Source: Serinicoccus hydrothermalis (lineage in GTDB: Bacteria; Actinomycetota; Actinomycetes; Actinomycetales; Dermatophilaceae). From it: 64,000 bases of DNA. The stretch's first letter is position 1; every line of letters begins with the position of its first letter. Positions 1 to 64,000 of the stretch are shown piece by piece. The notes beneath the pieces were generated by a model. It did no database searches, was not told the DNA's origin, and worked only from the letters and a program-made list of their open reading frames with translations. Both the position numbers and the translations under genes were made by a program. Location of the stretch: assembly GCF_001685415.1 (NCBI RefSeq), contig NZ_CP014989.1:3100001-3164000 (forward strand). The letters are read 5' to 3'.

Positions 1-10
1 GGTCTCCTTC
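1..10 (-). promoter_or_regulatory. Ribosome binding site of a gene starting just outside the window
   Basis: Read on the minus strand the first ten bases are GAAGGAGACC, a strong Shine-Dalgarno about 60 bases past the stop of the sigma factor gene. The next gene of that operon therefore starts just left of the window. For an ECF sigma factor an anti-sigma or membrane partner would be usual, but it cannot be seen. Confidence 0.55.
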
Positions 11-68
11 GGTGCGGTGGTGCGCAGGTGGTGCGGGTGTGCCGGGCCGCGGGGTCCGGCGGAGGGGT

Positions 69-614
69 CTAGTGGTCGTGCTCCCAGGCCTCGCGCAGGC
101 GGGCGCGGGCCCGGGAGAGCGCGGCGGCGGCCCCGCCGCGGGTGAGGCCGAGCGCCTGGGCCAGGCCTTCTCCGTCGAGGCCCTCCCACGCGTGGAGCAT
201 GAGGATGGAGCGGTCCCGGGTGCTGAGTCGCGACATCGCCCGGCGGACCTCGTCGTCGGCCATGACCAGGTCGGCGGGGTCGACGCTGCGCACGTGCAGG
301 TCACCCTCCTCCTGCCCGGAGTAGTCCGACAGCAGCGTCAGCGTGGGCTTGCGGCGGTGGTTGGCCAGGACGTAGGAGGCCGTGCGGTAGAGCCACGGCA
401 GCTCGTAGTCGGCCGGGATCTTCTCCCGGCGGCGCCAGGCGGTCGCGAAGACCTCGGCGGTGAGGTCCTCCACGTCGTCCCGTGCCGCGCGCCGGGTGAG
501 GTAACGGTGCACCTGGGTCGCGTGCTGGGCGAAGAAGGAGTCGAACCAGGTCGCGTCCCGGGGGGTCCCGGTCGTCCCCGTGCCGGGCTGGTCCCCGGCG
601 AGGCGTAGCGGCAT
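69..614 (-). CDS. ECF-type RNA polymerase sigma factor
   Basis: This 181-residue protein has the size and two-domain layout of an extracytoplasmic-function sigma factor, which directs RNA polymerase to a small stress regulon. Region 2 spans roughly residues 22-85, with the conserved DVEDLTAEVFATAWRR stretch that binds core polymerase and the -10 element. Region 4 (about 120-175) contains LSTRDRSILMLHAWEGL and the helix-turn-helix ALGLTRGGAAAALSRARARL, which reads the -35. The start is set by AGGAGG seven bases upstream. A second gene, probably a regulator such as an anti-sigma factor, follows outside the window. The target regulon cannot be inferred. Confidence 0.9.
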   Translation of the reverse strand: MPLRLAGDQPGTGTTGTPRDATWFDSFFAQHATQVHRYLTRRAARDDVEDLTAEVFATAWRRREKIPADYELPWLYRTASYVLANHRRKPTLTLLSDYSGQEEGDLHVRSVDPADLVMADDEVRRAMSRLSTRDRSILMLHAWEGLDGEGLAQALGLTRGGAAAALSRARARLREAWEHDH

Positions 615-740
615 CGCTCCTCCTGGTGGCTGCGGCGGGCCCGGTCGGCCCGTCCACCTGCACTATGTCCGGCCCCGACCCGGTGTTGCAGGCGCCGCTC
701 CGCAGCGGTGACGGCGGCGGGCATACCCAGGAGGAAAAGA

Positions 741-772
741 AGGACGGGCACCGGTCTCCCGGTGCCCGTCCT
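741..772 (-). terminator. Rho-independent terminator of tRNA-Tyr
   Basis: A perfect 14-bp stem (741-754 with 759-772) and a four-base loop are followed on the minus strand by the T-rich run TTCTTTTCC. It lies immediately downstream of the tRNA-Tyr 3' end and before the sigma factor gene. Confidence 0.9.
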
Positions 773-779
773 CGGTGGG

Positions 780-862
780 TGGCAGGTGCAGGATTCGAAC
801 CTGCGTAGGCGTAAGCCGACGGATTTACAGTCCGCTTCCATTGGCCGCTCGGACAACCTGCC
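780..862 (-). tRNA. tRNA-Tyr (GTA)
   Basis: On the minus strand the cloverleaf has acceptor arms GGCAGGT and ACCTGCC, anticodon loop CTGTAAA (anticodon GTA), the long variable arm typical of class II bacterial tRNA-Tyr, and a T-loop with TTCGAAT. The discriminator is A. The 3' CCA is not encoded. Confidence 0.96.
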
Positions 863-884
863 GTGCGCGCTGAGCGCGGGTGAC

Positions 885-914
885 ATGCTAACAGTCACAC
901 CCCCGGTGGTCCGA
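885..914 (-). promoter_or_regulatory. Promoter of tRNA-Tyr
   Basis: On the minus strand TCGGAC, an 18-base spacer and TAGCAT lie 22 bases before the tRNA 5' end. The spacing matches the other tRNA, ribosomal and rpoB promoters in this window. Confidence 0.55.
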
Positions 915-958
915 ACCCGCGAGCGGGCCGCCACCGACACGACACAGGAGGTATGCCC

Positions 959-1456
959 ATGGCCGACTCGTCCTTCGACATCGTCAGCAAGGTCGATCAC
1001 CAGGAGGTCGCCAACGCCGTCAACCAGGCGGCCAAGGAGATCGGCAACCGTTACGACTTCCGCAACGTCGGCGCCCGGGTGGAGCTGTCCGGCGAGAGCA
1101 TCTCGATGGCCGCCAACAGCGAGGAGCGCTGCAAGGCGGTGCTCGACGTGCTGCAGACCAAGCTGGTCAAGCGCGGGGTCTCGCTGAAGCACCTCGACTA
1201 CACGCACGACGGCGAGCCGTACGCCTCGGGCAAGGAGTTCCGGCTGGAGGCCGGGCTCAAGAGCGGCATCTCCTCGGAGAACGCCAAGAAGATCGGCAAG
1301 ATCATCCGGGACGAGGGGCCCAAGGGCGTGAAGTCGCAGATCCAGGGCGACGAGCTGCGGGTGACCTCCAAGTCGCGCGACGACCTGCAGGCGGTGCAGC
1401 GGCTGCTCAAGGAGAAGGACCTCGACGTGGCGCTGCAGTTCACCAACTACCGCTGA
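959..1456 (+). CDS. yajQ: YajQ-family nucleotide-binding protein (UPF0234)
   Basis: This 165-residue cytoplasmic protein belongs to the YajQ family: two ferredoxin-like domains that bind nucleotides or nucleic acid. Some members bind cyclic di-GMP and act in transcription control, as shown in Xanthomonas and Pseudomonas. The family opening [10 protein letters not shown], the NAAKEI-type helix and the end [10 protein letters not shown] are all present, and length is normal. AGGAGG at 946-951 selects the ATG at 959 rather than the one at 953, which is almost touching the ribosome site. It is a single gene, divergent from tRNA-Tyr. Its role in this organism is unknown. Confidence 0.9.
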
Positions 1457-1515
1457 GCGGCCACCGCCACCGGCCACCGCCGGCTCTGGCTGGCTGGAAC
1501 CACCGACCACCGCCG

Positions 1516-1567
1516 GAATTCGACCTTGGGTTTCATCGCCATGGCGACGAAACCCAAGGTCGAATTC
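1516..1567. terminator. 52-bp near-perfect palindrome between convergent genes
   Basis: Outer arms of 19 bp (1516-1534 and 1549-1567, beginning GAATTCGACCTTGGG) are perfect. One A/C mismatch follows, then the central palindrome TCGCCATGGCGA. It sits between the end of yajQ and the end of the convergent efflux gene and probably terminates both. Its length, AT content and lack of a U-run are unusual for this genome. Confidence 0.75.
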
Positions 1568-1592
1568 GGGGATGGGCGACCCGGCGGGGCGG

Positions 1593-3110
1593 TCAGCGCT
1601 CCGCGTGCCGGAGCGTGACCCAGCCGACCAGCGCGGCGACCGCCACGAGGACGGCACCCGCGGTGCTCGTGACCCCGACGCCGGCGTCGAAGGCGGCGCG
1701 GGCCGCCTCGAGCAGGGCCGGGTCGCCGGTCCGCTCCGCCGCGGCGGCGGCACCGCCCAGCGTCTCGCGGGCCGCCGCGGCCGACGCCTCGTCGGTGCCG
1801 GCGGGGATGTGCAGCGAGGACCGGTAGACGGCCGTGAGGAGCCCGCCCAGCACGGTGGTGCCGAGCACCGCGCCGAACTCGTATGCCGTCTCGCTCACCG
1901 CCGAGGCGGCGCCGGCCTTCGCCGGGGGCACGGCCGTGAGGATCTGGTCGTTGGAGATCGTCTCGGCGGCGCCGATGCCCATCCCGAGCAGCGCGAAGGA
2001 GATCGCGATCTGGGGGATCGTCGTCGCGGTGCCGCCCAGGCTGAGCAGGGCGTAGGCCACGAAGGAGAAGGTCAGCCCGCCCACGACCGCGACCGCCGGA
2101 CGCACGTGGCGCACCACGCGGACCACGAGGAGCCCGGCGGCGATCATGGCCAGGACGCCCGGGACGAGCACGAGGGAGGCCTCGAGCGGGGGCATACCCT
2201 CGACGAGCTGCAGGTGCTGGGTGACGAAGAAGAGGAAGCCGGTCAGCGCCACGATGCTCAGCAGGTTGACCGCCAGGGCGCCGGAGAAGGCGGGCACGGC
2301 GAAGAGTCGCACGTCGAGCATCGGGTTGACCGAGCGGCGCATCCGGCGCACGAAGGCGGTGCCGGCGGCCAGCGCGGCGACCAGGGCGGCGACGGAGACA
2401 GCGTCGAGCCCCTCCACCGCGACGTGCTTGAGCGACCAGGCGAGCCCGCCGAGCGCGGCCATGGACAGCGCGATCCCGACGAGGTCGATGCGGCCGGGCG
2501 CCGGGTCGCGGGACTCCCGGATGAGGAAGGGCCCGAGGACGAGCAGCGGCACGAGCACGGGGACGGCCACCAGGAAGACCGAGCCCCAGTGGAAGTGCGC
2601 CAGCAGCACGCCGCCGACCACCGGACCCAGCGCGGCGCCGACGGAGAAGCCGGTGGCCCAAATCGCGATCGCCAGCCGGCGCTGGGACCGGTCGAGGAAC
2701 ATCGTGCGCAGCAGCGAGAGCGTGGCCGGCATGAGGGTGGCGCCGAAGACGCCGAGCCCGACGCGGGCGAGGAGCAGCAGCTCGGCGGTCGGCGCGAAGG
2801 CCGCCAGGACGGAGACGGCGGCGAAGCCGGTGGCGCCGACGAGCAGGACGCGGCGCCGCCCGATCCGGTCGCCGACGGTCCCCATCGTCACGAGCAGCGT
2901 CGCCAGCACCAGCGGGTAGGCGTCGATGAGCCAGAGCTGCTGGGCCGCCGTGGGGGAGAGCGCCTGGGCGATCTGGGGGAGCGCGAAGTTCAGCACCGTG
3001 GTGTCGATGGACACGAGGAGCACCGGGAGCATGAGCACGGCCAGGCCGGCCCAGTCGCGGCGGGTCGCCCGGGGTGCCGTCGCGGGCGGGGTGAGGTCGA
3101 GCGCGGTCAT
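1593..3110 (-). CDS. MFS multidrug efflux transporter, DHA2 (14-helix) family
   Basis: A 505-residue membrane protein of the drug:H+ antiporter-2 family (EmrB/QacA/SmvA-like). Near the N-terminus the first helix carries SIDTTVLNFALPQI. The family loop motif MGTVGDRIGRRRVL follows, and hydrophobic stretches compatible with 14 helices run to the end. It is expected to export cationic or amphipathic compounds using the proton gradient. I chose the ATG at 3110 rather than 3146 because the longer form would run through the operator. There is no Shine-Dalgarno. It is divergent from a TetR repressor with a shared palindromic operator, the classic repressor-pump arrangement. The substrate cannot be predicted. 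Confidence 0.88.
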   Translation of the reverse strand: MTALDLTPPATAPRATRRDWAGLAVLMLPVLLVSIDTTVLNFALPQIAQALSPTAAQQLWLIDAYPLVLATLLVTMGTVGDRIGRRRVLLVGATGFAAVSVLAAFAPTAELLLLARVGLGVFGATLMPATLSLLRTMFLDRSQRRLAIAIWATGFSVGAALGPVVGGVLLAHFHWGSVFLVAVPVLVPLLVLGPFLIRESRDPAPGRIDLVGIALSMAALGGLAWSLKHVAVEGLDAVSVAALVAALAAGTAFVRRMRRSVNPMLDVRLFAVPAFSGALAVNLLSIVALTGFLFFVTQHLQLVEGMPPLEASLVLVPGVLAMIAAGLLVVRVVRHVRPAVAVVGGLTFSFVAYALLSLGGTATTIPQIAISFALLGMGIGAAETISNDQILTAVPPAKAGAASAVSETAYEFGAVLGTTVLGGLLTAVYRSSLHIPAGTDEASAAAARETLGGAAAAAERTGDPALLEAARAAFDAGVGVTSTAGAVLVAVAALVGWVTLRHAER

Positions 3111-3117
3111 GACTAAA

Positions 3118-3141
3118 ACTATACCGTCTGGACGGTTTAGT
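3118..3141. promoter_or_regulatory. TetR operator between divergent genes
   Basis: The inverted repeat has ACCGTC and GACGGT around a central TG, and symmetry extends outward to a 24-bp palindrome with one mismatched pair. It overlaps a minus-strand TATAGT and lies just upstream of the TetR start, so one site could repress both genes. Confidence 0.7.
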
Positions 3142-3162
3142 AGCAACCGTTAGGATGACGCC

Positions 3163-3693
3163 ATGGCCAAGGGTGAACAGACGCGCTCGCGACTGCTCGA
3201 CGCCTTCGAGAACCTCGTCATCGAGCACGGGGAGCGGGCCGGGACCCTCGCCGCCACCGCCGGGGAGGCCGGGGTGTCCAAGGGCGGCCTGCTCTACCAC
3301 TTCGGGTCCAAGGACGCGCTCGTCGAAGGCCTGGCAGACCGGCTCGAGGTCTTCGCCGCCGCCGAGGAGCGGCGGCTGGCAGCCCTCCCGGACGCGCTCG
3401 AGGTCTTCCTGCGCGAGTCGGTGGCCGCGAACCAGCCCTTCGACCGCACCTACCTCGCGCTGCTCAAGCTCGGGCAGCTGGACGAGCACGCGGCGGCGCG
3501 CGAGGCGCTGCTGCGCCTCGACGAGCACTTCCTCGCCGCGCTCACGGAGGCGCTGGGCGACCCCGACCTGGCCCTGCTCGTCCTGCGCGTGAGCGACGGG
3601 ATCTACGTGCGCACCGCCCTGGGCGGCAGCGACGCGCTCCCCGCCGACTCGGTCGACCGGATCCTGGGCCTGCTCGCCACCCTGCCGGGCTGA
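3163..3693 (+). CDS. TetR-family transcriptional repressor of the adjacent efflux pump
   Basis: This 176-residue regulator begins with a canonical TetR helix-turn-helix (residues about 5-50: RSRLLDAFENLV, then AGVSKGGLLYHFGSKDALV). A variable ligand-binding helical domain follows. The neighbouring pump and shared palindrome indicate that it represses the pump and itself until an effector binds. TAGGAT lies six bases before the ATG with no ribosome site, so the transcript is probably leaderless. The ligand is unknown. Confidence 0.88.
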   Translation: MAKGEQTRSRLLDAFENLVIEHGERAGTLAATAGEAGVSKGGLLYHFGSKDALVEGLADRLEVFAAAEERRLAALPDALEVFLRESVAANQPFDRTYLALLKLGQLDEHAAAREALLRLDEHFLAALTEALGDPDLALLVLRVSDGIYVRTALGGSDALPADSVDRILGLLATLPG

Positions 3694-3719
3694 CCGCGTC
3701 CCGTCTACGATCGACACCC

Positions 3720-5054
3720 ATGGCGACCGTGACCGACCAGAGCCTGCCGACGCGCCCGGAGCGCATGGGGCGACTCCCGTACACCCGCAAGCACACCCGG
3801 GTCCTGCTCGGCTCGGGCACCGGCTGGGCGCTGGACGCGATGGACGTCGGGCTCATCTCCTTCGTCGGCCTCGCGATCGCGACCCAGTGGGACCTCACGC
3901 GCACCGAGCAGTCCTGGCTGCTGTCGATCGGCTTCGTCGGGATGGCGCTGGGCGCCACCTTCGGTGGCATGCTCGCGGACCGCTACGGCCGCCGCACCGT
4001 CTTCGCGACCACGCTGCTCGTCTACGGCCTCGCCACGGGCGCGTCGGCGCTGGTCAGCGGGCTGGCGGCGCTGCTCGTGCTGCGCTTCCTCGTCGGCATC
4101 GGGCTCGGTGCCGAGCTGCCGGTCGCCTCGACGCTGGTCAGCGAGCTGTCGCCCACGCGGATCCGCGGGCGCATGGTCGTCCTGCTCGAGTCGTTCTGGG
4201 CGGTGGGCTGGCTGCTCGCGGCGCTCATCGGCTACTTCGTCGTGCCGGCCAGCGACAACGGCTGGCGCTGGGCGTTCGCGCTCGGGCTCGTCCCGGCGAT
4301 CTACGCCGTCGTCATCCGTTGGGGTATGCCCGAGTCCCCGCTCTTCCTCGAGCGCCGCGGTCGCGAGACCCAGGCGGAGGAGGTGGTGCGCTCCTTCGAG
4401 GAGTCCGCCGGGGTCCCGCACGAGCAGAGCCGGCCGCTGCCCGAGGCGCCGCCCCGGAGCGCGGGGGCGCTCTGGTCCCCGGCATACCGGGTGCGCACCG
4501 TCGGCATCTGGGTGGTGTGGTTCTGCGTCAACTTCTCCTACTACGGCGCCTTCATCTGGCTGCCGACCCTGCTCTACGCGCAGGGCTTCGACCTGGTGCG
4601 CTCGTTCGGCTACACCCTGGTCATCACCCTCGCCCAGCTCCCCGGGTATGCCCTCGCGGCCGTGCTCGTCGAGGTCTGGGGGAGGAGGGCGACGCTGGCG
4701 ACCTTCCTGCTGGGCTCGGCGGTCTCGGCCGTCTTCTTCGGCTTGTCCGGCGAGGTCTGGCAGATCATCGCCGCCGGTTGCGCCATGAGCTTCTTCAACC
4801 TCGGTGCCTGGGGCGCGCTGTATGCCGTCACCCCGGAGATCTACCCCACCAGCGTGCGCGCGTCCGGGGCGGGCGCCGCGGCGGGCTTCGGCCGCATCGC
4901 CTCGATCGCCGCGCCGCTGCTCGTGCCGGTCATCCTCGGCACCTGGGGCAACGCCGCCCTGTTCACCCTCTTCGGCGCCGCCTTCGTCGTCGGCGCGCTC
5001 GCGGCATACCTCCTGCTGCCGGAGCAGGCCGGCGACGCCCTCGAGACCTCCTGA
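3720..5054 (+). CDS. MFS transporter, sugar/aromatic-acid-type symporter
   Basis: A 444-residue, 12-helix major facilitator. The first helix has WALDAMDVGLISF, the loop 2-3 signature is GGMLADRYGRRTVF, and helices 4-5 carry LVGIGLGAELPVASTLVSE followed by RIRGRM. This places it in the metabolite:H+ symporter branch that includes aromatic-acid and niacin carriers. It imports a small organic acid or vitamin; the substrate is not evident. TACGAT eight bases before the ATG and no Shine-Dalgarno suggest a leaderless mRNA. It stands alone between the TetR gene and rocD. A coupling to ornithine metabolism is possible but unsupported. Confidence 0.85.
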   Translation: MATVTDQSLPTRPERMGRLPYTRKHTRVLLGSGTGWALDAMDVGLISFVGLAIATQWDLTRTEQSWLLSIGFVGMALGATFGGMLADRYGRRTVFATTLLVYGLATGASALVSGLAALLVLRFLVGIGLGAELPVASTLVSELSPTRIRGRMVVLLESFWAVGWLLAALIGYFVVPASDNGWRWAFALGLVPAIYAVVIRWGMPESPLFLERRGRETQAEEVVRSFEESAGVPHEQSRPLPEAPPRSAGALWSPAYRVRTVGIWVVWFCVNFSYYGAFIWLPTLLYAQGFDLVRSFGYTLVITLAQLPGYALAAVLVEVWGRRATLATFLLGSAVSAVFFGLSGEVWQIIAAGCAMSFFNLGAWGALYAVTPEIYPTSVRASGAGAAAGFGRIASIAAPLLVPVILGTWGNAALFTLFGAAFVVGALAAYLLLPEQAGDALETS

Positions 5055-5076
5055 CGCCGGGGTGTCCGATCCATGA

Positions 5077-5108
5077 GTGATGCATAGGTATGCTGGATCA
5101 TGCATGAC
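5077..5108. promoter_or_regulatory. Inverted ATGCAT repeat upstream of rocD
   Basis: GTGATGCAT (5077-5085) and ATGCATGAC (5100-5108) form an 8-of-9 inverted repeat spaced by 14 bases, in an AT-rich patch about 75 bases before rocD. It resembles a dimeric regulator site. The regulator is not identifiable here. Confidence 0.4.
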
Positions 5109-5181
5109 TACACAGCGTGGTGTGGTCGTGCGCACCGATGCGCCGCACCGACCCGCCCCACGTGACCCCTAGGATGACCGC

Positions 5182-6402
5182 ATGACTGAGCTGTCCACGA
5201 ACCAGGCCTACATCGACCTCGAGGACAAGGTCGCCGCCCACAACTACAGCCCGCTTCCGGTGGTCGTCGAGCATGCCGAGGGCATTCACGTCACCGACGT
5301 CGAGGGCAACACCTACATCGACGCGCTGTCCGGCTACTCGGCCCTCAACTTCGGCCACCGCCACCCCGCTCTGGTGCAGGCGGCCAAGGACCAGCTCGAC
5401 CGCTCCACCCTGACCTCCCGGGCCTTCCACAACGACCAGCTCGGTCCGTTCTGCGAGTCCCTGGCCGAGCTCGTCGGCAAGGACATGATCCTGCCGATGA
5501 ACACCGGCGCCGAGGCGGTCGAGACCGCGCTGAAGATCGCCCGCAAGTGGGCATACCAGGTCAAGGGCGTGCCGGACGGCCAGGCCGAGATCATCGTCAT
5601 GGACGGCAACTTCCACGGCCGCACGACGACGATCATCTCCTTCTCCGACGACCCGGAGGCGCACGACCACTACGGCCCCTACACCCCCGGCTTCGTCGCG
5701 GTGCCCTACGGCGACCTCGCCGCGATCGAGGCCGCGATCACGGACAACACCGCCGCCGTCCTCGTCGAGCCGATCCAGGGCGAGCAGGGCGTCATGATCC
5801 CCAAGGAGGGCTACCTGCCCGGCCTGCGCGAGCTGTGCACGAGCAAGAACGTCCTCATGATCGCCGACGAGATCCAGTCCGGCCTCGGCCGCACCGGGAC
5901 CTCGCTGGCCTGCGAGTACGAGGGCGTCGAGGCCGACATGTACACCCTCGGCAAGGCGCTCGGCGGCGGCATCGTGCCGGTCTCGGCGGTCGCCGCCGAC
6001 GCCGAGGTCATGAATGTCATCACCCCCGGCACGCACGGCTCGACCTTCGGCGGCAACCCGCTGGCCGCCGCGGTCGGCAAGGCGGTCGTCGACCTGCTGG
6101 CGACCGGCGAGCACCAGGCGCACGCCAAGGAGCTGGAGTCGGTCTTCGCCGACGAGCTCGGCAAGCTGGTCGGCCAGGGCGCCGAGACGGTCCGGGTGCG
6201 CGGCCTGTGGGCCGGCATCGACATCGACCCGGAGCTCATGACGGGCAAGGAGGCGTGCAAGGCGCTGGCCAAGAAGGGCGTCCTCGCCAAGGACACCCAC
6301 GGCTCGACCATCCGCCTCGCCCCGCCGCTGACCATCACCGCGGACGAGCTGCGGCAGGTCACCGACGCGCTCGCCGCCGTGCTCGCGGAGGCCCGCGGCT
6401 GA
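5182..6402 (+). CDS. rocD: Ornithine aminotransferase
   Basis: A 406-residue class III pyridoxal-phosphate aminotransferase that converts ornithine and 2-oxoglutarate to glutamate semialdehyde and glutamate, linking arginine catabolism to proline and glutamate. Family features are YSALNFGHRHP near residue 52, NTGAEAVETALKIARKW (107-123), the cofactor aspartate in ADEIQSG (D229) and the Schiff-base lysine in TLGKALGGG (K258). Length matches RocD. TAGGAT six bases before the ATG suggests leaderless transcription, and an inverted repeat lies further upstream. N-acetylornithine or 4-aminobutyrate aminotransferases are relatives, but the GYSALNFGHRHP and FHGRTTTIIS segments favour RocD. Confidence 0.93.
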   Translation: MTELSTNQAYIDLEDKVAAHNYSPLPVVVEHAEGIHVTDVEGNTYIDALSGYSALNFGHRHPALVQAAKDQLDRSTLTSRAFHNDQLGPFCESLAELVGKDMILPMNTGAEAVETALKIARKWAYQVKGVPDGQAEIIVMDGNFHGRTTTIISFSDDPEAHDHYGPYTPGFVAVPYGDLAAIEAAITDNTAAVLVEPIQGEQGVMIPKEGYLPGLRELCTSKNVLMIADEIQSGLGRTGTSLACEYEGVEADMYTLGKALGGGIVPVSAVAADAEVMNVITPGTHGSTFGGNPLAAAVGKAVVDLLATGEHQAHAKELESVFADELGKLVGQGAETVRVRGLWAGIDIDPELMTGKEACKALAKKGVLAKDTHGSTIRLAPPLTITADELRQVTDALAAVLAEARG

Positions 6403-6422
6403 GCGCTCCCCTGCCCGTCCTC

Positions 6423-7268
6423 GTGACGGGCGTCGTCCTGGCCCCGCTCGGCCTGGTCCTGCCCGGGCTGCTGCTCCGGTATGCCGGGACCCGGCTCGCG
6501 CGGGGCCGTCGCGACGCCGACACCCGCGGCGCGCTCACCGGTGGCGTCGCCACGCTGCTCGTGCCCGTCGTCGGCCTGCTCCTGCTGGGGTATGCCTCCG
6601 CCCCCGTCCTCGTCGGCCTGGGCGCGGGTCTGATCCTCCTCGCGGCGTGGCCGGGGCTCGTCATGGTGCTGCTCCTGGCCCGGCGCTGGTGGCTGTGCCG
6701 GCGCCCGGTGTCGGCGGACCGCCGCGCCGTCATCGTGCTCGGGGCCCCGGTGCCGGACGGCGAGGTGGGGGAGGAGCTCGCCGCCCGTCTGCGTGGTGGC
6801 CTCACCGCGCTCGCCCGGCTCACGGCGCTCGGCTCCGGCGCGGTCGGAGCGGCGGTGCTGCCGCTGGTCCTGACCGGGGGACGCGCCCGGGGGGAGCGCC
6901 CGGCCGAGGCGGAGGCCATGGCGCGCTGGGTCCGCGCGCAGGACCCCGAAACCCCGCTGATCCTCGAGGACCGGGCCGCGACCACGGAGGACAACCTCCT
7001 GCTGTCGACCCGGCTGCTGCAGGAGCAGGGCTGCCCGCCGCCCTACGCGGTCGTGACCAGCGCCTACCACGCCGCCCGCACCAGCCTGCTCGTCGCCCGG
7101 CACCGGCTGCCGCTGCAGGTGGTCGGGGTGCGGGTCCCGATCGACTCCCCGGTCGGGGCATACCTGCGCGAGCTGCTCATCGTGCTCAAGGAGGCGCGCC
7201 GGCCGCACCTCGTGGCGGGGCTGGTGGTCCTCGGGGGCGCGCTGCTGGCGGGGGTCCTCGCCCGCTGA
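6423..7268 (+). CDS. YdcF/SanA-like DUF218 membrane protein
   Basis: A 281-residue protein with three or four hydrophobic segments in the first 100 residues, then a soluble DUF218 domain with AVIVLGAPV, LTGGRARGERPAEAEAM, LEDRAATTEDNL and VVTSAYHAARTSLL, and a C-terminal hydrophobic helix. DUF218 proteins (ElyC, SanA, YdcF) are linked to envelope maintenance and polyprenyl-lipid metabolism, with no settled activity. It begins 20 bases past rocD. GTG at 6423 is the first plausible start, with no clear ribosome site, so it may be coupled to rocD translation. Confidence 0.75.
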   Translation: MTGVVLAPLGLVLPGLLLRYAGTRLARGRRDADTRGALTGGVATLLVPVVGLLLLGYASAPVLVGLGAGLILLAAWPGLVMVLLLARRWWLCRRPVSADRRAVIVLGAPVPDGEVGEELAARLRGGLTALARLTALGSGAVGAAVLPLVLTGGRARGERPAEAEAMARWVRAQDPETPLILEDRAATTEDNLLLSTRLLQEQGCPPPYAVVTSAYHAARTSLLVARHRLPLQVVGVRVPIDSPVGAYLRELLIVLKEARRPHLVAGLVVLGGALLAGVLAR

Positions 7269-7409
7269 CCACGCCTGTGCACCTCCTGGTGCCGAGGCAT
7301 GCGTCCTACCCGTCGTGGGGACGACCGGTGTGACACCACCTGCTGCACAAGCCTGCCCGGAGCGGCTCGGGCGGCACCTCCCGCCTCCCCGTGCACCCTT
7401 GCGCCTGCC

Positions 7410-7437
7410 TTGGTCATGTGGTCTACTACTCTAGTAA
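7410..7437 (+). promoter_or_regulatory. Probable promoter/operator of the GntR-ABC operon
   Basis: TTGGTC and TAGTAA are separated by 16 bases just upstream of the GntR gene. The AT-rich, partly symmetrical TACTACTCTAGTA overlaps the -10 and would suit autoregulation by a YtrA-type repressor. Confidence 0.35.
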
Positions 7438-7455
7438 CTAACCAAGGAGGCGAGA

Positions 7456-7836
7456 GTGATCGAGGAAGGCCGGCCGATCTTCGTGCAGATCGCGGAGAGC
7501 ATCGAGGGCTCGATCGTCGACGGCACCCTCGCCGAGGAGGAGCGGGCGCCCTCGATCAACGAGCTCGCCGCCTTCCACCGGATCAACCCGGCCACCGCCG
7601 CCAAGGGCATCAACCAGCTCGTCGACGACGGCGTGCTCTACAAGCGGCGCGGCGTCGGGATGTTCGTCGCCGAGGGCGCCCGCGCCACGTTGCTGGCCCG
7701 GCGGACCACGGACTTCGCCGCCGCGTATGTCGACCCGATGCTGACCGAGGCACGTCGCCTCGGTCTCGGGCCGGACGACGTGGCGGCCCTCATCGCCCAG
7801 CGGAGCGCAGGGACCACCAGGAAGGAGCCGAGCTGA
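7456..7836 (+). CDS. GntR-family regulator, YtrA type
   Basis: A short 126-residue regulator consisting mainly of a GntR winged helix (about residues 10-75: PIFVQIAESIEGSIVDG, then APSINELAAFHRINPATAAKGINQLVDDG and a YKRRGVGMFVA wing), with a brief C-terminal tail and no large effector domain. This is the YtrA class, which normally represses its own ABC transporter operon in response to cell-envelope antibiotics. GTG start with AAGGAGG five bases upstream. The stop overlaps the following ATPase start (TGATG), so the two are translationally coupled. Confidence 0.9.
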   Translation: MIEEGRPIFVQIAESIEGSIVDGTLAEEERAPSINELAAFHRINPATAAKGINQLVDDGVLYKRRGVGMFVAEGARATLLARRTTDFAAAYVDPMLTEARRLGLGPDDVAALIAQRSAGTTRKEPS

Positions 7837-8741
7837 TGGGTTCGGTCATCGAGGTGCAGCACCTCACCAAGAGATACCGCGAGACGACCGCGTTGGACGA
7901 CGTGTCCTTCGCGATCCAGGAGGACGCGATCTACGGCCTGCTCGGCCGCAACGGCGCGGGCAAGACGACGCTCATGTCGATCCTCACCGCGCAGAACTTC
8001 GCCACCTCGGGGCAGGTCCGGGTCTTCGGCGGGACGCCGGTGGAGAACCCCGCGGTCCTCTCCCGCGTGTGCTTCGTCCGGGAGAGCCAGAAGTACCCCG
8101 ACGACGCCACCGGACGGCACGCGCTCGAGATGGCCCGGTTGTTCTTCCCCCGGTGGGACGACGACCTCGCGCAGGAGCTGGTGCAGGACTTCGGCCTGCC
8201 CCTGGGCCGCCGCATCAAGAAGCTGTCCCGCGGGCAGCTCTCCGCGGTCGGCGTCATCATCGGGCTGGCCTCGCGCGCCGAGATCACCTTCTTCGACGAG
8301 CCCTACCTCGGTCTCGACGCCGTCGCCCGCCAGCTGTTCTACGACCGGCTGCTGCAGGACTACGCCGAGCACCCGCGGACGATCGTCCTGTCCAGCCACC
8401 TCATCGACGAGGTCGCCCCGCTGCTGGAGCGGGTCCTCGTCATCGAGCAGGGCCAGATCCTGCTCGACGAGGACACCGACGCCCTGCGCGGCCGTGCGGC
8501 CGCGGTGGTGGGCGACGCGGCGGCGGTCGAGGACTTCGTCGCCGGACGCGAGGTGATCCACACCGAGAGCCTGGGCCGGGTGACCTCCGCCACGGTCCTC
8601 GGGGGCCTGTCCGAGCAGGACCGGCAGCGGCTCGCCGCCGCCGACCTCGAGGTCGCGCCGGTGTCCCTCCAGCAGCTCGTCGTCCGCCTCACCCGACGGG
8701 CCAGCGGGTCCGTCCCGGAGCACAAGGAGCTCGTGCCATGA
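7836..8741 (+). CDS. ABC transporter ATP-binding protein
   Basis: A 301-residue ATPase with Walker A GRNGAGKTT, the signature in KLSRGQLSAVG and Walker B ITFFDEPYLGLDA. It energises the membrane protein encoded next, with which it overlaps by four bases. The set GntR, ATPase, permease matches YtrA-controlled exporters involved in bacitracin- or lipid-targeting antibiotic stress. The signature is LSRGQ rather than LSGGQ, and the C-terminal third is an accessory domain. The ATG overlaps the GntR stop. Confidence 0.9.
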   Translation: MGSVIEVQHLTKRYRETTALDDVSFAIQEDAIYGLLGRNGAGKTTLMSILTAQNFATSGQVRVFGGTPVENPAVLSRVCFVRESQKYPDDATGRHALEMARLFFPRWDDDLAQELVQDFGLPLGRRIKKLSRGQLSAVGVIIGLASRAEITFFDEPYLGLDAVARQLFYDRLLQDYAEHPRTIVLSSHLIDEVAPLLERVLVIEQGQILLDEDTDALRGRAAAVVGDAAAVEDFVAGREVIHTESLGRVTSATVLGGLSEQDRQRLAAADLEVAPVSLQQLVVRLTRRASGSVPEHKELVP

Positions 8742-9421
8742 ACCGCACCCTGTCCGTCGTCCGCCTGCAGCTGGTCAACAAGCAGACCTACGTCTGGGTC
8801 CCGCTGCTCGTCCTCGGTGGCGCCTTCGTCATCACGCTGGCCATCTTCGCCATGCTGCCGGTCGAGGGGATCGTGGGGGGCGGCGCGCAGGCCCCGATGT
8901 GGTACTTCCTCGTCGTGGGCGTGCAGTCGCTCACGCTGACCTTCCCCTTCTCCCAGGCCCTCAGCGTCACCCGACGGGAGTTCTTCCTCGGCACCATGCT
9001 GACGGCCCTGCTCGCCTCAGCCGCGCTCACCGTGATCTACGTCCTCGGCGGTTTCCTCGAGGAAGCCACCGACGGCTTGGGCACCGGCAGCGTCTTCTTC
9101 CAGGTCCCCGGCGTGTGGGCCGAGGGCTGGGCGCCCGCGGCCCTGGCCTACCTCGTCATGTCGATGGCCTTCTTCCAGGTCGGCTTCCTCAGCGCGACGA
9201 TCTACAAGCGCTTCGGCGCGCTCGTCCTCACCGCCGGCCTCATCGTGGTGGCGCTCGCCCTGCTCGTCGGGGTATGGCTGCTCACCCGGACCGGTGCCTG
9301 GGGCGACTTCTTCGGCTGGATGGGCGGCGTCGGGACCCTCGGCCTCACCCTGTGGAGCCTGCCGGTCCTGGCGCTCCTCGCGCTGGTGTCCTACGCCTCG
9401 CTGCGCCGCGCCCTGCCCTGA
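8738..9421 (+). CDS. ABC transporter permease subunit
   Basis: A 227-residue integral membrane protein with about six hydrophobic helices, including VPLLVLGGAFVITLAIFAML near the start and VLTAGLIVVALALLVGVWLL near the end. No other domain is visible. It overlaps the ATPase gene by four bases and completes the GntR-ATPase-permease operon. It ends three bases from the convergent WYL regulator gene. The exported substrate is unknown. Confidence 0.82.
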   Translation: MNRTLSVVRLQLVNKQTYVWVPLLVLGGAFVITLAIFAMLPVEGIVGGGAQAPMWYFLVVGVQSLTLTFPFSQALSVTRREFFLGTMLTALLASAALTVIYVLGGFLEEATDGLGTGSVFFQVPGVWAEGWAPAALAYLVMSMAFFQVGFLSATIYKRFGALVLTAGLIVVALALLVGVWLLTRTGAWGDFFGWMGGVGTLGLTLWSLPVLALLALVSYASLRRALP

Positions 9422-9424
9422 CCC

Positions 9425-10360
9425 CTACCGGAGCCGGTCGCGCACCGTGTCCAGGTGCGCGACCAGCTCCGGTGGCTCGAGCACCTCGACGTCGGCCCCG
9501 AGCAGCACCAGCTCGGCCGCGAGGTAGTCCAGGGACTCGCCGCCGGTCACCAGCTCGCACCACCCGTCGGCCAGCTCGGTGACCTCCCCGGCCAGGGGGG
9601 AGACGTGCTCGGCCAGCTCGTCCGCACCCATCCGCACCCGCGCGCGGGCGACCCAGCGGTAGGGCGCCTGCGTCACCGAGCGGGTGATGTAGGACGCCGG
9701 GTCCGGCACCGGGCGCGCGGCGTTGCGCATCGTCCCGACGGTCAGCCCCTGGACGCGGTCCAGCCGGAAGCTGCGCCAGTCGTCCCGGTCCAGGTCGAAG
9801 GCCAGGAGGTACCAGCGGTGGCTCACCGCGACGAGGGTGGCCGGCTCGACCCGGCGGGTCGACGCCTCACCGTCGCGGGCGACATACCGCAGCGTGGTCC
9901 GCAGCCGGTCCCGGCAGGCCCGGGAGGCCGCCATGAGGACCTCCGGGTCGACGACCGCCCGCGCGCTGCCGACGGTGACCGTGCTCTCGTGGATGGCCGC
10001 CACCTGCTCCCGGGCGTGCGCGGGCAGCACCTGGTCCAGCTTGGCGAGGGTCCGCACGGCGGCCTCGCTCACCCCCGCCACGGTGCCGCCGGCGGCCAGG
10101 CGCAGGCAGACCGCCACGGCCACCGCCTCGTCCTGGTCGAGCAGCAGCGGCGGCAGCGACCCGCCGGAGCCGAGCTGGTAGCCGCCCCCGACCCCGCTGC
10201 TGGCGCGCACCGGGTAGCCGAGCTCGCGCAGCCGCTCGATGTCGCGGCGGATGCTCCGGGTGGTCACCCCGAGCCGGTCCGCCAGCTCCTGCGCGCTCCA
10301 CAGGGCCCGGGTCTGGAAGAGCCCCAGGAGCCGCAGCACCCGGGTCGTGGGGTCGGTCAT
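9425..10360 (-). CDS. WYL-domain transcriptional regulator (YafY/DeoR-like)
   Basis: A 311-residue regulator. Residues 1-60 are a winged helix of the HTH_11 type (TRALWSAQELADRLGVTTRSIRRDIERLRELG). The middle and C-terminal parts carry a WYL domain with HRWYLLAFDLDRDDWRSFRLDRV around residues 180-205, and the WCX extension follows. WYL domains bind nucleic acid or nucleotide ligands and regulate diverse stress genes. The gene is divergent from a DinB-like protein 61 bases away, a frequent pairing in actinobacteria in which the DinB gene is the likely target. Confidence 0.88.
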   Translation of the reverse strand: MTDPTTRVLRLLGLFQTRALWSAQELADRLGVTTRSIRRDIERLRELGYPVRASSGVGGGYQLGSGGSLPPLLLDQDEAVAVAVCLRLAAGGTVAGVSEAAVRTLAKLDQVLPAHAREQVAAIHESTVTVGSARAVVDPEVLMAASRACRDRLRTTLRYVARDGEASTRRVEPATLVAVSHRWYLLAFDLDRDDWRSFRLDRVQGLTVGTMRNAARPVPDPASYITRSVTQAPYRWVARARVRMGADELAEHVSPLAGEVTELADGWCELVTGGESLDYLAAELVLLGADVEVLEPPELVAHLDTVRDRLR

Positions 10361-10421
10361 GGCGACACCCTGTCACGCGCCGCGGACAGGATGTGTCCTC
10401 GTGCTGTGGTGTCATCGCAGC

Positions 10422-10988
10422 ATGGACTCCCTCACGACGGACCTCGCCGAGCAGCTCGACTTCCACTGGACACACCACGCCCGGCCACGGCTGGACGGGC
10501 TGGGCGACGAGGAATACCTCTGGGAGCCGGTCCCGGGGACCTGGAATGCGCGCCGCCGCTCGGACCAGCCGCCGCCCTCGGTGACGGCGCGCGCCGGGGG
10601 CGGGGAGTGGCAGCTGGACTGGGCCCACCCCGAGCCCGACCCCGCGCCGGTCACCTCGATCGCCTGGCGGCTCGGGCACGTCATCGTCGGGGTGCTGGGG
10701 CTGCGCGCCCACAGCCACTTCGGCGGACCCGAGGCGGACATCCTGCAGTGGGACTACGCCGGCACCGCGCAGCAGGCGCTGGACCAGCTGGACGCGGCGT
10801 ATGCCGCCTGGTCCGGCGGGGTGCGCGCGCTCGACGACGAGGCGCTCCGCCGGCCGGTGGGTCCGGCCGAGGGCCCGTGGGCGGAGGCGCCGATGCTCAC
10901 CCTGGTCCTGCACATCAACCGGGAGGTCATCCACCACCTGGCCGAGGTGGCCCTGCTCCGGGACCTGTGGGCCAACGGCGCGCGCTGA
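10422..10988 (+). CDS. DinB-family four-helix-bundle protein
   Basis: A 188-residue protein of the DinB/YfiT-like superfamily, metal-binding helical bundles related to mycothiol-dependent enzymes. Candidate metal ligands are the histidines of QLDFHWTHHARP near the start, LGHVIVGVLG in the middle and HINREVIHHLAEVALLRDL near the end. The enzymatic reaction of this branch is unknown. The ATG at 10422 lies downstream of the divergent WYL regulator, which probably controls it. Confidence 0.78.
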   Translation: MDSLTTDLAEQLDFHWTHHARPRLDGLGDEEYLWEPVPGTWNARRRSDQPPPSVTARAGGGEWQLDWAHPEPDPAPVTSIAWRLGHVIVGVLGLRAHSHFGGPEADILQWDYAGTAQQALDQLDAAYAAWSGGVRALDDEALRRPVGPAEGPWAEAPMLTLVLHINREVIHHLAEVALLRDLWANGAR

Positions 10989-11018
10989 GGGGGAGGGCCC
11001 GGGACGTGCCGGGCGGGC

Positions 11019-13061
11019 TCAGACGTCGGCGCCCGGGGTCCAGCGCGCCGAGGTGTCGTCCTGCAGCATCTGCGAGTTGAGCCAGGTCTCCGGGATCCCG
11101 AGCCCCTCGACGAGGTCCAGGACCTGGGGCCGCAGCTCGGCGCAGAGCTCGTTGATCTGTGCGACGACGGCCTTCGCCCGCCCCGCGGACATGCGGTTGT
11201 GCGCCTGGAACCACCCGGAGTCCGCGTCGATCGAGGTCAGCGCGTGCAGCGTGCAGAGACGGTCCAGCACCTCGCGCACCTGCTCGTCCTCGCACTCCTC
11301 GATCCCGGCCACGAAGGCCTCCAGCACGACCCGGTCCATGTGGGTGCGGGCTGCCAGCAGCACGTGGTCCTGGGCGGAGTTGAAGGCCTCGAAGGAGTCC
11401 TGGTCGTCGGCGCGGCGGCGCAGGCGGGTCGCGAGCGTCTCCAGCACGTGGCGCTCACGGTCGGCGAACATCGCCAGCTGCCAGCCCCGGTCGAGCAGCG
11501 TCTCGCCCTCGCCCTTGCGGGCCGCGGCCGTGCGCAGCCGCTCGATGAGCGGCCGGGCGGCGGTGGCCTCGACGAACTGCCCGCCGAAGGTCCGTGCCGC
11601 GAACTGCACCATGCCGCGCATGTCCAGGTCGCCCCACATCTCCTTGTAGCCGGAGAGCAGCCCCTTGGCGACGAGCTGCAGCAGGACGGTGTTGTCGCCT
11701 TCGAAGGTCGCGAAGACGTCGGCGTCGCCCCGCAGGACGGTCAGGCCGTTCTCCGCGAGGTAGCCGGCGCCGCCGCAGGCCTCCCGGCAGGTCTGGATCG
11801 TGTCGTTGCCGAAGCGCGTGATGACCGCCTTGAGGCCGGCCGCGCGGGTCTCCAGCTCGCGCTGGGCCACCTGGTCCTTCTCCGGCATCTCGTGCAGCTC
11901 CTGCAGCCGCTCGACCACCTCGTTGACCGCGAAGGTGTGCGCGTAGGCGGTGGCGATGGCCGGGATGAGCTTGCGCTGGTGGGCGAGGTAGTCCATGAGC
12001 ACGACGTCGCCGTCGTGCCCGGGCGCGCTGAACTGGCGCCGGCGCAGGGCATACCTCGTGGCGATCGAGAGCGCCTTGCGGGACGCGGTGGCCGCCCCGG
12101 CGGCGACGCAGATCCGGCCGCGCACCAGGGTCCCGAGCATCGTGAAGAAGCGCTTGTTGTCGCTGTCGATGTCGGAGACGTAGCGGCCCTCGTCGTCGAT
12201 GCCGCCGAAGCGGTTGAGCAGGTGGGCGCGAGGCACCCGGACGTGGTCGAAGGTGATCGTGCCGTTGTCGACGCCGGCGAGGCCGCCCTTGGCGCCGTTG
12301 TCGCCGAGGGTGACGCCGGGCAGCGGGTTGCCGTCGGCGTCGCGGATCGGCACGACGACGACGTGCACCCCGTGCGACTCCTCGCCGACGTGCAGCTGGC
12401 CGTAGACCGCGGCGACGTGCGCGTCCTGGGCGGCGGCCCCGATGTAGGTCTTGGTGGACGACGGGGTGGGGGAGTGCACGACGATCTCGTCGGTCTCCGG
12501 GTCATAGGTATGCGTGGTCTGCAGCGACGCGACGTCCGACCCGTGGCCGAACTCGGTCATCGCGTAGCACCCGATCTGCTCCAGCGCGAGATTGGGGCGC
12601 AGGAAGGTCTCGTGGTGCCACTCGTTGCCCAGCGCGGTCACCGCTCCGCCGTAGAGGCCGAAGTGGACCCCGGACTTCACCGTGAGCGAGAGGTCGCCGT
12701 GCGCGGTCATCTCGAAGTCGACGCAGGAGCGGCCGACGTCGTCCAGGCCGCCCACCGTCGTCGGGAAGCCGCTGCCGGCCATGCCGTACCGCACCAGGCT
12801 GCGCAGGGCCTCGTTGGTCCACGCCCGGGCGCCGGCCATGTCGAGCGAGGCGTCGCGGACCATGACCTCGGCGGGCACGCTCGCCCGCGCTAGGTCGCGC
12901 ACCGGGCCGTAGCGCCCGCCGGTGGCCGCGCGCAGCCCCTGGCCCAGGTCGGTCAGCTGCTCGGTGGAACGGGGCTCGCTCGCCTGCGGCGCCGCGGCGT
13001 CCGGCATGGCGACGTCGGTGCCGGGGTGGGGGGTGGTGGTCTGCCGGGTGGAGGTGGTCAT
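11019..13061 (-). CDS. Acyl-CoA oxidase/dehydrogenase-family flavoenzyme
   Basis: A 680-residue acyl-CoA oxidase-like protein that would introduce the 2,3-double bond of acyl-CoA in beta-oxidation. The acyl-CoA dehydrogenase middle domain has CYAMTEFGHGSDVASLQT and the C-terminal oxidase region has RGDADVFATFEGDNTVLLQLVAKGLL, characteristic of acyl-CoA oxidases. Length matches that family rather than the 380-residue dehydrogenases. AGGAGAG precedes the ATG. The start overlaps the stop of the upstream TetR gene by four bases, so the two are co-transcribed. The thiolase, reductase and dehydratase genes lie divergently beside it, giving a full beta-oxidation-type set. FAD is expected as cofactor. 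Confidence 0.88.
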   Translation of the reverse strand: MTTSTRQTTTPHPGTDVAMPDAAAPQASEPRSTEQLTDLGQGLRAATGGRYGPVRDLARASVPAEVMVRDASLDMAGARAWTNEALRSLVRYGMAGSGFPTTVGGLDDVGRSCVDFEMTAHGDLSLTVKSGVHFGLYGGAVTALGNEWHHETFLRPNLALEQIGCYAMTEFGHGSDVASLQTTHTYDPETDEIVVHSPTPSSTKTYIGAAAQDAHVAAVYGQLHVGEESHGVHVVVVPIRDADGNPLPGVTLGDNGAKGGLAGVDNGTITFDHVRVPRAHLLNRFGGIDDEGRYVSDIDSDNKRFFTMLGTLVRGRICVAAGAATASRKALSIATRYALRRRQFSAPGHDGDVVLMDYLAHQRKLIPAIATAYAHTFAVNEVVERLQELHEMPEKDQVAQRELETRAAGLKAVITRFGNDTIQTCREACGGAGYLAENGLTVLRGDADVFATFEGDNTVLLQLVAKGLLSGYKEMWGDLDMRGMVQFAARTFGGQFVEATAARPLIERLRTAAARKGEGETLLDRGWQLAMFADRERHVLETLATRLRRRADDQDSFEAFNSAQDHVLLAARTHMDRVVLEAFVAGIEECEDEQVREVLDRLCTLHALTSIDADSGWFQAHNRMSAGRAKAVVAQINELCAELRPQVLDLVEGLGIPETWLNSQMLQDDTSARWTPGADV

Positions 13062-13741
13062 CGGGTGCTCTCTCCTGCGAGTGCGGGTCGGATGAGCTCG
13101 ATCACCGCGTGGGTGGCGTCGTCGACGCCGAGCCGGGTGGTCGAGGTGCTGGTGAGGACGTGGTCGGCGGTCGCCCGGACGAGGCCGACGATGCCGTGGC
13201 CCCACGCGGGGGCCAGCAGGTCCGCCTCGTCGGCGCGGCCGTGCTGCTCGAGGTGGGTGCGGATCGCGCCGGTCAGCTGCTCGCTGACCCGGTCGGTGAT
13301 CCGGTGCACCGGGTCGTCGGGGTCGCCCTCCGTGGTCTCCAGCGGGCGCGTCATGACGAAGCGGTAGATCTCCGGGTCGCGCTCCACGAGCGAGAGGTAG
13401 GAGTGCACCATCGCCTGGATCTTGGCGAGCGCATCGGTGCCGTGCTGCGAGGCCGCCCCCAGGTCGCCCAGCACAGTCTCGTCCACGGCGGCGACGACGG
13501 CGCCGTAGAGGCCGGCCCTGTCGCCGAGGTGGCGGTAGAGCACGGTCTTGCTCGTGCCGGCCTGGGCGGCGATCTCGTCCATGCCCACCCCGGCGCCGTG
13601 CTGGCGGATCGCCTTGAGCGCCGCCTCGACGAGCTGCTGCCGGCGCTCGGTGCGGTGCGCCTCCCAGCGCGAGTCCCGCCCGTCGCGCACGACCGGGCCC
13701 GAGGCCGTCCGGGGCTGGGTGTGCGTGGTCATGCCGACCAC
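13058..13741 (-). CDS. TetR-family regulator of the fatty-acid module
   Basis: A 227-residue TetR protein with a helix-turn-helix at about residues 32-80 (RRQQLVEAALKAIRQHG, then AAQAGTSKTVLYRHLGDRAGLY). It is co-transcribed with the acyl-CoA oxidase through a four-base overlap and is divergent from the thiolase operon. It is therefore the likely acyl-CoA-responsive repressor of both arms. An internal ATG at 13732 is an alternative start. The 77-base intergenic space has partly symmetrical TACCG/CGGTA elements, but no single convincing operator. Confidence 0.85.
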   Translation of the reverse strand: MVGMTTHTQPRTASGPVVRDGRDSRWEAHRTERRQQLVEAALKAIRQHGAGVGMDEIAAQAGTSKTVLYRHLGDRAGLYGAVVAAVDETVLGDLGAASQHGTDALAKIQAMVHSYLSLVERDPEIYRFVMTRPLETTEGDPDDPVHRITDRVSEQLTGAIRTHLEQHGRADEADLLAPAWGHGIVGLVRATADHVLTSTSTTRLGVDDATHAVIELIRPALAGESTR

Positions 13742-13818
13742 AGTACCGCGTACGTGCCGTATCGGCTACAGTCGGTACCGGATAGTTCGGGACCACAGCT
13801 CACCAGGAGACCCTTCTC

Positions 13819-15105
13819 ATGCCAGACCAGCTCACCGACGCCGTCATCCTCGGCGGCAACCGGATCCCGTTCGGCAAGGCCGGTGGCGCGTATGCCCACG
13901 CCTCGAACCAGGCGATGCTCACCTCGACCCTCGACGGCCTGGTGGCCCGCTTCGGCCTGGCCGGCGAGCGCCTCGGCGAGGTGGCCGCGGGCGCCGTGCT
14001 CAAGCACGCCCGCGACTTCAACCTCACCCGGGAGGCCGTGCTCGGCTCCGCGCTGGCCGCGGACACCCCCGCCTACGACCTGCAGCAGGCGTGCGGCACG
14101 GGGCTCGAGACGGTCGTCCAGGTGGCCAACAAGATCCGGCTCGGCCAGGTCGAGTCGGGGGTGGCCGGCGGGGTCGACTCCGCGAGCGACGCGCCGATCG
14201 CGGTCGGCGAGGGTCTGCGCAAGGCGCTGCTCGGCGCCAGCCGCGCCCGCACCCCGATGGCGCGGGCCAAGGCCCTGGCGGCCGTCCGGCCGGGCGACCT
14301 GGCCCCCGAGACGCCACGCAACGCCGAGCCCCGCACCGGGCTGTCGATGGGCGAGCACCAGGCGCTGACTGCCCGGGAGTGGGGCATCACCCGCGAGGCC
14401 CAGGACGAGCTCGCCGCCGCGAGCCACCACAACCTCGCCCGGGCCTGGGACGAGGGCTTCTTCGACGACCTGGCCACCGGCTTCCTCCGGCTCTCGCGCG
14501 ACGAGGGCCTGCGGCCGGACACCTCGGTCGAGAAGCTGGCCGGCCTCTCCCCGGTCTTCGGCAAGGGTGAGGGGGCGACGATGACCGCGGGCAACTCGAC
14601 CCCGCTGTCCGACGGCGCGGCCCTGGTCCTGCTCGGCAGCCCGGAGTGGGCGGAGCAGCACCGGCTCCCGGCGCTCGCGCGCTTCGTCGACGCCGAGGTC
14701 GCGGCGGTCGACTACGTCGACGGCGAGGAGGGCCTGCTCATGGCCCCGGCGTATGCCGTCCCCCGGCTCCTCGCGCGGCAGGGGCTGACGCTCGCGGACT
14801 TCGACCGCGTCGAGATCCACGAGGCCTTCGCCTCCACCGTGCTGGCGACGATGGCCGCCTGGGAGTCGGAGGAGTTCTGCCGCGACCGGCTGGGCCTGGA
14901 CGCGCCGCTCGGGTCGGTCGACCGGAGCCGGCTCAACGTCAACGGCTCCTCCCTCGCGGCGGGGCACCCCTTCGCCGCGACCGGTGGGCGCATCGTCGCC
15001 TCGATGGCCAAGATGCTGCACGAGATCGGCCCGGGCTCCCGTGGCCTGATCTCGATCTGCGCGGCCGGTGGTCAGGGAATCGTCGCGATCGTGGAAGGGT
15101 GCTGA
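13819..15105 (+). CDS. Acetyl-CoA C-acyltransferase (thiolase, FadA2/FadI-like)
   Basis: A 428-residue thiolase that cleaves 3-ketoacyl-CoA with CoA, or runs the reverse condensation. The nucleophile cysteine is in LQQACGTGLETV (near residue 95), the histidine in NGSSLAAGHPFAATGGR and the second cysteine in ISICAAGGQG near the end. Length resembles the trifunctional-complex type (FadI). The next gene starts directly after its stop. The order thiolase, FabG4-like, HtdX-like matches Mycobacterium fadA2, fabG4 and htdX (Rv0243, Rv0242c, Rv0241c). Confidence 0.92.
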   Translation: MPDQLTDAVILGGNRIPFGKAGGAYAHASNQAMLTSTLDGLVARFGLAGERLGEVAAGAVLKHARDFNLTREAVLGSALAADTPAYDLQQACGTGLETVVQVANKIRLGQVESGVAGGVDSASDAPIAVGEGLRKALLGASRARTPMARAKALAAVRPGDLAPETPRNAEPRTGLSMGEHQALTAREWGITREAQDELAAASHHNLARAWDEGFFDDLATGFLRLSRDEGLRPDTSVEKLAGLSPVFGKGEGATMTAGNSTPLSDGAALVLLGSPEWAEQHRLPALARFVDAEVAAVDYVDGEEGLLMAPAYAVPRLLARQGLTLADFDRVEIHEAFASTVLATMAAWESEEFCRDRLGLDAPLGSVDRSRLNVNGSSLAAGHPFAATGGRIVASMAKMLHEIGPGSRGLISICAAGGQGIVAIVEGC

Positions 15106-15106
15106 C

Positions 15107-16519
15107 ATGGCCGACCTGATGCAGATGCTCACCACCAACCCGCTCGCCAGGCAGCTCGGCGTCCCGCAGCCCACGCGGCTGCGCCGCGGCCGTGAGCTCC
15201 CCTCGGGCACGGTCGCCCTGGGCTCGGCCGGCGGTGGACGGCTCGCCGCCCGGACGCTGGAGCTGCTCGGGGTGCCGGTGCGCGACGCGCTCGTCGACAC
15301 CGCGCAGACCCGGGTGGCCGAGACCACGGACGACGGTCGCACCCGCGAGGTGCCCGAGGCATACCCGAGCAAGATCGGCGCACTGGTCCTCGACGCCACG
15401 GCCGCGACCTCGCTCGCCGACCTGGAGACGGTGCGCGGGCTGCTGCGCCCGGCGATGAAGGGGCTGGAGCCCTCCGGTCGCGTCGTCGTGCTCGGCGTGG
15501 ACCCGGAGACCGCCGGTGCCCCCACCGCCGTCGCGACCCAGCAGGCGCTCGAGGGCATCGTGCGCAGCGTGGGCAAGGAGCTGCGCGCCGGTGCCACGGC
15601 CAACCTCGTGCGGGTCGACCTGCTCACCAGCGAGCCGACCACCGCCGCGGAGCTCGCCTCGACGCTGTCCTTCCTGCTCGAGGGCCGCTCGGCCTACGTG
15701 TCCGGGCAGGTGCTGCGGCTCGGGCACGCGGCGGTCGAGCCGGGTCAGGTGGAGGCGCGGCCGTTCGAGGGCCGCATCGTCGTCGTCACCGGCGCCGGAC
15801 GGGGGATCGGAACCGGGATCGCCAGGACCTTCGCCCGGGACGGTGCCCTGGTCGTCGCCGTCGACGTCCCCGCAGCGGGGCAGGGGCTGGCCGAGGTGGC
15901 CAACGGCATCGGCGGCACCGCGCTGCAGCTGGACATCACCGCTGCCGACGCCGGCAGCCGGATCGCCGCCCACGTCGCGCAGCGCTTCGGCGACGCCGCC
16001 CGCATCCACGCGATCGTGCACAACGCCGGCATCACCCGCGACAAGCTGCTCGCCAACACCGACGAGGAGCGGTGGGGCAGCGTGCTCGAGGTCAACCTCG
16101 CCGCCCAGATCCAGATCAACGAGGTCTTGCTCGACCCCGACCTGCCGGGAGGCCTGGACGAGGGCGGCCGCATCATCGGCGTGGCCTCCACGTCCGGGAT
16201 CGCCGGCAACCGGGGCCAGGCCAACTACGCCGCCTCCAAGGCCGGGGTCATCGGCCTGGTCCGCGCGATGGGTGCCGACCCCCGCCTGGCCGGGCGGGGC
16301 ATCACGGTCAACGCCGTGGCCCCGGGCTTCATCGAGACCGAGATGACCGGCAAGATGCCGGTGGCCACCCGCGAGGTGGCGCGCCGGATCAACAGCCTGC
16401 AGCAGGGCGGCAAGCCGGTGGACGTCGCCGAGACCATCGGCTACCTCGCCGACCCGGCTAGCTCGGCGGTGACCGGCCAGGTCGTGCGGGTCTGCGGCCA
16501 GAGCCAGATCGGGGCCTGA
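15107..16519 (+). CDS. fabG: 3-oxoacyl-(acyl-carrier-protein/CoA) reductase, FabG4-like
   Basis: A 470-residue short-chain dehydrogenase in two parts: a degenerate flavodoxin-like N-terminal half (1-215) and a typical SDR half. The latter has VVVTGAGRGIGTGIA (dinucleotide binding), HNAGITRDKLL, the catalytic tyrosine/lysine in QANYAASKAG and VNAVAPGFIETEMT. This long architecture is that of mycobacterial FabG4, which uses NADH and acts on CoA substrates. It would interconvert 3-hydroxyacyl and 3-ketoacyl thioesters between the adjacent HtdX-like dehydratase and thiolase. It starts two bases after the thiolase stop, with GGAAGG upstream. Confidence 0.9.
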   Translation: MADLMQMLTTNPLARQLGVPQPTRLRRGRELPSGTVALGSAGGGRLAARTLELLGVPVRDALVDTAQTRVAETTDDGRTREVPEAYPSKIGALVLDATAATSLADLETVRGLLRPAMKGLEPSGRVVVLGVDPETAGAPTAVATQQALEGIVRSVGKELRAGATANLVRVDLLTSEPTTAAELASTLSFLLEGRSAYVSGQVLRLGHAAVEPGQVEARPFEGRIVVVTGAGRGIGTGIARTFARDGALVVAVDVPAAGQGLAEVANGIGGTALQLDITAADAGSRIAAHVAQRFGDAARIHAIVHNAGITRDKLLANTDEERWGSVLEVNLAAQIQINEVLLDPDLPGGLDEGGRIIGVASTSGIAGNRGQANYAASKAGVIGLVRAMGADPRLAGRGITVNAVAPGFIETEMTGKMPVATREVARRINSLQQGGKPVDVAETIGYLADPASSAVTGQVVRVCGQSQIGA

Positions 16520-16521
16520 GC

Positions 16522-17457
16522 ATGTCCTCGCGCCCGGAGACGACCCAGGCACCCTCAGACGTGGAGGTGGAGCTGCTCGAGGGGACGCCCAGCATCGCGG
16601 CGGCCTTCGCCACCGGGATCGCCACCGGCCTGCGCCGACCGGGCGCACGCGGCGAGCTGCCACGGCGCCGGCTGGTGCTCACCGGCGTCACGCAGGACGT
16701 CGCTCGCCTCGCCGACTTCTGCGAGGTGACCGGCGGGCTGGTCGAGGACACCGTGCCCGCCACCTGGCTGCACGTCCTCACCTTCCCGCTGCAGGTCCGG
16801 CTGATGGCCTCACGCGACTTCCCCTTCCCGATGCTCGGGATGGTGCACGTCGCCAACCAGATGCGGGTGCACCGCCCGGTGCGCGTGGACGAGGAGCTGA
16901 CCCTGTCGTCCTGGGCCGACAGCCTCGCGCCCCACCGCAAGGGCAGCACGGTGGACCTCGTCGGCGAGGCGCGTGTCGGGGACGAGGTCGTCTGGGAGGG
17001 GCGCAGCACCTACCTAGTTCGCGGCGACAGCCCGCCGGGGACGTCCGCGCCGGAGCAGGAGCCCGGAGCCGCGGAGCAGCAGGCGCCCGACCCGGCGCAG
17101 GACGCGACGACGGCCCGGCAGGTCGCGCTGTGGCGGGTCCCCGCCGGCCAGGGGCGGGCCTACGCCCGCGTCGCGGGGGACGCCAACCCCATCCACCTCT
17201 CGGCGCTGTCCGCCAAGGCCTTCGGCTTCCCCCGCGCCATCGCGCACGGGATGTGGACGCACGCCCGGGTGCTGGCCGCGCTGCGGCGCCGGCTGCCGGA
17301 GCGGTATGCCGTGAGCGTCACCTTCGCCAAGCCGGTCCTGCTGCCCTCGGTCATCGTGCTGCGCCGCCTCGTCTCGTCGGGTCCGGGATCGTATGTCGTG
17401 ACCAACCGGGACGCCTCCCGGGTGCACCTGTCGATGCAGGTCACGGACCTGGACTGA
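16522..17457 (+). CDS. MaoC-type 3-hydroxyacyl thioester dehydratase, HtdX-like
   Basis: A 311-residue double hot-dog protein. The N-terminal half (about 50-170) is a MaoC-like fold without the catalytic motif. The C-terminal half has VAGDANPIHLSALSAKAFGF, containing the D-x-N-P-x-H hydratase 2 signature, and then AIAHGMWTHARVL. It would hydrate/dehydrate (R)-3-hydroxyacyl thioesters, feeding the FabG4-like reductase. The halves are joined by a Pro/Glu/Ala-rich linker. It is third in the operon, two bases after fabG. Similarity to Rv0241c is inferred from gene order, size and motifs. Confidence 0.87.
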   Translation: MSSRPETTQAPSDVEVELLEGTPSIAAAFATGIATGLRRPGARGELPRRRLVLTGVTQDVARLADFCEVTGGLVEDTVPATWLHVLTFPLQVRLMASRDFPFPMLGMVHVANQMRVHRPVRVDEELTLSSWADSLAPHRKGSTVDLVGEARVGDEVVWEGRSTYLVRGDSPPGTSAPEQEPGAAEQQAPDPAQDATTARQVALWRVPAGQGRAYARVAGDANPIHLSALSAKAFGFPRAIAHGMWTHARVLAALRRRLPERYAVSVTFAKPVLLPSVIVLRRLVSSGPGSYVVTNRDASRVHLSMQVTDLD

Positions 17458-17484
17458 GCACGTCGTCGGGGCCGCTCGCTCGTT

Positions 17485-17514
17485 TTGGAATCGCCCGAGG
17501 GCCTCGTGTAAAGT
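17485..17514 (+). promoter_or_regulatory. Promoter of the tRNA-Thr/tRNA-Met/rpmG unit
   Basis: TTGGAA and TAAAGT are separated by 18 bases and lie 50 bases before tRNA-Thr. The sequence is a near-consensus housekeeping promoter in an otherwise GC-rich gap. Confidence 0.75.
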
Positions 17515-17563
17515 TGCATCTCGCTGCCTGCGGGGCCCGGCGCCCCGGCAGGACCCACAGCCC

Positions 17564-17636
17564 GCCCCTATAGCTCAGTCGGTAGAGCGTTTCCATGGTA
17601 AGGAAAAGGTCAACGGTTCGATTCCGTTTGGGGGCT
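17564..17636 (+). tRNA. tRNA-Thr (GGT)
   Basis: The cloverleaf has acceptor GCCCCTA paired to TGGGGGC, D-arm GCTC, anticodon loop ATGGTAA with GGT, T-loop TTCGATT and discriminator T. CCA is not encoded. The neighbours tRNA-Met and rpmG are its usual companions in actinobacteria. Confidence 0.95.
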
Positions 17637-17666
17637 CTGGTGTGCCGGCTCGGCCGGTCGCCGCGA

Positions 17667-17743
17667 GGCGGAGTAGCTCAGCTGGTTAGAGCGCACGACT
17701 CATAATCGTGAGGTCGCGGGATCGAGCCCCGCCTCCGCTACCA
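17667..17743 (+). tRNA. tRNA-Met (CAT), elongator type
   Basis: Acceptor GGCGGAG pairs with CTCCGCT (one G-U pair). The anticodon stem CACGA/TCGTG carries loop CTCATAA with anticodon CAT, and the T-arm GCGGG/CCCGC is complete. The encoded 3' end is ACCA. The paired 1-72 position argues for the elongator rather than the initiator. Confidence 0.94.
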
Positions 17744-17802
17744 CGTACCTCGCCGGTACGCACCGCACAAGCACAGATCACCACCCGAGAGCAGGTTGCA
17801 CC

Positions 17803-17970
17803 GTGGCCAAGTCCACCGACGTCCGCCCCAAGATCACCATGGCGTGCACGGAGTGCAAGGAGCGCAACTACATCACCAAGAAGAACCGTCGGAACAACCC
17901 CGACCGGCTCGACATGGCGAAGTTCTGCCCGCGCTGCGGCAAGCACACCGCGCACCGCGAGACCCGCTGA
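17803..17970 (+). CDS. rpmG: 50S ribosomal protein L33, zinc-ribbon form
   Basis: This 55-residue protein begins at GTG 17803 ([21 protein letters not shown]) and ends AHRETR. Two C-x-x-C pairs (CTEC and CPRC) make it the zinc-binding C+ form of L33, a component of the 50S subunit near the E site. It follows tRNA-Thr and tRNA-Met and shares their promoter. In mycobacteria and streptomycetes the hadA/hadB-like genes follow directly; here about 4.3 kb of other DNA intervenes. Confidence 0.96.
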
Positions 17971-17990
17971 CGCACCGCGCCAGCCACGAC

Positions 17991-18029
17991 CGGGCCGTCA
18001 CCCCTGCGGGGTGGCGGCCTTCGTCATAC
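17991..18029 (+). repeat. Left copy of an imperfect 38-39 bp direct repeat (island boundary)
   Basis: This copy contains the rpmG terminator. Blocks CGGGCC, TCA, CCTGCGGGGTGG and GCCTTCGTCAT recur in the same order at 22282-22319, directly before the hadA-like gene. The pair brackets the lower-GC peptide operon. Confidence 0.6.
17993..18019. terminator. rpmG terminator hairpin
   Basis: A 12-bp stem (17993-18004 with 18008-18019, one G-U pair) has the tight loop TGC. It lies 22 bases after the rpmG stop and 15 bases before the end of the convergent permease gene, so it can serve both. Confidence 0.85.
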
Positions 18030-18033
18030 CTCC

Positions 18034-19158
18034 CTACTCACGCAGGTCAAGGGTCACGCTCCGCATCGGTCGCAGGGTCGCGAGACCGGCGACCACCAGC
18101 GATACGGCGAACGCCACGAGCGCTCCCCGCGCTCCGTAGGCGAGAACCGCCGGCTGCAGGGGCCCGACGATCAGCGCCATCAGCAGGCATACCTGCATCG
18201 CCAGGATGGAACCACCTGCCATCCCTGTGAGGAACTCCACGACCCGCAGCACCCTGATCTCGGGCGCCCTCGCGCCCAGCGTGATCAGCAGCGCGTCCTC
18301 GCGCCGGCTCATCCACCAGCGCAGACCCACGAGGAGTCCCAGGGCTGCGCCGAGGAGCGCAGCGACGAGGAAAGGATGCCGTTGCTCCTGGCGCTGTTCT
18401 GGCGTCAGGTCGAGTGCTCCGTTCGCCAATCTCGGGCTCACCACGACGCCTTCTGTACCGCCAAGGAGCAACGGCAGCACGGACGCTACGGTGTCCTGAC
18501 TCGCTGGCGACGAACGGACGAAGCACCGGTCGACACCTCCGAGATCGGCGGACACCAGCAGCACATCCGTCGCGCGCTCGTCCCCGAGGACGGAGAGATC
18601 GGCTGCGTGGACCGGAGCCAATGGCGAGTCAAGATATGGAAGCAAAGCGGTCGTCGCAGGGTCTGTCTCAGGCCGCGCCTCTGTGAGCACGATCGCCCCA
18701 CCCGTGGTGCCGGTCTCAGTCGTACCTTCGGTAGGGGTGGGGCGGATCGCCACAGCTGGCGCTGCCGTGAAGAAGTCGACGACGCCGGGGGTGGCCAGTG
18801 TTGCGGCGAAGACGCTTCCTGGCCGCGAGGCCTCGACGAGCGGGACCGCAGCGCGCCTTGCTCCGAAGGCCCCTTCGACGCCAGACAGGGTGGCTAGGCC
18901 GTCGCAGGCCGCGCCGTCGATGACTCCGTCGTCCGAGGTGGAGACGATCAAGATGTGGCCGCCGCTGCTGATCCATCGTTGTTCCTGCTGGGTGATCGAG
19001 TGGGTCGGCAGAGCCTCTGCTAGGGCGGCCAGGACGAGGCAGGCCGCGCTGGCGATGCAGGTGACCAGCCCGTGGCGGTTCGCTGAGGACGATATGCGCA
19101 CCCCTTCGAGCAGGACCTCCTGCCAGCGCCACCCACGGTTCGACGTGCTCGTCCTCAT
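18034..19158 (-). CDS. FtsX/MacB-like ABC transporter permease
   Basis: A 374-residue membrane protein with one N-terminal helix (LVTCIASAACLVLAALAEAL), a large extracytoplasmic domain of about 200 residues and three C-terminal helices (FLVAALLGAALGLLVGLRWW; TGMAGGSILAMQVCLLMALIV; GALVAFAVSLVVAGLATL). This FtsX/MacB topology is used for mechanotransmission rather than channel transport. It is last in the six-gene peptide operon and overlaps the ATPase gene by four bases. It probably extrudes, or protects against, the secreted peptides encoded at the start. Codon use is less GC-rich than the flanks. Confidence 0.75.
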   Translation of the reverse strand: MRTSTSNRGWRWQEVLLEGVRISSSANRHGLVTCIASAACLVLAALAEALPTHSITQQEQRWISSGGHILIVSTSDDGVIDGAACDGLATLSGVEGAFGARRAAVPLVEASRPGSVFAATLATPGVVDFFTAAPAVAIRPTPTEGTTETGTTGGAIVLTEARPETDPATTALLPYLDSPLAPVHAADLSVLGDERATDVLLVSADLGGVDRCFVRSSPASQDTVASVLPLLLGGTEGVVVSPRLANGALDLTPEQRQEQRHPFLVAALLGAALGLLVGLRWWMSRREDALLITLGARAPEIRVLRVVEFLTGMAGGSILAMQVCLLMALIVGPLQPAVLAYGARGALVAFAVSLVVAGLATLRPMRSVTLDLRE

Positions 19159-19787
19159 GCCGGCCTGAGCCTTCCGTCGTCGAGGACGAGCGTTCGGTCG
19201 CAGGACGCCGCGACCTGCAGGTCGTGCGTGACCACCAGCAGGCCGGCTGTGTCGCGGACGGTTTGCATGGCTTCCATCACTTCTCGAGTGGTGTCCGCGT
19301 CGAGCTGGCCGGTGGGTTCGTCGGCAAGGATGAAGGAGGCCCCACTGATGGTCGCTCGGGCGACGGCCACGCGTTGCGCTTCGCCGCCGGACAAGGTGGC
19401 GGCTCTGGCGTGCAGGCGATCCGACAGGTTCAACGCGTTCAGAGCCATCCGGGCGCGTGCACGTGCCTCCTTCCAGGCCAGGCCTTGCTGGAGGCCGCCG
19501 AGAGCCACGTTGTCCTGTGCGGATCGGAACGTGAGGAGGCTGACGGTCTGGAGCACAAAGGCGACGTGGTGACGCGGTCCGTCCTGCCTGCCATCGTCCG
19601 TGCGGACTGTCGCCGAGCCTTCATCCGGTGAAAGAAGGCCACCGGCCACTTGCAGGACCGTCGACTTGCCGGATCCCGAGGGTCCCACCACAGCGACGGT
19701 CTCGCCCGCCTCCATCTCGAGGTCGATCCCCCGGAGTACGCGATGCCCGGTGAACGACTTCGTGACCCCCGTCAACGAGAGGTGCAT
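19155..19787 (-). CDS. ABC transporter ATPase, LolD/MacB type
   Basis: A compact 210-residue ATPase with Walker A GPSGSGKST, Q-loop VLQTVSLL, signature LSGGEAQRVAVARA, Walker B FILADEPTGQLD and switch histidine VVTHD. The LolD/MacB/FtsE subgroup works with FtsX-like permeases, as encoded next. Its start overlaps the end of the adaptor gene by 16 bases. In this operon it should power peptide export or self-protection. Confidence 0.9.
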   Translation of the reverse strand: MHLSLTGVTKSFTGHRVLRGIDLEMEAGETVAVVGPSGSGKSTVLQVAGGLLSPDEGSATVRTDDGRQDGPRHHVAFVLQTVSLLTFRSAQDNVALGGLQQGLAWKEARARARMALNALNLSDRLHARAATLSGGEAQRVAVARATISGASFILADEPTGQLDADTTREVMEAMQTVRDTAGLLVVTHDLQVAASCDRTLVLDDGRLRPA

Positions 19788-20785
19788 GACAGCCCTGGCA
19801 TGAGCCGGCGTGCGTTGACCAGCACTGCATCGAGGTCGGTGTCCGCGGGAAGCCGTGTTCCGCCGGCGTCGCTGTCCACCGCGTCCACGCGCACGATTCT
19901 CTGTCCAGGCATCGCGACGACACAGGTCGCGCCGGTCGCGTCCGTCACCACCGAGGCCGATGGGACCACCAACGCAGGTTGTGGGTCGCGTGCACGGATC
20001 TCCCCGACGCCTTCGGTCCGGGGCAGGGCCTGCGCGATGCGTTGTGCCTCTTCAGGGTCTGTCACGGCCCATGCTTCCCGGTCGAGAGTCGCCTCCTCAC
20101 CTGCAGCCCGGAGCGTGAGAGGACCCTCCGCCAGCGCTGTTCGTGGGCGGGCGTCGATGCGTTCGACGACATCGGGGGTGCGGGCGACAGTCTGTCCGGG
20201 TGTCGTGATGGCACCTACGGCTACGACCCGTTCGACGAGGGACGTCGCAGGTTCGTGGGGAATCCACACCACCGAGGCGACACCGAAAGTCTGCCCCTGA
20301 CGCCCGTGCGCGGTATTCCACTCCTCCACAGCCGCGACGACCTCCTCTGTCATCGTGTCTCCCTCGACGTCGGCGCCCCCCTGAGCCAGGAATTGCACGA
20401 GCCGAGCGACGTCTGGTCCGGTATCGCCAGGCCCGAGGTCGCGGTGCAGTGGTGCCGACGCGGCCATCAGCACAACTGGAGTGTCGTCAAGAGCCAGCAG
20501 CGTTTCTCCCGACTCCAGACTGGCGCCGAGCTCGACGGACCAGGAGGTGATGGTCCCTCCACCTCGCAGGATCAGTTCAGGACCCGGTCGCGACACCACC
20601 TCGAGCGTCTGGCTGACGGTTGGGGAGACATCGTCTCGCTGCACGTGTACCACGACAGGTGCTGGAGCAGTGTCCGCTTCCAGCGGGCTCGAGGCAGTCA
20701 CAACGACCAGAGCCCAGATCCCGAGCCCGGTGCCGATCACGCCCAAGAGTGTGATGACACTCCATAGGGGCCGGGGCAACTTCAT
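19772..20785 (-). CDS. HlyD/MacA-like adaptor with a peptidoglycan-binding segment
   Basis: A 337-residue protein with an N-terminal signal anchor (LWSVITLLGVIGTGLGIWAL) and a lipoyl-like hairpin region (TITSWSVELGASLESGETLLAL). A putative peptidoglycan-binding repeat follows (LGPGDTGPDVARLVQFLAQGG, about residues 115-150), then a beta-barrel-like C-terminal part. In Gram-positive bacteria such proteins partner LolD-type ATPases and FtsX permeases. The ATG at 20785 overlaps the lipoprotein stop (ATGA), favouring it over the longer reading at 20812. A role guiding secreted peptide across the wall is inference. Confidence 0.7.
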   Translation of the reverse strand: MKLPRPLWSVITLLGVIGTGLGIWALVVVTASSPLEADTAPAPVVVHVQRDDVSPTVSQTLEVVSRPGPELILRGGGTITSWSVELGASLESGETLLALDDTPVVLMAASAPLHRDLGPGDTGPDVARLVQFLAQGGADVEGDTMTEEVVAAVEEWNTAHGRQGQTFGVASVVWIPHEPATSLVERVVAVGAITTPGQTVARTPDVVERIDARPRTALAEGPLTLRAAGEEATLDREAWAVTDPEEAQRIAQALPRTEGVGEIRARDPQPALVVPSASVVTDATGATCVVAMPGQRIVRVDAVDSDAGGTRLPADTDLDAVLVNARRLMPGLSCTSR

Positions 20786-21405
20786 GGGCCGAGTCCGGCC
20801 GCGACCAGACAATCAGTCCCGTCGTCGATCAACAGATCTGTCGCCTGACGTCGTAGGACCCAGGGCTCGGCGTCGGCCATCACGTCGAGGCCTGCTTCCT
20901 CCAGGCATGACACCAGCTCTTCACGAACCTGGTCGAGCTGGACATCGCGCGCCTCGCGTACCTGCGGCGAAGAGGTATAGATGGCCTCCATATACAGCGA
21001 GTGTGTCCTGAGGCACTCCTGCGCGAGAGCATCGGTCTGCTCGGCGGATCTTCCTTCTGACGAGGCGCCGTAGGCATAGTCGAGTCTGGGATATCCCTCG
21101 GACTCGTCGACGGTCGCATCGATGACGGGGATGTCCGCCGAACGCATACACGACAGGCTCCGGCCCACTGCCTCTTCCAGCTCTGGAAAAGTCAGTTCCC
21201 CCTGATCCTGCGCCGCTCTCAAGTCGCGCAACTGTGCGTCGGATGCGCCTTGCTCTGATGCCCTCTCCAAGGCTGACTCCACAACTTGATCCCATGCAGG
21301 AGGTGGTTCGTACCTCTCTTCAGGTGGCGTTTGGCATCCGGTGAGGACGACACCTACGGTCAGCATGGCGGCAGGGACACCTTCACGCATTCGAGTCCTT
21401 ACCAT
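20782..21405 (-). CDS. Secreted lipoprotein of the peptide operon
   Basis: A 207-residue lipoprotein: the signal sequence ends in VGVVLTGCQT, a good lipobox with Cys near residue 24. The mature part is acidic with four cysteines (SCMRS, QECLR, SCLEE and TDCLV), possibly two disulfides. I do not recognise the family. It starts inside the end of the peptide gene and overlaps the adaptor start by four bases. Position between the peptide genes and the export genes suits an immunity or docking lipoprotein, but this is inference. The ATG at 21390 is an alternative start. Confidence 0.7.
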   Translation of the reverse strand: MVRTRMREGVPAAMLTVGVVLTGCQTPPEERYEPPPAWDQVVESALERASEQGASDAQLRDLRAAQDQGELTFPELEEAVGRSLSCMRSADIPVIDATVDESEGYPRLDYAYGASSEGRSAEQTDALAQECLRTHSLYMEAIYTSSPQVREARDVQLDQVREELVSCLEEAGLDVMADAEPWVLRRQATDLLIDDGTDCLVAAGLGP

Positions 21406-21719
21406 CCCCTCGCCCTTACATCGTAGAGAACTGCATTGGGAACCGTTCTGTAGTAGTTGTCAGATCCGCCAAACCAGGGTGTCCAGTAGTTGACATTTGA
21501 CCAGTAAGGGTCGTAAGCATGGCGAACAGAGACGTAGTCGCAGTTGTCACCCAGGTCATGCACCTCGGCCGAATCTCCTACCTGGCGTGACCACATGCTG
21601 CACTCATCGGAGGCGCTGGCGGGATTCACCATCACTGCCGTCGTCGCAAACAATCCTGCGATGGCAGCGAGGCCGAACCACCGTCGGCCAGACCGTCTAC
21701 CTGTCGAGGATGATGCCAT
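21399..21719 (-). CDS. Small secreted bacteriocin-like peptide (paralogue A)
   Basis: A 106-residue precursor. A charged N-terminus (TGRRSGRRW) and hydrophobic core end in VNPASA, giving likely signal cleavage before SDECSMW and a mature peptide of about 70 residues. It has two cysteines 20 apart and an aromatic core VSVRHAYDPYWSNVNYW, rich in Trp and Tyr. The upstream gene encodes a clear paralogue with the same two cysteines and VRH-YDP-WS-N pattern. Size, Sec signal, aromatic content and a dedicated ABC system recall lactococcin 972-type bacteriocins. I cannot show homology to that family. The ATG overlaps the stop of paralogue B. Confidence 0.65.
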   Translation of the reverse strand: MASSSTGRRSGRRWFGLAAIAGLFATTAVMVNPASASDECSMWSRQVGDSAEVHDLGDNCDYVSVRHAYDPYWSNVNYWTPWFGGSDNYYRTVPNAVLYDVRARGW

Positions 21720-22007
21720 CAGAACGTCACCTCGTGAAAGCGCAGTTCGGGCGATGGGCGAGTGTATCCAGGCTCTCCCCAATCGCCAACCACCCAATTG
21801 GTATAGAAATTGTGGCTGCTCCACGCGGGATCATAGTGATGTCTGACGAAGACCGGCGAGCACAGTCCGACGGGAACGGCCCATGCGTAGTCGCCGGCCG
21901 TCGTGTGTTGTGATTTTGCTTCACATGCCTGAGCGGGAATCGCGGTGGCTAGTATCCCCCCCCGCTGCCAGTCCGACGATGGAGAAGAGCGCAAAGTGTC
22001 GTTTCAT
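21719..22007 (-). pseudogene. Small secreted bacteriocin-like peptide (paralogue B), frameshifted at a G8 run
   Basis: A textbook Shine-Dalgarno (AGGAGG) precedes the ATG at 22007, opening MKRHFALFSIVGLAAGG. A run of eight G on the minus strand (21956-21963) then throws the reading out of frame to a stop at 21921. Removing one G, or adding two, would join this to ILATAIPAQACEAKSQ. That gives a 95-residue precursor with a perfect signal peptide (cleavage after AQA) and a mature peptide paralogous to A, with two Cys and VRHHYDPAWSSHNFY. It is therefore either phase-variable, recently inactivated, or a homopolymer sequencing error. It is first in the operon. Confidence 0.7.
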
Positions 22008-22023
22008 GAAGAAACCTCCTAGG

Positions 22024-22049
22024 TATTCTTAGGCGATCATGGATGATCG
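22024..22049 (-). promoter_or_regulatory. Candidate operator and -10 of the peptide operon
   Basis: The inverted repeat CGATCAT-GG-ATGATCG (22034-22049) lies just upstream of a minus-strand AT-rich TAAGAAT. Both precede the AGGAGG of the first peptide gene. Placement at the -35 region suits a dimeric regulator. No regulator gene is in the operon. Confidence 0.45.
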
Positions 22050-22281
22050 AGGGTGTCAAGCGGGGTCGACGCCAGACGTCGGGAGTTCCTGCGCTCCCGC
22101 TGCGACTTGACGAGAAGTTGCGTCCCGGCGGCGGTGTGGCCACGCCCGTGCCCGATGACTCGAGTGTCGTCCGGGCGCAGCTTCCGCTCCGCGCGGGCAG
22201 CGTGATGGTGCGCGCCCTGATCGCTGGAATGCTTGCGATCGTGAACTACGCGGGTCCCGACGCAGCCGCGCTCGACATGCG
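22050..22281. other. Non-coding stretch upstream of the peptide operon
   Basis: About 230 bases between the operator and the right repeat. The open frames here show no family motif or plausible start and do not extend past the repeat. I see no RNA gene or transposase remnant I can name. It may hold the distal promoter region of the operon or decayed DNA from the insertion. Confidence 0.4.
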
Positions 22282-22319
22282 CGGGCCATCAGCCTGCGGG
22301 GTGGAGCCTTCGTCATGCC
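22282..22319 (+). repeat. Right copy of the imperfect direct repeat (island boundary)
   Basis: This copy matches the rpmG terminator segment at 17991-18029 in about 34 of 39 aligned positions, but has lost pairing and no longer forms a good hairpin. It ends 50 bases before the hadA-like start, where the terminator would sit if rpmG and hadA were adjacent. Confidence 0.6.
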
Positions 22320-22369
22320 CGCCCTTCCCACTCGGTCCCGCAGGGGCAGGGCATCGCTAGGCTGGAGGT

Positions 22370-22816
22370 ATGTCCGTCAACCCAGACTTCGCCGGGCGGG
22401 AGTACCCCCCGGCCGGCCCGTTCGAGGTGACCGCCGACCAGATCACCGCCTTCGCCGACGCGGTCGGCGCGACCGGGGCCGCGCACCGTGACCCGGCCGC
22501 CGCGCAGGACCTGGGGTATGCCGACGTCGTGGCACCTCCGACATTCGCCGTCCGCCTCGCGCAGCAGTGCGAGGCGCAACTGGTCCAGGACCCGCAGGCC
22601 GGGATCGACTTCTCCCGGGTCGTCCACGGGCAGGAGGGCTTCGTCCACCACCGGCCGATCGTCGCCGGCGACGCGCTGACCGGCACGCTGCACGTCGACA
22701 CCATCCGCGAGGCGGGAGGGCACGGCATGGTCGCCACCCGGGTCGAGCTCACCGACGCCCAGGGCGGCGCGGTGACCACCGTGACCTCGACCATCGTCGT
22801 CCGGGGGGAGGGCTGA
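22370..22816 (+). CDS. MaoC-type dehydratase, HadA-like subunit
   Basis: A 148-residue hot-dog protein of the FAS1-like dehydratase N-terminal family: FEVTADQITAFADAVGA, then APPTFAVRLAQQ and VHGQEGFVHHRPIVAGDALTG. In mycobacteria HadA is the substrate-binding partner of catalytic HadB in the (R)-3-hydroxyacyl-ACP dehydratase of FAS-II. The next gene encodes the catalytic partner with a four-base overlap. TAGGCT six bases before the ATG suggests a leaderless mRNA; the GGAGG is too close to be ideal. Whether this organism uses the pair for FAS-II or another pathway is uncertain. Confidence 0.87.
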   Translation: MSVNPDFAGREYPPAGPFEVTADQITAFADAVGATGAAHRDPAAAQDLGYADVVAPPTFAVRLAQQCEAQLVQDPQAGIDFSRVVHGQEGFVHHRPIVAGDALTGTLHVDTIREAGGHGMVATRVELTDAQGGAVTTVTSTIVVRGEG

Positions 22817-23220
22817 TGAGCGACCTGACCCGCACCGTCACCGTCGACCGGGACCTGCTCGTCGCGTATGCCGCGGCCTCCGGCGACCAGAACCCCATCC
22901 ACCAGGACGCCGAGGTCGCGCGCTCGGTCGGCCTGCCCGACGTCATCGCCCACGGCATGTGGACGATGGGGGCGGCGCTCGAGCTCGTCACGGACCACGT
23001 CGGGGGCGATCCCGGCCGCATCCTGTCCTGCCAGACCCGTTTCACCGGCATGGTCGTCGTGCCCGAGGGCAGATCAGTCGAGGTGCTCGTCGAGGGCGTG
23101 GTGACGAAGACCGACCCCGAGGCGGGCACCGAGACTCTCGAGCTCACCGCCACCTGCGCCGGCGAGAAGGTGCTGGGCCGCTGCCAGGCCGTCGTGCGCA
23201 CGGGCGGTGCCGACGCGTGA
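22816..23220 (+). CDS. MaoC-type dehydratase, HadB-like catalytic subunit
   Basis: A 134-residue hot-dog dehydratase with the hydratase 2 motif AAASGDQNPIHQD (Asp and His catalytic pair, residues about 21-33), then DVIAHGMWTMGAALELV and LSCQTRFTGMVVVPEG. It is expected to dehydrate (R)-3-hydroxyacyl thioesters as a dimer with the upstream HadA-like protein. Its start overlaps that gene's stop (TGATGA), and murB begins inside its own stop, so all three form one coupled operon. Confidence 0.9.
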   Translation: MSDLTRTVTVDRDLLVAYAAASGDQNPIHQDAEVARSVGLPDVIAHGMWTMGAALELVTDHVGGDPGRILSCQTRFTGMVVVPEGRSVEVLVEGVVTKTDPEAGTETLELTATCAGEKVLGRCQAVVRTGGADA

Positions 23221-24368
23221 GCGGAGCCGTGGGGCATACCGCTGCCGCGGACGTCGGGACGACACCGCTCGCCGAGCTCACGACGATGCGGGTCGGCGGG
23301 GCCGCGCGCCGCCTCGTCACAGCCACCACCGAGGCCGAGCTCATCGACGCCGTCCGCGAGGCCGACGAGGCAGGTGAGCAGCTGCTCGTCGTGGGTGGCG
23401 GGTCCAACCTCGTCGTGGCCGACGAGGGCTTCCCGGGCACCGTCGTGCTGGTCCGGACGCGCGGCGTCGCGGTGCCGCACGACTCCGCCTGCGGCGGGGT
23501 GAGCGCCACCGTCGCGGCGGGGGAGAACTGGGACGAGGTCGTGGCCCACGCCTGCGAGCAGGGCTGGTCGGGGATCGAGGCGCTCTCCGGCATCCCCGGC
23601 GCCACCGGCGCCACGCCCGTGCAGAACGTCGGCGCCTACGGCCAGGAGGTCGCCCAGACCATCGCCAGCGTCCGGGTCTGGGACCGCGACCAGGGCCGGG
23701 TGCGGACGCTCTTCTCCGCCGACCTCGGCTTCGCCTACCGGCACTCGGTGCTCAAGGAGTCCATGGTCGGCCCGGAGGCGACACCGGGGGCGGTCACCCC
23801 ACGGCACGTCGTGCTCGACGTCACCTTCTCGCTGCGCCCGACCGAGCTCTCCCAGCCGATCAGGTATGCCGCGCTCGCCGACGGTCTCGGCGTCGAGCTG
23901 GGGGAGCGGGTCCCGTTGGCAGACGCCCGGGCCGCGGTGCTGGAGCAGCGGGGGCGCCGGGGGATGGTCCTGGACGCACCGGACCACGACACCTGGTCCT
24001 GCGGCTCGTTCTTCACCAACCCGATCCTGCCGCGCGAGCAGCTCGAGGAGGTCCGTGCCCGGGCGGCGGCGGGAGCCGGTGAGGACGCCGATGCGGCGGT
24101 CCCGCCGATGTACCCCACCGACACCGAGGAGCTGGTCAAGACCTCCGCCGCCTGGCTCATCGAGCACGCGGGCTTCACCAAGGGCTACGCCACGCGTGAG
24201 GGCAGGCCCGCCGGGCTGTCGACCAAGCATACCCTGGCGCTGACCAATCGCGGCTCTGCCCGCGCGCAGGACGTCGTCGAGCTCGCGCGCGAGGTGCGCG
24301 ACGGGGTGGAGGAGTCCTTCGGGGTGCGGCTGGTCAACGAGCCGGTGCTGGTCGGCCTCAGCCTCTAG
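23217..24368 (+). CDS. murB: UDP-N-acetylenolpyruvoylglucosamine reductase
   Basis: A 383-residue FAD enzyme that reduces UDP-GlcNAc-enolpyruvate to UDP-MurNAc in peptidoglycan synthesis. It has LTTMRVGGAARRLV, the FAD-binding VVGGGSNLVVADEGF, the GIPGATGATPVQNVGAYGQEV segment, FAYRHSVLK and the C-terminal GFTKGYATREGRPAGLSTKHTLALTN. GSFFTNP carries the catalytic serine, so this is the type I enzyme. GTG start inside the HadB-like stop. It ends on the palindrome CTAG shared with the convergent VapC stop. Confidence 0.95.
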   Translation: MSGAVGHTAAADVGTTPLAELTTMRVGGAARRLVTATTEAELIDAVREADEAGEQLLVVGGGSNLVVADEGFPGTVVLVRTRGVAVPHDSACGGVSATVAAGENWDEVVAHACEQGWSGIEALSGIPGATGATPVQNVGAYGQEVAQTIASVRVWDRDQGRVRTLFSADLGFAYRHSVLKESMVGPEATPGAVTPRHVVLDVTFSLRPTELSQPIRYAALADGLGVELGERVPLADARAAVLEQRGRRGMVLDAPDHDTWSCGSFFTNPILPREQLEEVRARAAAGAGEDADAAVPPMYPTDTEELVKTSAAWLIEHAGFTKGYATREGRPAGLSTKHTLALTNRGSARAQDVVELAREVRDGVEESFGVRLVNEPVLVGLSL

Positions 24369-24802
24369 GGACGTGGGTCCAGCGGGCGGCGCCAGGCCAG
24401 TCCGGGGAACCGGGCGAAGTCGGCGTCGTCACTGATGAGCGTCGCGCCATGTTGCATCGCCGTGGCCGCGTGAGCCGCGTCGGCGACGAGGTTGCCGGTG
24501 GCGCCGGCCCGCTCGCACAGGTCGAGGACCAGTTGCCAGTGCCCCGCCAGCGTCCGCAAGGTGCGCACGTTGGGGTGTCTCAGCAGGTTGCTGATCGACG
24601 CGGCCGCCTCCGGCACCGTCGCAGGGGTCGTGAAGACCCGGGGGTGGGTCACGACGCGCAGGGTCCCGGTGAGCACCGCGTCGCTGATGCCCACGACCTC
24701 CTCCCCGTCGACCGCCCGCTCCAGCCAGGGCCGCAGTGTCGTGTGGCCGGGTGAGCCCCGGTGGAGCGCCCCCACCAGCACGTTGACGTCAAGGGCGAGC
24801 AT
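24365..24802 (-). CDS. vapC: PIN-domain ribonuclease toxin (VapC-like)
   Basis: A 145-residue PIN domain, the toxin of type II VapBC modules, typically cutting tRNA or rRNA. Acidic active-site residues are the Asp of LALDVNVLVGALH near the start, Glu in AVDGEEVVGIS, Asp in NLVADAAHAATAM and Asp in LISDDADFARFPGL. It overlaps its antitoxin gene by 14 bases. Its stop and the murB stop share CTAG, so the module sits exactly at the end of murB. The cellular RNA target cannot be read from sequence. Confidence 0.88.
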   Translation of the reverse strand: MLALDVNVLVGALHRGSPGHTTLRPWLERAVDGEEVVGISDAVLTGTLRVVTHPRVFTTPATVPEAAASISNLLRHPNVRTLRTLAGHWQLVLDLCERAGATGNLVADAAHAATAMQHGATLISDDADFARFPGLAWRRPLDPRP

Positions 24803-25037
24803 CGGTCATGAGCTCTTCCAGGGCGGCCTGGTCGCTCAGGTCGACGCCCGGACGGAGCCCGCCGTCCCCGCCGACCGGCGTGAGCGAGAAGGGCGCGTCG
24901 TGGCGCCGGTGGCTCCGTGAGGCCAGGGCCTCGCGCAGCGACTCCTCGATGAGTGAGGTCACGGTCCTGCGCTCGCGGAGCGCCGTCTCGCGCACCTCGT
25001 CGTAGAGGTCCTGGGGCAACCGGATGGTCGTGCGCAC
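24789..25037 (-). CDS. vapB: Ribbon-helix-helix antitoxin (VapB-like)
   Basis: An 82-residue antitoxin whose N-terminal ribbon-helix-helix (MRTTIRLPQDLYDEV, then RTVTSLIEESLREAL) binds DNA as a dimer; the acidic C-terminus would wrap VapC. The GTG start has TATGCT exactly six bases upstream and no ribosome site, so it is probably leaderless. A palindrome sits about 10 bases further upstream. It overlaps vapC by 14 bases. Confidence 0.85.
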   Translation of the reverse strand: MRTTIRLPQDLYDEVRETALRERRTVTSLIEESLREALASRSHRRHDAPFSLTPVGGDGGLRPGVDLSDQAALEELMTDARP

Positions 25038-25043
25038 AGGTCG

Positions 25044-25071
25044 AGCATACCGTGGCTGACATATGTATGTC
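25044..25071 (-). promoter_or_regulatory. Autoregulated leaderless promoter of vapBC
   Basis: The minus-strand -10 is TATGCT (25044-25049). Upstream lies GACAT-ATGT-ATGTC (25058-25071), with the 8-bp palindrome ACATATGT, at the -35 position. Binding there by a ribbon-helix-helix antitoxin would block the promoter. Confidence 0.55.
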
Positions 25072-25081
25072 GGGCCCTCGC

Positions 25082-26035
25082 CTACCGTTCGCGGACGCCG
25101 GAGGCGTCGGCGTCAGCGATGGTCTTCAGCTCGGCAGCAGGCACCTGCTCAACTGGGTCAACCTCTCGCCGGGTGACGAAGCGCACGTGGCGACCGTTGT
25201 CGACCACGGGGGCGATCTGCGGCGAGCCCGGTCGCTGTTCCGCCGGCAGCGCGTCGACCCGCGCCTCCACCGCCTCGAAGAGCGCCCGACCGGCTTCTGG
25301 CGGCGTCTCGCGGTCGGTGACGTAGGCCAGGGCCGAGGAGAAGAAGGAGTACTGCATGGACACGGTGGCGACGTCGCCGCCGGTGAGGTACTCCAGCGAG
25401 GAGACCGATCACGCCTGCACGTAACCGGTACCGTCGAGGTGACGTGTACCACGGACCGGTCGAGGGCGCCGGTGCGGTCGATCTCCGCCATGACGGCGGC
25501 CACCGCGGCCTCGATCGTGTCGTTGTCCTCCTTCCCGGCATACAGCCGGATGGGCTCGAGCGCCGGGGCGCCGGTCACCCGCTCGAGGTCCGCCGCCCTC
25601 GGGCCGTCCGCCATGATCGCCTGCCCGTCGCGCCCCAGGTCGTCCCACGACGAGCAGCGCCGCGGCGACGAAGGAGGCGACCACCCCGGGCAGCCAGCGG
25701 CGGCCCAGCCGGGCGAGCCTGCGCCACAGCGAGCCGACCAGCTCGACCGCCAGCACGAGCAGCACGCCGAGCCCCACCCCTCCGGCGACGCCGACGGCCA
25801 TCCCCGCGTTGCCGACGGTGTCGAGCCCCACCAGCTCGGCGTTGCTCGCCTGCTGGCGCACGCTCCACCACCACACGACGACGCTGATGATGAGGGGGAG
25901 CAGGCTGGGGCTCAGGGCGACCCAGAGCATCACCAGCCCGAGGGTGAACCCCATCTGTGACACGCGACCGAAGAGCCACGCCCGCCCCGAGCGCACCGTG
26001 CGGGGATAGAGCAGCACGGTCCGGGTCGCGCCCAC
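25082..26035 (-). pseudogene. Decayed alpha/beta-hydrolase-family membrane protein (Abhydrolase_9-like)
   Basis: Three successive reading frames together resemble one gene. Frame 1 (from GTG 26035) gives membrane helices with ALSPSLLP. Frame 2 (about 25650-25420) gives EPIRLYAGKEDNDTIEAAV and MAEIDRTGALDRSVVHV. Frame 3 (about 25400-25082) gives SMQYSFFSSALAYVTDRE and AGRALFEAVEARVDALP. These are landmarks of PF10081-type proteins, normally about 550 residues. At least two frameshifts are needed, and the nucleophile elbow and much of the catalytic domain are missing after PAEQRPGSPQ. No functional product is expected. Confidence 0.7.
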
Positions 26036-26044
26036 GACCCAAAT

Positions 26045-27091
26045 CTAGGACGAGGTGCCCTCCGACCCGAGCCAGGTGTCGACCTGCGCCAGCAGGTCGC
26101 GCCTCACCTGCGGGGGAGCGGTCGAGCCCTCGATCGAGCCACGCGCGAGGAGCGCCAGCCCGGCGTCGTCGAGCCCGTGGTCGAGGCGGGCCGAGACGTA
26201 CTGGTCGGCCAGCCGGTTGCCGAAGAGCAGCGGGTCGTCGGCGCCGAGCGCCACCCGGGCCCCGACCTCGAGCAGCCGCCGCAGCGGCACCGCGCCCGGG
26301 GAGTCGTAGACCCCCAGCGCGACGTTGCTGCCGGGGCACACCTCGAGCGTCACCTGCTCCTGGACCACGCGGTCCAGCACCGCCGGGTCCTCGACCGCGC
26401 GGATCCCGTGCCCCAGCCGGTCGGGCAGCAGGTGGTCCAGCGCCACCTGCACGTGGTCGGCTCCGAGCAGCTCGCCGGCGTGCGGCACGCTCGCGAGCCC
26501 GGCCCGCGTCGCGATCCGGAAGGCCGGCTCGAAGTCACCGGTCCAGCCCCGCCGCTCGTCGTTGGACAGCCCGAAGCCCACCACGGTGCCGGCACCCTCC
26601 CCGGCATACCTCGCCGCCAGCCGGGCCAGCGCGCGGGCGTCCAGCGGGTGCTTCATCCGGGACGCGGCGACGACGACGGCGACCTGGGTGCCGGTCGCCG
26701 CGGTCGCGACGCGAGCCTCGTCCAGGACGATCTCCAGCGCCGGCGTGAGCCCGCCGACGAAGGGGGCGTAGGACGTCGGGTCGACCTGGATCTCCAGCCA
26801 CCGGGATCCCTCGGCGGCGTCGTCCTCCGCGGCCTCCCGCACGATCCGCCGCATGTCGTCCTCGTCACGCACCACCGCCCGCGCGGCGTCGTAGAGGCGC
26901 TGGAAGCGGAACCACCCCCGCTCGTCCAGCCCGGACAGCTCCGGCGGCCACTGCGTGGTCAGCGCGTGCGGCAGCCGCAGGTCGTGCTTCTCGGCGAGCT
27001 CACGCACCGTCTCCACCCGCATCGAGCCGGTGAAGTGCAGGTGCAGGTGCGCCTTCGGCAGCGCGAGCAGCGAGCGCGTCCCCTCAGGCAT
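26045..27091 (-). CDS. add: Adenosine deaminase
   Basis: A 348-residue amidohydrolase that deaminates adenosine to inosine with one zinc ion in purine salvage. Metal ligands and catalytic residues appear in order: KAHLHLHFTGS (His-x-His near residue 15), SVPHAGELLG (His, Glu), LPDRLGHGIRA (His) and VALGADDPLLFG (Asp pair). The ATG at 27091 is just before this first motif; longer readings have no family similarity. Members of the adenine deaminase branch are close relatives. In related actinobacteria a gene of this kind also lies near murB, so it is probably backbone. Confidence 0.88.
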   Translation of the reverse strand: MPEGTRSLLALPKAHLHLHFTGSMRVETVRELAEKHDLRLPHALTTQWPPELSGLDERGWFRFQRLYDAARAVVRDEDDMRRIVREAAEDDAAEGSRWLEIQVDPTSYAPFVGGLTPALEIVLDEARVATAATGTQVAVVVAASRMKHPLDARALARLAARYAGEGAGTVVGFGLSNDERRGWTGDFEPAFRIATRAGLASVPHAGELLGADHVQVALDHLLPDRLGHGIRAVEDPAVLDRVVQEQVTLEVCPGSNVALGVYDSPGAVPLRRLLEVGARVALGADDPLLFGNRLADQYVSARLDHGLDDAGLALLARGSIEGSTAPPQVRRDLLAQVDTWLGSEGTSS

Positions 27092-27139
27092 CTGCTCAGG
27101 GTAGACGTGCTGTCCCGCTGCCGCCGATAGACTTCCGGT

Positions 27140-27718
27140 ATGCCGCAGGTCAGCGCCAGCATCTGGGTGGGGGTGGAGCCGGCCGACGCCTTCGCGGTGT
27201 CGCAGACGACGGGTCGGGTGCGGCGCGCCTGGGACCCGTTCATCCGCCGGCAGCACTTCCTCGACGGGGCCACCTCGCCCGAGGTGGGCGTCCGCACCTG
27301 GACGCGCGCCCGCGTCGGCCCGGCCATGGTGAGCCGCTACGTCAGCTACCGGCCGCCGCGGCAGGCCGGCATGACGATGGAGTCGGGCCCGTGGTTCTTC
27401 GACACCTTCGGCGGGGGATGGCGCTTCACCCCGCAGGCGCAGGACGGGGTCGCGGGCACGCTGGCGGTGTGGAAGTACACCTTCAGCACCCGCCCGGCCT
27501 GGCTGCGGCCGGTCGCCGACCGGGTCGGGACGTGGCTCCTCGGCCGGGAGATCCGGGCCCGCATCGCCGCGTGGGCCCGGGCCTGCACGGAGCCCGAGGT
27601 CCTGGCCGCGGCGCGGTCCGACCGGGCCGAGCGCGAGGGGAGCGTGGTGCGCGGCTCGTCCGCGGGCCCTCCCGGGGGCTCACCGGAGCAGGGCTCGGGG
27701 GATAGCCCCCTGGGGTGA
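27140..27718 (+). CDS. SRPBCC-fold (polyketide cyclase/START-like) protein
   Basis: A 192-residue protein with the pattern of the SRPBCC lipid-binding fold: SASIWVGVEPADAFAV at the start, WDPFIRRQHFLDGA, FDTFGGGWRFTPQ, the beta-strand GTLAVWKYTFSTRP and a long C-terminal helix. It would bind a hydrophobic ligand; no catalytic residues are evident. The last 30 residues are low-complexity Gly/Ser/Pro. TAGACT six bases before the ATG indicates a leaderless mRNA. It precedes the ABC exporter operon by 27 bases, but may be independently transcribed. Confidence 0.7.
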   Translation: MPQVSASIWVGVEPADAFAVSQTTGRVRRAWDPFIRRQHFLDGATSPEVGVRTWTRARVGPAMVSRYVSYRPPRQAGMTMESGPWFFDTFGGGWRFTPQAQDGVAGTLAVWKYTFSTRPAWLRPVADRVGTWLLGREIRARIAAWARACTEPEVLAAARSDRAEREGSVVRGSSAGPPGGSPEQGSGDSPLG

Positions 27719-27745
27719 GTCAGGGGAGCGATCTAGGGTCGAGCC

Positions 27746-28711
27746 GTGACAGTCATCCAGACCGAGGCGCTCACCAAGCGCTACGGCTCCAGCCAGGTCG
27801 CGGCGCTCGCCGACCTCTCGATCGAGGTCGGCGACGGCGTCACCGGCCTCGTCGGCGCCAACGGCGCCGGCAAGTCCACCCTCATCAAGATCCTGCTCGG
27901 CCTGCTCGCGCCTACCTCGGGGTCGGCGTCCGTGCTCGGGCACGACATCCGCGCGGACGGTGAGGCGATCCGCCAGGTCGTGGGCTACATGCCCGAGCAC
28001 GACTGCCTGCCGCCGGACATGCGCTGCATCGACTTCGTCGTCCACATGGGCCGGATGTCCGGCCTGCCGCCCGCCCCGGCCCGCGAGCGGGCCGCCGACG
28101 TGCTCCGCCACGTGGGCCTCGCCGAGGAGCGCTACCGGCTCATGGGCGGCTACTCCACCGGGATGAAGCAGCGCGCCAAGCTCGCGCAGGCCCTGGTCCA
28201 CGACCCGGCGCTGGTCATGCTCGACGAGCCCACCAACGGCCTGGACCCGGCGGCCCGCGACGACATGCTGGCCCTGGTGCAGCGCATCGGCCACGACTTC
28301 GGCATACCCGTGCTCGTCACCTCGCACCTGCTGGGCGAGCTGGAGCGGATCAGCGACCACGTCGTCGTGCTCGACGGCGGGCAGCTGCTGCGCTCGGAGG
28401 CGACGCAGGCCTTCCTCGCCGACACCGGGGTGGTGCTCGTCGAGGTGCTCGGGGAGGACGACGCCCAGACCCGCATGGGCGAGGCGCTGGCCGCACGCGG
28501 CCTGGTCTGCCGGCCCCGCGGCACGATGATCGAGATCGACCCCGTCGAGGTCGAGGGCGCAGGCGACGACGCCGCGGCGGCCGCCCTCGCCCACGACCGG
28601 CTCCGGGACCTCGTCCGGGACGCCGCCGCCGACCTCGGTGTGGGGCTGGTCCGGCTGCAGCCGCAGACCGGGCGCCTCGAGGACGTCTTCCGCGAGGAGG
28701 TGCCGGCATGA
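27746..28711 (+). CDS. ABC transporter ATP-binding protein (exporter 1)
   Basis: A 321-residue ATPase with Walker A GANGAGKST, signature YSTGMKQRAKLAQAL, Walker B LVMLDEPTNGLD and switch histidine VTSHLLGE, followed by about 100 residues of C-terminal accessory domain. It starts at GTG with TAGGGT six bases upstream (leaderless type). It overlaps the next permease gene by four bases. The operon runs ATPase, permease, ATPase, permease, with all junctions overlapping, which suggests either two exporters or a heteromeric one. Substrate unknown. Confidence 0.88.
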   Translation: MTVIQTEALTKRYGSSQVAALADLSIEVGDGVTGLVGANGAGKSTLIKILLGLLAPTSGSASVLGHDIRADGEAIRQVVGYMPEHDCLPPDMRCIDFVVHMGRMSGLPPAPARERAADVLRHVGLAEERYRLMGGYSTGMKQRAKLAQALVHDPALVMLDEPTNGLDPAARDDMLALVQRIGHDFGIPVLVTSHLLGELERISDHVVVLDGGQLLRSEATQAFLADTGVVLVEVLGEDDAQTRMGEALAARGLVCRPRGTMIEIDPVEVEGAGDDAAAAALAHDRLRDLVRDAAADLGVGLVRLQPQTGRLEDVFREEVPA

Positions 28712-29595
28712 GCGCCCCGGCCGAGCGGGCCGGCGTGATCCACGACATCGGCTACCGCCGGTATGCCGGGACCCGGGTGGGCCGTCGCGGCATCGCGGCC
28801 TCCCTGCTCGCCTCGGGGGTGCTCGCCGTCTTCGGCTTCGGCCGGTCGGGCAAGGCCAAGATCCTGCCCTTCGTGCTCCTGGGCATGACCCTCGTCCCGG
28901 CCGTCGTGCAGGTCGGCATCATGAGCTTCATCGGCCTCGACGCCGACCTGCTCAACTACGCGGGCTACAACTCCGGCAGCTCCTTCCTCGTCGTCCTCTT
29001 CGTGGCGGCCCAGGCGCCGGTGCTCTTCAGCCGGGACCTGCGCTCGGGGGTGATCAGCCTCTACCTCGCGCGGCCGCTGGGGGCGACGGCCTTCGCGCTC
29101 ATCCGGTGGGCCTCGCTGGTGCTGGCGATCCTCGCCTTCGTGCTCACGCCGCTGCTCGTGCTCTTCATCGGTGGCCTGACCGCCGGGGCCTCCTTCCGCG
29201 ACGAGATCGGGCCGGTCGCCTGGGCGCTGGGCGGGGCCGTCGTCCTCGCCCTGCTCGTCGCCACGGTCTCCGCCCTCGTGGCGTCCTGGACGCTGCGGCG
29301 CGGCCTCGCGATCGCGGGCACCATCATGGTGCTGATGGTCGGGTTGGGCGTCACCGTGGCCCTCAAGGAGACGCTGTTCGCCGAGGGCATGGACACCGCG
29401 GCCCACTGGGTCTCGCTGCTCTCGCCCTTCGCCCTCGTCGACGCCGTCACCGCGGTGCTCGGCGACACCGCCGGCCAGATCTCGCAGGCACCGGAGTCGG
29501 CGCTCACCGGGTGGCTGCTGCTGCTCGCCGCCCTGGCCCTCATGGCCGGCGGGCTGCTCCTGCTCGTCCGCCGCTACCGCAGCAAGGGGGCATGA
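28708..29595 (+). CDS. ABC transporter permease (exporter 1)
   Basis: A 295-residue ABC-2-type membrane protein with about six helices, including ILPFVLLGMTLVPAVVQVGIM and WLLLLAALALMAGGLLLLV at the end. The N-terminal DIGYRRYAGTRVGRR is typical of YitT/NatB-like permeases encoded beside such ATPases. It overlaps the ATPase genes on both sides, so it is co-translated with them. Confidence 0.82.
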   Translation: MSAPAERAGVIHDIGYRRYAGTRVGRRGIAASLLASGVLAVFGFGRSGKAKILPFVLLGMTLVPAVVQVGIMSFIGLDADLLNYAGYNSGSSFLVVLFVAAQAPVLFSRDLRSGVISLYLARPLGATAFALIRWASLVLAILAFVLTPLLVLFIGGLTAGASFRDEIGPVAWALGGAVVLALLVATVSALVASWTLRRGLAIAGTIMVLMVGLGVTVALKETLFAEGMDTAAHWVSLLSPFALVDAVTAVLGDTAGQISQAPESALTGWLLLLAALALMAGGLLLLVRRYRSKGA

Positions 29596-30518
29596 TGACC
29601 GACCTGACCCTGAGCGAGGTCTCACGGTGGTACGGCAACGTCGTCGCCGTCAACGACGTCTCCATGACGATCGGCCCGGGCGTGACCGGCCTGCTCGGTC
29701 CCAACGGGGCCGGCAAGTCCACCCTCATCGCCCTCATGGCCGGCTTCCTGGCCCCGTCCTCGGGCGAGGTCCGCCTCGGCGACCAGCGCGTGTGGCGCAA
29801 CGTGCAGGCATACCGCGACCTGGGGCTGGTGCCCGAGCGGGAGGTGAGCTTCGCCTATCTCACCGGGCGGCAGTTCGTGCAGGCCAGCGCCGAGCTGCAC
29901 AAGCTGCCCGACGCGCGCGCCGCGACCGCGCGGGCGCTCGCCGAGGTCGACCTCACCGAGGCCGCCGACCGGGCGATCAGCACCTACTCCAAGGGGATGC
30001 GGCAGCGGGCCAAGCTCGCCTCGGCGCTCGTCCACGAGCCCGGCGTGCTGCTGCTGGACGAGCCCTTCAACGGCGTCGACCCGCGGCAGCGGATGCGCCT
30101 CATGGACCTGCTCACGAGCATGGGCGAGCAGGGCCGGACCGTGCTCTTCTCCAGCCACATCCTCGAGGAGGTCGAGCAGATCGCCCGGCAGATCGAGGTG
30201 GTCGTCGCGGGGCGGCACGCCGCCAGCGGCGACTTCGGCGCGATCCGGCGGCTCATGACCGACCGCCCCAGCCACTACGTCGTCCGGTCCACCGACGACC
30301 GCGCCCTCGCGGCCGCCCTCATGGGCCAGCCCGGCGTGCGCAGCGTCGCCCTGGGTCGGGTCGGGTCCGGCGAGGCCATCACCGTGGAGGTGACCGACAT
30401 GGGTGAGTTCACCCACGCCCTGCCGCAGCTCGCGCGCTCGGCCGGGATCACGGTGCGCGAGCTCGCACCCTCGGACGAGAGCCTGGAGTCGGTGTTCACC
30501 TACCTGGTGCAGTCATGA
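29592..30518 (+). CDS. ABC transporter ATP-binding protein (exporter 2)
   Basis: A 308-residue ATPase with Walker A GPNGAGKST, signature YSKGMRQRAKLASAL, Walker B LLLDEPFNGVD and SSHILEE. Sequence and order show it is a paralogue of the ATPase 1.8 kb upstream, consistent with duplication of an ATPase-permease pair. The start may be the ATG at 29592 (overlapping the permease stop) or at 29595. A C-terminal accessory domain follows the nucleotide-binding domain. Confidence 0.87.
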   Translation: MMTDLTLSEVSRWYGNVVAVNDVSMTIGPGVTGLLGPNGAGKSTLIALMAGFLAPSSGEVRLGDQRVWRNVQAYRDLGLVPEREVSFAYLTGRQFVQASAELHKLPDARAATARALAEVDLTEAADRAISTYSKGMRQRAKLASALVHEPGVLLLDEPFNGVDPRQRMRLMDLLTSMGEQGRTVLFSSHILEEVEQIARQIEVVVAGRHAASGDFGAIRRLMTDRPSHYVVRSTDDRALAAALMGQPGVRSVALGRVGSGEAITVEVTDMGEFTHALPQLARSAGITVRELAPSDESLESVFTYLVQS

Positions 30519-31225
30519 ACCCCACGATCATGCGGTTGGCGCTGCGCTCCATCGTCGGTGGCTGGCGCGGGGTCGTCCTCGTCGCCCTCCCGGTGCTGCT
30601 CGTCGTCTTCGCGGGGGTGCTGCGCGCCGTCACCGGGGAGCCGGTCAGCGCCTCGGCGGTCATCGGTGAGATCGGGCTGGCGCTCGTGGTGCCCCTCGTG
30701 GCGCTGCTCGCGGCCAACGGCGTCCTGGGCCCGGAGATCGACGACGGCTCGGTGGTCTACCTCCTCTCCACACCGGTCAGCCGGTATGCCGTCGCGGCGT
30801 CCAAGTTCGGCGTCGCCGCCGGCACGTCCGTCGTGCTCTCGGTGGCGGGGCTGCTCGGCGCCACCCTCGCAGGCGGCCTCTCGGACCGGTGGCTCGTCGT
30901 GGCGCTGGTGACCGGCGGCGGGGGAGCGGTGCTCTACGCCGCCCTCTTCACCGCGCTCGCCGCCGCGACCCGGCACGGCATGATCGCCGGGCTCATCTAC
31001 GTCCTCGTCGTGGAGCAGCTGCTCCAGCGCTTCCTCGGCGGCTTCCGCTTCGTCTCCGTGCGGGCCGTCGCCGAGCGTCTGGGCGAGGTCGCGGCGGACG
31101 TCGACCTCCCGGTGGCCGACATGACCGTGGGGTATGCCGCCGTCGCCTCGCTCGTCCTCCTCGTCGCGGGTGTCGTGGCCGCCGGGTGGCGGCTGTCGCG
31201 CTTCCAGCTCAGGGGCGACGAGTAG
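30515..31225 (+). CDS. ABC transporter permease (exporter 2)
   Basis: A 236-residue ABC-2-like membrane protein with about six hydrophobic helices, such as LVALPVLLVVFAGVLRAVTG near the start and VASLVLLVAGVVAAGWRL near the end. The phrase DGSVVYLLSTPVSRYAVAASKF is common in this permease class. It is last in the four-gene operon. Its 3' end overlaps the convergent FUSC gene by 17 bases, so antisense transcription is possible there. Confidence 0.82.
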   Translation: MNPTIMRLALRSIVGGWRGVVLVALPVLLVVFAGVLRAVTGEPVSASAVIGEIGLALVVPLVALLAANGVLGPEIDDGSVVYLLSTPVSRYAVAASKFGVAAGTSVVLSVAGLLGATLAGGLSDRWLVVALVTGGGGAVLYAALFTALAAATRHGMIAGLIYVLVVEQLLQRFLGGFRFVSVRAVAERLGEVAADVDLPVADMTVGYAAVASLVLLVAGVVAAGWRLSRFQLRGDE

Positions 31226-32513
31226 GGCGACGGCCCCACCGCCGGCCGGGGCGGCGCGCCCTCCGCAGCGAGATGAGGAGCGCCCGGTCCAGCGGCGCGA
31301 ACTCGTGCGAGACGGTCGGACCGGGTAGCGGTCGCTCCCCCTGCTCGCTGCGCCAGCGGGCGTGCGCCGCCGCGCGGGCCGGGGCGTCGAGCACCTGCAG
31401 GATGCGGTCGACCGCACGCAGGATCGAGCCCCGCAGCAGCCACTGACCGCCCCCCGCGCCACCGCCGGACTCCATGAGCATGAGCTCGGTGAGGATGGCC
31501 CTGGTCTCGCGCAGCAGCTCCATGTTGTCGTCGAGCAGGGCACGCCGCTGCTCGAGGTCCCCGACGGTCTCGGCCTCGACGAGCTGGCCGAAGGAGTCGA
31601 TGCACGAGCCCACGTCCCGGAGCACCACGGCCATCGCGGCCCGCACCTCGGCGGAGAACTCCGAGGGTCCTCTGCCCTCCTCGTCGGGTGCCTCGTGGCT
31701 CAGCGCCACGAAGAGGGCGCTGGTCGCGGAGGCGCAGTCCTGCAGCGAGTCCAGGCCGGAGCGCAGCAAAGGGCTCACGTCCGCCCGGCCGATGGTGCGG
31801 GTGTTCCACTGCCACATCTCCTGGACCTGGCCGACGAGCTCGCCCGCCCGACCCAGGTCGTCGCCGACGTCGCGGGCCGCGCGCAGGTGGCCGCCCAGCC
31901 GCTCGTGGGTCACCGGCCCCTCGTCGAGGGTGGTGGCCGCCGCGGTGAAGACGTCCGACAGCCGCCGGGCGACGGCGCGCACCGAGGTGGCCGCCGAGCC
32001 GACGGGGATCGCCGGCGGCCACAGCAGCGGGAGGGCGATGCCGACGCCGGCCCCGATGAGCGTGGTGAGGACGCGCGTCTCGGCCGCCGTGTTCTGCAGC
32101 GAGGCGCCGAGGATGAGCATGCCGCTGATCGGGGTCTCCAGGGCCTGCGGACCGAGCCGTAGCAGGCTCGCGAGGAGCAGGGAGGCGAAGATGACCACGG
32201 CCAGCGACCACCAGGTGAGCCCCACCCAGATGGAGACCACGAGGGCCACCCCGATGCCGGTGAGGACGGCGCCGACCCGCACCATGCCCATCCGCAGCGA
32301 GCCCGTCGCGCTCGCCTGGGTCACGAGGATCGCGGTGAGCGAGCAGGTGAGGTCGATGGGGCCCACCGTGACCAGCCGGGTGATGACGTAGGCGAGGACC
32401 GCCGCCGTGGTCACCCGCACCAGGTTGACGAGGTCCGGGCGCCAGCCCTCGAGCAGCGCGGCGCCGGCCCGGGTGGAACACTGCCGGGCGGCCCGCAGAC
32501 CGTTGCTGCTCAT
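31209..32513 (-). CDS. FUSC/aromatic-acid-exporter-family membrane protein
   Basis: A 434-residue protein with an N-terminal bundle of about six helices (LVRVTTAAVLAYVITRLVTV; LTCSLTAILVTQASATGSLR; VGAVLTGIGVALVVSIWVGL; VLTTLIGAGVGIALPLLWP) and a long cytoplasmic helical C-terminal half. This is the ArAE/FUSC half-transporter layout linked to efflux of aromatic acids. The ATG at 32513 follows a GAGATGGGG ribosome site; longer readings run into the argG promoter region. Divergent from argG, convergent with the ABC operon. Substrate unknown. Confidence 0.75.
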   Translation of the reverse strand: MSSNGLRAARQCSTRAGAALLEGWRPDLVNLVRVTTAAVLAYVITRLVTVGPIDLTCSLTAILVTQASATGSLRMGMVRVGAVLTGIGVALVVSIWVGLTWWSLAVVIFASLLLASLLRLGPQALETPISGMLILGASLQNTAAETRVLTTLIGAGVGIALPLLWPPAIPVGSAATSVRAVARRLSDVFTAAATTLDEGPVTHERLGGHLRAARDVGDDLGRAGELVGQVQEMWQWNTRTIGRADVSPLLRSGLDSLQDCASATSALFVALSHEAPDEEGRGPSEFSAEVRAAMAVVLRDVGSCIDSFGQLVEAETVGDLEQRRALLDDNMELLRETRAILTELMLMESGGGAGGGQWLLRGSILRAVDRILQVLDAPARAAAHARWRSEQGERPLPGPTVSHEFAPLDRALLISLRRARRPGRRWGRRPTRRP

Positions 32514-32567
32514 GCCCCATCTCACCACGGCCCACTGCGTCGGTGGAAGAACCGCCTGACCTGCGGA

Positions 32568-34099
<1,532 letters not shown>

Positions 34100-34102
34100 C
34101 CG

Positions 34103-34144
34103 GACACCCCTTGCGTCCGCGTCACCACGGACGCAAGGGGTGTC
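34103..34144. terminator. argG terminator hairpin
   Basis: A perfect 17-bp stem (34103-34119 with 34128-34144) and eight-base loop start three bases past the argG stop. There is no U-run on the plus strand, as is common in actinobacteria. It separates argG from the convergent defence-island gene and may work in both directions. Confidence 0.85.
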
Positions 34145-34193
34145 TGGTCGGGGGTCGGCCACAGGGGTATGCCTGCCCGACGGGTAGGAGACG

Positions 34194-35648
34194 TCAGGCA
34201 GCGCCGCTGTCCGAAGCCTCCGTCCCGGCGTTGCCGTCGTCGGTAGGCGTCGCCAGTATCGGCTCGACCAGCGCGGTCTGCGCCTGCAGCAACAGCCGGT
34301 TCAGGTGGGCCGCGAGGCGCTCAGCCTCCGTCTCCACCTTCTGTGCGTTGCTCTTGGCAAGGCCCGCGAACCTGCTGATGTTCTGGATGCGGGACAGCTC
34401 GGCCAGCGCCTGAGCGATGTGCTCCCGAGCGACCTCCACGGCGCCGGTGCGCTGGTCAGTCGTTGCGGCCAGTGCCGCGACCCGAAGGATCTGAACGGTG
34501 AGCCGCAGCATGGCCGGGTCGTCCGTCTGCGGATCGAAGACGACCACGACCCGGCGGGGCCCCAGCACCCGCACCTGCTGGTCAGCGTTCTGCGCGAGGC
34601 TGGGCACCACGCCGATGGAGGTCGTCGCGCCTCTGTTCCGCTCTGACTCCTCCAGGTATGCCGTCCACTCCCGAGGTGCCTTGGTGGCCGACATCTCCAG
34701 GACCACGCGAGCCGGCCCGCCCATGACCGTCAGGACGCCGTCACCCTTCTTGGAGCCCGCGACGTTGCCCACGACCGTGCCGGTCTCGGCATACTCGTCA
34801 CTGAGCCCGGTCGCGAGCGCGTGCATCACGGCGTGCACCTGGCTCTCGAAGGTGCCGCCCTTCAGCGGCGTCACCGACGCCAGCTGCGCAGCGACCTCGG
34901 CGGCGGCCTTCTGGCTGGCCAAGGTGGTCTTGATCTCCTCGACACCCTTGGCCAGGGCCGCGTGCTGTTCGTCGAGGCGACTGGTCAGGTCCGCCTGCTG
35001 CTTGGCCAGCTCGTGCTGGTGACGAGCCAGGGGTGAGGTGGGATCGGCGGGGTCCAGCGCCTTGGTGGCCTTCTCGAAGAGTTCTGCCGTCCGCTTGTCG
35101 GTGTGGTCGGTCAGGTTCGAGCCGAAGGTGGCGAGGAGCGAGTCCAGCTTGGCCACGAGCTGCGGATCGTCGCCGCCGACGAGAGCGAGGACCTGGCTCT
35201 GCAGGTCCGCGCGCGCCTGGGCCACCGTCTGGGTGAAGGTTGCGCGCGAGGTCTCGCCCGCCTCCTTGAGCGCCTTGTTCACCTCGGTCGTCATCTGTCG
35301 CATCGTCGCTGTCGCTCCGGAGATGACCTTGTCGGTGGCCTGGGCCGCAGAGGCCGACGCCTCGGCGGTGCGCGAGCCGACATCGTGGATGAGCTGCTCC
35401 AGGTTGTAGGTGTCCTGTGCTCCGCCCGCTGCGGCGATGGCCTGCGCGCCGACGATGAGCGCCTGCTCGGCGTATGCCGTGAGGTCGAGCTCGGCGGCGG
35501 CCTCGGCCGCGACCGGCGCGCCGCGCACGCCCGTGGTCCACCGCAGTGCTTCCGTGGTGACGGCAGGGTGGCTGAGCGACAGGGCGTCGATGGTGAGTGC
35601 CGATGCAGCGTGGTCCAAGCGGACTGTCGTGTTGGGGGAGGAGTTCAT
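34194..35648 (-). CDS. Coiled-coil protein with a possible PD-(D/E)xK domain (DUF2130/RmuC-like)
   Basis: A 484-residue protein without assignable family. Residues about 60-270 are Ala/Lys/Glu-rich and predicted coiled coil (EVNKALKEAGETSRATFTQ, ELAKQQADLTSRLDEQHAAL). The C-terminal part has GGTFESQVHAVMHALA, KKGDGVLTVMGGPARVVLEMS, then WTAYLEESERNRGATTSIGV. The spaced E, GD and E-M-S pattern resembles the nuclease core of RmuC/DUF2130 proteins, with the last lysine replaced. It is divergent from the HTH/HsdM-like gene over an AT-rich operator and adjoins a restriction system, so a DNA-defence role is inferred. ATG at 35648. Confidence 0.6.
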   Translation of the reverse strand: MNSSPNTTVRLDHAASALTIDALSLSHPAVTTEALRWTTGVRGAPVAAEAAAELDLTAYAEQALIVGAQAIAAAGGAQDTYNLEQLIHDVGSRTAEASASAAQATDKVISGATATMRQMTTEVNKALKEAGETSRATFTQTVAQARADLQSQVLALVGGDDPQLVAKLDSLLATFGSNLTDHTDKRTAELFEKATKALDPADPTSPLARHQHELAKQQADLTSRLDEQHAALAKGVEEIKTTLASQKAAAEVAAQLASVTPLKGGTFESQVHAVMHALATGLSDEYAETGTVVGNVAGSKKGDGVLTVMGGPARVVLEMSATKAPREWTAYLEESERNRGATTSIGVVPSLAQNADQQVRVLGPRRVVVVFDPQTDDPAMLRLTVQILRVAALAATTDQRTGAVEVAREHIAQALAELSRIQNISRFAGLAKSNAQKVETEAERLAAHLNRLLLQAQTALVEPILATPTDDGNAGTEASDSGAA

Positions 35649-35727
35649 GGTTGTGCCTCTCGGGGAATGGGATGTAGCTGACTCCACCACCCTGGCGCTG
35701 GCTGAGAGTGGGAGCAACAACACATTC

Positions 35728-35761
35728 TGATAAATAGGGTTATCAAGCAAGACACTTGATA
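35728..35761. promoter_or_regulatory. Overlapping TTATCA inverted repeats between divergent defence genes
   Basis: TGATAA (35728-35733), TTATCAAG (35740-35747) and CTTGATA (35755-35761) form two inverted repeats sharing the middle half-site, in a strongly AT-rich patch. They lie about 80 bases from the minus-strand start and 65 from the plus-strand start. The HTH protein encoded next is a plausible binder. Confidence 0.5.
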
Positions 35762-35825
35762 GGCGAAGGCGTGGTCAGTACTGTTCATCGCATCAACACC
35801 GACACCAGAAGGGAGAGCCAGCACC

Positions 35826-37805
35826 GTGACCACCGACCAGCCCGTGCTCTCCTTGCGTGCCGTCGCCGCACTCGCCCACGTGCAGCGACCCGTGGTGTCG
35901 ATGTGGCGCTCTCGGTCCGCCGACTCTGAGCTGCCGTTCCCGGAGCCGGTGGCGCAGCGAGGTCGCGCCGAGCTCTTCGGCGGTGACGACATCGTGTCGT
36001 GGCTCGAGGCGAGCGGCCGTGGCAACAACCCCGATGCCCGCGCTGACGTGATGCTGCACGCGCAGCCGGCAGAGCTCTTCGACAACGACTTCGGGGACGA
36101 GCTGGAGGCCCTCCTGTGTCTGCTCCGGTTGACGGCTGGAGAGCGAGTCGGGTCGACGACCGACCAGATCCAGGATCTCGCGGAGGAGAGGGATCCCGAC
36201 GACGACCTGCTCTTTTCCGAGGTGGTCCGCGCGGGTGAGCGGGCGCCGTCCATCATGCGCTACCTGAGTCGGCTGGTGGACGCGTCATACGGGCATGCGA
36301 ACGCCCTCGAGATCTTGGATCGCCGTCAGGCGCACCTGTCTCGGGACTCCGCGACCCTCACCGCCGAGGCAGAGGACCTGTTCGGCGAGCTGACGGCCGC
36401 CACAGCCCTCGACGTCGGCGCATCTGCCATCTGTCTGGAGGATGTTGGTGGGCACGCAGCGGCGATCGTGGCCGCAGGCATCGCGTCGCTGCGAGAGGGC
36501 ATCGAGGTCGACGTCGTGGTGTCCGGGGACGATGCGCTGGCGCGCTCGGCACGCCGGCGCTATGTCATCTCCGGAGCAGGCCCCACGATGAGTCCACCTG
36601 CCCAGCGGCTCGTGATCGGCAACCTGCAGCCGAGTGACGGCTCGACCGACGTCGGCGTCGTGCTGGATGCCATCGACAACCTGCAGCTGGAGCAGACCGA
36701 CGCAGACCGCGTCGTCATCGTCGGTCCAGCCTCGGCCCTCTGCGACGATCTTCCGGGGGAGGCGGAGAAGCAGCGGGCAGCGGTGCTGCGGCTCGGCCGG
36801 GTGCGCCTGGTCGCCAAGCTGCCGGCCGGGCTGCTGGTCCACCACCCGAGGCAGCATCTCGGTGTCTGGGTCCTGGGGCCGGAGGGGAGGGAGCGACCCG
36901 CTGACCGGCGCGCCGTCATGACGGCCGACCTCTCCGACGTCCAGATGAGCCCGAGAGCCGTCAGCGAGCTGGCGACTGATGTCGTCGCGGCCTTGGAGTC
37001 TCGCCAGGTCCTGCACGCCTTCGCTTTCGCCACCTACCGCCCCTTGGTCGAGGTCTTGGCCGACGGAGGGCCCGTTGTGGTGCCCGGGTCCCGGCCCCGG
37101 CCGGCGGCGACCAGCGATGCAGAGGACGTGCTCGCCGTGCAGGACCTGTTGCGCAGTGCTCGGTGCGACGACCTGGTCGCGCTGGATCCGTCCGGCGGTT
37201 CCACGGGAGGACGCATCACGGTGGAGCAGGCGTTGAGGTCGAGACTTCTCACCCTCGTCCCGGGAGTCCGGCTTGCTGCCGAACCTCTCGGGTCGGGGTC
37301 GCTCCGACTCATCACCTCGGCTGTCGTCCAGGAGCAGTCCCACCCGCTCCACGTGGACCCTCTCGACCCGGGGGTCGCCGGTGGTCGTCGCACCGAGCCC
37401 GGTGATGTCGTGTTCGTGACCTCGCCGCGGCCGCGCGCCATGGTGGATCGCGACGGTATGTCCGTCGTTGCCTACCCCGCACGCGTTCTGCGGTCGGCGC
37501 CCGGCTCCGGCCTCGTGCCCGACGTCCTGGCGGACGTCGTCAATGCCTTGCCAGACACGGCCCGCCAGTGGCGGGGATGGCTTCTGCCGCAGGTCGATCC
37601 GTCTGCGGCCGACGATCTGGGCGCTGTCCTGGGGCGTCTGGCGGACGAGGAGTCTGAGCTGCGTCGGCGCTCTGCCGCGCTGCGGCACGCACGATCCGTG
37701 CTGGCTGGCTTGGTGGCCGACGGGGGCGCAGCAGTGACTCTGCGTAATGTCGAAAAGCATGATAAACATGAGAGTCAGCATTATGCAGAGCGGAGGGTGT
37801 CATGA
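35826..37805 (+). CDS. HTH protein with a degenerate HsdM-like methyltransferase domain
   Basis: A 659-residue protein. Residues 1-70 look like an AlpA/MerR-type helix-turn-helix (LRAVAALAHVQRPVVSMWRSR, then FGGDDIVSWLEA). The middle resembles an N6-adenine methyltransferase: LFGELTAAT stands where HsdM has its pre-motif helix, and LVAKLPAGLLVHHPRQHLGVWVL matches the late VVALP-GLF-TGIP-WVL strand. The SAM motif (DPCCGSGG in HsdM) and the catalytic NPPF are absent, so it is probably inactive as a methylase. It may be a DNA-binding regulator or specificity factor of the adjacent restriction system. It ends four bases into the AbiEi gene. Family assignment is tentative. Confidence 0.55.
   Translation: MTTDQPVLSLRAVAALAHVQRPVVSMWRSRSADSELPFPEPVAQRGRAELFGGDDIVSWLEASGRGNNPDARADVMLHAQPAELFDNDFGDELEALLCLLRLTAGERVGSTTDQIQDLAEERDPDDDLLFSEVVRAGERAPSIMRYLSRLVDASYGHANALEILDRRQAHLSRDSATLTAEAEDLFGELTAATALDVGASAICLEDVGGHAAAIVAAGIASLREGIEVDVVVSGDDALARSARRRYVISGAGPTMSPPAQRLVIGNLQPSDGSTDVGVVLDAIDNLQLEQTDADRVVIVGPASALCDDLPGEAEKQRAAVLRLGRVRLVAKLPAGLLVHHPRQHLGVWVLGPEGRERPADRRAVMTADLSDVQMSPRAVSELATDVVAALESRQVLHAFAFATYRPLVEVLADGGPVVVPGSRPRPAATSDAEDVLAVQDLLRSARCDDLVALDPSGGSTGGRITVEQALRSRLLTLVPGVRLAAEPLGSGSLRLITSAVVQEQSHPLHVDPLDPGVAGGRRTEPGDVVFVTSPRPRAMVDRDGMSVVAYPARVLRSAPGSGLVPDVLADVVNALPDTARQWRGWLLPQVDPSAADDLGAVLGRLADEESELRRRSAALRHARSVLAGLVADGGAAVTLRNVEKHDKHESQHYAERRVS
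37741..37787. promoter_or_regulatory. Candidate AbiEi operator at the abiE start
   Basis: TGCGTAATG (37741-37749) and CATTATGCA (37779-37787) pair in eight of nine positions around an AT-rich core with CATGATAAACATG. The site lies inside the last codons of the upstream gene and 15 bases before the antitoxin ATG. AbiEi proteins are known to autoregulate by binding inverted repeats at this position. Confidence 0.45.
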
Positions 37806-38611
37806 CGACCGCGGCCGACTCGCGTGTTCGGGCACCGCAGCTCGCCGACTGGGCACTGGCCCACGGTCGGGCCGCGCTCACCACGCAGGAGATGGCGGAA
37901 GCCCTTGGAGTCCCGCCGGGTCAGGTCAGCGCGCGACTCGCAGCGCCTGCGGCTCGCCATGAGTGGGTCAGCCCCGTCCGCGGCCTGTGGCTGCCGGTCG
38001 CCCCGGAGTTCCGGACGTGGGGCGCTCCTCCCGGCGTCGAGATGATCGATCTCGTCGCCACGCACCTGAGCCTCGACTACTACGTCGGATGGCTGTCGGC
38101 TGCGCAGCTGCACGGGGCAGCGCACCAGGCGCCGCAGACCTTCCAGGTCGCCGTGTCGCGACAGCTGCGCGACCGCGGGATCGGCCGGACCGCCTTCCAG
38201 TTCCGTCTGCGATCGGACATCCCCAAGGTCCCTGTCGTGCATCACCCAACCAGGGCGGGTCAGGCGCGAGTCTCCACGCCCGAGTCCACGGCCGTGGACA
38301 TCGCCACGGATGTCACGCTGTCCGGCGGGATCGACAACGCAGCCACCGTGATCCTGGAGCTCGACGAGGTCTGTGATCTGGATCGCTTCGAGCTGGTGCG
38401 CCTCGCCGCCACCGTGCCAGCCGCAGCGGTCCGGCGCATGGGCTTCACGCTGGACCGCCTCGGGGGCCGTGGCGGGATGGACGATCTGCGCGCGCTGGCG
38501 CTCGCTGGCCCGCCCACCCCCGCCCGGCTGGATCCGTCGGCAGCCGCTACAGGACCTGTGGACCCCAGATGGATGGTGCGCCTCAACCGTGAGGTGGAGG
38601 TGGACTGGTGA
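37802..38611 (+). CDS. abiEi: AbiEi-family antitoxin/transcriptional repressor
   Basis: A 269-residue protein with an N-terminal winged helix (RAALTTQEMAEALGVPPGQVSARLAAP), then the AbiEi region with YVGWLSAAQLHGAAHQAPQTFQVAVSR and STPESTAVDIATDV. In type IV AbiE systems this protein represses the operon and neutralises the nucleotidyltransferase toxin, giving abortive phage resistance. The toxin gene follows with a four-base overlap. The start overlaps the end of the HsdM-like gene by four bases. Confidence 0.85.
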   Translation: MTTAADSRVRAPQLADWALAHGRAALTTQEMAEALGVPPGQVSARLAAPAARHEWVSPVRGLWLPVAPEFRTWGAPPGVEMIDLVATHLSLDYYVGWLSAAQLHGAAHQAPQTFQVAVSRQLRDRGIGRTAFQFRLRSDIPKVPVVHHPTRAGQARVSTPESTAVDIATDVTLSGGIDNAATVILELDEVCDLDRFELVRLAATVPAAAVRRMGFTLDRLGGRGGMDDLRALALAGPPTPARLDPSAAATGPVDPRWMVRLNREVEVDW

Positions 38612-39408
38612 TCCCCTACAACGCCGTCACCGCCTGGGGTGTCGACCACCCGTGGCCCACGCGGGAGCAGGTCGAGCAGGACCTGTTGCTGTCGCGCGCG
38701 ATCTGCGCCATCGCGAGCGACGCATACCTCGGTCAGGAGCTGGTCTTCCGTGGGGGCACGGCGCTGCACAAGCTGCACCTGCCTGAGCCGTGGCGATACA
38801 GCGAGGACCTCGACTACGTACGGACCTCCGCCGGTGGGATCAAGCCGCTGACGCAGGCGTTGACCGAGCTGGGTCGCGAGCTGGGCTTCTCGGTCAGCAC
38901 CCGGGTCAGCGAGCATCCCAAGATCCTGTGGCGCACCACGGCGCAGACCGGCACGCCACTGCGGCTCAAGATCGAGGTCAACACCTTCGAGCGCTCGCCT
39001 GCTCTGCCGCACCTGCTGCTGCCGTATGCCGTCCGCTCGGCCTGGTGGTCCGGCGAGGCGCAGGTGCGGACCTTCCGGCCGGAAGAGCTGATGGCGACCA
39101 AGATCCGCGCGCTCTACCAACGCAGCAAGGGCCGTGACCTGTTCGACCTCTGGCTGTCGCTCGACGTGCTCGACCTCGACCCTGGCGAGATCGTTGCGGC
39201 CTTCCTGCCCTACCGCCCGTCGGGGATGACGCAGGCCCGTGCCGAGACGAACCTCGCTGCCAAGCTGCGTGACCGCACCTTCCGCTCCGACCTCGCACCG
39301 CTGATCCGTTCGGTATCGCTGGCCTACGACCCCGACACCGCCGCCGAGCGAGTCTCCACTCTCCTGCTCTCCCGCCTCGACGGCGGCCCGACCCCGAAAG
39401 GACGTTGA
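38608..39408 (+). CDS. abiEii: AbiEii/AbiGii nucleotidyltransferase toxin
   Basis: A 266-residue nucleotidyltransferase of DUF1814. The family motifs are LVFRGGTALHKLHL (nucleotide binding, near residue 48) and RYSEDLDYV (metal-binding acidic pair, near 65), with K in LRLKIEVNTFE and FRPEELMATKIRALYQRSKGRDLFDLW following. AbiEii-type toxins transfer nucleotides to tRNA or related targets and stop growth on infection. GTG start overlaps the antitoxin stop. hsdM begins three bases after its stop, so toxin and restriction genes are probably co-transcribed. Confidence 0.88.
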   Translation: MIPYNAVTAWGVDHPWPTREQVEQDLLLSRAICAIASDAYLGQELVFRGGTALHKLHLPEPWRYSEDLDYVRTSAGGIKPLTQALTELGRELGFSVSTRVSEHPKILWRTTAQTGTPLRLKIEVNTFERSPALPHLLLPYAVRSAWWSGEAQVRTFRPEELMATKIRALYQRSKGRDLFDLWLSLDVLDLDPGEIVAAFLPYRPSGMTQARAETNLAAKLRDRTFRSDLAPLIRSVSLAYDPDTAAERVSTLLLSRLDGGPTPKGR

Positions 39409-39411
39409 CCC

Positions 39412-41037
39412 ATGCCACCGACCAAGAAGGCCACCGTGCCTGCTGCTCCGTCCACCATGAAGGAGCTCAAGGACACCCTGTGGAGGGCCGCCGACAAGCT
39501 GCGCGGCTCGATGGACGCCTCGCAGTACAAGGACGTCATCCTCGGCCTCGTCTTCCTCAAGTACGTCTCCGATGCCTACCAGGAGCGTCGCGATGCCATC
39601 GAGGCCGACCTGCGCGAGGCGGGGATGGACGACGACCAGGTCGCGATGCTCATCGACGACCCGGAGGAATACAACGGCTACGGCGTCTTCGTCGTCCCGC
39701 CGACCGCGCGATGGCCCTACCTCGCTCAGCACGCCAAGGGCCTCCCCGCCGCGATGGGGGAGTCGGCCCAGAACGTCGGGCAGCTCGTCGACGAGGCGAT
39801 GGACCTCGTCATGGGTGCCAACCCGAGCCTGGCCGGCACATTGCCGCGCATTTTCAACCGCGACAACGTCGACCAACGTCGGCTCGGAGAGCTCATCGAC
39901 CTCTTCAACAGCGCGCGCTTCTCCCGCGTCGGCGAGGGGCGCGCCCGCGACCTTCTCGGCGAGGTCTATGAGTACTTCCTCGGCAAGTTCGCGCAGGCCG
40001 AGGGCAAGCGAGGTGGGGAGTTCTACACGCCGCCGAGCGTGGTCAAGGTCCTGGTCGAGGTGCTCGAACCCACGTCGGGCCGCGTCTACGACCCGTGCTG
40101 CGGTTCCGGCGGCATGTTCGTCCAGACCGAGAGGTTCATCTACGAGCACGACGGCGATCCGAAGGACGTCGTGATCTACGGACAGGAGTTCAACGAGCGC
40201 ACGTGGCGCATGGCGAAGATGAACCTCGCCATCCACGGCATCGACAACAAGGGTCTGGGCAGCCGCTGGGGTGACACCTTCGTCCGCGACTACCACGTCG
40301 ACACCGACATGGACGTCGTCATGGCCAACCCGCCGTTCAACATCAAGGACTGGCACCGGATCGAGAAGGACCCGCGTTGGCGCTATGGCGTGCCGCCCGC
40401 CGGAAACGCCAACTACGCCTGGATCCAGCACATCCTGTCCAAGCTCAAGCCGGACGGTCGGGCCGGTGTCGTCATGGCCAACGGCTCGATGTCCTCGAAC
40501 TCCGGAGGCGAGGGTCAGATCCGGGCCCGCATCGTCGAGGCCGACCTCGTGTCGTGCATGGTGGCGCTGCCGACGCAGCTGTTCCGGAGCACAGGTATCC
40601 CGGTCTGCCTGTGGTTCTTCGCCAAGGACAAGACGGCGGGGGAGCAGGGGTCGGTCGACCGGACCGGGCAAGTCCTCTTCATCGACGCCCGGGAGCTGGG
40701 TTTCATGGTGGACCGCGCCGAGCGGTCCTTCACGCCGGAGGACATCGCGCGCATCGGCGACACTTTCCACGCCTGGCGCGGCACCCAGTCGGCGGTCGGC
40801 AAGGGACTGGAATATGACGATGTCCCCGGCTTCTGCGCATCGGTATCTCTGACGGACATCAAGGCTGCGGACTATGCGCTGACGCCAGGGCGGTACGTTG
40901 GGGCGGTTGAAGCCCAGGACGACGGGGAGCCGATCGAGGAGAAGATCGAGCGGCTCACAAACGAATTGCTGAGGCAGTTCGAGGAGAGCGACCGCTTGCA
41001 GGCTTCTGTTCTGGCGCAGTTGGGCCGTCTCTCATGA
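39412..41037 (+). CDS. hsdM: Type I restriction-modification methylase subunit
   Basis: A 541-residue N6-adenine methyltransferase. The HsdM N-terminal helical domain opens with MKELKDTLWRAADKLRGSM and DVILGLVFLKYVSDAY. SAM motif I is VYDPCCGSGGMFVQ (near residue 224) and catalytic motif IV is NPPFN (near 306). Then LPTQLFRSTGIPVCLWFF precedes the C-terminal helices that contact HsdS. It methylates adenines at the site chosen by HsdS and is intact by all visible motifs. Its stop overlaps the hsdS ATG. Confidence 0.95.
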   Translation: MPPTKKATVPAAPSTMKELKDTLWRAADKLRGSMDASQYKDVILGLVFLKYVSDAYQERRDAIEADLREAGMDDDQVAMLIDDPEEYNGYGVFVVPPTARWPYLAQHAKGLPAAMGESAQNVGQLVDEAMDLVMGANPSLAGTLPRIFNRDNVDQRRLGELIDLFNSARFSRVGEGRARDLLGEVYEYFLGKFAQAEGKRGGEFYTPPSVVKVLVEVLEPTSGRVYDPCCGSGGMFVQTERFIYEHDGDPKDVVIYGQEFNERTWRMAKMNLAIHGIDNKGLGSRWGDTFVRDYHVDTDMDVVMANPPFNIKDWHRIEKDPRWRYGVPPAGNANYAWIQHILSKLKPDGRAGVVMANGSMSSNSGGEGQIRARIVEADLVSCMVALPTQLFRSTGIPVCLWFFAKDKTAGEQGSVDRTGQVLFIDARELGFMVDRAERSFTPEDIARIGDTFHAWRGTQSAVGKGLEYDDVPGFCASVSLTDIKAADYALTPGRYVGAVEAQDDGEPIEEKIERLTNELLRQFEESDRLQASVLAQLGRLS

Positions 41038-42212
41038 CCACGATGGGTGCGCTTGCAGCCGATGGAGTGCTCTCTTATAGCGACGGCTACCGCACGAAGC
41101 GGGGGGAGCACGGTCAGCCCGGTTACCGGATTCTCCGTGTGGCGGACGTTGCGGATGGAGTTGTCTCACCAGCCGGATCCGACTACGTATCGAGGGACCG
41201 CGTGGGCCAGATCCGCGAGAAGCTCGCCCGAGCCAATGACGTGATTCTCACGACGAAGGGCACCGTAGGCAGAGTCGCCATAGTGCCGAACCTTGAGGAG
41301 GAACTTGTCTACAGCCCTCAGCTTTGCTATTTCCGGGTGATCGACGACGACCGGATCGATCGGCGTTGGTTGAGCTATTGGTTCCGCAGTGAGGATTTCC
41401 TGCGCCAAGCCTCACATCGTGCCAACAACACCGATATGGCCGCCTACATCAACCTGACCGATATCGGATCACTGGATCTACCAGATGTGCCTGTGGAAGA
41501 GCAGCGGGCGATCGCGGAGGTGCTAGGGGCGCTCGACGACAAGATCGCAGCTAATCGACAGTGCGAGTCCGGCATCGATGAGTTAGTACGCGCGCTTTAT
41601 GTTGGTGCAGTTGAGAAATCAGCAGTGCCGCGTCCCTTTTTCGACGTTCTTGAAGTGGACTTCGGCGAGTCGTTCAAAGGAGAACATTTCTCGGAACCGG
41701 GTCATGGCCGGCCACTCCTTCGAATCCGTGATCTGCGGACCTTTGAGTGTCAGACTTGGACGACCGAGTCGCGCCCAAGGGAGACTCTGGTTCTGCCGGG
41801 CGACGTGTTGGTGGGTATGGATGGGGAGTTTCGGGCCAAGTACTGGCTGGGGGAGCCATCGCTGCTCAACCAGCGAGTCTGCCGCGTTCGTGGTCGCGGA
41901 GTGGGAAATGCCCTGGTGTACGAGCTGCTAAGGGCACCTCTGACTCGGATCGAGCGGTCCAAGACCGGTACGACCGTCATCCACTTGAACAAGTCAGACC
42001 TCGCGCAAGCAACAGTCATGCTGCCGGAAGGCGAAGCGCTTGCGACCTTCGAGAGCCGGGCCGAGCCGCTGGCACGACTCCGAGTCGCGAAAGCGCAGGA
42101 GCGCAAGACCTTGAGTCGGGCACGCGACGCGCTGCTTCCGCTGCTCATGTCGGGCAAGGTCACGATCCAGGACGCGGGAAGCAGGTCGAGGAGGTCGTGT
42201 GATGGGGCATGA
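41034..42212 (+). CDS. hsdS: Type I restriction-modification specificity subunit
   Basis: A 392-residue DNA-recognition subunit with two target-recognition domains (about 1-150 and 200-340). Each is followed by a conserved helix (EEQRAIAEVLGALDDKIAANRQ, and AKAQERKTLSRARDALLPLLMSGKV) acting as spacer. The recognition sequence would be bipartite, but cannot be read from the protein. GC content is clearly lower than in hsdM and hsdR, as expected for exchangeable TRDs. It overlaps hsdM by four bases and hsdR by eleven. Confidence 0.9.
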   Translation: MTTMGALAADGVLSYSDGYRTKRGEHGQPGYRILRVADVADGVVSPAGSDYVSRDRVGQIREKLARANDVILTTKGTVGRVAIVPNLEEELVYSPQLCYFRVIDDDRIDRRWLSYWFRSEDFLRQASHRANNTDMAAYINLTDIGSLDLPDVPVEEQRAIAEVLGALDDKIAANRQCESGIDELVRALYVGAVEKSAVPRPFFDVLEVDFGESFKGEHFSEPGHGRPLLRIRDLRTFECQTWTTESRPRETLVLPGDVLVGMDGEFRAKYWLGEPSLLNQRVCRVRGRGVGNALVYELLRAPLTRIERSKTGTTVIHLNKSDLAQATVMLPEGEALATFESRAEPLARLRVAKAQERKTLSRARDALLPLLMSGKVTIQDAGSRSRRSCDGA

Positions 42213-45200
42213 GATGGGGTTCAACGAGGACGCCTGGGAGCAGGTAGCGCTGGAGACGTTGGCGGAGTACGAGTGGAAGCCTCTGTCCGGTGTGGACATC
42301 GCTCCCGGTTCTGGGGAGCGGCAGACCTGGGACGACCCGGTCATCCAGCCGCGCCTGCAGCAGGCGCTGGCGCGGCTCAACCCGGACGTGCCGACGCAGC
42401 ACCTGCAGCAGGCGATGGCCGACCTCCTGGCCCCGAAGTCGCAGGACGCGATCACCGAGAACCATCGCATCCACGGCTACCTCGTCCACGGCTACCGCGG
42501 GATCTCCTACGTCGACACCGACGGTTCGGAGCAGAACCCGACGATCCGCCTGGTCAGCCACGACCCCGCCCAGAACGACTACCTCGCGGTCAACCAGGTC
42601 ACCGTCCGCGTGGGCGACCACCAGCGGCGCTTCGACGTCGTCCTTTACCTCAACGGTCTGCCCGTCGCGATCGTCGAGCTGAAGAAGGGGGGCAACCACC
42701 GCGTCGGAGTCGCGAACGCCCATGCCCAGCTGGAGACATACCTCCGCGAGCTCCCGATGGCCTTCCGGTTCTGCGTGCTCACCGTCGCCAGCGACGGCGT
42801 GGCCGCCCGCTACGGCACGCCGTTCACGCCGCTCAACCACTTCTCGCCGTGGAACGTCGACGACGAGGGGCAGCCGGTGCGTCCGGAGGAAGGGAAGGAG
42901 GGCTATCTCTCGACGGGGATCGAGCAGCTCATCGCTGGGATCTTCAACGTCGAGCGGTTCGGCCACCTGCTGCGCGACTTCACCGCCTTCGACAACGACA
43001 GCGATACCGGGCTGGCGAAGCGGATCGCCAAGCCGCACCAGTACTTCGCCGTCACCAAGGCGGTGGGCAGCACCATCGACGCGGTCCGCAGCAATGGCAA
43101 GGCCGGCGTCGTCTGGCACACCCAGGGCTCGGGCAAGTCGATGGAGATGGAGCTCTACACCGCCAAGGTGCTCACCCACCCTGCGCTGCTCAACCCGACG
43201 GTCGTCGTCATCACCGACCGCAAGGAGCTCGACGGGCAGCTTTTCGAGGGGTTCAAGCGCAGCGACCTGCTGCCGGAGGAGCCCGTGACGATCAAGACCC
43301 GCACCCAGCTGCGCGACGAGCTCACCAGCCGCGTCACCGGGGGAGTTCTCTTCACCACGCTGCAGAAGTTCGGGCGTAGCCAGGCCGAGCGCGAGTCCGG
43401 GATCGACCACCCGCTGCTCTCCGACCGCCGCAACGTCATCGTCATCGTCGACGAGGCGCACCGCAGCCACTACGACGACCTCGACGGGTATGCCCGCCAC
43501 CTCAAGGACGCCCTGCCCAACGCCACGCTCATCGCCTTCACCGGCACCCCGGTCTCGTTCGAGGACCGCAACACCCGGGACGTCTTCGGTGACTACATCG
43601 ACGTCTACGACCTCAGCCGGGCCGTCGCCGACGAGGCCACCGTGCCCGTGCTCTTCGAGGCACGCCTCATCCAGATGGGCCTCGCCGATCAGGTGAGCGA
43701 GGAGGACATCGACAGAGCCGCCGACGAGGCCAGCACCGGAGTCGACCTGGCCGAGCGGGAGAGGCTGGAGAAGAGCGTGGCCGTCATCAACGCCGTGTAT
43801 GGCGCACCTGCCCGCCTCCAGGCTCTCGCCGCGGACATCGTGACCCACTGGGAGCAGCGGCGCGACCAGATGGCCCAGTTCATCGAGGCGCCGGGCAAGT
43901 CGATGGTCGTCGGGGCGACCCGGCACATCTGCGCTGCGCTCTACGACGAGATCATCGCCCTGCGGCCGGATTGGCACAGCGACGACCTGGAGAAGGGGAT
44001 CATCAAGGTCGTTTACAGCGGGGACGCGCAGGACCCCGAGCACATCGCCCGGCACGTGCGACGGGAGTCGGAGAACGCCACGATCAAGGAGCGGCTGCGC
44101 CAGGTCGACGACGAGCTCCAGATCGTCATCGTCAAGGACATGATGCTCACCGGCTACGACTCCCAGCCGCTGCACACGCTCTATCTCGACCGTCCATTGA
44201 AGGGGGCACTGCTCATGCAGACCCTGGCCCGGGTCAACCGGACGTTCCGGGGCAAGCAGGACGGGCTCCTCGTCGCCTACGCCCCGCTGGCGGAGAACCT
44301 CAACAAGGCCCTGGCCGAGTATTCCGCCGAGGACCAGAGCGGCAGGCCGATGGGCAGGGACATCGACGAGGCGGCGGCGCTCTCGGAGACCTTGGTCGCG
44401 CAGCTGCGTGAGCTCTGTGCCGGATACGCCTGGCGGGACAAGATCGACCCGACAGTGCGCCGATCCTGGATGGATGCGGCTCTGGGCCTGGCGAACCACC
44501 TGCGCTCGCCGCATACCCCCGGCAATGACGTGCCCGAGGGAGAGCAGACCCTCGCCGACCGCTACCGCGCGCTCAGCGGGCAGTTGGCACGGGCGTGGGC
44601 GGTCAGCTCAGGGAGCCAGGCGCTGGAGCACCTGCGCGGGGACATCCTGTTCTTCCAGGAGACCAGGGTCTACATGGCCAAGATGGACGCCGAGGCGCGA
44701 CAGGCGGCGGGAGAACCGATCCCGGAGGAGATCCAGCGGCTGCTCAGCGACATCGTCGCCGCCTCGACCGCCACGGGTGAGATCGTCGACATCTACGAGG
44801 CGGCGGGCATACCGAGACCGAGCCTGGCCGACCTCGACCAGTCCTTCGTCGCGCAGGTGCAGCAGGCCGAGCACCCGCATCTGGCGATCGAGGCGCTGAG
44901 GGCGATGCTGACCGCGGAGTCGACGCGGGTGAGCCGCCACAACCTGGTGCGGCAGCGCGCCTTCTCCGAACGGATTACCGAGCTGATGAACCGCTACACC
45001 AACCAGCAGCTCACGTCCGCCGAGGTGATCGCCGAACTCATCGCCCTGGCCAAGGAGGTGGCTGCCGAGGCGGACCGTGGGCAGACCTTCGACCCGGCCC
45101 TGTCCGAGGATGAGCTGGCGTTCTACGACGCCGTGGCCCAGAACGAGTCGGCGGTCGAGCTGATGGGGGACGACGTGCTCGCCGCCATCGCGCGAGAGCT

Positions 45201-45396
45201 CCTGGGCGTCATGCAGCGGGACGTCAAGACGGACTGGACGGTCCGTGACGACGTGCGGGCCAAGCTGCGCTCTTCGATCAAGCGCCTGCTGGTGCTCCAT
45301 CGGTACCCGCCGGACCGGCAGCTCGAAGCCATCCGGCTCGTCATCGACCAGATGGAGGCCATGGCGCCCCGGTATGCCGAGAGGAAGGCGTCATGA
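42202..45396 (+). CDS. hsdR: Type I restriction endonuclease/translocase subunit
   Basis: A 1064-residue motor-nuclease. The endonuclease core is RFDVVLYLNGLPVAIVELKK (D and E-x-K near residues 140-160). Motor motifs are Walker A HTQGSGKSMEM (near 307), VITDRKELDGQLF, DEAH in VIVDEAHRSHY (near 415), FTGTP, and QTLARVNRTFRGK. It cleaves unmodified DNA after ATP-driven translocation in complex with HsdM and HsdS. AGGAGG at 42189-42194 selects the ATG at 42202 over the GTG at 42199. The length is normal, and the last four bases overlap the next gene. Confidence 0.95.
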   Translation: MGHEMGFNEDAWEQVALETLAEYEWKPLSGVDIAPGSGERQTWDDPVIQPRLQQALARLNPDVPTQHLQQAMADLLAPKSQDAITENHRIHGYLVHGYRGISYVDTDGSEQNPTIRLVSHDPAQNDYLAVNQVTVRVGDHQRRFDVVLYLNGLPVAIVELKKGGNHRVGVANAHAQLETYLRELPMAFRFCVLTVASDGVAARYGTPFTPLNHFSPWNVDDEGQPVRPEEGKEGYLSTGIEQLIAGIFNVERFGHLLRDFTAFDNDSDTGLAKRIAKPHQYFAVTKAVGSTIDAVRSNGKAGVVWHTQGSGKSMEMELYTAKVLTHPALLNPTVVVITDRKELDGQLFEGFKRSDLLPEEPVTIKTRTQLRDELTSRVTGGVLFTTLQKFGRSQAERESGIDHPLLSDRRNVIVIVDEAHRSHYDDLDGYARHLKDALPNATLIAFTGTPVSFEDRNTRDVFGDYIDVYDLSRAVADEATVPVLFEARLIQMGLADQVSEEDIDRAADEASTGVDLAERERLEKSVAVINAVYGAPARLQALAADIVTHWEQRRDQMAQFIEAPGKSMVVGATRHICAALYDEIIALRPDWHSDDLEKGIIKVVYSGDAQDPEHIARHVRRESENATIKERLRQVDDELQIVIVKDMMLTGYDSQPLHTLYLDRPLKGALLMQTLARVNRTFRGKQDGLLVAYAPLAENLNKALAEYSAEDQSGRPMGRDIDEAAALSETLVAQLRELCAGYAWRDKIDPTVRRSWMDAALGLANHLRSPHTPGNDVPEGEQTLADRYRALSGQLARAWAVSSGSQALEHLRGDILFFQETRVYMAKMDAEARQAAGEPIPEEIQRLLSDIVAASTATGEIVDIYEAAGIPRPSLADLDQSFVAQVQQAEHPHLAIEALRAMLTAESTRVSRHNLVRQRAFSERITELMNRYTNQQLTSAEVIAELIALAKEVAAEADRGQTFDPALSEDELAFYDAVAQNESAVELMGDDVLAAIARELLGVMQRDVKTDWTVRDDVRAKLRSSIKRLLVLHRYPPDRQLEAIRLVIDQMEAMAPRYAERKAS

Positions 45397-46364
45397 CCCG
45401 TCAGGAGCTGCCGCTGCAGTGGCCGGGGCAGCTGCCCTTCGACGAGGACGACCCAGCCGCCGGTCCGACCCTGGAGGAGGCAAAAGCCTCGATCCAGTAC
45501 CTCATCGACCAGGCCCTGGACCACGGGTCCAGCAAGGACCTCGTCGACATGCTCCGCCAGGTGGCCCGGTTCAAGCAGTACAGCCCGACGAACGCGATGT
45601 ACGCGCAGCTGCAGATGCCTGGAGCCAGGTATGTCCTGCCGCCGCAGACCTGGGAGCAGCGATACCGGCGCCGGATCGTCCCAGGTGCGCAGCCGATCGT
45701 GATCCTTCGGCCGTTTGCTCCCCTCATGTTCGTCTACGACGTCACGCAGACCGAGCCTTTGGAGGATGCGCCGACTCTCCCGGGGGCGATCGAGGCGCCC
45801 TACCGGATGCCCGCCATGGTCGGCGTGGATCAGGCACTCGAGGGAATTGGTCGTGGTGCACCACGGGACTTCGTCCGGGTGTCCTACGTGCCCCAGGGCT
45901 CGCAGCAAGCCGGATGCGCCATGCCCGCGGACGGGGAGCAGGCGCAGAGCGTCCAGGTGAAATGGCGGCCTAAGCCTGTGGTGGAGGCCGTCCCGGTGCA
46001 CTACGACATCGTGGTCAACGGACATCTCAGCCCGACCGAACGCCTCGTCACGCTGGCCCACGAGCTGGGTCACGTCTACTGCGGGCACATCGGGACGCAG
46101 GACGAACGCCGATGGCCCCGGCGCGTCTCCGTCAGCACCGAGAGCGCGGAGATCGAGGCCGAGGCGGTCGCCCTGCTGGTGGCCGAACGACTGGACCAGC
46201 ATGTGCAGATGCCTCCACATCTCTACCAGTACGTGCAGCGTGGCCTGCCGCTTCCAATGGTGGATGTGCAACGGGTCATGACGGCCGCCGGACGCGTCCT
46301 CACGATCGCAGACGGACGACCACCTCCAGTGCCGGCGGAGAGGAAACCTGGCACCCAACGCTAG
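45393..46364 (+). CDS. ArdC-like antirestriction protein with an ImmA/IrrE-type zinc-protease domain
   Basis: A 323-residue protein in two domains. Residues about 25-120 resemble the ArdC single-stranded-DNA-binding domain (LIDQALDHGSSKDLVDML, YSPTNAMYAQLQMPGARYV, TWEQRYRRRIVPGAQPIVIL). The C-terminal half carries the zincin motif LAHELGHVYCGH (near residue 223) with a downstream Glu in EIEAEAVALLVAE. ArdC proteins protect incoming plasmid DNA from restriction. Here the gene is the last member of the restriction operon, overlapping hsdR by four bases (ATGA), so it may control or process the complex. This role is inference. Confidence 0.75.
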   Translation: MTRQELPLQWPGQLPFDEDDPAAGPTLEEAKASIQYLIDQALDHGSSKDLVDMLRQVARFKQYSPTNAMYAQLQMPGARYVLPPQTWEQRYRRRIVPGAQPIVILRPFAPLMFVYDVTQTEPLEDAPTLPGAIEAPYRMPAMVGVDQALEGIGRGAPRDFVRVSYVPQGSQQAGCAMPADGEQAQSVQVKWRPKPVVEAVPVHYDIVVNGHLSPTERLVTLAHELGHVYCGHIGTQDERRWPRRVSVSTESAEIEAEAVALLVAERLDQHVQMPPHLYQYVQRGLPLPMVDVQRVMTAAGRVLTIADGRPPPVPAERKPGTQR

Positions 46365-46408
46365 CCTTCACGGCGTGGATGCCCGAGGAAAGTGTGAGTC
46401 TGCTCGAC

Positions 46409-48277
46409 TCAGTACCACTCGCGGCGCGGCACGCCGAGCTCGTCGCGGAAGCCGTTCTCCGTGAGGTCGAACTCGTAGTCTTCGCCGTTCCCCTCGGGAA
46501 CCACGTCGGTGTCCCAAGGCAGGCCGACGTTCTGCCGCTCGATGAGCGGCTGGCCGTTCTCGTCCCGGATCCAGTCTCCCTGGGTTCCGTCCGGAGCCGT
46601 GGCGTCCGGATCCCACCAGTGGCCCGACCCGCCGCCCTGGGAACGGAACTGGTTGATGTGCCCCAGCTCGTGGAAGAGCACGACGACGGGGGGTTTGCCG
46701 GTCCAGCCGTTCGGGTCGGTGCTGTTGTTGATGCTGCCCTGGTAGTCCGGGTTGATGGTCACGATGTAGCCGTCCGGACTGGCATACCCGTTCTGCTCGT
46801 CGAACTCCCGGATCGTGACCTTGTCCTTGCCGATGCCGAGGAAGCCGGACTCGTCGTAGTGCCGCCCCTGCGCCTCGAGCATCTCCTGCCCGGTCTCGCT
46901 GGAGGCCATCATCTGCAGGTCGGCCAGGATCCGCTCCTTGAAGGCGTCGCTGCCGTCGACCTCGAACTCCAGCCACCGGGTGTAGTGCTCCTCGGAGGGG
47001 ATCTCGATGGTGATGCGCTGCTCGCCGTCGAGGGTGTCGTGGTCCTCGCCCGTGACCTTGTCGGTGCCCTGGCCGCCGGTGAAGGAGTCGGTGCCGGACC
47101 CGGCATACAGCGTGTCGTCACCGCGCCCGCCGTGCCCGGTGTCGTCCCCGAAGCCGCCGGACACGATATCGTCCCCGTCACCGGCGAAGAGGGTGTCGTC
47201 GCCGCGCGCCCCCTCGAGGTAGTCGTTGCCCTCGCCGCCGGAGACGACGTCGTCGCCGCCCATGCCGTAGAGGATGTCGTTGCCGAGGCCACCGAAGACC
47301 CGGTCGTCGCCGTCGCCGGTGTCGATGTAGTCGTCGTCGGCCCCTCCGTGCACCGTGTCGGAGCCGGAGCCGAGCTCGATGGTGTCAGCACCCTCCCCTC
47401 CGAAGGCCTCGATGTCGCCCTCGGCCTCCTGGGCGGACACGGTGTCCTCGCCCTCACCCCCGGAGAAGCGCAGGTCCACGTCCGTCCCGGCGGGCACGGT
47501 GATCGTGTCGCTCCCGCCGCCGGTGTTGATGACGACCTCACGTCCGGCGGGTATGCGGATCTCCTCGACGCGGCAGTCGGTCTCCGTGATGTGCGTGATG
47601 CGCAGGACCGTCTCCCCGGTCTCCGGGTCGACGGTCACCTCGATCGAGTCCCCGAGGTCACCCGTGGTGACCGTGGTCGTGTTGCCCAGCGTCGTCTGCA
47701 TGACGCCGTAGGAGATGTCCTTGGGGTAGTCCCAGTCCGGTGTTCCCTCCGCGGGGCCGGCCCACGCGTCCGCGATCGTCAGGGCACGCTGCGCGATCGC
47801 GTCCAGCGACGTGGCCCGCGCCCGCAGGGTGTCGCGCAGGCCGCTCAGGACGGTCTGCGCCCGACCCTGCTGGGTGCCGATCTCGTCGGGCTGGTCCTCG
47901 TCGTCGGGCCAGGTGAAGGTGACCGACCCGCCCGAGCGGGAGGCGCTGGAGCAGGCACCGCTGGCCCGGACGTAGCTCGAGTCGAGGTCGTTCTGCGCCC
48001 CGTCGAGGTCGTCGTCGATCTGCTGCAGCACCCGTTCGACGGCTCCCGCCTCGGTCCCGGCGTCGTCGAGGGCCGACTTCAGCCGCGGGGCGTAGCCGAG
48101 GTAGGACTCCGCCCGCGCTCCCTCCCAGTGCTCGGCGAGGTCCGTCCGGGTGGTGCCGACCGTCGTGGCCTGGTCGGTGAGGGTGGTCGCCAGGGAGCGC
48201 AGGCGCCCGCGCGCGTCGACGAGCCAGCCGCTCTCGGCCTCGAGGTCCCACACGTCATCGACGGTGACGCTGCTCAT
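46409..48277 (-). CDS. WXG-like/RTX/M91-type zinc metalloprotease toxin candidate
   Basis: A 622-residue modular protein. Residues 1-110 form a helical hairpin with a W-E-G turn (HWEGARAESY, residues 50-59), typical of type VII (ESX) substrates. Residues about 272-410 contain a dozen acidic Gly-rich nonapeptides of the RTX type, such as GGADDDYID and GGEGNDYLEG, which bind calcium. The C-terminal part has VVVLFHELGHINQF (HExxH at 536-540), resembling the NleD/M91 peptidase family. Secretion by ESX followed by proteolysis of a target is inferred; no ESX machinery lies in the window. It overlaps the lipoprotein gene by four bases. Confidence 0.75.
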   Translation of the reverse strand: MSSVTVDDVWDLEAESGWLVDARGRLRSLATTLTDQATTVGTTRTDLAEHWEGARAESYLGYAPRLKSALDDAGTEAGAVERVLQQIDDDLDGAQNDLDSSYVRASGACSSASRSGGSVTFTWPDDEDQPDEIGTQQGRAQTVLSGLRDTLRARATSLDAIAQRALTIADAWAGPAEGTPDWDYPKDISYGVMQTTLGNTTTVTTGDLGDSIEVTVDPETGETVLRITHITETDCRVEEIRIPAGREVVINTGGGSDTITVPAGTDVDLRFSGGEGEDTVSAQEAEGDIEAFGGEGADTIELGSGSDTVHGGADDDYIDTGDGDDRVFGGLGNDILYGMGGDDVVSGGEGNDYLEGARGDDTLFAGDGDDIVSGGFGDDTGHGGRGDDTLYAGSGTDSFTGGQGTDKVTGEDHDTLDGEQRITIEIPSEEHYTRWLEFEVDGSDAFKERILADLQMMASSETGQEMLEAQGRHYDESGFLGIGKDKVTIREFDEQNGYASPDGYIVTINPDYQGSINNSTDPNGWTGKPPVVVLFHELGHINQFRSQGGGSGHWWDPDATAPDGTQGDWIRDENGQPLIERQNVGLPWDTDVVPEGNGEDYEFDLTENGFRDELGVPRREWY

Positions 48278-48984
48278 CGCTCGTCTCCGGGCAGGGGGAT
48301 CGGCTCGCTGCAGACGAGCGCCGTGTCACCGGCGTCGGCGGCGATGGTCGAGGCGAAAGGCTCCTCCTGGCCGGGTGTCGGTCCCGGTGCGATCTGGACG
48401 CAGACCTCGAGGCGTCGCACGGCGTCGGGATCGGTGAGCGGCGACTCGGTGACGGTGATGGTCTCGCCGCCGCTGGGCAGCTCCGGCTGCAGGGGGAGCG
48501 GGAGGAAGGCGGAGTCCTCGGTGGTCGCACCCGGCTCGACCGTCACGCTGGTGGCGCGGTGCACCTCGTTCGGCAGCACCCCGTCGGGTATGCCGAAGAC
48601 CTGCTTGGACAGCCGCGCCACGTCCTCTTCGCTCCCGGCGCTGGTCCAGACCGCGGCTGGTGCCTGCGTCGCCGAGCGGGCCTGCGCCGCGGCCCGGTCC
48701 GTGGCCACCTTGATCGGCTCGGCGCCCTCGTTGGTCACGGAGTAGGACACGAGGAGGCCCTCCAGCCCACTGGTGAAGCCCTCCGGCGCGCTGCCCGGCT
48801 CCACGGTCGCGGTCACCGACGCGACCAGCTCGACCGGGGCACTCGGTGCGGACGACGTCGCGCCGCCGCCGGAGGACTCCGGCCCCTGTCCTGTCGGCGT
48901 CATCTCTTCTCCCTCGTTGGTGCAGGCGGTCACGGCGAGGGCGAGGAGCAGCGCCGCAGGCAGCCGCCGGCCCCCCGGGCTCAC
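48274..48984 (-). CDS. Lipoprotein encoded between the WXG-like protein and the RTX protease
   Basis: A 236-residue lipoprotein: signal LPAALLLALAVTACTN with Cys near residue 21, then a Gly/Ser/Thr-rich linker and a beta-rich domain (SVTATVEPGSAPEGFTSG, LLVSYSVTNEGAEPIKV). Its fold is suggestive of DUF4352-like immunoglobulin modules. The start and stop both overlap neighbouring genes by four bases, so the three proteins are translated together. An immunity or assembly role for the toxin candidate is plausible but unproven. Confidence 0.72.
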   Translation of the reverse strand: MSPGGRRLPAALLLALAVTACTNEGEEMTPTGQGPESSGGGATSSAPSAPVELVASVTATVEPGSAPEGFTSGLEGLLVSYSVTNEGAEPIKVATDRAAAQARSATQAPAAVWTSAGSEEDVARLSKQVFGIPDGVLPNEVHRATSVTVEPGATTEDSAFLPLPLQPELPSGGETITVTESPLTDPDAVRRLEVCVQIAPGPTPGQEEPFASTIAADAGDTALVCSEPIPLPGDER

Positions 48985-49328
48985 TGCGGCACCCCCGTGC
49001 CAGGGGGACGGCCACCGCCGCCACCGCCCCCGCTGCCACTGCCACCGCCGCCAGGGTCGGCCGTGGCCTCGTCGAGCTCCCGGGAGGCGCGCTGCAGGTA
49101 GTGCCCGTCGGTCGCGCAGGTCGACCCCAGCCGTCCGGCGGCCCGCAGCAGCTCGGCGACGGCTCCGTCGAAAGCCGCGGCGACGCCGCTGTCCTCGGCA
49201 CGGCCCAGGGCGGAGGAGGCGAAGCTGCGGTACCCGCCCAGGGCCGTGTCGGCGCCCTGGACGTCGGTCGCACAGGTCATCATCGTGTTGCCGGACTCGT
49301 TGAGCCGCGCCGGATCCCCACCTACCAC
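48981..49328 (-). CDS. Small WXG100-like protein
   Basis: A 115-residue protein with two predicted helices separated near GYRSFASSALGRAED and a C-terminal Gly/Ser/Pro-rich tail. The size and helical hairpin recall ESX-secreted WXG100 partners, although the W-x-G turn itself is absent. Starts at GTG 49328 with GGAGG upstream. It is first of the three-gene operon and could be the heterodimer partner of the N-terminal hairpin of the RTX protease. Confidence 0.6.
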   Translation of the reverse strand: MVGGDPARLNESGNTMMTCATDVQGADTALGGYRSFASSALGRAEDSGVAAAFDGAVAELLRAAGRLGSTCATDGHYLQRASRELDEATADPGGGGSGSGGGGGGGRPPGTGVPQ

Positions 49329-49364
49329 GCCGTTACCTCCCTGCGGCGAAGCATAGCGAACGGG

Positions 49365-50594
49365 TCAGCGCGCCTCGGCGAGCAGCGCCTGGATGCGGCC
49401 GACGCCCTCCTTGAGGTCGTCGTCACCGAGGGCATACGACAGCCGCAGGTAGCCGCTGGGCCCGAACGCCTCGCCCGGCACCACCGCGACCTCGACCTCC
49501 TCAAGGATGAGGGCGGCCAGCTCCACCGAGGTCTGCGGCGTCCGGCCGCGGATGGTCCGGCCCAGGACCCCCTCGACCGAGGGGTAGGCGTAGAAGGCGC
49601 CCTGGGGGACCGGGCACTCGACGCCGTCGATCTCGTTGAGCATGTCGACCATGAGGCGGCGGCGCCGGTCGAAGGCGACCTTCATCTCCTCGACCGCGTC
49701 CAGCGATCCCTCCAGCGCCGCGATCGCGGCCCGCTGCGAGACGTTGGCGACGTTGGACGTGGCGTGGCTCTGCAGGTTGGTGGCCGCCTTGATGACGTCC
49801 TTCGGCCCGATCATCCAGCCGACCCGCCAGCCGGTCATCGCGTAGGTCTTGGCGACCCCGTTGAGGACCACGCAGGTGTCGGCGAGCTCGGGCACCACCA
49901 CCGGCATCGACGGCGCCTGCGCCCCGTCGTAGAGGAGGTGCTCGTAGATCTCGTCGGTGACGACCCAGATGCCGTGCTCCAGCGCCCACCGGCCGATCGC
50001 CTCGACCTGCTCGGTCGGGTAGACCGCGCCGGTGGGGTTCGACGGGGAGCAGAAGAGCAGCGCCTTGGTCTTCTCCGTCCGCGCGGCCTCCAGCTGCTCC
50101 ACGCCGACGAGGTATGCCCCGGGCTCGGCGTCCGCGCCGGCGAAGACCTCGACCGGGACGCCCCCGGCCAGCCGGATCGCCTCGGGGTAGGTCGTCCAGT
50201 AGGGCGTCGGCAGGATGACCTCGTCGCCCGGGTCCAGCAGGGCGGCGAAGGTGTTGTAGACCGCCTGCTTGCCGCCGTTGGTGACGAGCACGTCCGCCGG
50301 CTCCACGGCATACCCGGAGTCGCGGCGGGTCTTGGCCACGATGGCGGCCTTGAGGGCCGGGAGGCCGCCGGCGGGGGAGTAGCGGTGGTTGACCGGGTCG
50401 GAGCAGGCCTCCACCGCCGCCTGGACGATGTAGTCCGGGGTGGGGAAGTCGGGCTCGCCGGCGCCGAAGCCGATCACCGGCCGCCCCTCGGCCTTGAGCG
50501 CCTTGGCCTTGGCGTCGACCGCCAGGGTGGCGGACTCGGCGATGGATCCGATGCGGGTGCTGATGCGGGTCTGCTCACTCACGCGGCCCATCAT
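49365..50594 (-). CDS. aspC: Aspartate aminotransferase-family enzyme
   Basis: A 409-residue class I pyridoxal-phosphate aminotransferase exchanging amino groups between aspartate (or related amino acids) and 2-oxoglutarate. Motifs are [46 protein letters not shown] and the Schiff-base lysine in [15 protein letters not shown]. Streptomycetes have the same gene next to tRNA-Trp and secE, so it belongs to the backbone. Several starts are possible (ATG 50594 or 50591, GTG 50582); none has a clear ribosome site. Confidence 0.9.
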
Positions 50595-50644
50595 GTCACC
50601 GCCGCTTCACGCCACGTCAGCCCCCGTCCGGGGACGGGCCGTCT

Positions 50645-50674
50645 TTGCCCAACCTGTCGGCCGTCCCGTAGACT
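50645..50674 (+). promoter_or_regulatory. Promoter of tRNA-Trp-secE-nusG
   Basis: TTGCCC and TAGACT are separated by 18 bases and lie about 70 bases before tRNA-Trp. Spacing matches the other translation-gene promoters here. Confidence 0.6.
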
Positions 50675-50746
50675 GAGCGTTCGGGTGTTCGCACCGTGCG
50701 CCAGCCTGCCCCCCAACGGCAGGAAGTCGCGGCGATCATCCGGTGA

Positions 50747-50819
50747 AGGGCAATAGCTCAATTGGTAGAGCACCGGTCTCCAAAACCGGCGGTTGGGGGT
50801 TCGAGTCCCTCTTGCCCTG
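50747..50819 (+). tRNA. tRNA-Trp (CCA)
   Basis: Acceptor AGGGCAA pairs with TTGCCCT, the anticodon stem CCGGT/ACCGG carries loop CTCCAAA (anticodon CCA), the T-loop is TTCGAGT and the discriminator is G. The 3' CCA is not encoded. It precedes secE, as in most actinobacteria. Confidence 0.96.
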
Positions 50820-50879
50820 CGTGACCGGTGGGCAGCCTGCCCGCCGCGACCACCCAGACCTGCGACAGGAAGGCGACCC

Positions 50880-51125
50880 GTGGCGAATCCCGCCCGCGAC
50901 ACCGATGGTGCCGCCCGCCACCAGGCCGGCGACAGCCAGTCCGGTCGCCCGGCGACCTTCGTCGAGCAGGTCATGGCCGAGCTGCGCAAGGTCGTCCAGC
51001 CGACGCGCAACGAGCTCATCACCTACACGATCGTCGTGTTCGTCTTCGTGCTCGTGATGATGGCTTTCGTCTTCGGCCTGGACCAGCTGTTCCAGTGGCT
51101 GGTCGGTCTGGTCTTCGGGGCCTGA
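50880..51125 (+). CDS. secE: Preprotein translocase subunit SecE
   Basis: An 81-residue single-span membrane protein that clamps SecY in the Sec channel. The conserved amphipathic stretch EQVMAELRKVVQPTRNELITYT precedes the hydrophobic helix IVVFVFVLVMMAFVFGLDQLF. The GTG at 50880 (MANPARD) has AGGAAGG upstream and gives the expected length. nusG follows after 59 bases. Confidence 0.95.
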   Translation: MANPARDTDGAARHQAGDSQSGRPATFVEQVMAELRKVVQPTRNELITYTIVVFVFVLVMMAFVFGLDQLFQWLVGLVFGA

Positions 51126-51184
51126 CCGCCGCCTCCGGTGCCGCACGGCGCCGGGCCACAGAAACGACATTGAGGAAGTAGGGC

Positions 51185-52051
51185 ATGTCCGAGCAGACCC
51201 CTGACCACGACGAGGTCACGGCAGAGCAGTCCGTGCAGGACGCCGACATGGAGGCCGCCGAGCGTCACGACGGCGAGCCCGCTGCCGACCCCGTGGAGGA
51301 GGCCGTCTACGGCCAGGACGAGCAGGTGAGCACGGACGAGGACGCTCCCGTCGCCGTGGAGACGCCCGAGGCCGAGGCCGAGCTGGCCGAGGAGGCGGTC
51401 GAGGACGCCGAGGAGGAGGCCGTCGACCCGCTCGAGGAGTTCACCTCCGTGCTGCGCGGCAAGTTCGGCGACTGGTTCGTCGTCCACTCCTACGCCGGCT
51501 ACGAGAACCGGGTCAAGCACAACCTGGAGACCCGCATCACCAGCCTCAACATGGAGGACTACATCTTCGAGGTGGAGGTCCCCATGGAAGAGGTGACCGA
51601 GATCAAGAACGGCCAGCGCAAGCAGGTGCGCCGCGTGCGTATGCCCGGCTACGTGCTGGTCCGCATGGAGCTGACCGACGAGTCCTGGGGCGCCGTCCGG
51701 CACACCCCGGGCGTCACCGGCTTCGTCGGCAACGCGCACCAGCCGGTGCCGCTGTCGATCGACGAGGTCGTCTCGATGCTCGCCCCGGTCTTCGACACCC
51801 CGAGCCCGGCGGCCGCGGCCGCGGCGGGCACCGGCGGCGAGGGCGCCGACACCGGCACGGGTCGTCCGGCCCAGCCGCAGGTCGACTTCGAGGTCGGCGA
51901 GTCCGTCACGGTCATGGAGGGTCCGTTCGAGACCCTGCCCGCGACGATCTCCGAGATCCTGCCCGAGAGCAACAAGCTCAAGGTGCTCGTCTCGATCTTC
52001 GGCCGCGAGACCCCCGTCGAGCTGGCCTTCAACCAGGTCGCCAAGATCTGA
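51185..52051 (+). CDS. nusG: Transcription termination/antitermination factor NusG
   Basis: A 288-residue NusG with the actinobacterial acidic N-terminal extension (about 90 residues rich in Glu, Asp and Ala). The NGN domain has [19 protein letters not shown] and [30 protein letters not shown], and the C-terminal KOW domain contains [18 protein letters not shown]. It couples RNA polymerase to ribosomes and Rho. An Ala/Gly-rich insert lies between the domains. Confidence 0.95.
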
Positions 52052-52153
52052 CAGACCTCGGGCCGCACGGCCCGACCACCCGCCGGGGTCGACCGCCCCG
52101 ACACTGCAACCGGGTCATCGCCCAGGGCGTCGGCCCACGACGAAGGAGAGCAC

Positions 52154-52582
52154 ATGCCCCCCAAGAAGAAGGTCAGCGGCTTCATCAAGCTGCAGATCCA
52201 GGCCGGCGCCGCCACCCCGGCCCCGCCCGTCGGCCCCGCGCTGGGTCAGCACGGCGTCAACATCATGGAGTTCGTCAAGGCGTACAACGCCGCGACGGAG
52301 TCCCAGCGTGGCAACGTCATCCCGGTCGAGATCACGGTCTACGAGGACCGCTCGTTCACCTTCATCACCAAGACCCCGCCGGCCGCGGAGCTCATCAAGA
52401 AGGCCGCCGGTGTCGGCAAGGGCTCGGGCGAGCCGCACAAGACCAAGGTCGGCACGCTGACCGACGCCCAGCTCACCGAGATCGCCGAGATGAAGATGGC
52501 CGACCTCAACGCCAACGACCTCGACATGGCGAAGCGCATCATCGCGGGCACCGCCCGCTCGATGGGCATCACCACCAGCTGA
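52154..52582 (+). CDS. rplK: 50S ribosomal protein L11
   Basis: A 142-residue L11 with the N-terminal substrate-loop [24 protein letters not shown] and the C-terminal RNA-binding domain [13 protein letters not shown]. It forms the GTPase-associated stalk base and supports stringent response. AAGGAGA precedes the ATG. A strong hairpin separates it from rplA. Confidence 0.97.
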
Positions 52583-52590
52583 ACCCCCCC

Positions 52591-52625
52591 CCGGTATGCC
52601 GCCCGCCCGGCGCGCGGCATACCGG
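52591..52625. terminator. Hairpin between rplK and rplA built from the GTATGCC motif
   Basis: A perfect 12-bp stem, CCGGTATGCCGC (52591-52602) with GCGGCATACCGG (52614-52625), has an 11-base loop and directly follows a C9 run. Both arms contain the heptamer abundant in this genome. It could attenuate or terminate between two genes normally co-transcribed. Confidence 0.6.
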
Positions 52626-52692
52626 AACCCTGTGGCAGGGCCTCGCGCGGCCCGTCCGACCACAGCTCCACCATCACCACAAGGAGTGACAC

Positions 52693-53409
52693 ATGAAGCG
52701 CAGCAAGGCCTACCGCGCCGCCGCGGAGAAGCTCACCGAGGGGTCGTTCTACGCCCCCCGTGAGGCGATCCGCCTGGCCAAGGAGACCTCCCCCACGAAG
52801 TACGACGCGACCGTCGAGGTCGCCCTGCGCCTGGGCGTCGACCCGCGCAAGGCCGACCAGCTGGTCCGCGGCACCGTCAACCTGCCCGGCGGCACCGGCA
52901 AGACCGCCCGCGTCCTCGTCTTCGCCAACGGCGACAAGGCGCAGGCCGCGCTCGACGCCGGGGCGGACTACGTCGGCTCGGACGACATGATCGAGAAGGT
53001 GTCCGGCGGCTGGACCGACTTCGACGCCGTCGTCGCCACCCCGGACCTCATGGGCAAGGTCGGCCGGCTGGGCAAGGTGCTCGGCCCCCGCGGCCTCATG
53101 CCGAACCCGAAGACCGGGACCGTCACGATGGACACGGGCAAGGCCGTGTCCGACATCAAGGGCGGCAAGATCGAGTTCCGCGTGGACAAGCACAGCAACC
53201 TCCACTTCATCATCGGCAAGACCTCCTTCGACGAGTCGACCCTGGCCGACAACTACGCCGCGGCGATCGAGGAGATCCTGCGGCTGAAGCCGGCCAGCTC
53301 CAAGGGCCGCTACGTCACCAAGGCGACCATGTCGACGACCATGGGCCCGGGCATCCCGATGGACCCGGCCCGCGTGGGCAGCGTCCTGGAGACCGTCCCC
53401 GCCGAGTGA
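52693..53409 (+). CDS. rplA: 50S ribosomal protein L1
   Basis: A 238-residue L1 with the family core [20 protein letters not shown] and [20 protein letters not shown]. It binds the L1 stalk of 23S rRNA and often represses its own mRNA. AAGGAG precedes the ATG. A strong terminator follows. Confidence 0.97.
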
Positions 53410-53426
53410 CCGCGCGCTAACACACG

Positions 53427-53459
53427 ACGCCCCCGGAGAGCCTGGCTCTCCGGGGGCGT
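53427..53459 (+). terminator. Terminator after rplA
   Basis: A perfect 15-bp GC-rich stem (53427-53441 with 53445-53459), three-base loop CTG, followed by TTGTCGTT. It ends the secE-nusG-rplK-rplA transcript. Confidence 0.9.
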
Positions 53460-53482
53460 TGTCGTTCCCAGGCCCCTCCACC

Positions 53483-53553
53483 GACCTGGGCAAGGTTGTG
53501 CACCACAGGCAGCCTTCTCGACGGCGTCTCCGGTGCACAACCTTGCCCAGGTC
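53483..53553. repeat. 71-bp palindromic element, copy 1
   Basis: Perfect 22-bp inverted arms (53483-53504 and 53532-53553, starting GACCTGGGCAAGG) flank a 27-base centre. A second copy of the same length lies at 54734-54804 in the same orientation, on the other side of the DUF559-type gene. The size and structure are those of a REP/MITE-like element. Confidence 0.8.
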
Positions 53554-53571
53554 GTCACCGGGGGAGGTTGT

Positions 53572-53592
53572 GGTGCATACCCTTGCCCAGGT
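53572..53592. repeat. Partial copy of the palindromic element (right arm only)
   Basis: This 21-base sequence, ending CCTTGCCCAGGT, matches the right arm of the 71-bp element at 18 or 19 positions. No matching left arm is present. Confidence 0.55.
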
Positions 53593-53676
53593 TCAGCCGT
53601 GGGCGACGCAGCCTGTGGACAACTTCTACGGCCGAACGCCGCGGCGGGCCAGACTCGACGCATGGAGGGGGATGTC

Positions 53677-54693
53677 GTGACGGTGCTCGAGGCCCAGGGT
53701 GGTGCGGGGGCCGTGGACCAGCTGCTCCGGGCGGGATGCTCGCGACGGACCGTGGAGCGCCTGGTCCGCACCGGGGTGGTCGTGCGGGTGCGGCGGGATG
53801 CCGTCGTGCTCGCCAGCGCGCTGCGCGGCATGACGCCGTGGCAACGCCGTGCCCTCCGTGCCCGCGCCGTGGGGTTCAGCCTGGCCCACCCACGGGAGGG
53901 CTCGGACCCTGCCGTGCACGCGCTGAGCCACCAGAGTGCCTTCGCGGTGCGGGAGCAGGCCTACGGCGGCGGTGGTGAGGACATACACCTCTCCCGCATC
54001 GACGGGCACCGGGGTCGACGCGACGGTTCCCTCTGGGTCCACGCGCCGGTGCCGTCGACCTGGGCCGCCGTGGAGGACGGGCTGCTCGTGGTGCATCCGG
54101 CGCTGGCCGCGCTGCAGGTGGCCGCCACGTCCGGCCCGGAGAACGGGCTCATCTGCCTCGACGGGGTGCTCCACTCGGCGGCGCTCGCCGATGCCGCAGC
54201 GCGGGGCCAGGGGATAGAAGTGGTCCGCCTGGGACGCGCGTCGCCGGGTCCGGAGACGACAAAGGTCCGACGGCAGATCGAAGCAGCCGTGAGCGCCGGC
54301 TTCGGGCGGGGTCAGCCCGCTGTGGAGCAGGTCGTGGAGGCCGCCGACGCCCGCAGCGAGTCGCCGGGGGAGAGCCGGAGCAGGTGGCTCGTCGAGCTGC
54401 TCGGCCTGGGGCCGTGCACACCGCAGTTCGCCGTGCGGGACGGCAGCGTGTTCGTGGGGTATGCCGATGTCAAGCTCGACCGGTGGTCCGTGCTGGTCGA
54501 GTTCGACGGCCAGGGAAAGTACTCCGGCCTGGATGACCTGCTGGCCGAGAAGGGACGCGAGGACCGTCTGCGCGAGCTCGGCTACGAGGTCGTCCGGATC
54601 ACGTGGGCCGACCTGGCTCGTCCGCACCTGGTCCGGCAGCGCATCCTGGCCGCCATCGCCCGCGCCGAGGCGCGAGGGGCCGTGTCGGGATGA
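53677..54693 (+). CDS. AbiEi-N-like/DUF559 nuclease-fold protein
   Basis: A 338-residue protein. The N-terminus (DQLLRAGCSRRTVERLVRTGVVVRVRRDAVV) resembles the winged-helix opening of AbiEi-type antitoxins. The C-terminus looks like a Vsr/DUF559 endonuclease fold: YADVKLDRWSVLVEFDGQGKY, then EDRLRELGYEVVRITWADL (acidic residues in D-x-n and E-F-D). Such proteins are common in actinobacteria as solitary genes of unknown function. GGAGGGGG at 53664-53671 selects GTG 53677 over the ATG at 53662. It lies between two palindromic elements and probably arrived with them. Confidence 0.7.
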   Translation: MTVLEAQGGAGAVDQLLRAGCSRRTVERLVRTGVVVRVRRDAVVLASALRGMTPWQRRALRARAVGFSLAHPREGSDPAVHALSHQSAFAVREQAYGGGGEDIHLSRIDGHRGRRDGSLWVHAPVPSTWAAVEDGLLVVHPALAALQVAATSGPENGLICLDGVLHSAALADAAARGQGIEVVRLGRASPGPETTKVRRQIEAAVSAGFGRGQPAVEQVVEAADARSESPGESRSRWLVELLGLGPCTPQFAVRDGSVFVGYADVKLDRWSVLVEFDGQGKYSGLDDLLAEKGREDRLRELGYEVVRITWADLARPHLVRQRILAAIARAEARGAVSG

Positions 54694-54733
54694 GCCATGT
54701 GGGTCAGGCTGACTCCTCGCACTTCTCCAGCAC

Positions 54734-54804
54734 GACCTGGGCAAGGTTGTGCACCACAAGCAGCCTTCTCGACAGCGGACACGGTGCACAACCTTGCCCA
54801 GGTC
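54734..54804. repeat. 71-bp palindromic element, copy 2
   Basis: Arms of 22 bp (54734-54755 and 54783-54804) are identical to copy 1. The 27-base centre matches in about 21 positions, including CAGCCTTCTCGAC. It lies 40 bases past the DUF559-type gene. Confidence 0.8.
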
Positions 54805-54839
54805 GGTGGGGTGCCGGGTCGGCGCGGTCTGAGGGGCGC

Positions 54840-56144
54840 TCAGCCGCGCGAGGCCTCCGGCAGCCGCCAGGACAGCAAGGCCCCGAGCAGGCCCAGCACG
54901 GCGAGGAAGACCAGGGCCGGCACGTGCCCGAAGGCTGCCAGCCCGGCGCTCACCGCCCCCGTCACGAGCAGGATCACGCCCATCGCGGTGTTCGAGACCG
55001 CGACGTAGCGCGTGCGCCGGTCACCTTCGGCGACGTCGACGACATACGTCTTACGGGCCACGCGGACGCCCACGTGGACGAGGCTGAGCAGCAGGTATGC
55101 CGTGACCAGCACCACGGCGAGCGCGGGGGAGCCCGGGGGCAGCGCGAGCACCGCGCCGACGACGAGGAGCACGACAAGCGAGGCCACGAGGGCGCCGAGC
55201 GCCATGACCAGCCGGCTGGACCGGTCGGCGAGCCCGCCGAAGACCCGGCCCCCGACGACCGAGGCGACGCCCTGGGCGATGACGAAGGACCCCAGCCCGG
55301 TGAGCAGACCGGCGCCCTCGGTGCTCGCGGCGAGCGTCACGAGGAAGGGCGGCGCGAGCGCGGAGACGAGCAGCAGCCCCCTGGCCAGCACGAACCGACG
55401 GAAGTCGGCGTCCTCCCGCAGCAGCTCCACCGTCTCGGTCCACCACGGCTCCCCGGCCGACTCCGGCTCCCGCGGGCGCTCCGGGATCCCGGCGTAGACG
55501 ACGACCCCGAGCACCCACATCAACGCAGCGCCCAGCAGGAAGGCCGCGAGCACCGGGGCCCCCAGGTCGGGGCCCAGCAGCTCCAGGGTGACCCCGATGA
55601 CCAGCGCCGCCGCGCCGGACACCATGGTCGCGGCGCCGGTGACCTGACCCCGCTCACCCTTGGGCACCGTCCGGCCCTGCACGTCCTTGGCCGCCATCGA
55701 GCACAGGGCGCGCGAGAGCGCGAAGACCGCCAGCGCGAGGAGCACCGCGACCCCGGCCGCCGCACCCTCCAGCAGCAGCGCGGCGCCGGCCATCCCGACC
55801 GTCGCGAGCCCCTGCCCGGCGGCGCCGAGCATCCACACCCGCGTGCGTCGTGGGCGGGACACCACCCACGGCGTCAGGGCGGCCTGCGGGAGCATCGACC
55901 CCGACTCGCGGACCGGCACCAGCAGCGCGACCATTGCGGCCGGCGCACCCAGCACGCTGAGCAGCCAGGGAAGCACGGTCTTGGCGTTGACCACCTGATC
56001 ACCGATGCTCTGCAGGGCGTTGGCGAGGATGAGGCGCAGTCCGCCCGAGGCCACCCGGGCCGGCCCGCCCATCTCCTGCTCCGCCTCGGGGTCCCGGTGC
56101 ACGAGGTGGTGGTAGGCGCGCTGCGGGGCGGGTTCGTCGGGCAT
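54840..56144 (-). CDS. MFS transporter of unknown substrate
   Basis: A 434-residue membrane protein with about 11-12 hydrophobic helices and MFS-like loop residues (KDVQGRTVPKGERGQVTG after helix 4; GGLADRSSRLVMALGALVA after helix 7). The N-terminal 40 residues are polar. It resembles actinobacterial MFS proteins encoded between rplA and rplJ, with no substrate assigned. GGGAGG eight bases upstream sets the ATG at 56144. It is divergent from rplJ; its start lies about 50 bases upstream of the rplJL promoter. Confidence 0.75.
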   Translation of the reverse strand: MPDEPAPQRAYHHLVHRDPEAEQEMGGPARVASGGLRLILANALQSIGDQVVNAKTVLPWLLSVLGAPAAMVALLVPVRESGSMLPQAALTPWVVSRPRRTRVWMLGAAGQGLATVGMAGAALLLEGAAAGVAVLLALAVFALSRALCSMAAKDVQGRTVPKGERGQVTGAATMVSGAAALVIGVTLELLGPDLGAPVLAAFLLGAALMWVLGVVVYAGIPERPREPESAGEPWWTETVELLREDADFRRFVLARGLLLVSALAPPFLVTLAASTEGAGLLTGLGSFVIAQGVASVVGGRVFGGLADRSSRLVMALGALVASLVVLLVVGAVLALPPGSPALAVVLVTAYLLLSLVHVGVRVARKTYVVDVAEGDRRTRYVAVSNTAMGVILLVTGAVSAGLAAFGHVPALVFLAVLGLLGALLSWRLPEASRG

Positions 56145-56195
56145 ACCCCCATCCTCCCGCCCGGGGGAGCGGCGGCCGCACGCGCCTGCGGGGAT

Positions 56196-56225
56196 TTGGC
56201 CGCCTCCGACGGTATGCCGTAGCCT
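56196..56225 (+). promoter_or_regulatory. Promoter of rplJL
   Basis: TTGGCC, an 18-base spacer containing GTATGCC, and TAGCCT lie about 225 bases before rplJ. The layout is the same as the tRNA and rpoB promoters here. Confidence 0.6.
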
Positions 56226-56450
56226 AGAGGCATACCCAAGACCGCCGGTTGTCGGCGTGCCCGGGGCGTGACCGCGCACCGGAGACGTCGGCCGAAGGTT
56301 CCGATCACCTCGGAGCGCCAGCGCAGGTGATCCGAGCAGACCTGGACGGACTCTCTCCTCCAGATCCTTCGAGCCCCGGTGCACCTGTGCCGGGGCTCTC
56401 GTCGTGCCGGGCCCGGGGGTAGCCGGCACCACGACGTGAAGGAGGCCAGT
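56226..56450 (+). ncRNA. L10 leader (autoregulatory mRNA structure) of rplJL
   Basis: The 225-base leader contains the conserved elements of bacterial L10 leaders, including CAGGTGATCCGAGCAGACC. The hairpin 56371-56398 (GAGCCCCGG pairing with CCGGGGCTC) probably acts as an attenuator. A second hairpin lies immediately before the ribosome site AAGGAGG. Binding of L10(L12)4 would limit rplJL translation. Confidence 0.7.
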
Positions 56451-57083
56451 ATGGCAACGCCCGAGAAGGTTGCTGCCATCGCCGAGCTGGCGGAGAAGTT
56501 CCGCAGCTCCGGCGGGGCCGTGCTCACGGAGTACCGCGGGCTGCGGGTGAGTCAGATCACCGAGCTGCGCGCCTCCATGCGGGAGCACGCCACCTACGCC
56601 GTGGTGAAGAACACGCTGACCAGGCGTGCTGCTGCCGAGGCCGGTATCGACGGCCTCGACGAGCACCTGCAGGGCCCCACGGCCATCGCCTTCGTGACCG
56701 GTGACCCGGTCGAGGCGGCCAAGGGGCTGCGTGACTTCGCCAAGGCCAACCCGGCCCTGGTCATCAAGGGTGGGGTGCTCGACGGCAAGCCGTTGACCCC
56801 CGCCGAGATCACCACGCTCGCGGACCTCGAGTCCCGCGAGGTCCTGCTGGCCAAGCTGGCAGGTGCCATGAAGGGCAACCTGTCCAAGGCCGCCGGCCTG
56901 TTCGCCGCTCCGCTGTCGTCGACCGCCCGGGTCGTCGAGGCGCTGCGCGCCCAGGTCGAGGCGCAGGGCGGTCCCGCCGCCGAGTCTGCGTCGGCACCCG
57001 CCGACGAGGCCGACACCACCGCCGAGGCAGCCCAGCCTGCCGAGGCGACCACCGACGTCGCCGAGGGTGGCGACGAGAGCTGA
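56451..57083 (+). CDS. rplJ: 50S ribosomal protein L10
   Basis: A 210-residue L10 with [34 protein letters not shown] and [12 protein letters not shown], which contact 23S rRNA, and a C-terminal helix for L7/L12 dimers. The last 40 residues are an acidic Ala/Glu-rich tail, common in actinobacteria. AAGGAGG precedes the ATG. rplL follows after 79 bases. Confidence 0.96.
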
Positions 57084-57162
57084 GCGGGCGGCCACCCGGC
57101 CACCACGACCCAGCACATTCACCAACGCCACTCACGGCACACAACAGGAAGGAACGCCCATC

Positions 57163-57552
57163 ATGGCGAAGCTGAGCACCGAGGAGCTCCTGGAGCAGTT
57201 CAAGGAGATGACCCTCATCGAGCTGTCCGAGTTCGTCAAGGCCTTCGAGGAGACCTTCGAGGTCACCGCTGCCGCCCCGGTCGCCGTCGCGGCCGCCGGC
57301 GCCCCGGCGGGTGGCGGCGACGCCCCGGCCGAGGAGGAGCAGGACGAGTTCGACGTCGTCCTCGAGGCCGCCGGCGACAAGAAGATCCAGGTCATCAAGG
57401 AGGTCCGTGCGCTGACCTCCCTCGGCCTCAAGGAGGCCAAGGACCTGGTCGACGGCGCGCCGAAGCCGGTCTTGGAGAAGGTCGACAAGGAGGCCGCCGA
57501 GAAGGCCAAGGAGCAGCTCGAGGGCGCTGGCGCCACCGTCACGCTCAAGTGA
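57163..57552 (+). CDS. rplL: 50S ribosomal protein L7/L12
   Basis: A 129-residue stalk protein: dimerising N-terminus ([29 protein letters not shown] split by a hinge rich in Ala/Gly), then the factor-binding domain [22 protein letters not shown] and [14 protein letters not shown]. It recruits translation GTPases. AGGAAGGA precedes the ATG. Confidence 0.97.
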
Positions 57553-57610
57553 GCCAGGCGGGGCCCACGGTATGCCGTGGGTCCCGGCCGCTCCACTCCG
57601 CACCATCCGT

Positions 57611-57649
57611 CGGGCGGGGTCGCGCATCATCGATGCGGGGCCCCGCCCG
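57611..57649 (+). terminator. Hairpin after rplL
   Basis: CGGGCGGGG (57611-57619) pairs with CCCCGCCCG (57641-57649), with an inner CGCAT/ATGCG stem. A smaller hairpin around GTATGCC lies at 57561-57588. Together they probably end or attenuate rplJL transcription. The rest of the 400-base gap is rpoB leader. Confidence 0.7.
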
Positions 57650-57761
57650 CGGTGCGTTAGGGGCGGATGTGGCGCTCGGACACGCGTGAGACGCCTGTGT
57701 GCTTGACGAAGGGGGTCTCCGAGGAGCACCATCGACGCTGAGCGTTCTGTGGGCGCCCGAG

Positions 57762-57791
57762 TTGGACTCCTGGGGGAGGAGCGTGTAACGT
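57762..57791 (+). promoter_or_regulatory. Promoter of rpoBC
   Basis: TTGGAC and TAACGT are separated by 18 bases and lie about 165 bases before the rpoB start. This leaves a long leader with no evident open frame. TTGACG further upstream (near 57700) could mark a second promoter. Confidence 0.6.
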
Positions 57792-57956
57792 AGTCCTTTG
57801 CGCTGCCCTTCATCTGCCCTCGATCCCGCCGAAGAGATCGGTGCGCGCTCCGGCCGGTCCGTCGGTGCGACTGACACCTTCACTTCGTGCTGCGTCCCGA
57901 GCAGAGATGGCGACGCGTGACCGCCGCACACATTTAGGCCCGTGGAAGGACCATCC

Positions 57957-60900
57957 TTGGCTGCCTCGCGCACTGCGAAGAAGACTGTGTCCACCGCTCA
58001 GACGCCCTCCGGCCGGCTGAGCTTTGCGAAGATCCGGGAGCCCCTCGAGGTCCCGGACCTTCTCGCCCTCCAGACCGACAGCTTCGACTGGCTGCTCGGC
58101 AACGAGGCCTGGCAGGCGCGGGTCGCCGCTGCCCAGGCCGAGGGGCGCGACGACATCCCCACCACCTCCGGTCTGGAGGAGATCTTCGAGGAGATCTCGC
58201 CGATCGAGGACTTCTCCGGCTCCATGTCCCTGAGCTTCCGGGACCACCGGTTCGAGGAGCAGAAGTACTCCGTCGAGGAGTGCCAGGAGAAGGACATGAC
58301 CTACTCCGCCCCGCTCTTCGTCACCGCCGAGTTCATCAACAACTCGACCGGTGAGATCAAGAGCCAGACGGTCTTCATGGGCGACTTCCCGCTCATGACG
58401 CCGCGCGGCACCTTCATCGTCAACGGCACCGAGCGCGTCGTCGTCTCCCAGCTCGTGCGCAGCCCGGGCGTCTACTTCGAGCGCAGCCTGGACAAGACCT
58501 CCGATAAGGACGTCTACTCCGCCAAGGTCATCCCCAGCCGTGGCGCGTGGCTCGAGTTCGAGGTCGACAAGCGCGACCAGGTCGGCGTGCGCGTCGACCG
58601 CAAGCGCAAGCAGAGCGTCACGGTGCTGCTCAAGGCGCTGGGCTGGACCAACGACCAGATCCTCGAGGAGTTCGGCGACTACGAGTCGATCCGCCTCACC
58701 CTGGAGAAGGACAACACCACCAACCAGGACGAGGCGCTGCTCGACATCTACCGCAAGCTGCGGCCGGGCGAGCCGCCGACCCGCGACGCCGCGGAGGCGC
58801 TGCTCAACAACCTCTACTTCAACCCCAAGCGCTACGACCTCGCCAAGGTCGGCCGCTACAAGATCAACAAGAAGCTGGGGCTGCAGGCGCCGCTGTCGGA
58901 GTCCGTGCTGGGCATCGACGACATCGTCGCCACGATCAAGTACCTCGTCGCTCTGCACGCTGGCGAGGAGTCGGTGACGAGCCCGACCGGCGACGTGCCG
59001 GCCGAGGTCGACGACATCGACCACTTCGGCAACCGCCGGCTGCGCAGCGTCGGCGAGCTCATCCAGAACCAGGTGCGGACCGGCCTGTCCCGGATGGAGC
59101 GCGTCGTGCGCGAGCGGATGACCACCCAGGACGTCGAGGCGATCACGCCGCAGACCCTCATCAACATCCGGCCGGTCGTCGCCTCCATCAAGGAGTTCTT
59201 CGGGACCAGCCAGCTGAGCCAGTTCATGGACCAGAACAACCCGCTGTCCGGGCTGACGCACAAGCGGCGTCTGTCGGCCCTGGGCCCGGGTGGTCTGTCC
59301 CGTGACCGGGCCGGCATGGAGGTGCGCGACGTGCACCCCAGCCACTACGGCCGCATGTGCCCGATCGAGACCCCCGAGGGTCCCAACATCGGTCTCATCG
59401 GCTCGCTGGCCTCCTACGGCCGGATCAACCCCTTCGGCTTCGTCGAGACCCCCTACCGGCGGGTCAAGGACGGCAAGGTCACCGACGTCGTCGACTACCT
59501 GTCGGCCGGCGAGGAGGACCGTTTCGTCATCGCCCAGGCCAACGCCAAGCTGGACGACGACGGCACCTTCCTCGACGAGCGGGTGCTGGTTCGTGCCCGT
59601 GAGGGCGAGGCCGTGGACGTGCCCGCCTCGGACGTGGACTACATGGACGTCTCGGCGCGCCAGATGGTCTCCGCCGCGACCGCGATGATCCCGTTCCTCG
59701 AGCACGACGACGCCAACCGTGCGCTCATGGGCGCCAACATGCAGCGTCAGGCCGTGCCGCTGGTCCGGGCCGAGGCCCCGCTGGTGGGCACCGGTATGGA
59801 GCACCGCGCCGCCCTCGACTCCGGTGACGTCGTGCGCGCCGCCAAGGCGGGTGCGGTCCAGGAGGTCTCCGCGGACCTGGTGACCGTCGCGAACGACGAC
59901 GGGACCTACCAGTCCTACCGGATCAACAAGTTCACCCGCTCCAACCAGGGCAACTGCTACAACCAGCAGGTCCGGGTCGACGCGGGCGACCACGTGGAGG
60001 CCGGTCAGCTCCTGGCCGACGGTCCGGCGACCGACGGCGGCGAGATGGCGCTGGGTCGCAACCTGCTCGTGGCGTTCATGCCGTGGGAGGGCTACAACTA
60101 CGAGGACGCGATCATCCTCTCCCAGCGTCTGGTGCAGGACGACGTCCTCTCCTCGATCCACATCGAGGAGCACGAGATCGACGCCCGCGACACCAAGCTG
60201 GGCCCGGAGGAGATCACCCGGGACATCCCGAACGTCTCCGACGACGTGCTGGCCGACCTCGATGAGCGCGGCATCATCCGCATCGGTGCCGAGGTCCGCG
60301 ACGGCGACCTGCTCGTCGGCAAGGTCACGCCCAAGGGTGAGACCGAGCTGACCCCGGAGGAGCGCCTGCTGCGCGCCATCTTCGGCGAGAAGGCGCGCGA
60401 GGTCCGCGACACCTCGATGAAGGTGCCGCACGGCGAGACCGGCACGGTCATCGGCGTCAAGGTCTTCGACCGCGAGGAGGGCGACGAGCTGCCCCCGGGC
60501 GTCAACCAGCTGGTGCGCGTCTACGTCGCCAACAAGCGCAAGATCACCGACGGCGACAAGCTCGCCGGCCGGCACGGCAACAAGGGCGTCATCTCCAAGA
60601 TCCTCCCGGTCGAGGACATGCCCTTCCTGGAGGACGGCACGCCGGTCGACGTCGTGCTCAACCCGCTGGGTGTGCCGGGCCGCATGAACATCGGTCAGAT
60701 CCTGGAGCTGCACCTCGGCTGGGCCGCGGCGCAGGGCTGGGACATCGAGGGCCAGCCGGAGTGGGCCGAGCTCATCCCCGACGACGCCCGCAGCGCCGAG
60801 CCCCGCACCCGCGTGGCCAGCCCGGTCTTCGACGGTGCCCGCGAGGAGGAGATCGCCGGTCTGCTCGACTCGACGACGCCGACCCGCGACGGTCAGCGCC

Positions 60901-61430
60901 TCATCGACTCCAGCGGCAAGACGAAGCTCTTCGACGGCCGCTCCGGCGAGCCCTTCCCGGACGAGATCTCGGTGGGCTACATGTACGTCCTCAAGCTGCA
61001 CCACCTCGTGGACGACAAGATCCACGCCCGCAGCACCGGGCCGTACTCGATGATCACCCAGCAGCCGCTGGGCGGGAAGGCGCAGTTCGGTGGCCAGCGC
61101 TTCGGCGAGATGGAGGTCTGGGCCCTGGAGGCCTACGGCGCCGCCTACGCCCTGCAGGAGCTGCTGACGATCAAGTCCGACGACGTCACCGGACGGGTGA
61201 AGGTCTACGAGTCGATCGTCAAGGGCGACAACGTCCCCGAGCCGGGCATCCCCGAGTCCTTCAAGGTGCTCATCAAGGAGATGCAGTCGCTCTGCCTGAA
61301 CGTCGAGGTCCTCTCCTCCGACGGCAGCCAGATCGACCTGCGCGAGTCCGACACCGAGGTCTTCCGGGCCGCCGAGGAGCTCGGCATCGACCTGAGCCGC
61401 CGCGAGCCCAGCTCGGTCGAAGAAGTCTGA
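57957..61430 (+). CDS. rpoB: DNA-directed RNA polymerase subunit beta
   Basis: A 1157-residue core polymerase subunit. The start is TTG 57957 (MAASRTAKK), chosen by GGAAGGA six bases upstream and by its match to other actinobacterial RpoB; GTG 57942 would be longer. The rifampicin pocket ([16 protein letters not shown], then [14 protein letters not shown]) carries the usual sensitive residues (Asp, His and Ser). VEDMPF and the conserved C-terminal [19 protein letters not shown] are intact. rpoC follows after 130 bases with intergenic hairpins. Confidence 0.97.
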
Positions 61431-61477
61431 CCGGGGAACCGCGAGCGAAGCGAGCTTGGTTCCGCGGAGTGTCGAGG

Positions 61478-61511
61478 TCGCCGGGCGCAGCCCGACCGCC
61501 ACGCCCGGCGA
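61478..61511. other. Intergenic hairpin between rpoB and rpoC
   Basis: TCGCCGGGCG (61478-61487) pairs with CGCCCGGCGA (61502-61511). Another short stem (GGAACC/GGTTCC) lies just before it. They occupy the 130-base gap of an operon normally transcribed through, so they may tune the rpoC message or act in RNA processing. Confidence 0.5.
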
Positions 61512-61560
61512 CCCACCCATTGAACGTGAGATTTCTGCATACGAGAGAAGGAAGCACGAA

Positions 61561-64000
<2,440 letters not shown>

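Follow-up and report, generated by a model that had tools for sequence, protein, structure and literature searches.

A candidate bacteriocin-type cassette with a secreted peptide, a lipoprotein and a MacAB/YknXYZ-like transporter in Serinicoccus hydrothermalis

The window, a stretch of 64,000 nucleotides of Serinicoccus hydrothermalis DNA, carries a cassette that is probably of bacteriocin type and would represent an undescribed, horizontally moving family with a Sec-exported peptide, a putative immunity lipoprotein and a shared MacAB/YknXYZ-like machine. Computational analysis established the genes, their recurrence, the pairing of peptide with lipoprotein, a change of cargo on near-constant ABC genes, the predicted folds and a horizontal acquisition. 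Among the literature matches listed from open-access PMC (title and abstract start), no account of a peptide-lipoprotein-ABC system was found. If the interpretation is correct, the cassette belongs to an as yet unannotated family of ribosomally made antibacterial peptides, in bacteria from which, to our knowledge, few bacteriocins have been described.

Gene content and insertion of the cassette

The chain of overlapping genes described by the initial annotation was borne out by the minus-strand open reading frames at 18034-22007, which encode peptide(s), lipoprotein, adaptor, ATPase and permease. The cassette and its borders comprise the following features:

17803..17970, plus strand: rpmG (ribosomal protein L33; PF00471), left neighbour of the insertion
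18003..18031, no strand: imperfect direct repeat bordering the cassette, left copy; resembles the sequence behind rpmG in relatives
18034..19158, minus strand: MacB/FtsX-shaped permease, 374 aa, four TM-like segments, large extracellular part
19155..19787, minus strand: LolD/MacB-type ABC ATPase (PF00005)
19772..20812, minus strand: MacA/YknX-like adaptor, one TM
20782..21405, minus strand: lipoprotein with lipobox Cys and four conserved Cys, proposed immunity partner
21399..21719, minus strand: pepB, 106-aa precursor with a Sec-type signal (1-36, by rule) and a 70-aa mature peptide
21719..22007, minus strand: pepA, disrupted pepB paralogue (ATG frame and similarity to pepB)
22293..22319, no strand: right imperfect copy of the border repeat, before hadA
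22370..22816, plus strand: hadA-like dehydratase (PF13452), right neighbour of the insertion

Sec-type signals were called by rule from the n-region, the hydrophobic core and an AxA site. The mature pepB peptide contains Cys 4 and Cys 24, in line with the two cysteines about 20 residues apart noted earlier, and its predicted fold is a small beta-sandwich (pLDDT 89). The two peptide genes had been regarded as twins; their paralogy was upheld (38% identity, E 2.8e-5 with pepB as query), and a pair of functional twins was not, because pepA is broken. The pepA reading frame that starts with the ATG at 22007, behind AGGAGG, has 28 codons (22007..21921, stop at 21921-21923) and ends within the signal peptide, and the pepA-like mature sequence lies in a different frame (ORF 21719-21994) with a TTG start and without a good signal peptide. 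The same break is present in a second species (genome G021), together with a stop within the mature part. Thus, the cassette apparently holds one intact peptide gene, pepB, and one disrupted paralogue.

The lipoprotein of the window has its lipobox cysteine at position 24 and further cysteines at 86, 131, 167 and 199; across the lipoproteins, four cysteines besides that of the lipobox are conserved. The predicted structure (pLDDT 95) found no solid fold match, and a search of solved structures with lipoprotein profile A2 gave 8ure_A ("sr312") as best match (E 0.0015, profile positions 11-66), the remaining six having E values above 0.3.

The ATPase matched PF00005 (E 6e-28), and its best NCBIfam matches were LolD, L_ocin_972_ABC and MacB, each under the cut-off, consistent with the LolD-type assignment made at the outset. 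The adaptor has one N-terminal TM-like segment and matched RND_mfp weakly (E 0.015). A peptidoglycan-binding segment had been proposed for it; Pfam called none in the window adaptor, and the proposal found its support in relatives, where PF01471 (PG_binding_1) was over cut-off in all four homologous adaptors tested (E 2e-7 to 3e-10). In the permease, about 210 residues separate TM-like segments 1 and 2. Pfam gave no FtsX or MacB_PCD match for the window permease, and FtsX was matched by one of five homologues tested (L105; E 7e-4, under cut-off). The layout is nevertheless of the MacAB/YknXYZ type, with a separate adaptor and ATPase and a four-TM permease bearing a large extracellular loop. 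Except for this permease and the adaptor with its one TM-like segment, 18034-22007 encodes no membrane protein, and the YknW (Yip1) component is absent. Promoter and terminator scans gave signals at chance level.

The cassette is missing at 28 of the 30 hadA loci of the same genus, which indicates an import, and a counterpart of the border repeat was found behind rpmG in at least four empty-site spacers of relatives. An early contig scan with pepB as sole query gave no match; in a pepB search of 146 genomes, G021 (locus L045) was the sole other carrier. Identity between the window and G021 was 97.5-100% across 18089-21888, 94-97.5% in the stretches directly adjoining the cassette, and 62-81% (at about 16.5-17.5 kb) and 84-91% (22.5-23.3 kb) in the flanks. 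On the sequence evidence, the cassette is recently transferred and horizontally acquired. Positive selection could not be demonstrated, since too few sites differ between the copies of the two species for dN/dS to be informative. Plasmid carriage appears unsupported by searches of plasmid records, in which neither of the two lipoproteins tested gave a match and pepB gave just one partial Gordonia match (E 0.9).

Recurrence, pairing and change of cargo

The gene-neighbourhood survey in actinobacteria, advised earlier as a check, found the cassette gene order again in other families of the order, which argues that the arrangement is more than chance. Of the 27 loci at which the ABC triad is complete, 16 show the order peptide-lipoprotein-adaptor-ATPase-permease (one of them, L129, added to the count by hand). 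Within the order, 58 of 396 genomes gave a match to the lipoprotein profile, and 25 of these gave at least two. The suggestion of a candidate new system, in which a secreted peptide is combined with a Cys-rich lipoprotein and an ABC of exporter type, is supported by this recurrence in several families and by its position outside the family libraries: neither the peptides nor the lipoproteins tested matched any model of Pfam, NCBIfam, PHROGs or PADLOC at cut-off, or any known toxin or immunity family. Two sub-threshold similarities, CsgE for a peptide of L048 (E 0.009) and GAGE for the window lipoprotein (E 3.3e-4), were judged to be chance. Anti-phage defence was also rejected as a candidate function; the PADLOC matches were confined to the ATPase (including mad3, E 8e-31) and were taken as general ATPase similarity, and PHROGs left the peptides unmatched and gave for the lipoprotein one Rz-like spanin (E 0.076).

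The mature peptides span roughly 60-110 residues and are highly diverse (mean column identity 17%). Most have two cysteines in the mature part. The exceptions among the 36 are L104:7576, L109 and L135, which have none, and L104:6448, with a single cysteine; a disulfide is therefore not a requirement. The peptide alignment, A3, has 32 rows and leaves out both L104 peptides, L109, L135 and L138:4022, and the statement that two cysteines are invariant is valid for these 32 rows, not for all 37 sequences (the 36 peptides and the pepA stretch). The candidate peptides L124:5649, L127:5527 and L129:4805 are absent from both the 36-peptide set and A3.

Of the 63 lipoproteins, 34 have a strict signal-peptide ORF just upstream; among control genes of the same loci, the figure was 3 of 251. 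The strict count for the lipoproteins misses the second pair of L046, L108 (TTG start) and L138:3375, which are the three lipoprotein copies outside a rescan of 26 of the 29 that failed the strict test. None of the 26 gained a peptide; 17 of these lone lipoproteins scored above 60 bits and nine below 52 bits. Together with the intact lipoprotein beside the broken pepA in the window, they fit putative orphan immunity genes. Eight triad loci have a lipoprotein and no peptide found (L106, L107, L130, L131, L132, L134, L136 and L140; the L107 lipoprotein starts 498 bp from a contig end) and are also compatible with a housekeeping lipoprotein/ABC function.

Such triads, and the resemblance of the ATPase to MacB/LolD, would suit a common MacAB efflux operon of the multidrug type that includes an accessory lipoprotein, the small ORFs then encoding secreted proteins without any special connection to it. 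However, the peptide is enriched upstream of the lipoprotein even in loci without ABC genes. All 12 peptide-profile matches at E 1.1e-5 or better have a lipoprotein match nearby, although ten of them belong to the profiles' own rows. Moreover, L203 (one of the 12) and the weaker L188 and L215 stem from outside the profile-building loci and likewise have a lipoprotein match nearby. We regard an efflux operon of this kind as highly improbable. Against the bacteriocin reading, the set of 43 peptide-profile matches with E up to 0.01 includes 26 without a nearby lipoprotein match, every one at E 2e-4 or worse.

Peptides without ABC genes, which had been named as evidence against the proposed system, do occur at single loci. 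The full triad is missing at 20 of 47 loci (a set that excludes L045 and counts the near-identical L117 and L118 both), and 12 of the 20 have a peptide-lipoprotein pair; for 14 of the 20, the genome has a triad elsewhere. A model with one ABC hub serving several cargo pairs would survive these triad-less loci.

Three loci, L046, L101 and L104, were assigned to Demequina globuliformis, D. sediminicola and D. flava. Among them, the ABC genes (adaptor, ATPase and permease) show pairwise identities of 87-96%, the best peptide matches are 34, 36 and 58% and the best lipoprotein matches 37, 54 and 85%. Near-constant ABC genes thus carry largely different peptide/lipoprotein cargo; the change is not complete, since one pair retains an 85% lipoprotein match and another a 58% peptide match. 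Peptides and their partner lipoproteins co-vary (Mantel Spearman r 0.19 for 33 pairs, with 4/2000 and 5/2000 shuffles as high), also inside one family (r 0.30, 20 pairs, 1/5000); these tests omit the near-duplicates L045 and L118, and 33 of the 34 remaining peptides had a scored lipoprotein in range. The correlations are modest, and shared ancestry could be part of their cause.

Pairing and co-variation suit receptor-ligand pairs as well as toxin-immunity pairs, and polymorphic pheromone systems swap cargo too. The peptide might accordingly be a secreted pheromone, with the lipoprotein as receptor or scavenger and the ABC transporter clearing or re-exporting the peptide. We consider signalling unlikely, because no regulator or sensor kinase was seen among the cassette ORFs (inspected by eye), the mature peptides, including the predicted beta-sandwich of pepB, are large for pheromones, and lone lipoproteins are frequent. 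A bacteriocin with its immunity protein is the simplest model, which cargo swapping and lone lipoproteins strengthen. Whether the loci form a large undescribed class is evenly balanced in our judgement; it would comprise mostly two-Cys beta-sandwich bacteriocins with cognate four-Cys immunity lipoproteins whose fold has no close solved relatives, as exchangeable cargo on one conserved MacAB-like hub, with arrays and orphan immunity genes among relatives of Demequina and in further actinobacterial families, and with cassettes about 4 kb long moving between species. If so, it would offer a testable polymorphic toxin-immunity cargo on a near-constant transporter, in which the specificity of lipoproteins from different natural pairs can be compared. 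Peptides missed by the family models tried can be mined with the lipoprotein profile (A4) together with the gene order.

Proposed mechanism and relation to known systems

In the proposed mechanism, the peptide precursor would be exported by Sec and cut by signal peptidase, its two cysteines would be oxidised, and the released small beta-sandwich would attack related bacteria at their envelope. The lipoprotein, whose gene directly follows that of the peptide, would sit outside the membrane of the producer and neutralise that particular peptide. The adaptor/ATPase/permease triad may be a shared machine at the outer face of the membrane that expels the peptide, either free or lipoprotein-bound, through the wall; working there, it would serve immunity and release rather than membrane export. 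The ABC transporter, initially seen as a MacAB-like exporter, is probably not responsible for membrane passage of the peptide, because the peptides bear Sec-type signals.

A related possibility is that the lipoprotein is a chaperone that passes the Sec-exported peptide to a MacAB-like pump for transfer through the wall, the peptide having a structural, adhesive or inhibitor role at the surface. The peptidoglycan-binding domain of the adaptor homologues agrees with such display, as does the action of MacAB-type pumps on substrates that have already crossed the membrane. It is improbable, however, in view of the peptide-lipoprotein pairs that persist without a full triad, the lone lipoproteins and the strong diversity of the peptides.

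The Sec-type signal of pepB-type peptides (by rule), their predicted small all-beta mature part, the ABC neighbours and an ATPase resembling TIGR03608 (147 bits; cut-off 254.85) recall lactococcin 972. Nevertheless, none of the 19 peptides tested (two window peptide ORFs and 17 homologues) matched TIGR01653 or, at cut-off, any Pfam model; TIGR01653 matched 4 of 198 genomes, the window's genome not among them. Profile comparison gave a probability of 0.1% against just six Lcn972-type sequences, some partial (L171, with an internal stop, was unused). The one Streptomyces Lcn972 locus examined (L184) encodes a 707-aa protein with eight TM-like segments and an ATPase. In the window and 26 further triad loci, adaptor and ATPase are instead accompanied by a small permease, without a large (about 700 aa) membrane protein, and the cassette adds a lipoprotein. 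Family models, the profile comparison and the layout of the locus all speak against membership of the family, which was rejected, and even a divergent member is very unlikely; the initial remarks that the peptides show no evident match to this family and that its usual large immunity membrane protein is absent both held. No Lcn972 structure was among the Foldseek and VIA matches listed, which carries no evidential weight. Lactococcin 972 and streptococcin B share with the cassette a small Sec-exported peptide, all-beta by prediction in the cassette, and ABC genes of putative immunity (PMC11796350, PMC4055356), orf2-orf3 of Lcn972 being candidate genes for an ABC transporter with a role in immunity (PMC4055356); the cassette differs in its adaptor, small permease and lipoprotein, and no sequence relation was detected.

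SDP of Bacillus is made with sdpAB, and we know of no co-transcribed variable peptide-lipoprotein pairs in the SDP/YknWXYZ system. According to PMC4887032, SDP is a disulfide-bonded toxin against which YknWXYZ, a Gram-positive machine made up in part of an adaptor, an ATPase and a MacB-like permease, gives protection; this is a precedent for the role proposed here. Likewise, the cassette combines these three components with a secreted peptide and a putative intramolecular disulfide. Unlike the cassette, which has a four-Cys lipoprotein, YknWXYZ has a Yip1-family membrane protein, and the SDP peptide has 42 aa (PMC4887032) against 70 aa in mature pepB.

The cassette also resembles LanI/LanFEG in its surface lipoprotein, with a proposed protective role, and its ABC transporter. 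In lantibiotic self-protection (NisI/NisFEG for nisin), these two components protect the producer. The cassette ABC differs in being MacB-type, and no modification enzymes were seen in the cassette. With MacAB it shares an adaptor, an ATPase and a four-TM permease with a large extracellular domain. Unlike in MacAB, ATPase and permease are separate genes and TolC is absent, the adaptor homologues bear a peptidoglycan-binding domain, and peptide and lipoprotein genes are linked to the triad.

Cassette genes and the state of pepA

The features on which the analysis rests are as follows:

18034-22007, minus strand: (pepA), pepB, lipoprotein, adaptor, ATPase and permease genes, a tight chain of overlapping ORFs (the cassette)
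18003-18031 and 22293-22319: imperfect direct repeat at the cassette flanks

The pepB precursor comprised 106 residues, with a Sec-type signal (signal peptides were assigned by rule, without a trained predictor) and a mature part of 70 residues that contained two cysteines 20 apart. The lipoprotein carried four cysteines in addition to that of the lipobox. The adaptor had a single N-terminal TM-like segment, the ATPase was of the LolD/MacB type, and the permease had four TM-like segments with a large loop behind the first. The initial annotation had described two paralogous peptides. The second, pepA, was indeed a true paralogue of pepB (38% identity, E 2.8e-5) but not an intact gene: its ATG frame closed within the signal region after 28 codons, and a different frame held the homologous mature part. 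Therefore, one apparently intact peptide is left in the cassette. The same disruption was present in G021, the other genome found with pepB, together with a further stop within the mature part.

Import between rpmG and hadA

The cassette is an import. Of 30 hadA loci from the same genus, 28 had an rpmG-hadA gap of 80-633 bp, and the window and G021 held an insert of about 4.3 kb there; pepB was present in 2 of 146 genomes searched, its own included. In the four empty-site spacers compared, what follows rpmG resembled the left repeat copy (18003-18031). Moreover, GC3 of the cassette was 0.63-0.80, versus 0.98 for rpmG and 0.95 for hadA. Identity between the window and G021 reached 97.5-100% across 18089-21888, 94-97.5% in the stretches bordering the cassette, and, farther out, 62-81% at about 16.5-17.5 kb and 84-91% at 22.5-23.3 kb. 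A second stretch of 95-100% identity lay beyond the latter, at 23277-25076. Recombination in this region is thus patchy, with two high-identity stretches split by lower-identity DNA.

Genes for tRNA-Thr and tRNA-Met (17564-17743, plus strand) stand immediately upstream of rpmG and adjoin the insertion. On the minus strand at 24365-25037, a ribbon-helix-helix protein gene (PF01402, 24789-25037) is followed by one for a PIN-domain protein (PF01850, 24365-24802); by their domains, these look like a VapBC-type toxin-antitoxin pair.

Distribution and peptide-lipoprotein pairing

With the window lipoprotein as query, matches were found in 6 of 196 genomes; a nine-row lipoprotein profile had hits in 58 of 396 genomes at order level and in 10 of 396 at phylum level, the own genome being included in all three counts. 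At least two matches occurred in 25 of the 58, with a maximum of seven. Carriers by the permease profile were Demequina globuliformis, D. sediminicola, D. flava, Demequina sp. B12, other Demequina or Demequinaceae records and Actinotalea ferrariae. Each of the four larger genes had a profile, and with these we scanned 47 loci, made up of the window, six regions and a further forty. The full adaptor-ATPase-permease triad was found in 27, and 16 of these had the order peptide-lipoprotein-(further pairs)-adaptor-ATPase-permease on one strand; these gene-order counts are conditional because loci were chosen by their match to the lipoprotein profile. In the near-identical loci L117 and L118, the peptide-lipoprotein pair is oriented divergently from the triad. 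In the triad locus L051, the four-Cys lipoprotein is separated from the adaptor by an extra predicted lipoprotein of about 350 aa (5787-6848), with no match at cut-off in Pfam or NCBIfam.

Under a strict rule (an ORF of 80-150 aa that has a signal peptide and stops immediately upstream), 34 of 63 lipoproteins were paired, versus 3 of 251 other genes in the same loci. Among the 29 misses, three had a peptide outside the rule; the other 26, of which nine were weak profile matches (<52 bits), gained none under relaxed rules. In the reverse direction, two peptide classes were made into profiles, each of which was run against 213 genomes; at E 0.01 or better this yielded 43 matches, and within fetched flanks of at most 1.5 kb a lipoprotein match stood near 17 and not near 26. 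All 12 matches at E 1.1e-5 or below had one; ten of these 12 were sequences from which the profiles had been built. Three matches with a lipoprotein, L203 (among the 12) and the weaker L188 and L215, lay in loci outside all profile building. None of the 26 without one scored better than E 2e-4, and most of these are probably noise from signal peptides. Furthermore, peptides co-varied with their partner lipoproteins (Mantel r 0.19, 33 pairs; 4 of 2000 shuffles as high, 5 of 2000 on repetition), also within one family, f10 (r 0.30, 20 pairs, 1 of 5000 shuffles).

Proposed toxin and antidote with a shared ABC machine

The candidate secreted-peptide system of the initial annotation proved a real observation, corrected for pepA. 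Among the models considered, a new bacteriocin-like system explains it best, and we regard this reading as somewhat probable. A Sec-exported peptide with linked immunity is a known kind of system; the proteins here come from families left without placement in this study. We infer killing, immunity, a disulfide and the direction of transport. Its limits include eight triad loci that had a lipoprotein and no peptide found, and some of the data agree with a pheromone or a release role. For the bacteriocin-like reading, lone lipoproteins fit orphan immunity genes, as does the broken pepA beside an intact lipoprotein; the co-variation given above and the cargo differences given below also speak for it.

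Because the peptides have Sec-type signals, the triad is better read as a putative extracytoplasmic expulsion machine than as a membrane exporter of peptides. Its precedent in Bacillus is YknWXYZ, which protects against the toxin SDP (PMC4887032). For lactococcin 972 (Lcn972), a passage of PMC4055356 states that orf2-orf3 could encode an ABC transporter with an immunity role; the streptococcin B authors, in a passage of PMC11796350, regard the functions of B and C as unverified in any Lcn972 locus.

In three Demequina loci (L046, L101, L104), the ABC genes shared 87-96% amino-acid identity; best peptide matches were 34, 36 and 58%, and best lipoprotein matches 37, 54 and 85%. L104 had two peptide-lipoprotein pairs behind the permease rather than in front, one peptide being without cysteine and the other having a single one. 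Of the 20 loci lacking a full triad, 14 were in genomes that carry a triad at another locus (L046, L049, L101, L110, L114, L115); therefore, one ABC machine may serve several peptide-lipoprotein pairs. Two genomes, G462 and G335, had seven lipoprotein matches each over several loci (L101-L103, L109-L113, L124), with one triad each among the fetched loci, and their lipoprotein sets look like an immunity array.
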